From Acidobacteriota bacterium (GTDB lineage: Bacteria > Acidobacteriota > Blastocatellia > UBA7656), in contig JACQDB010000114.1 of assembly GCA_016201275.1 (NCBI GenBank), positions 1 to 32,110 of the forward strand: a stretch of DNA of 32,110 nucleotides, read 5' to 3'. This document shows, one piece after another, positions 1-32,110 of this stretch. The notes under the pieces are model-generated. The model ran no database searches and had not been told where the DNA came from. It worked only from the letters and a program-made list of their open reading frames with translations. Each line of letters opens with the position of its first letter. Position 1 is the first letter of the stretch. A program made the position numbers and the translations under genes.

Positions 1-86
1 GGAGAGCCGAGGCAGTGAGGCCATTCATCTGAATTCCCCCAACGGAGAGCCGAGGCGGTTAAGCCATTCGTCTGAATCCCCCCAAC
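1..86. repeat. Two-copy 43-bp direct repeat at the left edge
   Basis: The block starting GGAGAGCCGAGGC at position 1 recurs at position 44 with only a few changes. Both copies end in a C-rich run followed by AAC, which leads into the hairpins described next. The array may continue to the left of the window. It looks like part of the intergenic repeat cluster, and no coding content is apparent. Confidence 0.75.
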
Positions 87-371
87 GGCAGTTGGGGGAA
101 GATAAAAGTCCAACCTACACACCAAGCAAGCAAAGGTTTTTTTGTAACCCCCCCAACGGCAGTTGGGGGATGGTTAAAGTCCAGCCTTGAGCATCGGGCA
201 AGGTTGGACTTCAAGTATCCCCCGACTACCATCGGGGGGATTTGTTTCTCGTTGGCAGCGTTTCGTAGGTTGGACTTTAACTATCCCCCGATTTCCATCG
301 GGGGGATTAGTTGAGGTTGCACGGCGTTTCGTAGGCTGAACTTTAACTATCCCCCGACGGCAGTCGGGGGG
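78..371. repeat. Cluster of five short REP-like hairpins
   Basis: Five G/C-tipped palindromes sit at about 78-98, 148-169, 219-239, 284-305 and 351-370. The first two have CCCCCAAC/GTTGGGGG arms. The last three have CCCCCGA/TCGGGGG arms around short variable loops. Each is flanked by a shared tail (AAAGTCCAACCT or its reverse complement AGGTTGGACTTT), so units occur in both orientations. This matches the layout of REP/BIME-type elements. No tyrosine transposase (RAYT) gene is visible in the window. The long minus-strand reading frame crossing this region only translates the repeats. Confidence 0.8.
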
Positions 372-420
372 ATTGGCAAGCTCGGTTCGCCTCTGAAAAA
401 TGTACAAAGTCGAGCTTAGT

Positions 421-573
421 ATTTGCGCCATAGGCGCACAGGAGAGTAGCCCGTGGTAGCGCCACGGGAAGGTGAAGGCGGCTGAAAGGTCGCGCTCTGA
501 AGGAACGCCGGAGGCTTGCCGCATCGCCGCTCCTGCACTACGAGCTACTCTCCTGTGCGCCGACGGCGCAAAT
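421..573. repeat. Long inverted repeat with 30-bp arms
   Basis: Positions 421-450 pair with 544-573 with about four mismatches. The left arm starts ATTTGCGCC and the right arm ends GGCGCAAAT. The intervening ~93 bases begin with a second small palindrome (CCCGTGG...CCACGGG at about 451-468). The shape suggests an extended REP-like or MITE-like hairpin. No gene is apparent inside. Confidence 0.7.
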
Positions 574-694
574 ACGGCTGGGTAGTTACCATCCTTCAGC
601 CTTACTTTTTTAGCACTACCCAAAGATTTACCCGTCAGAGCGGGGTGCAATGAAAAGTGAGGCTTGGTTTGACCAACAGTTTTCGTCGGTGCGC

Positions 695-885
695 GTTCCC
701 AGCCCTGAAAGGGTGCCATTCACTAGCCCAGTCCAACGGGCTGGGGACGCACGAGCGAGCAGTTCCCAGCCCTGAAAGGGTGCCATCGTTGATGGCGTGA
801 ATACTGCGCCCTTTCAGGGCTAATTGTGGCACGGGCTTTTCCCTAGTGCGCTGCACTAGGCTAGTGAATTGCGCCCTTTCCGGGC
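695..885. repeat. CCCTGAAAGGG repeat family, four copies in two orientations
   Basis: Two direct copies of a ~24-bp unit (TTCCCAGCCCTGAAAGGGTGCCAT) lie at about 695-719 and 763-786. Two inverted, shorter copies with GCGCCCTTTC cores lie at about 806-820 and 871-885. Between them are small palindromes at about 725-746 (CCCAG...CTGGG) and 842-860 (CCTAGTGC...GCACTAGG). This is intergenic repeat sequence, and no gene was recognised between 1 and 1060. Confidence 0.75.
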
Positions 886-1060
886 GGCGAACAGGAAATT
901 TCTTTGTGCTGGCGTCTCACTGTTACTTGCACCTGGCCAGAGCGTAAGCTGTTGGCGGTGATTTGATTTTATGCGCTCAATCCTGCATTCTACATCTTGC
1001 AGGCCGTAATGATTTTCCTCACCTTAGCCTTCAACATATTTTTTTAACAGTTGATTCATA

Positions 1061-2437
1061 ATGATGCTTCGCCATTTTTTTTATCCTTCACTTTCTTCCT
1101 CACCTAGTATCGCCGGACACCGGACACCGGACACTGGACACCAGACTTCGCAAAGCGGTTTCTGGACGTTCTGCACCATTTTTGTGTTGGCGATGTTGAC
1201 GCTCGCCTGCACGGCGCAATCGAAAGATTTTCAGTCGTCGGAATTGAAGCGCGACAAGCAGCCGCTATCTGAACCGCGACAGTTGTTGTCGGCAAAAGAG
1301 AATGTGGCAACACTGGCGGCGCTGGAAACCTACAAAGCGGCGCTGCGCTCGCGGGGCGAGTTGCTGGAAAATCAAGGCATCTTGATTGAATCGCTGGACG
1401 GCAATCAAACCCTGGCGTCGCACAATGCCGATAATGCTTTCAATCCGGCGTCGGTGATGAAGTTGGCGACTTCCTTCGCGGCGCTCGAAAAATTCTCTCC
1501 CGCCTATCGCTTTCGCACCAACTTTCTGGCCGCTGGCACGATTGATAAAACGACGCGCAAACTCACAGGCGATCTGGTCGTAGAAGGCAACGGCGACCCG
1601 ATGTTTGCGCGCAGCGATGCCGAAGAAGTGGCCAAAACGCTGATCGCTTCCGGCATTACTCAAGTAAGCGGTTCGTTACGTATTGCCGGTCGCTTTTATT
1701 TTTTTGCCAAAGGCTATAAACGCAACCTGTCGCCGGAAACGTCGGCGGCGAAATTGCGTGATGCCTTGCAACACGCAGGGCTTCGCATACAGGGAGCGAC
1801 CGTGAAAGGGGCGGTCAGTGGCACGCCCGTGGCGGCGCATTATTCCGACACCTTGACCAATCTCTTGCTCTATCAAAACGCCCACAGCAGCAATGCCATT
1901 GCCGAAGTGATAGGCGAGTCGTTGGGCGGCGCTGCCGAGATACAGGATTTTCTGATGCGGCGACTTGATTTGAAAGACGGTGATTTGTACATAGGGCATC
2001 CTTCGGGTCTGGAGTTCAATCGCATCACGCCGCGTGTGGCGTTGAAGATTCTGCGCTCGTTGATTGCCACGCTTAATAACTATTCGCTCAAGCCTGAAGA
2101 TGTGATGCCGGTTGCCGGGGTGGATTCGGGAACCTTGCTGGGGCGCTTCACCGATGACGCCATCAAAGGCGCGGTGATTGCCAAAACCGGCACGCTGTTT
2201 TCTACCGACAGAGGCGTCAGCACACTGGTCGGATTAGCGTTTACCAAAACGCACGGCACCCTGTTGTTTGCGGTCTTCAATACCGATGGGCGAGTTCATG
2301 CGTATCGCCATTTGCAGGATGATTTTATTGAGCAGGTGATTAGTGAAGTGGGCGGCGCGGCGCGGCTGGTGCGCCGTGAAGATGCGTTGTTTGAACGCCC
2401 TTCGGGGGCTATCGTGCAGGCACTCGACAAAAAATGA
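1061..2437 (+). CDS. dacB: D-alanyl-D-alanine carboxypeptidase/endopeptidase, PBP4 (peptidase S13) family
   Basis: This periplasmic enzyme trims or cleaves peptidoglycan peptides. All three active-site motifs of the family are visible in order: SxxK in NPASVMKLATS (near residue 130), SxN in HSSNAIAE (near residue 273) and KTG in IAKTGTL (near residue 375). The length (458 codons) is close to that of family members. The N-terminus is odd: about 18 residues, then a stretch encoded by a tandem heptamer array (1114-1148), and only then a hydrophobic segment ending in LTLAC, a possible lipobox near residue 50. No clear Shine-Dalgarno precedes the ATG, so the true start could lie downstream, for example at a GTG or ATG just before the hydrophobic segment. 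The function is secure and the start is not. Confidence 0.9.
   Translation: MMLRHFFYPSLSSSPSIAGHRTPDTGHQTSQSGFWTFCTIFVLAMLTLACTAQSKDFQSSELKRDKQPLSEPRQLLSAKENVATLAALETYKAALRSRGELLENQGILIESLDGNQTLASHNADNAFNPASVMKLATSFAALEKFSPAYRFRTNFLAAGTIDKTTRKLTGDLVVEGNGDPMFARSDAEEVAKTLIASGITQVSGSLRIAGRFYFFAKGYKRNLSPETSAAKLRDALQHAGLRIQGATVKGAVSGTPVAAHYSDTLTNLLLYQNAHSSNAIAEVIGESLGGAAEIQDFLMRRLDLKDGDLYIGHPSGLEFNRITPRVALKILRSLIATLNNYSLKPEDVMPVAGVDSGTLLGRFTDDAIKGAVIAKTGTLFSTDRGVSTLVGLAFTKTHGTLLFAVFNTDGRVHAYRHLQDDFIEQVISEVGGAARLVRREDALFERPSGAIVQALDKK
1114..1148. repeat. Tandem heptamer array inside the dacB N-terminus
   Basis: Five consecutive 7-base units read CGGACAC, CGGACAC, CGGACAC, TGGACAC, CAGACTT. The array lies within the annotated dacB frame, before the signal-peptide-like segment. 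It is one of several 7/8-base arrays in this window. No inverted partner was seen nearby. Confidence 0.85.
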
Positions 2438-2678
2438 AGAAGGGTTAGGCGCGACCTCTCTATAGAAGTGAAGCGCCAGAATTTCTCTAGTTGAACTTTA
2501 TTGGTTTAGCACGACCGGCGTTGCCACGGACAAGGGTTGATAGCGGTAACAAAAGGCGGTGAGCTAATTGTGCGTTGATGATAAGCATCGTGCTGCATGA
2601 TCGGGCTGTTTAAGAGTGATGCGCTCATGTTATGGTGTCAGCGGTTGTTCCCGATTCTTCGATGATGCGAGGTGCAGA

Positions 2679-3044
2679 ATGAAAAAGTGTTTACCGTTGA
2701 TGAGCCTGTTGTTGGCGCTCAGTTGTGTGATGATGACGTTGGCACATCAACGCACGGGGGGCTATAAAGAAGCGGCGAACGACGATCCTGAAGTCGTCGC
2801 GGCGGCGGAGTTTGCGGTAGCTGAACAGGGGCGAACCCAAGAGGCTGCCATCACGCTGGTGAGCGTTGAGCAGGCCGAGACGCAAGTGGTCGCCGGAATC
2901 AATTACCGACTATGTTTGAAGATCGCAGTTGATGACGAAACCAAGGACGTAAAAGTGGTGGTGTATCGCAATCTGCAAAAAGCTTATTCGCTCACCAGTT
3001 GGGCAGAAGAGTCTTGTGGATCAGGGCAAACCGCTTCACATTGA
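2679..3044 (+). CDS. Secreted cystatin-like cysteine protease inhibitor (121 aa)
   Basis: The mature part carries the cystatin (family I25) hallmarks in order. A GG pair lies near the start of the domain (residues 27-28), followed by a helix with the DPEVVAAAEFAV pattern (36-47). The inhibitory-loop motif QVVAG (the family QxVxG) is at 69-73 and continues as INYRL, and a C-terminal YSLTSW (103-108) replaces the usual PW hairpin. The first ~22 residues (MKKC, then a hydrophobic run) look like a signal peptide, so the product is probably exported. The ATG at 2679 was chosen over the in-frame ATG at 2616 because GAGGTG lies at 2669-2674 and the signal peptide starts there. A hairpin terminator follows directly. 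In animals and plants the family blocks papain-like proteases, and the bacterial target is unknown. Confidence 0.8.
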   Translation: MKKCLPLMSLLLALSCVMMTLAHQRTGGYKEAANDDPEVVAAAEFAVAEQGRTQEAAITLVSVEQAETQVVAGINYRLCLKIAVDDETKDVKVVVYRNLQKAYSLTSWAEESCGSGQTASH

Positions 3045-3051
3045 GCCAGCC

Positions 3052-3094
3052 AAGCGGCCAAGAGATGAATAAGAAATCTCTTGGCCGCTTTTGT
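3052..3094 (+). terminator. Hairpin terminator after the cystatin-like gene
   Basis: A perfect 15-bp stem pairs 3052-3066 (AAGCGGCCAAGAGAT) with 3076-3090 across a 9-base loop. It is followed by TTGTT and starts 8 bases after the stop codon. The T-tract is short, so it could be a moderate intrinsic terminator or only an mRNA-stabilising stem. Confidence 0.6.
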
Positions 3095-3225
3095 TGATGA
3101 AGAAATATTGGCTCTCCCATATCTTCCGTACAGGGCATCAACCTATTGCGTTGTACATCGCAGTGGCATACAACATTTAGAGCGCCTTCACGCCTAAAGA
3201 CCAGCGCGCCGAAATATTAGCTACA

Positions 3226-3375
3226 GCGGCGCTTGAGGAATTGGCTCAAGCGCCGCAACCGCAATTGAATTCACGATCAATAAACTCCAGACCGAGCCAG
3301 TGCCTTGCACTCTGTGCGATGACTTGAGAGGCGGTCTGAGACCGCTAGAATTTGCGGTCTCAGACCGCCTCTCAA
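3226..3375. repeat. Two perfect intergenic hairpins
   Basis: The first hairpin has an 11-bp perfect stem at 3226-3236 / 3246-3256 (GCGGCGCTTGA arm). The second has a 22-bp perfect stem at 3324-3345 / 3354-3375 with an 8-base loop. Its arms themselves contain the near-palindrome GCGGTCTGAGACCGC. Neither has a T-tract. They occupy the ~430-base gap between the cystatin gene and the convergent heme-protein gene, where no gene is apparent. Confidence 0.7.
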
Positions 3376-3434
3376 CCAGATGTTGTGGGCGTGGGCAAAT
3401 GCAATTCGCTACGATGTTTTCTTACTCTCTAAAT

Positions 3435-3494
3435 TTCACAACCAAGACATAGAGATTACACAGGGTTGCTTATGCTCTATGCCTCGGTTGTGAA
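3435..3494. repeat. Inverted repeat at the 3' end of the heme-protein gene
   Basis: Positions 3435-3454 (TTCACAACC...TAGAG) pair with 3475-3494 over 20 bp with two mismatches and a 20-base loop. It ends 30 bases beyond the stop codon of the minus-strand gene at 3524. It may act as a transcript end signal for that gene, but there is no clear T-tract. Confidence 0.5.
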
Positions 3495-3523
3495 GCTTCA
3501 GCAAGCGTCAATGGCGTCGTCGG

Positions 3524-4939
3524 CTATTGTTTATTTTCGTTGGGCGGCGCGTTGTTGGGGGTCGCCGGTTTAGCGACAGGTTTTGTTGGCGCTTGCACCA
3601 AGCCCAAAAGAAAACTGAAATCGGCAGGCTGGTTGCCAAACGTCGTTGTCGCAAAAGCGTGACAGTCCATGCAACTGGCGCTGGCCTGATTGTAGGTTTC
3701 CATAGTGGTGTTGGCGAGCATCTTCGGAAACTTGAAATTGAACGCCTCCCATTGCGTGCCGACTAATTCATAATCTGCCCACACGGTTCCGGCCACGCCT
3801 TGCAGGGTTTGCCATTTCTTGTTGGTGGCCTGGGTTTCCGGATAGATGTCCGAGGCTCTGACCACCTGTGTGCCGTAACGCTTATCGCCGAATTTATAGG
3901 CGTACTTCGCGGCATAAGGCGCAGTCGCTGCCCATCTGTAGGTCTGCTGTTTTTTAATCAAACTCGGTGGATCATTGAGCGGGCAACTGGTGCAGTCTCG
4001 GTTGAAGAACGACGAGTTGGTATAAGGGTCGTACTGGCCTACATCATTGTTCAACTGCTCGAAGGTTGACCATATCCATTTAGCGAAGTTTTTGGTCTTG
4101 GTGATGATGTGCAAACCCACCAGCCCAACGGTGACATTTTGAATGAACAGCGGCTTGTGGTTTTCGGTGAATTGGCGTTCGATGTAAATGGTCGCCTTGC
4201 GGGTGTAGAACTTGGTTGGGTCGTCGCCTTTGCTGGTATCGAGTATGCGCCAGGCAGCTTTGATTTCGATGGAGTTTTCCGGCATCGTCGGATTAGGCGG
4301 AAAATTAATCTGGTTCTTCGGATTGCTGAAAAACTTTTTCTGCCCGTGATAGGTATTCAACTTGTTGCTTTTCACATACTGTTCTTCGACCGGGTTGACG
4401 CGCACTTCATAGACCACGAAGTTGAGATTTTTATCAACCAGCGGATAGCCTGTGGCCTCCAGAAATTCCAGGTTGCCGCCTTTGAAGTGGACATTTTTGG
4501 CTGACAACCGCAAGACCTTTGCGCCTTTCGAGTGGGTCTTGGCCTGTAAACTTTCCAACTCTTTATCTGGGGCGCGGTATAAATCCAAGGCATCAATGAA
4601 CGTCTCCCAGAGGCGCGGTCGGTTATCGAGCGGGTTTTGAGGTGGCGGCGCGTCGGGATTGGCCGGGCAATTCAAAGCGACAAAAGATTGCCACGAAAAA
4701 GAGTCGAAATCGCCCTGATTTTTCGGGTCGGTGCTGCCGCCTTCACCATATCCGGCCAGCGTCTTGACATCGCTTGGCAAGGCCGGGCAAGGGCTTGGCG
4801 ATGAGGGTGCAGGGGGTTCATCTGTAGTTGACGGAATGTTTGCCTGCGTGACGCGGCTGCCGATGTAAGGAAGCACAGTGGCAAACAAAGCGATGAAGGC
4901 AAACGGCAAAAGGCGTTGACGGATTTTTCGCTGCCTCAT
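3524..4939 (-). CDS. Exported protein with a single c-type heme motif (cytochrome c-like, 471 aa)
   Basis: One CxxCH heme-attachment site (CMDCH) is present at residues 423-427, about 45 residues from the C-terminus. It is followed by a Pro/Ala/Lys/Asn-rich tail. A second CxxC (CTSC) further upstream lacks the His. The N-terminus is a basic segment plus a hydrophobic run typical of a signal peptide, consistent with heme attachment outside the membrane, followed by a Pro/Ser-rich linker. The start is set at 4939 because AAGGAG lies just upstream (complement of 4945-4950). The in-frame ATG at 4981 would add 14 residues before it. The large central region, with motifs such as FSWQSFVALN and VWADYELVGTQWE, was not recognised as a named family. 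A redox role is likely from the heme site, but the substrate is unknown. Confidence 0.7.
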   Translation of the reverse strand: MRQRKIRQRLLPFAFIALFATVLPYIGSRVTQANIPSTTDEPPAPSSPSPCPALPSDVKTLAGYGEGGSTDPKNQGDFDSFSWQSFVALNCPANPDAPPPQNPLDNRPRLWETFIDALDLYRAPDKELESLQAKTHSKGAKVLRLSAKNVHFKGGNLEFLEATGYPLVDKNLNFVVYEVRVNPVEEQYVKSNKLNTYHGQKKFFSNPKNQINFPPNPTMPENSIEIKAAWRILDTSKGDDPTKFYTRKATIYIERQFTENHKPLFIQNVTVGLVGLHIITKTKNFAKWIWSTFEQLNNDVGQYDPYTNSSFFNRDCTSCPLNDPPSLIKKQQTYRWAATAPYAAKYAYKFGDKRYGTQVVRASDIYPETQATNKKWQTLQGVAGTVWADYELVGTQWEAFNFKFPKMLANTTMETYNQASASCMDCHAFATTTFGNQPADFSFLLGLVQAPTKPVAKPATPNNAPPNENKQ

Positions 4940-5260
4940 GATTTCTCCTTTTCGGGCAAAACCCGATACTGGTTTCGACATCGTTCAACGGGCTGCGTGA
5001 ACGACAGGGGTGAGTGATGGTTTCCGAAGCGGCGAAAGAAAATCCGCGCGTTCGGATTGCTTCATCCGAATCCCGGCGATGGTTCGTTAGCGGATAGATA
5101 AAAAGAATTTGAACGACAAAATCACCTGCACTGCAACAACCAAGGTGACGAAGTGTGAATCTTTTCTGCTGCAATAAAATGTGAAGCCACAGCTTACCCA
5201 AGCAAACAGCAATTCACAAGGGTTGATGAAACGAAAAGGACTGCCGACCAAAAGCTGATC
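4940..5260. other. Intergenic gap upstream of the heme-protein gene, no feature recognised
   Basis: This ~320-base stretch lies between two minus-strand genes. A ribosome binding site for the gene to its left is at 4945-4950. No convincing gene, RNA, terminator or repeat was recognised. Overlapping short frames have no recognisable protein character. Confidence 0.5.
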
Positions 5261-7342
5261 TTATACGCCTTTACCCTGACCAATGGGATTGAGCAGTTGA
5301 GCAAGTGCGACCAGCAGTTCCTGCGCTTCTATGGGTTTGCCGAGGAACAACTGAAAGCCCGCCGCCAGCGCCCGCTCACGCTCTTCGACCTGCGCGAAGC
5401 CGGTCAACGCAATTGCCGGAATCAGTTTGCCGGAGGCCGCTTCCCATTGCCGCACTTTGTCTATCAAACTGTAGCCATCTTCTTCGGGCATCCCTAAATC
5501 ACAAATCATCACGTCCGGTGACCAGATCGCCAGAATATCCAGCGCTTCTTTGGCAGAACTCGCCGTCCGTACCTGTATGCCATATTGATGCAACACACCG
5601 CTCACCATCTCCCGCGTGTTTGCGTCATCGTCAACCGCCAGCACCTTGCGTCCGTTGAGCGCCTCTGCATCCAGATTGTTTTGCGGCGAAAGGTTGAGGT
5701 CGAGGGCATTGCCATTTGCCGCAGATGATTTGACGGTCGCCGTTGGCAGCGGCAGGCGGACGACAAAGCGCGCTCCTGCGCCATCCCCATCGCTGAAAGC
5801 CGTGATGGTTCCGCCGTGCGCTTCTACGAGGTGGCGCGCAATAGAAAGTCCCAGCCCCAGACCGCCATGTTTTCTGGTGCTGGTCGAATCGGCCTGTTGA
5901 AAACGGTCAAAGATATAGGGCAGAAAATCGCCCGCAATGCCGCTGCCCGTATCGCTGACGCTGATCTGCGCCTGCGCCTCTCGATATTCGAGATTGACCT
6001 CTATATGGCCGTGTTCAGGGGTGAATTTGACAGCATTGGACAGTAAATTTAAGATCACCTGTTGCAGTCGTTGGGCATCGCCATGAAATTCACCGATGGC
6101 GGGAGGCAGATTCATTTGCAGGGTGATACCTTTGGCAGCAATTGCCGGACGCATGGCTTCCACGGTCATCTGAATAAGCGCTTCCAGATTCACGGGCTGC
6201 ATCTCCAGATGTAGTTTCCCGGAAGCGATGCGCGACACATCGAGCAAATCTTCAATCAGTTGCGCCTGCGCCTTGGTGTTGCGCTCGATGGCCTCCAGAG
6301 CGCGGCTGACCATCTCTGCATCAAGGTCACCTTTGCCCAGGAGAGTTGCCCAGCCCAGCACCGCATTCAAAGGCGTGCGAAGTTCGTGTGACACGGTTGC
6401 CAGAAATTCATCTTTCAGGCGATTAGCTTTTTCGGCCTGCGCACGGGCTTCGGCTTCCGCCGCCAGGCGCTGGCGCTCGATATGATTCAATTTCGACGCA
6501 TTGAACCAGATGAGAAAGGTAAAGAGGGCAATTGCCATCACCGCCATCAGCGATGATCCAAAGCCCAAGTCATAATATCCTGCCTGTTGACCGAGCAGGC
6601 GCAGCCAGTTTAACAGAAACGGCACCAGCATAGCGGGAATCAACAACCGGCGAGCGATGATGCCGCCGGCGTGGGCGCTGCTGATTGCCGCAACAATCCC
6701 TTGCTGCGGATGCGAAGAAAGCAAGGCCAGACTTAAGGCAAAAAACGCAAGGGTGGTATGAAACGCGATGCCGGTATATTTCGCTATGCCGTAAAGCGCC
6801 TCTACCTGATAGGCATAGCCGATCAGCGTAAGCAGGGCAATTAAGCCCATCAGTGCCGATAAACTTTGCGCCAGCGCCTTGCGCTGGCCTGAGTAGAAGA
6901 GCAGCAGGGCAATACCGCAGAGCGTAAAACTCGCGCTGGCATTCGGCCCCATGCGCCCCGGGCTGGTGGTTGCCAGAGCGCCGGGCAACTCGGTAAACAG
7001 CAATTCATCAATGCCCAGGTTCCAGCCGATCAGATGTTCGCTCAAGGTCAATGCGCCGATCAGGAGAACCAGTGTTGCCAGTAATTGCCCTACACGGCGC
7101 AACCGCGGACCTAGAGTTTCCCTGCACAACAAACCCGATGACGCGCCTGCGAACGTGAGGCCCAGCGCGGTATTCGCCTTCATGGTGATGTCCCCATAAA
7201 GGGCTTTAAAACTTTCGATGGCAAACAGCCAGCCGGCCAGTACCAGCGCGCCAACCAGCAGCACAAAAATGCTCAGGGCAAGCGCGAGTCGTTCTGCGTT
7301 AGCGACAAACCGACCGTTAAATTGAATGACGAAGTCCGACAT
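5261..7342 (-). CDS. Membrane-bound hybrid sensor histidine kinase with C-terminal receiver
   Basis: Numbering is from the ATG at 7342. Eight hydrophobic segments span residues ~18-280 and form an integral membrane input domain of unrecognised type. A short coiled-coil-like stretch rich in Ala/Glu/Arg follows (~288-308). The HisKA domain carries the phospho-acceptor His in VSHELRTP (H319). The ATPase domain shows the N box ([11 protein letters not shown], ~431-441), G1 (DTGSGIA) and G2 ([10 protein letters not shown]). The receiver starts at VLAVDDD (~567), with the phospho-acceptor Asp in CDLGMP (D615) and the conserved Lys in LGKP. The start at 7342 is preferred over an in-frame TTG at 7354 because TGAGG lies 8 bases upstream. 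No partner response regulator or output gene is adjacent, so the phosphorelay target is elsewhere. Confidence 0.93.
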
Positions 7343-7679
7343 CCGCAGCCTCAATTGATGAACGACTTGACAGATTTCAGGGGAATGCGTACAGGTAATT
7401 CAGGCAAAGCAACATGAAACCGAGATAAACTTATGAAGCTTGTGAAAGGTTAATTTAGCAATTTCTTCTGCACATATCAAAGCCGATTCCCAGCCCCTTC
7501 GTTGCCACTATTCAGAAAAGGTGAGGCGCATGCTGAAGTAGAAATGGAAGGAATCGCCGGCCTCGGAGAATTTTCAATCGCCAATGGCCTCAGCGTCGAA
7601 AACGCCTTCCCGATAGGTGGGCGGTGATGGTACATTTTCCGGTTATCATTTCAGCTCAAGAGGAAGAACAGCTAGACCT
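7343..7679. other. Divergent intergenic region, no feature recognised
   Basis: These ~340 bases separate the minus-strand histidine kinase from the plus-strand DHH gene, so both promoters should lie here. No strong -35/-10 pair, operator or structured RNA was recognised. A 27-codon frame near 7543 has no recognisable features. Confidence 0.4.
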
Positions 7680-8636
7680 ATGAAGTTCAGAATTCTGCAT
7701 CACGATCATTGTTTCGATGGCTTTGCTTCGGCGGCGGTGTTTGCGCGCTTTTTAAAAGAGCAGTTGCTGCCTGATGCCGAAATTGGTTTCCGGGGCTTGT
7801 CCCATCAGCCGAATCAGAAAGTCATCGAAGCGGAAAATTTCGACGGCGACCAGAATGCCATAGTGGATTTCAAGTACAGTCCTTCGGAGCGTTTGACCTG
7901 GTGGTTCGATCATCATCAGAGCGCCTTTTTATCGCCCGAAGACGAGCGCCATTATTTCGATCATCCGTGGCCGACGAAATTTTATAATCCCGAATACAAA
8001 TCCTGCACCAAATTTATCGCCGATACCTTGAGCGAAAAATACGGCTTTGACCAGAGCCGCCTCAGCGAGTTAATCAAATGGGCCGACATCATAGACGGCG
8101 CGCAATACGAGACCCCGAAAGTCGCGGTGGAATTGCAGGAACCGGCTTTGAAATTAATGATGGTCATCGAAGCCAGCCACAACGACGCCCTGATGCTGAA
8201 GATTATTCAGGCGATGCAGGATCAACCGCTGGCCGACATCGTTGCCGACGCCGATTTTCAAAACGAGTTTCAACCGCTGCTGGCGCGTCATCAACAGATG
8301 CTGGATTTGATACGGCAGGCAGCGCACTCGGAACGCGGCGTCGTCTATTTCGATTTGAGTCAGCACAACGCTGTCGGCTACAGCAAATTCATTCCCTATT
8401 ATCTGTTTCCCGAATGCGTCTATTCGGTGAGTTTGAGTTTGACGCCGACGCGCTCGAAAGTTTCCGTAGGCTACAATCCGTGGAGCGGCAAACCGCGCCG
8501 TCATAATCTGGCTTCGATTTGCGAACGCTACAACGGCGGCGGTCACGCCGTGGTTGGCGCGATTTCTTATCGCACCGATGAACTGGAGCGAGCGCGACAA
8601 ACTGCCGAAGCCATCGCCGAAGAATTGCGCTCATAA
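7680..8636 (+). CDS. DHH/DHHA1-domain phosphoesterase (318 aa)
   Basis: The N-terminal half shows the DHH-family metal-binding pattern: HHDHCFDG (D9 and D13), VDF (D63) and FDHHQS (D77-H78-H79). The C-terminal half ends with NGGGHAVVGA (GGGH at 286-289), the substrate-binding signature of DHHA1 domains. Known relatives hydrolyse phosphodiester bonds in nanoRNA, pAp or cyclic dinucleotides, but sequence alone does not pick the substrate. The ATG at 7680 was chosen over the in-frame ATG at 7617 because the conserved domain starts within a few residues of it and a purine-rich AGAGGAAG lies upstream. A heptamer array and a VOC gene follow closely, suggesting possible cotranscription. Confidence 0.85.
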   Translation: MKFRILHHDHCFDGFASAAVFARFLKEQLLPDAEIGFRGLSHQPNQKVIEAENFDGDQNAIVDFKYSPSERLTWWFDHHQSAFLSPEDERHYFDHPWPTKFYNPEYKSCTKFIADTLSEKYGFDQSRLSELIKWADIIDGAQYETPKVAVELQEPALKLMMVIEASHNDALMLKIIQAMQDQPLADIVADADFQNEFQPLLARHQQMLDLIRQAAHSERGVVYFDLSQHNAVGYSKFIPYYLFPECVYSVSLSLTPTRSKVSVGYNPWSGKPRRHNLASICERYNGGGHAVVGAISYRTDELERARQTAEAIAEELRS

Positions 8637-8640
8637 AAAC

Positions 8641-8668
8641 CGTGAGTCGTGAATAACGAATAGGGAAC
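8641..8668. repeat. Degenerate tandem heptamer array between DHH and VOC genes
   Basis: Four 7-base units, CGTGAGT, CGTGAAT, AACGAAT and AGGGAAC, fill almost the entire 40-base gap between two genes. The array occupies the leader of the VOC gene just before its start. The match to a 7-base period is imperfect. Confidence 0.6.
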
Positions 8669-8676
8669 AGTGCCTC

Positions 8677-9090
8677 ATGATTGAACTCAAACATCTGGAT
8701 CATCTGGTGATTCGTGCGAAAGATTTGGAAGCGATGATCGGGTTTTATTGCACCGTCGTCGGCTGCACGATTGACAAGCGCGTAGCGGAATTGGGACTGG
8801 CGCATCTGCGTGCTGGCACGTCCATGATTGATGTGATTGCCGTTGACGGCAAGCTGGGATTGATGGGCGGCGCGCCTCCCGATAAAGAGGGGCGCAACCT
8901 GGATCACCTGTGCCTGCGCGTCGAAAATTTCAGCGTTGAAAATGTGCTGGCGCATCTGCAAGCCTGTGGCGTGGAAGCCAGCGAGGTTTATCAGAATTAC
9001 GGCGCGGAAGGCTATGGCGCGTCCATCTACATCAAAGACCCGGAAGGCAACACCATCGAACTCAAAGGCCCTGCCGATGAAAACGGATAA
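8677..9090 (+). CDS. VOC-fold (glyoxalase/bleomycin-resistance/dioxygenase) family protein
   Basis: This is a single-polypeptide VOC fold of 137 aa with two beta-alpha-beta-beta-beta modules. Likely metal ligands are visible at the expected places: H9 in LDHLVI, H77 in LDHLCLRV and E128 in GNTIELKG. The DPEGN turn before the last ligand is typical. The family includes lyases, isomerases, dioxygenases and thiol transferases, so no substrate is assigned. It follows the DHH gene with a 40-base gap and precedes leuC by about 100 bases. Confidence 0.85.
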   Translation: MIELKHLDHLVIRAKDLEAMIGFYCTVVGCTIDKRVAELGLAHLRAGTSMIDVIAVDGKLGLMGGAPPDKEGRNLDHLCLRVENFSVENVLAHLQACGVEASEVYQNYGAEGYGASIYIKDPEGNTIELKGPADENG

Positions 9091-9186
9091 GCGTTGCGGT
9101 TGCCAATAACGCTTTGTTTAGGTGAAGCACCGAAGAAGAAGACGGATTCATCCATCTGGGATTTACCAAAGAAATTGAGAAAGAGT

Positions 9187-10581
9187 ATGCCGCGAACACT
9201 GTTTGAAAAAATTTGGGACAAGCACATCGTGCATCAGGAAGAGGGACATCCAGCCCTGCTCTACATTGATTGCCATCTGGTTCACGAAGTCACCTCGCCG
9301 CAAGCCTTCGAGGGGTTGCGCCTTGCCAAACGCCAGGTGCGGCGCACCGATTTGACTTATGCGACAGTGGATCACAATGTGCCGACTACCGACCGAGCGT
9401 TGCCGATTCTTGATCCTATCGCCAAACAACAAATCACTACGCTGGAAGAGAACTGCAAAGAATTCGGCGTGCCGCTCTATGGACTCGGCAGCCCTTATCA
9501 AGGCATTGTTCACGTCATCGGCCCGGAACTTGGCATCACCCAACCCGGCATGACGATTGTCTGCGGCGACAGCCACACGGCAACACATGGCGCGTTCGGC
9601 GCGCTCGCCTTTGGCATAGGCACTAGCGAAGTCGAACACGTACTCGCTACACAATGCTTGACCCAGGCCAAGCCGCAAACTTTTCGCATCAACGTCGAAG
9701 GCCAACTGCCGCATGGCGTCAGCGCCAAAGATTTGATCCTCTACATCATTCGCGTCATCGGCACGGACGGCGCTACGGGCTATGTCATCGAATACGCTGG
9801 CGAAGCGATTCAAAAGCTTTCGATGGAAGAACGCATGACGGTTTGCAATATGTCTATAGAAGCGGGAGCCAGAGCCGGAATGATTGCGCCCGATGAAGTG
9901 ACCTATGAATATTTGCGAGGCCGTCAATACGCGCCAGAAAATTTCGCCGCAGCCGTAGCCGATTGGCAAACCTTGCCGAGCGATGACGGCGCGGTGTTTG
10001 ATAAAGAATTGACTCTGGATGTAAGCAATCTTGCGCCGCAGGTCAGTTGGGGGACCAGTCCGGGAATGGTGACGGATGTGACCGGCACCGTGCCGCAACT
10101 GGAAGCGCTCGCCGATGACAATGCCCGCAAGGCGGCGAAAGGAGCGCTCGATTACATGGGCTTGGAAGCCGGTATGCCTATCGCGTGGATTACGATTGAC
10201 CGCGTTTTTATTGGCTCCTGCACCAATTCACGCATAGAAGATTTGCGCGCTGCGGCAGCCGTGATTCAAGGCCGACACGTTGCGCCGACGGTGCAAGCGA
10301 TGGTGGTGCCAGGGTCGCAGCAGATCAAATGGCAAGCCGAACGCGAAGGCTTGGACAAGATTTTCATAGAGGCCGGTTTCGATTGGCGCGAATCCGGTTG
10401 CAGTATGTGTTTGGGGATGAACCCCGATATTTTAAGCCCCGGCCAGCGTTGCGCTTCAACTTCGAATCGTAACTTTGAAGGTCGTCAAGGGCGCGGCGGA
10501 CGCACACACTTAGTCAGCCCAGCGATGGCAGCGGCGGCAGCGATTGAAGGGCGCTTTGTGGATATACGAAATTGGGAATGA
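9187..10581 (+). CDS. leuC: 3-isopropylmalate dehydratase large subunit
   Basis: This is the aconitase-family subunit that, with LeuD, isomerises 2-isopropylmalate to 3-isopropylmalate in leucine synthesis. It has 464 residues, almost the same as E. coli LeuC (466). The three cysteines that bind the 4Fe-4S cluster are present: C345 in FIGSCTNSR, and C405 and C408 in [12 protein letters not shown]. The N-terminus [13 protein letters not shown] matches the family start, so the ATG at 9187 is used. The longer in-frame start at 9094 is rejected because its extra residues have no counterpart. The Shine-Dalgarno is weak (GAGAAAGAG). leuD lies ~440 bases downstream, with a broken small gene between them. 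Confidence 0.97.
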
Positions 10582-10590
10582 TGGGGTGAA

Positions 10591-11014
10591 TTGAGTTATG
10601 AAAGGGTTAAACTGGAAAATTATATTGTCGAATTGCTGAAGCCCTTGAGGAACTCGAAGCAAGGGAAGCGAAAGCAAAACGAGGTGAAAAGATTTCTGAG
10701 TTTGAATTCCAGATGATGTTGGAACACGCCTATCATCATTTGAATTTTGCCTGGAATATTCGCCACATCTCGACCAAAAGATATTCCAAATTAACTAGCG
10801 AGGAATTCGATCAATGGTCGAAATTTCCTAAGAGCGTGTCTGCAAACCCTGGAATCCGTCGCCGTGTCAGTAGCCCGACCGTAAGGGAGGGCTTGCTTGC
10901 ACCAGTAAAACCCTCCCTTACGGTCGGGCTACTGACACGCTTCGCGGTTTGCAGACACGCTCTAAGGAACTTGAAGCCTATTCTATAGGGGAAGACGAGC
11001 CACAAGAAAGTTAA
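10591..11014 (+). pseudogene. Broken small conserved-looking gene between leuC and leuD
   Basis: A TTG start at 10591 with GGGGTGA upstream begins MSYERVKLENYIVE. The frame then shifts: one missing A near 10632 would join it to IAEALEELEAREAKAKRGEK and on through HHLNFAWNIRHIS to WSKFPK. A 129-bp insertion (10833-10961) plus a duplicated CTAAG interrupts it there. After removal it continues [16 protein letters not shown] and stops at 11014. The restored product would be about 96 aa, charged and helical with no membrane segment. The family was not recognised. Its place between leuC and leuD may mean it was once part of the leu operon. The single-base shift could instead be a sequencing error. 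Confidence 0.65.
10833..10961. mobile_element. 129-bp MITE-like insertion with 5-bp target duplication
   Basis: The ends are perfect 16-bp terminal inverted repeats (10833-10848 starting AGCGTGTCTGC, and 10946-10961). Inside is a second perfect 29-bp inverted repeat (10863-10891 with 10911-10939) containing GTAGCCCGACCGTAAGGGAGGG-like sequence. The element is flanked by the direct repeat CTAAG at 10828-10832 and 10962-10966. Deleting the element and one CTAAG copy restores an uninterrupted reading frame, which supports real transposition. It is too short to encode a transposase, so it would have moved in trans. Confidence 0.85.
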
Positions 11015-11022
11015 ACTCAATT

Positions 11023-11622
11023 ATGATACCCTTCATCAGACATACAGGTTTAGTAGCGACGCTGGATCGCGTTCACGTTGACACCGACCAGATTATTCCC
11101 AAGCAATTTCTGAAGCGCATCGAACGCACGGGCTTCGGGCAGTTCCTGTTTTTCGACTGGCGCTTTGATGAAGACGGCGCATTGAAAGAAGACTTCGAGT
11201 TGAATCAGCCGCGCTTTGCCGGCGCAAGCATATTGATAGCGCGCACCAATTTCGGCTGCGGTTCATCGCGGGAACACGCGCCGTGGGCGTTGCAGGATTA
11301 TGGCTTTCGCGCCATCATCGCGCCATCGTTTGCCGATATTTTTTATAACAACTGTTTGCAAAACGGCTTGCTGCCGGTGCGTTTGACGGAAGGTGAAGTT
11401 GAGCAAATTTTTCAGCGCGTGAAGGCCGAAGAAGGTTATCAACTGACCATTGACTTGGAAAATCAAACGGTAACGGATGACGCAGGGCTGCATTTCAACT
11501 TCGCGCTCGATTCTTTTCGTCGCCAGTGTTTGTTGAAAGGGCTGGATAACATCGGCCTGACTCTGCAACACGAAGAGCGCATTCAGGCATATGAAGCGCA
11601 CCGTGGAAGAGTGAGGAAGTAG
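11023..11622 (+). CDS. leuD: 3-isopropylmalate dehydratase small subunit
   Basis: This swivel-domain partner of LeuC has 199 residues, the normal bacterial length. Conserved features are [11 protein letters not shown] near residue 21, the [13 protein letters not shown] active-site loop near residue 75 and [15 protein letters not shown] after it. The stop codon (11620-11622) overlaps the first bases of an octamer inverted repeat. It starts 8 bases after the end of the broken small gene, so it may have been translationally coupled to that gene. Confidence 0.97.
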
Positions 11623-11733
11623 GGGAGAGAGGGAGAAGGGGAGACAGGGAGAAGGGGAAAGATACGATGGAGAATTTTTCGACTGATAAAAAATCTCCCC
11701 ATTTCCCTGTCTCCCCTTCTCCCTCTCTCTCCT
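11621..11733. repeat. Inverted pair of octamer arrays between leuD and a sulfotransferase-like gene
   Basis: The left arm (11621-11658) is built of 8-base units AGGGGAGA, GAGGGAGA, AGGGGAGA, CAGGGAGA, AGGGGAAA. The right arm (11695-11733) is its near-complete reverse complement, with a ~36-base A/T-rich spacer. The left arm begins inside the leuD stop codon. The transcript would form a long purine/pyrimidine hairpin, and the run of T after the right arm could let it end transcription. Confidence 0.85.
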
Positions 11734-11757
11734 GCTTTTTTGAAAAGGGAAATTATT

Positions 11758-12333
11758 ATGATGGAAATAGACAATGCCATAATCGTGGTTTCAGGGTTGC
11801 CGCGTTCGGGGACTTCTATGATGATGAAGATGCTCAATGCTGGCGGCATCGAACCGGTAACTGACAATTTGCGAACCGCCGACGAAGACAATCCGAAAGG
11901 CTACTACGAACTCGAAAAAGTGAAGCAGCTTGATAAAGATAATTCGTGGATTGGCGATTGCCAGGGCAAGGCTCTGAAAGTCATCTCGATGCTGTTGAAA
12001 CCGTTGCCCGCCACGCAACATTACAAAATCATTTTCATGCGGCGCAAGATGGAAGAGATATTGGCGTCGCAACGCCAGATGCTGATTCGTCGCGGCCAAG
12101 CCGATACCATCCCCGATGTCCGCATGGCGGAGATGTATCAGAAACACTTGAAGGACATCGAAGCCTTTATCGAAAAACAACCGCACATGGAATGTCTCTA
12201 CATCAGCTACAACGAGGTGCTGGAAAACCCTGCGGCGAATGTCGAAACGGTGAATCGTTTTCTCGGCGGCCATCTGCATACAGCGGCGATGCTGGAAGTA
12301 GTTGACCGCGCTTTGCACAGGCAAAGAGGGTAG
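11758..12333 (+). CDS. Sulfotransferase-like P-loop protein
   Basis: The N-terminus [19 protein letters not shown] (from about residue 7) is a PAPS-binding P-loop of the LPRSGTS type used by sulfotransferases. Further on, [17 protein letters not shown] matches the 3'-phosphate-binding region, where an Arg is expected. The C-terminal part ([19 protein letters not shown]) follows the family pattern. At 191 aa it is short for a sulfotransferase and ends soon after this region. The start at 11758 was chosen because AAGGGAA sits 7 bases upstream; an in-frame start at 11740 is less well placed. The acceptor is unknown, and a related nucleotide-binding role is possible. Confidence 0.7.
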
Positions 12334-12458
12334 CGCGACACATTGGTACGGAGCGGTTTGGCTCCGACCTGAAACCGTTATGGCGCTGGCGCTGGACTGC
12401 CGAAAGCATCCCGTGAAGGCCGTAAGAAATCCGGTCGGGCAATTAGTTTCCATGCGGC

Positions 12459-12488
12459 TTGACAAGGGGTTTTGCGATTTCGTATTCT
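12459..12488 (+). promoter_or_regulatory. Candidate sigma70-type promoter for rplM
   Basis: A perfect TTGACA (12459-12464) and TATTCT (12483-12488) are separated by 18 bases and lie about 40 bases before the rplM ATG. It is well placed to drive the rplM-rpsI-rpsB-tsf cluster. It was judged by eye only. Confidence 0.5.
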
Positions 12489-12529
12489 TTTCGTTCGTTT
12501 TCTTTAAGGAAATTTTGGAGATTCACGTC

Positions 12530-12964
12530 ATGCAGACATACATACCTAGCGGAAAGAATCTGGAGCAGACACGCGAGTGGCATTTGATTGATGCGGAAGG
12601 CAAGACCGTCGGGCGTTTGGCTTCGGAAGCCGCGAAATTGCTCATGGGCAAACATAAAACCACCTACACGCCGTTTCTGGATGTAGGCGATCATGTGGTC
12701 ATCATCAACGCTGAAAAAGTGGTGTTCACCGGCAATAAATTACAGGATAAAATTTATCGCCGCCACTCCGGCTGGCCGGGTGGACTCAAAGAAATCACCG
12801 CTGAAAAACAGTTACAAAAGTTTCCCGAACGGGTTCTGGAACTGGCCATCCGAGGGATGCTGCCCAAGAACACCATCGGGCGTCACATGGGCAAAAAGCT
12901 CAAAGTTTATGCTGGCTCGGCTCATCCGCACTCGGCGCAGAGTCCCAAGCCGTTCACCGTTTAA
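12530..12964 (+). CDS. rplM: 50S ribosomal protein L13
   Basis: This is the large-subunit protein L13, 144 aa and normal in length. Recognisable segments are [18 protein letters not shown] near residue 15, [26 protein letters not shown] and [14 protein letters not shown] towards the C-terminus. The ATG at 12530 has TTGGAG upstream (12515-12520). A longer in-frame start at 12302 would add ~76 unrelated residues and overlap the preceding gene, so it is rejected. It begins the rplM-rpsI pair that is conserved in most bacteria. Confidence 0.98.
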
Positions 12965-12974
12965 TTCGAGACCG

Positions 12975-13003
12975 ACGGCGCAGCAGCTTTCGCGCCGTTT
13001 TCT
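12975..13003 (+). terminator. Weak hairpin between rplM and rpsI
   Basis: A 7-bp stem ACGGCGC/GCGCCGT (12975-12981 / 12992-12998) is followed by TTTTC. It may be a weak terminator or attenuator, or a transcript-processing stem. Because rplM and rpsI are normally cotranscribed, strong termination is unlikely. Confidence 0.3.
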
Positions 13004-13022
13004 TATGTAGGAGAGAGAAATA

Positions 13023-13418
<396 letters not shown>

Positions 13419-13419
13419 T

Positions 13420-13504
13420 AGTCATCAGTCCTTCGTCATTAGTCCTTCGTTTTGCGTTCGAGCAATCAACTGAAGGACCAATGACGAAGGACGAAGGACT
13501 AAAT
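13420..13504. repeat. Inverted pair of heptamer arrays between rpsI and rpsB
   Basis: The left array (13420-13461) reads AGTCATC, AGTCCTT, CGTCATT, AGTCCTT, CGTTTTG, CGTTCGA. The right array (13470-13504) reads CTGAAGG, ACCAATG, ACGAAGG, ACGAAGG, ACTAAAT. The two are largely reverse complements (13420-13450 with 13470-13500) around a short spacer. It starts 2 bases after the rpsI stop codon and would form a ~31-bp imperfect stem in the mRNA. Confidence 0.88.
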
Positions 13505-13589
13505 CCATTACCGGCTTTCGTGATTGGTTGTTCCAACTGGGAACGCAGGCCGGTGAGTACATAAACCAATTCCATTCAGGAGGAGCAAT

Positions 13590-14576
13590 TTGGCTACTAC
13601 AGTTACGATGAAAGAACTGCTTGAAGCCGGTGTCCATTTCGGGCATCAGGTCAGGCGGTGGAATCCGAAGATGAAAGAATATATCTTCGGCGAACGCAAT
13701 GGCATTTACATTATTGATCTTCAGAAGACCCAGAAACTTTTTAAGGACGCGGTGAAATTCGTCACTCAGGCCGCCAACGAAGGCAAATCCTTTATGTTTG
13801 TCGGTACCAAACGACAGGCACAGGACGCCGTTGAAGAAGAGGCCAAACGCTGTAATCAATATTATGTCAATCAGAGATGGCTGGGCGGACTGCTGACCAA
13901 TTTTCAGACCGTGCAGAAATCTATACAAAAGATGAAAGACATCGAAGCCATGCGAAACGACGGGCGCTTTGATGCCTTGACCAAAAAAGAGCGCCTGGAA
14001 TATGACCGCGAACACGAATCGTTGAGCAAGAACCTTTCCGGCATACGCGATATGAAAGTGCTGCCGGACGTGATCTTCATCATAGACTCGAACAAAGAAG
14101 AGATTGCCGTTCACGAAGCCAACAAACTCGGCATACCGGTGGTGGCTATCGTGGACACCAACTGCAACCCCGACGGCATTGATTACATCGTCCCCGGCAA
14201 TGACGATGCCTTGCGCGCCGTCCGTTTGTTCGCCGCTAAAATGGCCGATGCGATTATGGAAGGCCAGCAACTGCTCAAAGAAGGCGGAGCCGATGAAGGC
14301 GACGTAGAAGAGAGTGCGGCAAGCACCGGTTCGTCATCCGGCGATTCGCCGCGCCCCGAAAGACGAGACCGCCGAGGCGGACGCGGAGGCCGAGGACAAG
14401 GCGGCCAGCGCCGCACGACCTATGTGCCAGCGGGCGCGCCTCCGGTTCCTGATGTAATGGCGGCGGCTCTGGAAGAACGGCCTACAGCGCCACCCGCAGC
14501 GCCGCCCGCAGAAGCGCAGGCGGCAACCGCTTCAGCCGACTCGTCAACTACTGAAAGCGCGGAAGCAACCGAGTAG
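13590..14576 (+). CDS. rpsB: 30S ribosomal protein S2 with a long low-complexity C-terminal tail
   Basis: The S2 core (residues 1-230) is clear: [59 protein letters not shown] and [19 protein letters not shown]. The start is TTG at 13590, chosen because AGGAGG lies at 13578-13583 with ideal spacing and the conserved N-terminus begins at once. Beyond residue ~230 there is a ~98-residue extension. It has an acidic Ser patch, then an Arg/Gly-rich block ([15 protein letters not shown], ~261-275), then a Pro/Ala- and Ser/Thr/Glu-rich end. E. coli S2 has about 241 residues, so this tail is unusually long. Confidence 0.96.
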
Positions 14577-14600
14577 ATTTTCAGCACACAAGAATGCAAC

Positions 14601-14656
14601 AGGCGGAAGGCGGAAAGACAAACAAGAGGCGTTCTTGTTTTGCTTCATCCTTCCGC
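14601..14656 (+). terminator. Hairpin after rpsB with repeat-like outer arms
   Basis: The inner stem AAACAAGA/TCTTGTTT (14620-14627 / 14633-14640) has a 5-base loop and continues into TTTG. An outer pairing joins GGCGGAAGG (14602-14610) with CCTTCCGC (14649-14656). The left side shows a 7-base period (AGGCGGA, AGGCGGA, AAGACAA). It may partially terminate between rpsB and tsf, and it resembles the other inverted repeat arrays of the window. Confidence 0.45.
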
Positions 14657-14780
14657 TTTTGTCTTAGCGGGAGACAATTTTTTCCGGTTCCGGCGCGTTC
14701 AGCAACCGCCGCAGGATGCAATCACGGCGTGCATCACAACCGATATTTACGATATTCTTAACCAAGAGAGGCAAGTATTC

Positions 14781-15455
14781 ATGGCAAACCCAATTACACC
14801 AGCAGCAATTAAAGCTTTACGAGAAAAGACCGGCGCGGGCATGATGGAATGCAAAGGCGCGCTCACCGAAGCCGAAGGCAACGAAGAGAAAGCCATAGAA
14901 ATTTTGCGTAAGCGCGGCCTGGCAACCGCCACCAAAAAATCGGGGCGCATAGCGGCAGAAGGCTTGGTTGACGCCTACATTCACGCTGGCGGCAAAATCG
15001 GCGTCCTTGTCGAAGTCAATTGCGAAACTGACTTTGTGGCGCGTGGCGACGATTTCCGCAACTTCGTTCACGATGTCGCTATGCACATCACCGCCGCCGA
15101 ACCGCGCTTCATCACCAAAGATGAAGTCTCGGAAGAGGTGTTGGCCAAAGAGCGCGAAATCGCTTTGGCAGCGGCCAAGGCCGATCCGAAAAATGCCAAC
15201 AAGCCGGAACCGGTCTTTGAAAAAATCGTCGAAGGCCGCCTCAGCAAGTTTTATCAGGAGGTCTGTCTGCTTGAACAGCCTTATGTCAAAGATCAAAACA
15301 TCACCGTAGGCGATCTGTTGCGCCAGATGATTTCCAAGACCGGCGAGAACGTCAGGATTCGCCGCTTCACGCGCTTCAAGATGGGTGAGGGACTAGAAAA
15401 ACGCTCCTCTGATTTGGGCGCTGAAGTGCAGGAACTGCTCGGCGGCAATGAGTAA
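14781..15455 (+). CDS. tsf: Elongation factor Ts
   Basis: This is the nucleotide exchange factor for EF-Tu. The UBA-like N-terminus [21 protein letters not shown] is followed by [16 protein letters not shown] and [13 protein letters not shown], the EF-Tu-contacting region. The length is 224 aa, shorter than the E. coli protein (283) and closer to the short type known from Thermus. The ATG at 14781 has GAGAGG upstream. The in-frame extension back to 14640 is rejected because the residues it adds do not resemble the family. It follows rpsB, as in most bacteria. Confidence 0.97.
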
Positions 15456-15460
15456 TGGAC

Positions 15461-15492
15461 AAAAGCCTCTCGAATTCGAGAGGCTTTTTTTT
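15461..15492 (+). terminator. Strong intrinsic terminator between tsf and pyrH
   Basis: A perfect 28-base palindrome (15461-15488) with centre CGAATTCG and core AAGCCTCTCG runs into an uninterrupted T8 tract. It lies 5 bases after the tsf stop codon and overlaps the space just before the pyrH ribosome binding site. This suggests that the ribosomal-protein transcript ends here and that pyrH-frr depends on readthrough or its own promoter. Confidence 0.9.
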
Positions 15493-15506
15493 AAGGACAA
15501 CCCCAA

Positions 15507-16232
15507 ATGTCAGCAACCGCTTTTTATAAACGCATCCTCTTGAAAATCTCCGGCGAAGCTTTGATGGGCGATCAAGGCTTCGGCATAGACCCCGAAACCA
15601 TCACCCGCATCGCGCTGGAGATTAAAGACCTCCATTCGCTCGGCGTCGAAACCGCCATCGTCGTAGGCGGCGGCAATATCTTTCGCGGCGTGGCGCTTTC
15701 CGCCAAAGGCATGGATCGCGCCTCCGCCGATTATATGGGAATGCTGGCGACGGTGATCAACGCTTTGGCTTTACAGGACGCCTTGGAAACTCAGGGCGTT
15801 TTTACACGAGTGATGACGGCCATCGAAATGCACGAAATCGCCGAACCCTTCATACGCCGTCGCGCCATCCGTCACGTTGAAAAAGGGCGCGTCGTGATCT
15901 TTGCGGCAGGCACCGGCAATCCCTATTTCACCACCGATTCGGCGGCGGCTTTGCGCGCTCTGGAAATCAAGGCCGACGCCATTTTGAAAGCCACGAAAGT
16001 GGATGGCATCTATACCGCAGACCCTACGAAAGACCGCACCGCGACGATGTTCGACCGCATCTCGTACCTCGACGTGATTCAACGCGATTTGAAGGTGATG
16101 GATACTTCGGCCATCAGTTTGTGCCGCGACCGCAACTTGCCTATACACGTTTTCAATCTTTATATTCCGGGCAACATCGTGCGCGTCGTCTGCGGCGAAA
16201 AGGTCGGCACGGTAGTGACCAACGAACCGTAA
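15507..16232 (+). CDS. pyrH: UMP kinase
   Basis: This amino-acid-kinase-fold enzyme phosphorylates UMP to UDP in pyrimidine synthesis. Conserved segments are [14 protein letters not shown] at the N-terminus, [45 protein letters not shown] and [17 protein letters not shown]. The length is 241 aa, as expected. Translation starts at the ATG at 15507, with AAGGA upstream in the terminator tail. The next gene is frr, the usual neighbour. Confidence 0.98.
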
Positions 16233-16251
16233 GGGCTTGCATTATTGACTC

Positions 16252-16272
16252 TCAAAATCCAAAATCTAAAAC
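16252..16272. repeat. Short heptamer run in the pyrH-frr gap
   Basis: Three 7-base units, TCAAAAT, CCAAAAT and CTAAAAC, lie just before the frr ribosome binding site. The array is short and A-rich, so chance is possible, but the period matches the other arrays in this window. Confidence 0.45.
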
Positions 16273-16296
16273 TTACTTTTCATTGGAGAGAATGTT

Positions 16297-16857
16297 ATGG
16301 ACATGAAAGACATCATCAACGATGCGCGCAAACGCATGGATAACGCTGTGGAAGATGCGCGCAGAAAACTGGCAGCCGTTCGCACTGGTCGCGCTTCGGT
16401 GAATTTGCTCGACAACGTGACGGTCGAATATTACGGCGCGCCGATGCCACTCAATCAATTGGCGACGATTCACGCGCCCGAATCCACCATGTTGACGGTG
16501 CAGCCTTTCGACCCGACGCAACTCAACGCTGTGGAAAAAGCTTTGCGGGTTTCCGATCTGGGATTGAATCCGTCCAATGACGGCAAGATCATTCGCGTGC
16601 CGATTCCGCCGCTGACCGAAGAACGCCGCAAACAGTTTGTCAAAGTGGTTCACGAACTCGCCGAAGAACACCGCACCGCGATTCGCAATGTGCGCCGCGA
16701 TGCTAATGAACATTTGAAGAAATTACTCAAAGACAAATTGATTTCCGAAGACAACGAAAAAGACGGCCTCGATCAGGTGCAAAAACTGACTAACCAACAC
16801 ATCGAAAAAATTAACGAGGTCGCCGCACAAAAAGAAAAAGACCTGATGACCGTTTAA
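16297..16857 (+). CDS. frr: Ribosome recycling factor
   Basis: This factor splits post-termination ribosomes together with EF-G. It has 186 aa, the normal size. Clear motifs are [20 protein letters not shown] (residues ~28-47), [22 protein letters not shown] and the helical C-terminus with [14 protein letters not shown]. The ATG at 16297 has GGAGAG upstream. It ends the rplM-to-frr gene group and is followed by a hairpin shared with the convergent tsaE gene. Confidence 0.98.
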
Positions 16858-16882
16858 GCAGATGAAGTTTTGATTGATAAAA

Positions 16883-16908
16883 AGGGCAGTTTGTCGCTGC
16901 CCTATTTT
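16883..16908 (+). terminator. Hairpin at the convergent frr / tsaE ends
   Basis: A 7-bp stem AGGGCAG/CTGCCCT (16883-16889 / 16897-16903) is preceded by an A-run and followed by ATTTTCG. It lies 25 bases after the frr stop and overlaps the tsaE stop codon on the other strand, so it may act in both directions. Confidence 0.6.
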
Positions 16909-17330
16909 CGTTCTGTAATCGTGATGCGACGCTCGCTGTCGTCGCGGTATTCGATGTTGATGAGAGTTGCGCCTGCGGGAACAAAGCCCAGACGCTCCGC
17001 CCATTCGATCAAGACCACAGCATTTTTTTCTTCTAATAGATCTTCCAGACCAAGCCCGAAGCACGCGCCCACTTCGAGGCGATACAAATCTATGTGATAC
17101 AACCGCAAGCGCCCTTCATATTCATTGACCAAAGTAAACGTCGGACTGGTCACGTCAACAGGGTCTATGCCAAGCCCTGCGGCCAAGCCTTTGGCGAACA
17201 CGGTTTTGCCTGCGCCTAAATCGCCGCGCAACAAAAAGACCGCGCCGCCTGTGAGTTGTTCACCGATTTGCTGTGCCACTGCGAAGGTCGCTTCAGGCGA
17301 TTGGGTAATAATTTCGTCGCTAAGATTCAT
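16902..17330 (-). CDS. tsaE: tRNA t6A synthesis ATPase TsaE
   Basis: This small P-loop ATPase works with TsaB and TsaD to make N6-threonylcarbamoyladenosine at tRNA position 37. The Walker A motif GDLGAGKT (residues ~36-43), SPTFTLVNEY, the HIDLYRL motif and LIEWAERLG near residue 107 are all present. The length is 142 aa, as usual. It lies downstream of nnr on the same strand, a pairing seen in other bacteria, and the two may be cotranscribed across a 143-base gap. Confidence 0.96.
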   Translation of the reverse strand: MNLSDEIITQSPEATFAVAQQIGEQLTGGAVFLLRGDLGAGKTVFAKGLAAGLGIDPVDVTSPTFTLVNEYEGRLRLYHIDLYRLEVGACFGLGLEDLLEEKNAVVLIEWAERLGFVPAGATLINIEYRDDSERRITITERK

Positions 17331-17409
17331 CTCTTTGTCGTTGCTCTCCGGGCTACGAATTCAGCCCGGCCAGTGCAAAGCGCCAGAATTTTTTTTCGGC
17401 AATTTTCTG

Positions 17410-17449
17410 CTCGCCGTGTCGCTGTGTTGCGATGTCACCGTGTCCGCTC
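17410..17449. repeat. Tandem octamer array between nnr and tsaE
   Basis: Five 8-base units on the plus strand read CTCGCCGT, GTCGCTGT, GTTGCGAT, GTCACCGT, GTCCGCTC (consensus GTCGCCGT). The array sits in the 143-base gap between two minus-strand genes. No inverted partner was found nearby. Confidence 0.65.
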
Positions 17450-17473
17450 TGCTCGCCGAAATAGCCTTATTTT

Positions 17474-19066
17474 TCAGGGTTTTTCGGCCTCGCCGCCGAT
17501 TGCGATGAAGGCTGCGCCGAGATGTCTGGAAATCTCGGAAGCAAGCAAAGCGCGGGTTCCGCAGCGTGCGGCGGCGAGGTCGCCCGCCAAGCCATGCAAA
17601 TAAACTGCGGCGATGGTTGCGCCCAACGCGTCGTCGGTTTTCTGTGCGTAAAGTCCCGCGACAATTCCTGTCAACACGTCGCCGCTGCCGCCCGTCGCCA
17701 TGCCGGCGTTGCCCGTAGGGTTTACGTAAACTTCGCCATCGGGCGCGGCAATTAATGTGCGATGGCCTTTCAAAACTAAAATCACTTGATGCGCGATGGC
17801 GAAATCTCTAGCGATTTCGCGGCGATGCTGCGCGACTTCTGTGATGGACTGATTCACCAATCGCGCCATCTCGCCGGTGTGCGGCGTCAAAATCAAAGGC
17901 AGTGCGGCGCTGCCCTGCAAATTTTCTGTCCAACCGACCAGCGCGTTTAAGCCATCGGCATCTATGACCATAGGGCGGGATCGGCGGCGAATCATGTCAC
18001 GCACAAAAGTGCGCGTAGGTTCGTCGGCTGAACTTAATCCGGGGCCTATAGCGACAACATCACGTTCATTGGCAAAGGCAAGAGCGTGTTCGAGTGCCTC
18101 CACAGAAACTGCGCCTGCTTCGGTTTCACCAAGCGCTTCGGTCATGCATTCGGCAAGCACTTGGGCGGCAATGGCGGGTTGCGCCGATTGCGCTGTGGCG
18201 ATGGTCACCAGTCCCGCGCCTGCACGCATAGCCGCTTCGCCTGTTAAAGCCGCCGCGCCGGTTTTGCCACGCGACCCGGCGATGCAAAGAACTTTGCCTG
18301 CGTCGCCTTTGTGTGCCTGCGTTGTGCGCCGTGAAGCGGTCAACCAGGCTGCTATCATTGAAGGCTCTACGAAGTTGATATACGAGCCAGCATCGTTGAT
18401 GAGCGTGGCGGGTGAGCCAATGGGCGTGACGATTACCTCGCCGTTGAAATCGGCGGCAGGCGCAAAAACATTGGCGATTTTCGGAGCCGTGAAGGTTACA
18501 GTGAGAGCGGCTTTGACCGATGCGCCAATCAATTCAGCCGCATCGGAACGCAAGCCCGACGGCAGATCAACAGCAATGACCGGCTTGCATTGATTCAGGA
18601 ATTGAATCGCCGTAGCGAATAAACCGGCGGCGGGACGGGCGAGACCCGTGCCTAAGAGAGCATCGAAATAGAGATCGCAGGCGATGGCTTTGGTGTGTTG
18701 AGCGAACGCCTCATTGTTGTCTATCTCAAAAAAATTGCAGCCTTCTACCTGTTGAGCAAGAGCGCGAAGGATGTCGAAGTTCACCCGCGCCTCGCCCTTG
18801 GTGTCTTCCACACGACCTAATAAAATCACACTGACCTGCGCGCTTTTGGCAAGCAGTTGTCGAGCGATGGCTGCGCCGTCGCCGCCGTTGTTGCCTTTGC
18901 CGCATAATATCAAAGCGCGTTTGCCCTGCATTGCGCCGAACTTTTTTTCAACCGCTTCAACGGTTCGCATCGCGGCGTTTTCCATCAGCACTATCGCAGG
19001 CACGCCGTAACGCTCTGTGGTCAAGCGGTCAACCTCGCGCATCTGTGCGGCGGAAAGAATTTTCAT
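17474..19066 (-). CDS. nnr: Bifunctional NAD(P)HX epimerase / ADP-dependent NAD(P)HX dehydratase
   Basis: This enzyme repairs damaged (hydrated) NADH and NADPH. The N-terminal YjeF_N domain (residues ~1-220) shows MENAAMRTVE, GKGNNGGDGAAIAR (~56-69) and AVDLPSGL. The C-terminal dehydratase domain (~250-520) shows KGDAGKVLCIAGSRGKTGAA, AGAGLVTIA, LTPHTGEMARL and the signature GNAGMATGGSGDVLTGIVAGL (~452-472). The length is 530 aa, normal for the fused form. The ATG at 19066 fits the family start MKILSAAQMREVD. It is the probable first gene of an nnr-tsaE unit, with a repeat-filled region upstream. Confidence 0.96.
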   Translation of the reverse strand: MKILSAAQMREVDRLTTERYGVPAIVLMENAAMRTVEAVEKKFGAMQGKRALILCGKGNNGGDGAAIARQLLAKSAQVSVILLGRVEDTKGEARVNFDILRALAQQVEGCNFFEIDNNEAFAQHTKAIACDLYFDALLGTGLARPAAGLFATAIQFLNQCKPVIAVDLPSGLRSDAAELIGASVKAALTVTFTAPKIANVFAPAADFNGEVIVTPIGSPATLINDAGSYINFVEPSMIAAWLTASRRTTQAHKGDAGKVLCIAGSRGKTGAAALTGEAAMRAGAGLVTIATAQSAQPAIAAQVLAECMTEALGETEAGAVSVEALEHALAFANERDVVAIGPGLSSADEPTRTFVRDMIRRRSRPMVIDADGLNALVGWTENLQGSAALPLILTPHTGEMARLVNQSITEVAQHRREIARDFAIAHQVILVLKGHRTLIAAPDGEVYVNPTGNAGMATGGSGDVLTGIVAGLYAQKTDDALGATIAAVYLHGLAGDLAAARCGTRALLASEISRHLGAAFIAIGGEAEKP

Positions 19067-19150
19067 ATAGCCGATGATAGGCGAGTAAAAAGCGCTCTGT
19101 CAAAGTTGTGCCTCTCCGGTAGTGTCCTAAAATTATGGTGGTAGGTGATA

Positions 19151-19345
19151 ACCCGTGAAGCGGGTGACCGCTCTAAAGCCCAGTGCGCCAGCGCTGGGTT
19201 TGCGAATCGTAATAGCCTCCTAGCCTGCGAAGCGGTGATAGAGAATTGGCTATTACCCGCTTCGCGGGCTAACCATACGGCTGGGCGCTTGTCCACGGGC
19301 TGACGCCCGTGGCTTTATGCTTGCGCCCACTTCGTGGGCTAACCA
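19151..19345. repeat. REP-like hairpin cluster between nnr and the VOC cluster
   Basis: Successive palindromes include ACCCGTGAAGCGGGT (19151-19165), AGCCCAG...CTGGGTT (~19178-19200), ACCCGCTTCGCGGGCT (~19255-19270), CCACGGGC...GCCCGTGG (~19293-19312) and GCCCACTTCGTGGGCT (19325-19340). The last two CGGGCT/TGGGCT ends are both followed by AACCA. The region between 19067 and 19411 shows no gene, and the reading frame that crosses it only translates the repeats. Confidence 0.8.
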
Positions 19346-19474
19346 ACACACCATACGATTAGGGCACGACTGCCTCTCCACAATTTTGTCATCTCAATCG
19401 CGCTTCAACCCTTGACCTTCTGTGCTGCGAAGTTCATCGAGCAAAAAAAAATATCACCTTTTGTTGTTTCACAC

Positions 19475-19503
19475 TTGAAACGAATCTTTTTGGGTGATAC
19501 AGT
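19475..19503 (+). promoter_or_regulatory. Candidate promoter for the VOC/SRPBCC cluster
   Basis: TTGAAA (19475-19480) and TACAGT (19498-19503) are separated by 17 bases and lie ~70 bases before the first VOC gene. The match to a sigma70 consensus is partial. Confidence 0.35.
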
Positions 19504-19573
19504 GTTGCACGTTTGCAACAGTAGTGACCCAGCGGCTACTGAAAAAAAATTGAATGGAACAGGAGAAACCTTT

Positions 19574-19963
19574 ATGGCACGAGTTGTACATTTTGAAATC
19601 TCTGCGGACGAGCCTCAACGAGCTTTGGATTTTTACGCGAACGTGTTTGCCTGGAAAGCCCGGAAATGGGAAGGGCCACAAGATTACTGGTTGTTGATGA
19701 CCGGCGAAGGAACGGGCATAGATGGCGGTTTGATGCAGCGCACTGCCGAATTCCCGCCCACCGTCAACAGCATAGATGTGCCTTCGGTTGACGAGTTCGC
19801 GCAGAAAATTTTAGCCCACGGCGGCAAAGTCGTGGTTCCCAAAATGGCGCTGCCGGGCGTCGGGTATCTGGCCTACTGCACGGACACCGAAGGCAACATC
19901 TTCGGCATCTTTCAAAGCGATCAGGCGGTTCAAGCCAATGATTGTGCCAACCCTAATTCGTAG
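19574..19963 (+). CDS. VOC-family protein (CFP30B-like type)
   Basis: This 129-aa VOC-fold protein has the pattern VVHFEISADEPQRALDFY, then the VFAW and WEGPQDYWLL segments, and GIDGGL. It resembles the mycobacterial CFP30B/YaeR-like branch of the glyoxalase/bleomycin-resistance superfamily. The ATG at 19574 follows AGGAGA (19561-19566). An extension to 19412 is rejected as unlike the family. It is the first gene of a five-gene run (VOC, VOC, SRPBCC, VOC, VOC) on the same strand, each with a good ribosome binding site. The substrate is unknown. Confidence 0.85.
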   Translation: MARVVHFEISADEPQRALDFYANVFAWKARKWEGPQDYWLLMTGEGTGIDGGLMQRTAEFPPTVNSIDVPSVDEFAQKILAHGGKVVVPKMALPGVGYLAYCTDTEGNIFGIFQSDQAVQANDCANPNS

Positions 19964-19996
19964 TCAACAGCAGTCCCAACTTTCACCGGAGGATGT

Positions 19997-20383
19997 ATGA
20001 AAAGAGTCACAGGAATCGGCGGCATCTTTTTCAAGGCGCAGGACGCCAAGGCGCTCCGTGCCTGGTATCAGCAACACTTGGGCATAGAGATCAGCGAATG
20101 GGGCGGCCACGCTTTTGTCTGGCGCGATGCCGAAAACCCCGAAGGCAACGGCGTCACGGTGTGGTCTATTTTTCCCAGCGACACGCCTTACTTCGATTCT
20201 GGCGACAAGCCTTTCATGATTAATTATCGCGTCGAAAATCTCGATCAATTACTGGCGCAACTTCGCACCGAAGGCGTCACCGTCGAAGACAAAATCGCCG
20301 AAGAAGAGAACGGACGTTTCGCCTGGATTTTTGACCTCGAAGGCAACCGCGTGGAACTTTGGGAACCGGCGAAAGGAATGTAG
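19997..20383 (+). CDS. VOC-family protein
   Basis: The protein has 128 aa. The first module holds IGGIFFKAQDAKALRAWYQQHLGI and the second INYRVENLDQLLAQLRTEGV. It ends with DLEGNRVELWEP, where E120 is the expected last metal ligand. GGAGG lies just before the ATG, 33 bases after the previous gene. Sequence identity to its VOC neighbours is low, so this is not a recent tandem duplication. The reaction cannot be assigned. Confidence 0.87.
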   Translation: MKRVTGIGGIFFKAQDAKALRAWYQQHLGIEISEWGGHAFVWRDAENPEGNGVTVWSIFPSDTPYFDSGDKPFMINYRVENLDQLLAQLRTEGVTVEDKIAEEENGRFAWIFDLEGNRVELWEPAKGM

Positions 20384-20552
20384 TTCGCTTATGGTTTGGC
20401 AGGCTCTTAACCAAGTCTGTCAGACCTTTTTTTCAAAGGGTTCAAAAACCTGTGGGGATTTGTCGTCGCCCGCACTGCAAAACTGGCACGTAGCGAGGCT
20501 TCAATGGTTCCGCCGCAGGAAAAAAATAAAAACATAGAAACGGAGAAACCTT

Positions 20553-21038
20553 ATGAACTGCACACACACCATGTTTATCAATGCGCCCGTAGCCAAAGTT
20601 TTCTCTCTGGTGGATGACGAAAAAAATCTGAAACGCTGGATGGACGGATTGGAAGAGACCATCTTTCCCGAAGGCTACGAACGGGCGAAAAGCGTCGGCA
20701 CGAAATTCAAACAACGCATCCGGGAAGGCGCTCGCGTCAACGAATACGATGGCGAGGTGATCGCTTATGATAAGCCGCATCATCTGGCGATTCTGTTGGG
20801 CAACAAACATTTCACTGTGCGGGTTGATTATCGCTTCACGGCGGACCGTTTGCAGACGCGACTCGATTATCAATCGGCAATGATTCGCTCCTCCTGGTTC
20901 GTAAACTTGATGTGCAAACTCTTCGCGGGCTTCACCAGACGCCTGCTCAACAAACAGATGCAGAAATTGAAAGAGCTTGCCGAATTGCCTGATAATCCGT
21001 ATCAAAGCGCGCCGCAAGCCTTGAGCGCAGCGCGTTGA
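20553..21038 (+). CDS. SRPBCC (START/polyketide-cyclase-like) family protein
   Basis: The 161-aa product starts with the typical ligand-pocket pattern: FINAPVAKVFSLVDDEKNLKRWMDGL, followed by GTKFKQRIREG and a beta-rich middle. A long C-terminal amphipathic helix (FTRRLLNKQMQKLKELAEL) closes the fold. Such proteins bind hydrophobic ligands. ACGGAGAAACC precedes the ATG. Its place within a run of VOC genes suggests small-molecule handling. About 170 bases with no recognised gene separate it from the VOC gene upstream. Confidence 0.82.
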   Translation: MNCTHTMFINAPVAKVFSLVDDEKNLKRWMDGLEETIFPEGYERAKSVGTKFKQRIREGARVNEYDGEVIAYDKPHHLAILLGNKHFTVRVDYRFTADRLQTRLDYQSAMIRSSWFVNLMCKLFAGFTRRLLNKQMQKLKELAELPDNPYQSAPQALSAAR

Positions 21039-21073
21039 AAGTGAACCGCAAGCAACCCTATTTCGGAGGAACT

Positions 21074-21466
21074 ATGGTAAAAGCCCTATTCAAAACTGCC
21101 GCGCCGTATCTGGCAGACGCCATGAATCTGCCCGTGGAAAATGTCGAAACCGCGATGCCGTTTTATGAAACCGTCATGGGATTTCAGTTGGTCTCGCGCC
21201 ACGACGCGCCTTATCAATCTGTCGTTCTCGAAAGAGACAGCATACGCATTGGCCTGGCCGAAAATGGCGGCGACCCGACGCAGGAAGGTTGTTTCTTTGA
21301 AGTGGATTCAGTCGAAGCCGCCTTCGCGGAATTGCAGGCGAACGGATTGAATCACACAGCGGCCAACTTTCGCATAGACCGACACGGCAACACTGCTTAC
21401 AAAGTCTTTTTCGTTATCGCGCCGGACGGACTCTGTTATTGTCTGGGCGAACGGATGGAAACTTGA
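21074..21466 (+). CDS. VOC-family protein
   Basis: This 130-aa protein shows a VOC pattern: LPVENVETAMPFYETVMGFQLV, VVLERDSIRIGLAENGG, VDSVEAAFAELQANGL and VFFVIAPDGLCYCLGE. The usual terminal Glu ligand region is altered (LCYCLGE), so metal binding is uncertain. The ATG at 21074 was preferred to a TTG at 21035 because GGAGGAACT is directly upstream. It follows the SRPBCC gene by 35 bases. Confidence 0.83.
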   Translation: MVKALFKTAAPYLADAMNLPVENVETAMPFYETVMGFQLVSRHDAPYQSVVLERDSIRIGLAENGGDPTQEGCFFEVDSVEAAFAELQANGLNHTAANFRIDRHGNTAYKVFFVIAPDGLCYCLGERMET

Positions 21467-21530
21467 GTGACCGGTTGAAGCGATGGGGATTGATGTTGTT
21501 GGCCGACGCCCTGAAGACACCGCTTCAACA

Positions 21531-21643
21531 AACTTTGGTTCTCTGGTAGCTGGCGTGAAGACACTCAACATATAGAGGTTTCTACAGCAACCGCATACAA
21601 TATCTTGAGAGTCTTCATGGCAAACACCAGAGAGTCCAAACTT
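21531..21643. repeat. Long imperfect inverted repeat between two VOC genes
   Basis: Positions 21531-21573 pair with 21600-21643 as an imperfect ~43-bp stem (for example CTCTGGT/ACCAGAG and GAAGAC/GTCTTC blocks). A smaller stem, GTTGAAGCG/CGCTTCAAC (about 21473-21481 / 21521-21529), lies just upstream. It may be a decayed MITE or a structured leader of the VOC gene at 21721. Confidence 0.6.
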
Positions 21644-21720
21644 TTCACAATTCGTATTGTGTCGCGCTGGCATAACCCTCGCGGCAAAACCTAACCGATT
21701 AAAAAAAGGAGAACCATCAA

Positions 21721-22095
21721 ATGATTACCAAAGTAAAAATCGTCAGCATTACGGTACGCGATCAACAGAAAGCCTTGGAATTTTACACCGAAAAACTGGG
21801 CTTCACACTCGTCAACGATCAGCCTATGGGCGATGATAAAGGCACGCGCTGGATCGAACTGGCGCTGCCCGAAGGCGGAGCCATCGTCAATCTGTTTCCG
21901 CCGCAGGGCGCGGAGACCAAAATCGGCGGCCTTTCGAATATCATCTTCAATGCCAACGACGTGCAGCAGACCTACGACGAATTGAAAGAACGCGGCGTCG
22001 TCTTCATCGAACCACCGACCCAACAACATTGGGGAACCTATTGCATCTTCGCCGACCCCGATGACAATCGCTTCGTGCTGTCGGCAAGTACTTAA
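21721..22095 (+). CDS. VOC-family protein
   Basis: The 124-aa product begins KVKIVSITVRDQQKALEFYTEKLGF, the commonest VOC opening. Then come WIELALPEGGAIVNLF, IIFNANDVQQTYDELKERGV and FADPDDNRFVLS. AAGGAG sits 9 bases before the ATG. It is the last of the five clustered VOC/SRPBCC genes. The end motif has V-L rather than the usual E-L ligand position, so catalysis may differ. Confidence 0.87.
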   Translation: MITKVKIVSITVRDQQKALEFYTEKLGFTLVNDQPMGDDKGTRWIELALPEGGAIVNLFPPQGAETKIGGLSNIIFNANDVQQTYDELKERGVVFIEPPTQQHWGTYCIFADPDDNRFVLSAST

Positions 22096-22132
22096 TGAAT
22101 GAATAGTCGCTATCCCAATAGGAGGTAAAATT

Positions 22133-22378
22133 ATGGTACATCAAGCAGAACTACGGTTAGCGATTAGAGGAAGTCTTACACGCGATAATTGGACTCCTTT
22201 AAGCCAAATATATAGACATGTGGAACGAGAAGTGAATCTCGATAATGAAGATTGGCAGCCTCAATCTCCATCTTCAGATATTCCAAAGTGGCAGAGAAAT
22301 GATCGCAATAGTTTGCAATCCCAAAAGAGAAAAGGTGAGATCGTCTGGGATGGGCAGGCGAATTACAGGTTACCTTAA
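22133..22378 (+). CDS. Small winged-helix-like protein, family not identified
   Basis: An 81-aa product starts at an ATG with a strong AGGAGG (about 22121-22126). The pattern of helices and the end RNDRNSLQSQKRKGEIVWDGQANYRLP resemble the winged-helix segment found at the N-terminus of some Mrr-type restriction proteins, where a basic helix precedes a W-D-G-x-Y-R-L-P wing. No nuclease domain follows, and the frame ends cleanly. GC is visibly lower than in the VOC genes before it, suggesting acquisition. It could be a stand-alone DNA-binding protein or a remnant. Confidence 0.55.
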   Translation: MVHQAELRLAIRGSLTRDNWTPLSQIYRHVEREVNLDNEDWQPQSPSSDIPKWQRNDRNSLQSQKRKGEIVWDGQANYRLP

Positions 22379-22444
22379 AAAGTGTATTTGAGCTTAGGGA
22401 CTTAAAGATAATAGGGTCGTGTCCGAGTCTTGTTTTGCCAGTTG

Positions 22445-22715
22445 GTAGCTCGCGAAGCGAGCGTAAGCATTTAGCTCTTACCTTATGCAGCTAGTCACTA
22501 CCTAGCTGCATAGTAGCTCGCGAAGCGAGCGTAAGCATTTAGCCCCGTGCGTTAGCGCGGGGTGAGAACCAGTATTGTTGTGCAAGCCCGCGAAGCGGGC
22601 GATAGACGAGGGGGTTGGCAAATCTATCGCCCGTTACACGGGCTAGAAAAGGGTTTCGTTTCTCCACCCCAGCCCTTACGGACTGGGCTTTATGCTATCA
22701 CCCGCTTCGCGGGTT
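22445..22715. repeat. REP-like cluster with a perfect 31-bp direct repeat
   Basis: A 31-base unit (GTAGCTCGCGAAGCGAGC...TTTAGC) is perfectly repeated at 22445-22475 and 22513-22543. Between the copies is a palindrome, ATGCAGCTAG/CTAGCTGCAT. Further on are GCCCGCGAAGCGGGC (~22586-22600), a CGGGCGATAG/CTATCGCCCG pairing, and ACCCGCTTCGCGGGT (~22700-22714). The central palindromes resemble those at 19151-19345. No gene was found between 22379 and 22869. Confidence 0.8.
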
Positions 22716-22869
22716 CTGGGAGGTTCGTCACTTTTCATTCAGCACACAGCAGTTCAATCCAACCGAAGATTTTGGTAACCGATGGTTTGCAGGGATGGGC
22801 AGAATAAAGGTGAATCCTGCCGCCTTGTTGCCAAACTCGCATCACGCAAAGCGAAAACGGAGATTCATC

Positions 22870-22977
22870 ATGCTGAGAAGTATCTTCGCCGTGCTGGCCG
22901 GTAATGTCTATAGAGTGCCGACAGGACTTGAAAAGCCAACCGGTCATCACTCCTTTAAGCGCAAAAGGCTGCAATAA
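22870..22977 (+). pseudogene. Remnant of a membrane-protein gene start
   Basis: A 35-codon frame with GGAGATTC upstream begins MLRSIFAVLAGNV. This is very like the N-terminal membrane helix of a family of small membrane proteins in Acidobacteriota (MLRSxxAVLAG opening, from memory). The sequence then turns hydrophilic (GHHSFKRKRLQ) and stops. It looks like a truncated gene start fused to unrelated sequence, next to the repeat cluster. A short real peptide cannot be excluded. Confidence 0.35.
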
Positions 22978-23095
22978 AGAATCTCCTTGTTGCTAAGGGC
23001 AATACCCTGTCAGTACCAACTGGAATCATTTAAGCAACCGGTTTGAACCGTTTATTAAATGGAGCCGCCAAAATCATTTGTGCTATATTCTGGAA

Positions 23096-23692
23096 ATGCT
23101 GCAATACAAATTACTCAAATTATCACCGCGATTGCTGCGCTTTTACCGATCTACCTTACTCCTTGACTTCCCTCGCATTACCTCTTATCTGCCGGTTGTC
23201 GGTAAGGTTCTTGATGTTGGCTGTGGAGTTGGCATCGTCTCTCATCGAGTTGCTTCCGAACGTCGTGACCTGAACGTACTTGGGATTGATATATCGGCGG
23301 CCAGCATTGAGTTGGCGCGGGTTAATTACACGCTCCCCAACACGCGATATGAATGCAAGAGACTTGAAGCGGTCACCGAGCAATTCGATTGTGTCATGCT
23401 GCTTGATGTGCTTCACCACATTCCTCCCAGCGAATATGATAACTTGTTCAACTCAGTCAGATCATTGCTTGCGCCGGGTGGGTATCTGTTAGTCAAAGAT
23501 ATTGAGCGGCGTAGAGGTTATATATCTTTTGCGATGGATAGATATATATCAGGATGCAAGCCTGAAGAAATCAATTTGCACAATTGCGATGAGATGACTG
23601 CAATAGTATCCCAGCATTTGAGAGTAAAGAGCGTCGAAATAAAATTTAGATTTCCATTTCCCAATTATTATATCGTTGCGGATTCAGCTTGA
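23096..23692 (+). CDS. Class I SAM-dependent methyltransferase
   Basis: Numbering is from the ATG at 23096. Motif I VLDVGCGVGIVSH is at ~38-50, the acidic end of strand 2 is in LGIDIS (~62-67), and motif IV/post-IV is DCVMLLDVLHHIPP (~98-111). LLAPGGYLLVKDI follows. These define a Methyltransf_11/25-type fold of ~198 aa that methylates small molecules or lipids. GC is lower than in most neighbours. The ribosome binding site is weak, and an in-frame TTG at 23078 is an alternative start. No partner gene is adjacent. The ~200 bases after it, to the next gene, hold nothing recognisable. Confidence 0.85.
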   Translation: MLQYKLLKLSPRLLRFYRSTLLLDFPRITSYLPVVGKVLDVGCGVGIVSHRVASERRDLNVLGIDISAASIELARVNYTLPNTRYECKRLEAVTEQFDCVMLLDVLHHIPPSEYDNLFNSVRSLLAPGGYLLVKDIERRRGYISFAMDRYISGCKPEEINLHNCDEMTAIVSQHLRVKSVEIKFRFPFPNYYIVADSA

Positions 23693-23891
23693 CCTTGGGG
23701 TGATACTCCTTTTCTTGCCCGATCCTATATTTGACTCTGGCCGGATGGCAAGAGGAGGGATTCCCGAATTGGAACCCTTCTGACGCCGTTGTTGCTGTGG
23801 TATCACCTCGTTTTTCTATTGCTGTTGATTCCCTCCAACCTCTTCGGCGGACGCTTGCGAAGCCGACAACATCAACAGAGTTTCGCTTGAT

Positions 23892-26021
23892 TCATTGCGT
23901 GATGATAAGGTTCAACCAGGCATCAACTTCAACCGTGCGATGCGCCGGAATCAGCGTCGTTGAACTGTATTCCGTCACAATCGCCGGGCCTGAAAATTGC
24001 GCTCCGGTTGACAAATCATCGCGCCGATAAACTGGCACGCGGCTCGCCCGTTCAGTCAAAAAAACTCTGGCGATGCTGGCAACTTGCGGCGCGGCTGGTT
24101 GACGAAGCGCCGAACGTCGCAAGCGCGGTTTGTCGGTCACTCCCGTAGCCTTGAGGCGCAGCGACACGATTTCCGTTTGGCGCGAGGCATCGGCATAACC
24201 GTAACGCTCTTGGTGCAGCGCGTGAAATTTCTGCTCGAAGTTTTCCTGCCAGGCCAGCTCAATTTCAAACGATTGTCCGACATAACGCATCGCCACCGAC
24301 CGCGCCAGTTTCTGCCGCTCTTTGGTGAAGCCTTCGGTGATTAAATCTTTGTGCGCTTCGCGTTCGAGTGCGACAAATTCGCGTTCCAACTTGCGGCGAT
24401 TCATCAAAGCGGTTTTGACCATCACGGTGCGCGAATAATCTTTGACGACATCGCCCAACAAGACGCCCAGCGCCGACAGCGTGCCAGGTGAGCGCGGCAC
24501 CACAACGCGAGAAATGCGTAGCGCTTCTGCGAGGTCGCAAACGTGTAGACCGCCAGCGCCGCCGAAGCTCACCAATGCAAACAGGCGCGGGTCTTGTCCG
24601 CGTTCCACCGACACCACGCGCAGAGCGCGCTCCATATTGGCGTTGGCAACCTTGACGACGCCCAGCGCCGCCTGTTCAACGCTCACCGTGGTGTTGCTGA
24701 AGCGTGACATTTCAGCAGCGAGTTTCGCCATGAAAAATCTGGCGCGTTCGACCTCAAGATTCATTTCGCCGCCCAGTAAGCCGCCGCCGCCGAATCTTCC
24801 CAGCAGCAGATTCGCATCCGTTACGGTCACTGCTTCGCCGCGTCCGTAACACGCAGGGCCGGGGTCTGCGCCTGCCGATTCGGGGCCGACGCGCAGAGCG
24901 CCCGCTTCGTCCACGCGGGCGATAGAGCCGCCGCCTGCGCCCACCGTGTGTATGTCTATGATCGGCACGGCAACCGGCAAACCGGCTATAGTAGCCTCAT
25001 TCGTGGTTTTCGCTGCGCCGCTGCACAACGCCACATCCGTAGAAGTGCCGCCCATATCGAAGGTGATAATATTCGGAATCCCTGCCGCGTCGCACACCCG
25101 CAACGCGCCAACCACGCCGCCCGCAGGCCCCGATAAAATCGCCCGCACCGGCTCACTTGCGGCAACCGCCGCCGACACCGAACCGCCGTTCGATTGCATA
25201 ACCCGCAGGGAAGTCTGACGTCTGGAGTCCGTTGTCCGGCGTCCGGCAGGCGTAGCTTTTTTGTCGCTTGCAGTTTTTCGCGTGACCAATGTGGAAGCTG
25301 AGGCGTTGAGGGAGGCATCAATCTTCTGACTCTCGACACCGGGCTCCAAACTCTGGACGCCAGACTGTAGCGAATGCAGATAACCAGACATTTTCGGCAC
25401 CAGATAAGCATTGATGGCGACCGTTGCAGTGCGTTCATATTCGCGGTATTCGGGCAGAATTTTATGCGACAAAGAAATCGGAATCTTCAGGCGTTCGAGC
25501 GCCTTTGCTACCTGCTGTTCGTGCGTTGGATTGGCAAACGAGAAGAGCAGACATACGGCTACCGATTCGGCTTTGCTGTCGGCGATTTGTGCGACGATGG
25601 TTTCGAGTTGTTGTGCATCAAGAGGCGTAAGGATTGTCGCGTCGGGCGCGATTCTTTCCGTTACGCCAAAGCGCAGTTGGCGGGCAATCAATGGCGCAGC
25701 GCGCGTGACGAAGAAGTTATAAATTTCCGGTCGCGCCTGTCGCCCGATTTCCAATACGTCTTCAAAGCCTGCGGTGGTGATAAGCGCCGTGCGTGCGCCT
25801 TTGCGTTCCAACAAGGCGTTGGTTGCCACCGTTGTGCCGTGAACAATCTCGGAAGGCAAGACGCTGGATTCGGCCAGTATGCGCGAGAGGCCTGCCAGAA
25901 TCGCGGCGGCTGGATGGTGCGGCGTCGAAGGGATTTTGAAAGCGTTGCGGCGATGACCACGAGCGACAACGAAATCGGTAAAGGTGCCGCCCGTGTCTAT
26001 GCCTATGCGGATGGGTTCCAT
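23892..26021 (-). CDS. hyuA: Hydantoinase A / 5-oxoprolinase alpha-type ATPase
   Basis: The family opens or hydrolyses cyclic amides such as hydantoins or 5-oxoproline using ATP. The N-terminal domain starts IRIGIDTGGTFTDFVVA, with HGTTVATNALLER near residue 61. The main domain shows VMQSNGGSVSA, LSGPAGGVVGAL, FDMGGTSTDVALC, VGAGGGSIARVD and SFGGAGGLHVCDLA. The C-terminal domain ends with VTEYSSTTLIPAHRTVEVD. The length is 709 aa. Residues ~219-270, between the HSLQS and RVMQSNGG segments, are a Ser/Thr/Lys/Arg-rich insert encoded by paired heptamer repeats (25213-25369). Relatives have only a short linker there. No hyuB partner gene is adjacent, so the exact substrate stays open and the symbol is by family. 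Confidence 0.85.
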   Translation of the reverse strand: MEPIRIGIDTGGTFTDFVVARGHRRNAFKIPSTPHHPAAAILAGLSRILAESSVLPSEIVHGTTVATNALLERKGARTALITTAGFEDVLEIGRQARPEIYNFFVTRAAPLIARQLRFGVTERIAPDATILTPLDAQQLETIVAQIADSKAESVAVCLLFSFANPTHEQQVAKALERLKIPISLSHKILPEYREYERTATVAINAYLVPKMSGYLHSLQSGVQSLEPGVESQKIDASLNASASTLVTRKTASDKKATPAGRRTTDSRRQTSLRVMQSNGGSVSAAVAASEPVRAILSGPAGGVVGALRVCDAAGIPNIITFDMGGTSTDVALCSGAAKTTNEATIAGLPVAVPIIDIHTVGAGGGSIARVDEAGALRVGPESAGADPGPACYGRGEAVTVTDANLLLGRFGGGGLLGGEMNLEVERARFFMAKLAAEMSRFSNTTVSVEQAALGVVKVANANMERALRVVSVERGQDPRLFALVSFGGAGGLHVCDLAEALRISRVVVPRSPGTLSALGVLLGDVVKDYSRTVMVKTALMNRRKLEREFVALEREAHKDLITEGFTKERQKLARSVAMRYVGQSFEIELAWQENFEQKFHALHQERYGYADASRQTEIVSLRLKATGVTDKPRLRRSALRQPAAPQVASIARVFLTERASRVPVYRRDDLSTGAQFSGPAIVTEYSSTTLIPAHRTVEVDAWLNLIITQ
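25213..25369. repeat. Inverted pair of heptamer arrays inside the hydantoinase gene
   Basis: The left array (25213-25254) reads GTCTGAC, GTCTGGA, GTCCGTT, GTCCGGC, GTCCGGC, AGGCGTA. The right array (25328-25369) reads GACTCTC, GACACCG, GGCTCCA, AACTCTG, GACGCCA, GACTGTA. The right array is a degenerate reverse complement of the left, with a ~73-base spacer. The whole block keeps the hydantoinase frame open and codes for a linker not expected in the family. Confidence 0.85.
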
Positions 26022-26040
26022 GCAGTGAAAACTCTCTTGA

Positions 26041-26496
26041 TTAAGGGAGGATGATGGAAGATGCCGTTTTATCTATGCTGACCAGTTCGAGATTAAAAAA
26101 TAGCGTTTCCCCGGCTAACAGATGATTGGCGTCCAGGGTTACGTCTTCGCCTTCGACTTCGATGATGCGTACAGGAATGGCTTCGCCGGAGGGCAATTGC
26201 ATTTCAAACATCAAGCCAACCGCCGGAGTAACTTCGGGCGGAAAATTTTCCCGCGCTACGATCTTGACGAGTTCTTCAAAATACGGCCCGTAGGCTTGAT
26301 CTGGGGTGATGACGATGTCGCGTTTTTCGCCTACGCTCATGCCGACCGCGCCCGCTTCAAATCCCGGTATGACTTCGTTCGCGCCGACGGTGAAACGTAA
26401 CGGTTGGCGGCCTACGGAACTGTCGAACACCGTGCCATCATCGAGTTTTCCTGTGTAGTGTAGGGTGATGGTATCGCCCTCTCTGACTTGTGACAT
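26041..26496 (-). CDS. slyD: FKBP-type peptidyl-prolyl isomerase, SlyD-like
   Basis: This 151-aa folding helper has the two-domain SlyD layout. The FKBP part shows GDTITLHYTGKLDDGTVFDSS and VIPGFEAGAVGMSVGEKR. An insert-in-flap domain runs from YGPYFEELV to VEGEDVTLDANHLLAGE. The FKBP fold then closes with LFFNLELVSI. The His/Cys-rich metal-binding tail of E. coli SlyD is absent, and the protein ends soon after. The ATG at 26496 was chosen because AAAGGAG is 7 bases upstream. The in-frame extension back to 26775 has no family match and overlaps the divergent gene. It is transcribed divergently from the acyl-CoA dehydrogenase, 210 bases apart. Confidence 0.93.
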   Translation of the reverse strand: MSQVREGDTITLHYTGKLDDGTVFDSSVGRQPLRFTVGANEVIPGFEAGAVGMSVGEKRDIVITPDQAYGPYFEELVKIVARENFPPEVTPAVGLMFEMQLPSGEAIPVRIIEVEGEDVTLDANHLLAGETLFFNLELVSIDKTASSIILP

Positions 26497-26706
26497 TTCA
26501 TTGCTCCTTTCAAATTCAATGAAAAACCATACCATATTCCCCTTCGCTTCGTCATTTGATCTGGAAAAACTCAGGCGATGATTTCCCGTTGTTGCTGCCC
26601 TGTGCCGAATCGTCAAGCGACTGCACTGGCAACGCTGCGGCTTGCTTTTGCGTTCTGGCAAAGTTACTATCGCGCCGAATTCAAGCACCGGAGTTGAGAA
26701 AAAATC

Positions 26707-28410
26707 ATGGCACATCTGAAAGATTTTCGCGGCGTCGAAGGCACGGATTTTTTCGAGCAGGACAGAGGCTTTCAAAGCTTGCTCGCTGATTTGTTGAATG
26801 ACGAAGACCGACCTGCCGTCTTCGCTTCATTGCACGACTGCGCGAGGCTTGCCGCCGGGCGCTGGCACGAACTGGCTTGCGCTGCGAGTCGTCATGAAAA
26901 CTTGCCGAAGATTATCAAAGTTGACCGCGCCGGAAATGCTGTCGAACAGATTGATTTTGGTGCTTATACGCCGCAACTGCGCCGCGAAGCCGCCGAGTTT
27001 GGTTTGTTCACCAAAGCCGGAAACGAGTTGCACAAATTCGCCATGATTTATTATTCGGCGCACAACGGTGAAGCGGCGATCAATTGTGGTGTCAGTTGCA
27101 CGGACGGATTAATCCGCTCCATCGAAGCGAAAGGCTCGGAATTTTTGCGCGAGTTTTATTTGTCGAAACTGCTCTCGACAAAAACGCCTTTTGCCGGAGC
27201 GCAATTTGTCACAGAGCGCACAGGCGGTTCCGACGTGGGCGCAATCGCAGCGCAGGCGACCCGCGACGCCGAAGGGAACTGGACGATCACCGGCGAAAAA
27301 TGGTTCTGCTCGAATCCTGATGAGTATTATCTGGTGGCTGCGAAATTCGATAACCAGGCGCAAGGCACTGCCGGTGTAGCGACCTTTCTGGTGCCTCGCG
27401 TGTTGCCCGATGGGCGTTTGAATCGGGTGTCGTTCACGCGCCTGAAAGACAAGTTGGGGACGCGCTCGCTGCCGACTGCCGAAATGGATTTTAACGGCGC
27501 GACGGCCTTTCCGATTGGCGAATTGCACGAGGGGTTCAAGACCTTGATGAATTATGTCATCAACGCTTCGCGCATACACAACGCTGTAAACGCTTGCGCT
27601 TTTACGCATCGCGCTTTTCTGGAAGCGCGCAATTATGCGCGGCAACGCGAAGCCTTCGGGCAGACCTTACTGGCCGCACCGTTGATTCAGGAAAGTCTGT
27701 TGCTGTTACTGGAAAGAGCCTGGCGGCATCGCGTCCTGACCTTTCGCTTGATTGCGATGGTTGATGAAAACGGCCTTGCGCCCGAAGACGCGGAGACCGC
27801 TATGTGGCAGCGCTTTTTAATCAATCTGGCGAAGTATCGCACGGCTGTGCAGTTGGTGGATTCAATGCGCGAAGCGATGTTGATTCTCGGCGGCAACGGC
27901 ATCATCGAAGACTTTACGATTCTGCCGCGCTTGTTCCGCGACGCCATGATTATCGAAACTTGGGAAGGGCCGCCCAACACGCTCTGTTTGCAGATCATGC
28001 GCGATGCCGCGAAATCGAATCTTCTGCAACGCTTTCAAGCGGAGATTCACCAGGCGCTGGCTTTATGGCCGACGGATTTTCTTTCGCACACGCGCCGAAA
28101 TATTGAACACGAGTTCAAAATATGGAACGAGGCGATTGCCGTCAATGCGGCAAATATGAACTGGCTGATCGCCAATGCGCGGCGCGTGGTTGATCGTATG
28201 GGCGGCGTTGTTGAAATTTGCTGGCTGGTCGAAATGGCTTTGCGGCATCAGGAGCGCGATGCCACCGCCGCCTTGATGGCATCGCTTGCGGCAAAGAACC
28301 TGTTTGCTAAAGACGATTTTCACCATCCAGCACAGGCATTGCTGGCGCAATACGGATTGGCGTTAATAGAAGAAGAGGAAATCAAGTTGGAGAATTTCAG
28401 CGAAGGGTAG
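26707..28410 (+). CDS. Acyl-CoA dehydrogenase family flavoprotein, AidB-like
   Basis: This 567-aa FAD enzyme has the acyl-CoA dehydrogenase signature FVTERTGGSDVGA, followed by ITGEKWFCSNPD (flavin-binding middle domain). In the C-terminal helical domain, RIHNAVNACAFTHRAFLEARNYARQREAFG and LGGNGIIEDFTILPRLFRDAMIIETWEGPPN match the AidB/ACAD11-like branch. The Glu of WEGPPN is the position of the catalytic base in many members. An extra ~110-residue helical C-terminus follows, as in AidB (541 aa). The ATG at 26707 has only a purine-rich leader. It may oxidise an acyl-CoA or act as an AidB-like protective flavoprotein. Confidence 0.9.
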   Translation: MAHLKDFRGVEGTDFFEQDRGFQSLLADLLNDEDRPAVFASLHDCARLAAGRWHELACAASRHENLPKIIKVDRAGNAVEQIDFGAYTPQLRREAAEFGLFTKAGNELHKFAMIYYSAHNGEAAINCGVSCTDGLIRSIEAKGSEFLREFYLSKLLSTKTPFAGAQFVTERTGGSDVGAIAAQATRDAEGNWTITGEKWFCSNPDEYYLVAAKFDNQAQGTAGVATFLVPRVLPDGRLNRVSFTRLKDKLGTRSLPTAEMDFNGATAFPIGELHEGFKTLMNYVINASRIHNAVNACAFTHRAFLEARNYARQREAFGQTLLAAPLIQESLLLLLERAWRHRVLTFRLIAMVDENGLAPEDAETAMWQRFLINLAKYRTAVQLVDSMREAMLILGGNGIIEDFTILPRLFRDAMIIETWEGPPNTLCLQIMRDAAKSNLLQRFQAEIHQALALWPTDFLSHTRRNIEHEFKIWNEAIAVNAANMNWLIANARRVVDRMGGVVEICWLVEMALRHQERDATAALMASLAAKNLFAKDDFHHPAQALLAQYGLALIEEEEIKLENFSEG

Positions 28411-28432
28411 AGCCGTTTGCAATTTTTTGTAC

Positions 28433-28807
28433 GGGCGACCCTGCGGTGGTCGCCCCTCCTTCAAAAGCAGGTAGCGGATCAATCGGGAGAGATAGAGTTT
28501 GGAGTTCCGCCTTCAGGCTAATGGCATGAAGTGAAGCGGCATAGCGGCATAGATGTACCGCAGGCTGTCTAGCCGGCGGCGGACTTGGTGGCAGAAGCGC
28601 ACGAAATCCAAGTCTTAGCTTGCCGCTGTCAGCCGCAGACTAGACAGTCTGCGGTACAATTTAACGCCATTGGTCTGAAGGCGGTCTTGTTAGCGGCTGA
28701 AACAACCGCCAGAAGGCGGAACTCCAAACTTCTCTTTTCTCTCCTCCTTGACCCACTACCCAAAAGCAATAGGATTCCAAAAAGGGGCGACCACCGCAGG
28801 GTCGCCC
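28433..28807. repeat. 375-bp nested palindrome between acyl-CoA dehydrogenase and smr
   Basis: The outer arms at 28433-28456 and 28784-28807 are perfect 24-bp reverse complements. Middle arms 28496-28518 and 28708-28730 match at 22 of 23. An alternative partner for part of the left middle arm lies at about 28666-28683. Inner arms 28554-28574 and 28638-28658 match at 19 of 21. The inner right arm overlaps a small perfect palindrome, CCGCAGACT...AGTCTGCGG (28633-28653). The layers look like repeat units inserted one inside another. The plus-strand reading frame across the region is only repeat translation. Confidence 0.88.
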
Positions 28808-28833
28808 ATACATTCTTTGGTCCTTTTAGTTCG

Positions 28834-29310
28834 CTATTTTTTCTCGACCTCCAGCGTCACAAGGGTTGCGCCCCAGCCGCCTGCTTCTACAGGCGCGTCC
28901 CGATAATCCACGACAAAGGGCGTGCGCGAAAGCAAGGAGCGAATCATCTCGCGCTGCACCCCTACGCCTTTGCCGTGAATGATTCGCAGATAACGAAAGC
29001 CGCGCCTGTGGGCTTCTTCTAAATATTCTTCGACGACAGCGCGCACCTGTCTCGGCGGGATTGAATGCAGGTCTAACACATCACGAAACGCAATAACCAC
29101 GGGGTCGGGAAAGGGATTGAAAGGGTCTATTGCCTCGTCAGCGAAAGTTGTGTTTGCGTCATCAAGCGATTGGTTTGCACGGGGTGGAAATGGCTTTGTT
29201 GGGTCGTGCGTTTTGCCTTCGAGTCGTTGAGCATTGCGTTCATCCGGTGATGGCGCGGCGGATTTTGTGAAAGCTGTGCGAAAGGCCTTGCATAAAAATT
29301 CCAGCGTCAT
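28834..29310 (-). CDS. Smr-domain protein
   Basis: The C-terminal ~85 residues form an Smr (small MutS-related) domain. It shows VLDLHSIPPRQVRAVVEEYLEEAHRRG and LRIIHGKGVGVQREMIRSLL, ending with an EAGGWGATLV segment. The LDLH and HGKG motifs are the known nuclease-associated signatures. The first ~70 residues are polar and probably disordered. The length is 158 aa. Smr domains nick DNA or cleave RNA in several systems. Its ATG (29308-29310) overlaps the stop codon of the upstream kinase gene by 4 bases (ATGA type), which implies coupled translation. Confidence 0.92.
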   Translation of the reverse strand: MTLEFLCKAFRTAFTKSAAPSPDERNAQRLEGKTHDPTKPFPPRANQSLDDANTTFADEAIDPFNPFPDPVVIAFRDVLDLHSIPPRQVRAVVEEYLEEAHRRGFRYLRIIHGKGVGVQREMIRSLLSRTPFVVDYRDAPVEAGGWGATLVTLEVEKK

Positions 29311-32110
29311 AGCGGCCTCGTCGTTTGATTCAAGTCGCGCTCGATCAAGGCCAGTTTATGCTCATCGTTTTTACCGAGTTCACCTCTGTCTTTCAGCAGC
29401 AATAACTCTTCTCTGGCTTTTTCGAGGTGCTGACGTGCGGCGTTCATTGCTTCCGCATTTTTGTTGATGACAGCGATGGCCAAGTACGCTTCGCCGATTT
29501 TGCGCCTCGATTCGCTGTGCAAAATGGTAATCTGCGAACTGCTGTTGAGCGCCGCCATCTTCTCTGCATAGGCCAACCCTTTTTGATAATAGGCCAGTGC
29601 TTCGGCGCGTTTGCCCTGCTGCAAAAAAATATCGCCGGTGTTGTGATAGGTTAAATGGGTCTGCTTTAGAAACTCGACATTCGACGGGTCGTTAGCGGTG
29701 ATCTCTTCGAGGATTTTTAGCGATTTCAAATTGGCGGCGATGGCTTCGGCGCTTTGATTCATGGCCTCGCGGGCAAAGGCCATATATTGCCAAAGCTCTG
29801 CGAGGTCGCGTCGGGCTTCGTTATTTTTCGGGTCGGCTTCGGCGATGCCGCGCATAGTTTCCAGGGAGCGCAGAATATAAGGAATGCCTTCGTTGCCTTT
29901 GCCTATGCGCGCCATCGCGGTGCCGAGATTGATGCTGGTGGCGGCAACGAAACGGCGATAGGCTTCCATCTGTGGAAAGTCGTGTTGCAGGCTTTCTGAC
30001 AACACCACGGAGCGGCGATGCAACTGTTCGGCTTCAATGAACGAAGCGGCGAGCGTTGCCGCAGTCGCGCCTTGTTGTCGCCGTCTTGCAGCGACGTATT
30101 CGAGCCGCGTACCTGTGCGTTGCAGCGCCACGGTCAACAAACGTCGCGCCATTTCATCGGCGGGATTTCTGGCAAACCCTTGTTCCGCTTCTTCCAGAGA
30201 ACGGCGATACCATTTCAGCGTCTCTTCGTCGCCGCCGGTGAATTCAACGGTGTCGCCTTTGACCTGATAACTTCGCGCCAGCAGGTTGCGATAATCCTGA
30301 TTTTCCGGCGCTTTTTCGACCAATCTTTGCGCGATGTCCAATTGTTGTTGACCGCTCTGCTCGGCCTTTTGCCATTGCTGTAGCCTGACCAGCAGAAGCG
30401 CCTTCATGTGCAGGGACTGCAAAAGATTCTTGAGGTATTCGGGATGGTCGGGATTGCCGCGCAGCAGATCGTTGAAGATTTCGACACTTCTCTGATAACT
30501 GATTAATGCGCCTTGTGAATCGCCTAAATTGGCGCGATAGGTTTCGCCTTGCACGTTGCCGATTTTCAGATAGGCCAGCGCCAATTCATGTTGCAGCGCC
30601 GGATTATCTTGGGCGTCTTCGGAAAGATTATCTAGGTATTCGATGGCATCTTTGACCAGCATTTCGCGGGTTGCGGTGGCACCGGGCAGGTTGGCAATGG
30701 CGTCGTGATATTTGAACACCACGTTGTTGGCCAGCTTTCGCACTTGGTCGAAACGCTTTTCGGCGCGGGCGCGCTCCTGCTGCGCCACTCGCGCTTGATA
30801 GGTGATGCCGAGCAGTCCGGCAATCAAGGCCAGAAAAATCAACGCTGCGGCCAGCACGCCTACCTTGTTGCGACGGATGAATTTCGAGGCGCGATAGGCA
30901 AAGGTGTCGGGGCGCGCAGAAACCGGCAAGCCATTCAGATAGCGGCGCAGGTCTTCGGCAAAGCGTTCGACCGATTCATAGCGACGTTCCGGCGCTTTTT
31001 TCAGCGCCTTCAAAATGATGTTGTCGAGATCGCCCTTTAAGAATTGCGGCTTGCGGCTTGCGGCTTGCGGATTTTTTTTTCGCTCGGCATTTTGGAGATT
31101 TGCTTGAGCGGAATTTATGCGGTCGGTTGATGGTGTCGCAGCTTTGAATTCTACAGATTTATATTCCGCCATCTGCAAGCCGCAAGCCGCAATCGCCCGG
31201 CTGGGGCGCGGCGGTTCAGTTTCGCAGACCACTTTCAATATTTCATCGAGTCGCAGGCCGGTCAAATCATAAGGCCGCGTGCCGGTCAGCAATTCATACA
31301 GCACCACTCCCAGGCTATAAACATCGGTTGCGGTGGTGACGGTCTCGCCGCGAAACTGCTCAGGGCTGGCGTAAGCGGGTGTCATCATGCCGAGTTGAGT
31401 GGCGGTGTTGCGGTCGCTGTTGTCGCTTTGCGAAACGACTTTGGCGATGCCGAAGTCGAGCAGTTTCACCTCTGAGTTGTCGGTCACGAAAATATTCGAG
31501 GGCTTCAAATCTCTATGCACTATCAGCCGACGATGCGCGTAAGAAACTGCCGCGCAGACCTGTAAAAACAGCTTTAATTTTGCACTGACGCCGAGTTCTC
31601 TGAGGTTGCAATACTGGTCAATCGGCACGCCTTCGATAAATTCCATCACATAAAACGGCAAGCCTTCTGCACTCATGCCGCCATCGAGCAGGCGCGCAAT
31701 GTGCGGGTGTTCCAGCGACGCGAGTATCTGGCGTTCGTGGCGAAAGCGGCGCACCATGTCAGCGGTGGTCAAGCCGCGCTTGATGATTTTGACGGCGACC
31801 TTCTGATCGAATTCGCCATCGGCGCGTGCGGCGGCAAAGACCGCGCCCATGCCGCCACGTCCGACTTCGCCGAGTATGCGATAACGCCCTATGAGTTGAT
31901 TGCGGAAAGTGGCGTATTCGTCTTCTGTCAATAAAGAAACCGGCGAATGGTCGAGCGCCGTTGCCGCGTCGGCAGCCAGCATCTTTTCCACTTCGCCGCG
32001 CACCTCTTCATCGGCGCAGGCGGTCGCCAGAAAAGTTTGGCGCTCCGCTGTGGCAAGCTCTACGGCGGCATTGAAGAGTTGTTTGATGTGCTGCCATTTT
32101 TCGGGTGACA
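29307..32110 (-). CDS. Membrane-anchored serine/threonine protein kinase with TPR-like C-terminal half (start just off the window)
   Basis: The frame is open to the right edge, and the last two bases read ?TG. The start codon is therefore probably completed by position 32111, giving MSPEKWQHIKQLFNAAVEL, a common acidobacterial kinase opening (934 aa). Numbering uses that start. The kinase domain begins near residue 77 with GRGGMG, then the ATP-binding Lys in VAVKIIK (K108), HRDLKPSN (D201), DFGIAK (D219) and YASPEQF. Residues ~307-356 are an insert made by heptamer repeats. A single membrane helix lies at ~417-437. The outer or C-terminal ~490 residues are helical with TPR-like repeats, for protein contacts. 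It overlaps smr by 4 bases. Confidence 0.93.
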   Translation of the reverse strand, partial: SPEKWQHIKQLFNAAVELATAERQTFLATACADEEVRGEVEKMLAADAATALDHSPVSLLTEDEYATFRNQLIGRYRILGEVGRGGMGAVFAAARADGEFDQKVAVKIIKRGLTTADMVRRFRHERQILASLEHPHIARLLDGGMSAEGLPFYVMEFIEGVPIDQYCNLRELGVSAKLKLFLQVCAAVSYAHRRLIVHRDLKPSNIFVTDNSEVKLLDFGIAKVVSQSDNSDRNTATQLGMMTPAYASPEQFRGETVTTATDVYSLGVVLYELLTGTRPYDLTGLRLDEILKVVCETEPPRPSRAIAACGLQMAEYKSVEFKAATPSTDRINSAQANLQNAERKKNPQAASRKPQFLKGDLDNIILKALKKAPERRYESVERFAEDLRRYLNGLPVSARPDTFAYRASKFIRRNKVGVLAAALIFLALIAGLLGITYQARVAQQERARAEKRFDQVRKLANNVVFKYHDAIANLPGATATREMLVKDAIEYLDNLSEDAQDNPALQHELALAYLKIGNVQGETYRANLGDSQGALISYQRSVEIFNDLLRGNPDHPEYLKNLLQSLHMKALLLVRLQQWQKAEQSGQQQLDIAQRLVEKAPENQDYRNLLARSYQVKGDTVEFTGGDEETLKWYRRSLEEAEQGFARNPADEMARRLLTVALQRTGTRLEYVAARRRQQGATAATLAASFIEAEQLHRRSVVLSESLQHDFPQMEAYRRFVAATSINLGTAMARIGKGNEGIPYILRSLETMRGIAEADPKNNEARRDLAELWQYMAFAREAMNQSAEAIAANLKSLKILEEITANDPSNVEFLKQTHLTYHNTGDIFLQQGKRAEALAYYQKGLAYAEKMAALNSSSQITILHSESRRKIGEAYLAIAVINKNAEAMNAARQHLEKAREELLLLKDRGELGKNDEHKLALIERDLNQTTRPL
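31044..31192. repeat. Inverted pair of heptamer arrays inside the kinase gene
   Basis: The left array (31044-31070) is TTGCGGC repeated three times plus TTGCGG. The right array (31175-31192) is GCAAGCC twice plus GCAA, its reverse complement. The spacer is ~100 bases. The whole block stays in frame with the kinase and codes for the ~50-residue insert between the kinase segments EPPRPSR and LKGDLDNIILKAL. Confidence 0.88.

Follow-up and report, generated by a model that had tools for sequence, protein, structure and literature searches.

A small gene between leuC and leuD interrupted by a probable IS5-family MITE with a REP-like core

The element and the interrupted gene

The stretch of DNA analyzed here (the window) corresponds to C15:1-32110, 32,110 nt of a 6.84-Mb genome assembled in 162 contigs (called G000 in the following). 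Within it, leuC (9094..10581, + strand; TIGR00170) lies upstream and leuD (11023..11622, + strand; TIGR00171) downstream of a small conserved gene (10641..11014, + strand), which is interrupted by a short element with the appearance of a miniature inverted-repeat transposable element (MITE). The element measures 131 bp (10832..10962) if a target duplication of 3 bp is assumed and 129 bp (10833-10961) under a 5-bp reading; a second copy elsewhere in the genome has other flanks. The first-pass annotation had described perfect 16-bp terminal inverted repeats with CTAAG on both sides. These repeats (10833-10848 and 10946-10961) and the two CTAAG motifs (10828-10832 and 10962-10966) are present as claimed, and the perfect pairing in fact extends to 17 bp, from GAGCGTGTCTGCAAACC at the left end (10832..10848, + strand) to its counterpart at the right end (10946..10962, − strand). 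The probable target duplication, TAA, is located inside the CTAAG motifs at 10829..10831 and 10963..10965.

Between the terminal repeats, a left spacer (10849..10862) and a right spacer (10940..10945) enclose a REP-like core. The perfect 29-bp palindrome noted earlier was recovered as two perfect arms of 29 bp each, the first, containing GTAGCCCGACCGTAAGGGAGGG, at 10863..10891 (+ strand) and the second at 10911..10939 (− strand), separated by a loop of 19 nt (10892..10910). The length of 131 bp, too small for a transposase gene, and the perfect 17-bp repeats are features of the MITE type.

A chance inverted repeat was ruled out by shuffling, resampling and folding. The terminal 16-mer matches the window twice when up to three mismatches are allowed, both times perfectly, compared with a mean of 0.35 matches in shuffled sequence (2 of 100 shuffles reached two). 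None of 50 Markov-1 resamples of the window contained a perfect 16-bp inverted pair at a spacing of 60–200 bp; in the real window there are 22 overlapping 16-mer pairs, not all of which stem from this element. Folded as DNA, the element yields a z-score of −14.2, and none of 200 shuffles was equally stable. Further families of inverted repeats, some of them REP-like, are found in the window at 75-374, 419-575, 22451-22711, and 28428-28812.

Removal of the element had been proposed to restore a reading frame. This is true locally, as the joined flanks give an open frame down to a stop codon at 11012-11014, but the gene as a whole stays broken by a separate, independent frame break upstream of position 10641, so that it was broken twice. 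The joined product matches a protein of genome G140 (59% over 76 residues, five of them past the junction) and one of genome G062 (35% over 40 residues, two past the junction). Both relatives are continuous at the junction, and neither is located between leuC and leuD in the loci inspected. The interrupted gene was found in 3 of 147 genomes, its own included. It was found in none of the six other genomes of the same family, and therefore no empty site at the same locus is available for comparison.

Instead of being a mobile insertion, the very stable hairpin between two operon genes could have been selected in the leuC-leuD operon as a terminator or as a site of RNA processing. We consider this highly improbable, since copies with the same ends and their own duplications lie elsewhere, since the element splits a gene that is continuous in relatives, and since, by eye, no run of T follows the stem. 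An operon hairpin unrelated to mobility is ruled out by the copies at other sites.

Copies, candidate donor IS and target duplication

The first-pass annotation had suggested looking for other copies with the same ends in the genome, and searching with the element and its ends yielded two intact and four half copies, the window copy included. The second intact copy (C41:28016-28154) is 89% identical to the window copy and flanked by CTTAG on both sides, so that the two intact copies carry different target letters (CTAAG vs CTTAG). By eye, its palindrome loop is inverted relative to the spacers when compared with the window copy, which is what recombination between the arms would do. The half copies, at the end of C92 and on C75, C69, and C9, are cut within the palindrome by another element (called X below) near contig ends. 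Judged from their flanks and X ends, C92 probably pairs with C75 and C69 with C9, which would make two more copies that were split.

Element X has two distinguishable ends (CTTACTTTTACCCATA), for which 33 end places were found in G000. Four X copies of 180–297 bp could be read with both ends (C80:10353-10649, C154:4390-4677, C3:30076-30288, and C94:5099-5278), and among these four, one has a duplication of 10 bp, one (in this core) of 10 bp with one mismatch, one of 9 bp, and one has none. Out of 31 distinct X ends read, 15 lie in the REP-like core, at ACCGTNAGGG; the others are, by eye, often located in other palindromes, and many X places are near contig ends. That IS elements insert into REPs is well documented (PMC1525189).

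Outside of this genome, no match to the element was found in phage or plasmid collections (blastn, maximum e-value of 0.01). A looser end pattern led to two viral contigs, in which no inverted partner was seen by eye within the next ~300 bases. A scan of a contig collection of 84,980 species with CTNAGAGCGTGTCTGCRAACC, in which records of the own genome may be absent, identified eight stretches in two metagenome-assembled genomes (MAGs): JACQEL01 (in the following G148), labeled Deltaproteobacteria, and CAMBFS01 (G147), labeled Klebsiella pneumoniae. The label of CAMBFS01 (loci L152, L155, and L156) appears doubtful, as 3.9 kb of it failed to match any of the E. coli genomes, also when a distant search mode was used.

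Two contig ends of G000 carry pieces of a transposase gene. C139:1-96 (− strand) codes for the N-terminal 32 residues of an IS4/5-type transposase (PF13340, e-value 0.0018, below the family cut-off), and C153:3-197 for the C-terminal 65 residues (PF13586, e-value 2.8e-07, above the cut-off). The gene start on C139 adjoins GAGCGTGTCTGCGAACC and CTAAG, the piece on C153 ends beside GTTCGCAGACACGCTC and TAAG, and the terminal repeats at both places read GAGCGTGTCTGCGAAC, near-identical to the MITE termini GAGCGTGTCTGCAAACC. Because the start and the end of the transposase adjoin near-identical termini at two contig ends, a mobilizing IS is likely present in this genome. We infer that this IS supplies the transposase for the MITE. 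The suggestion that a transposase flanked by the same ends should be found was thus borne out as far as gene pieces beside such ends are concerned, but only these two end pieces were recovered; the complete IS is missing from the assembly, and the middle of the gene appears to be missing as a collapsed repeat would leave it. By eye, the left spacer of the MITE (10849..10862) bears a weak likeness to the IS sequence just inside the end on C139.

A search of the own genome for PF13340 returned no match at an e-value of 0.001, perhaps owing to the truncation of the gene at contig ends. For the C-terminus of the transposase, 30 relatives on plasmids were listed, and many of them are annotated as IS5 family transposase. 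In the class, this C-terminus was found in no other one of 162 genomes at an e-value of 1e-10. A weak match came from G148 (48%, e-value 3e-6, one stop codon). The end pattern, allowing one mismatch, was detected in 6 of the 162 genomes of the class, the own one included. In G132, which belongs to the same class, a similar gene begins next to AAGCGTGTCTGCAAACC ends at two of three loci, again at contig ends, and G003 has one AAGCGTGTCTGCAAACC-type end whose partner was not found.

The claim of a real transposition is supported by the second full copy with its own duplication elsewhere, by transposase gene ends next to near-identical termini, and by the uninterrupted relatives of the interrupted gene. 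The length of the duplication, previously given as 5 bp, is a different matter. At the window copy, CTAAG followed by AGCG ends and TAA followed by GAGCG ends are identical letters, so both readings fit. We compared 16 two-ended copies, four from G000 (two of them the inferred pairs), five from G147, and seven from G148, leaving out one-ended copies. The inner 3 bp were kept in 11 of these 16 copies and all 5 bp in four, 4-bp readings held in seven and eight, and five copies did not retain even 3 bp. Over all 16 copies, the mismatches by flank position were 6, 3, 3, 1, and 6 (outer versus inner positions, p = 0.03).

Target motifs of the type TNA together with GAG-type ends are features of the IS1031 group of IS elements. 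Among four related plasmid IS, the one of Salinivibrio proteolyticus has TTA adjoining GAACC-type ends on both sides, that of Kovacikia minuta does the same provided that one end has lost its last base, that of Polaromonas is flanked by TTA and TAA, and for Azotobacter no end pair was found; a 3-bp TNA duplication is therefore clearly supported by one of the four (Salinivibrio). Elements of the IS1031 group use three-nucleotide targets according to a paper on Leifsonia IS elements (PMC2516522), and two or four target nucleotides are given for members of the IS427 group in Paracoccus (PMC3281130).

From these comparisons of flanks, a 3-bp duplication of the TNA type with 17-bp GAG...CTC ends appears more likely than one of 5 bp, and the earlier 5-bp reading is probably wrong. 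A true target duplication of 5 bp around an element with AGCG ends seems to us unlikely, even though identical 5-bp flanks are found at the window copy, C41, L152, and the C92/C75 pair, and even though the positional test is modest and clear support comes from just one related IS: the 5 bp were not kept in 12 of the 16 two-ended copies versus 5 of 16 for the 3 bp, and elements of the IS1031 group are described with three-nucleotide targets (PMC2516522).

The palindrome inside and outside the element

The element matched 13 of 39 genomes searched, its own included (maximum e-value of 0.001), and the matches listed from other genomes cover mainly the core. We fetched 40 core loci from six other genomes of the class and scored them for MITE ends by motif. 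Thirty loci had no MITE end, and the remaining ten, all from G027, had at least one end of a different kind (TATAGCG type). In five other genomes of the class the core stands alone as inverted doublets, and in G036 it occurs as single arms. The palindrome is thus wider than the element, and its occurrence on its own in these genomes suggests that it originated outside the element and was captured rather than generated inside it. One of the 30 motif-negative loci (L103; G027:C110:11757-12469) shows, by eye, the core between GAGCGTG...CACGCGC ends; these are GAGCGTGGACGAAAAC-like with CTAA/CAAG flanks, perhaps another IS5-type MITE.

Within G000, we surveyed 22 core stretches, leaving out the weakest places (C144, C122, and C119). 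Six of them carry the ends of this MITE, corresponding to four copies, and 12 carry at least one TATAGCG-type end, so that 18 of the 22 are associated with an end of one of two MITE types whose ends are unrelated. In several cases among the 12, the stretch is a half left by the insertion of X, and the copies are accordingly fewer than the stretches. One of the 12, C77, also matches the end motif of this MITE loosely, which we take as chance. As for the other four, the stretch on C154 looks derived from the TATAGCG type by eye, the stretches on C93 (near 68967) and C110 have neither end type, and in the stretch on C52 the core motif was unmatched. On C52:101-260 (L044), a sequence starting with AAGTAGGTAGGCAAAAG truncates a copy of the palindrome beside an X end and may be another insert. 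In two families of the class, the same core was seen inside the second type of MITE, whose TATAGCGGTTTGCA-like ends were judged by eye to be TA-type (L013-L018 and L024, and in G027 L099, L101, and L102). The first-pass annotation had hinted that some REP-like sequences in this genome are spread by such elements. This is supported for G000, where 6 and 12 of the 22 stretches have ends of the two MITE types; the palindrome, however, is wider than the element and stands alone elsewhere.

The core has the tetranucleotide GTAG, is arranged as an inverted doublet, and occurs in many copies. GTAG is the tag of a REP superfamily, as described in PMC3733652, and the palindrome might accordingly be mobile in its own right, as a REPIN under the control of a RAYT tyrosine transposase, with REPINs having jumped into an older IS-derived element. 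The stand-alone doublets in five other genomes and the single arms in G036 would fit this scenario, as would the finding that matches to Y1 transposases were obtained in all 12 genomes searched, 98 in total. However, when 28 of these 98 loci, all own-genome matches among them, were fetched with ~600 to 1500 bases around, the core was not found beside the transposase gene in any of them. In addition, the copies share the spacers as well as the core and have outer duplications, and therefore the whole unit moved. We regard the palindrome as the mobile unit as improbable; a REPIN jump may have been the first origin of the composite. GTAG and the inverted doublet are present but the core is absent near the fetched Y1 loci, and for this reason we call the core REPIN-like, with no RAYT gene beside it in 28 loci.

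The ends of the MITE also occur around another palindrome. Of the 12 two-ended copies from G147 and G148, 11 enclose a ATTGCGAG/CTCGCAAT palindrome, unlike the GTAGCCCGACCGT palindrome found here; the twelfth, a copy of 774 bp, is without the ATTGCGAG/CTCGCAAT palindrome. This copy (L192; G147:C18:33076-33849) has the same ends and contains a number of further palindromes; what looks by eye like a remnant of the right end of the IS is also present. Conversely, TATAGCG-type ends flank the GTAGCCCGACCGT palindrome in two families of the class. Because the same 16–17 bp ends enclose different palindromes and the GTAGCCCGACCGT palindrome sits between other ends, it is conceivable, as a speculative extension, that one kind of IS5-type end pair serves as a general vehicle for REP-like palindromes, taking up in each bacterium the palindrome family that happens to be available. 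A long hairpin might then aid the transposition of a short element, for example by joining its ends, and MITEs rather than RAYTs would spread the repeats.

Interpretation and related systems

Taken together, the locus is best explained as a non-autonomous IS5-family MITE, most likely with a 3-bp TNA duplication, which is moved in trans by a resident IS5-type transposase and carries the palindrome as a passenger; we assign this reading a probability of roughly 0.88. The MITE has no transposase of its own; a putative IS5-type enzyme, represented in this genome by the two end pieces of its gene, would act on it in trans. The MITE would have inserted at a CTAAG site in the small gene between leuC and leuD, and the REPIN-like palindrome, two inverted arms with GTAG that occur independently in related genomes, would be copied along at each transposition of the MITE.

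A MITE insertion of this kind is ordinary; of more interest is that REP-like palindromes were apparently captured repeatedly. For one transposition, the target can be seen together with its sister copies, with fragments of the probable donor IS, and with relatives of the target gene that have no interruption. More generally, REP-like palindromes may have one route of spread as passengers inside IS-derived elements, with no transposase of their own, and this palindrome in turn is a landing site for a further element, X. What mobilizes REP-like repeats that are not found at the flanks of any RAYT gene thereby becomes a testable question. Two patterns appear worth following, namely one end pair with different palindromes in different bacteria and one palindrome in different end pairs.

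Among the papers listed in searches of the literature, titles and the beginnings of abstracts gave no description of this element or its palindrome, and a search by sequence letters listed matches that, judged by their titles, look like chance. Several known systems are comparable. IS5 elements of the IS1031 kind share the IS5-type transposase of the candidate donor and the probable three-nucleotide target (PMC2516522), but the MITE described here has no transposase gene, and its core palindrome also exists outside of it. REPINs, described in Pseudomonas fluorescens and others, are likewise inverted doublets, in which palindromic REP units fold into one long hairpin (PMC3116915); in contrast to them, the core has no RAYT gene beside it in 28 loci, and 18 of the 22 stretches in G000 carry MITE ends. 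QMITE2 of Coxiella burnetii is also a MITE with a GTAG palindrome, hit there by another IS, IS1111, but its duplications are 7–9 bp and its terminal repeats 23–29 bp long (PMC10969869), compared with 3 (or 5) bp and 17 (or 16) bp in the IS5-type element here. RUP of pneumococcus is similarly gene-less and has ends in common with a resident IS by which it is presumably mobilized (PMC2229807). RUP, however, goes with IS630-Spn1 and TA, whereas the MITE between leuC and leuD goes with an IS5-type gene and, most likely, TNA.
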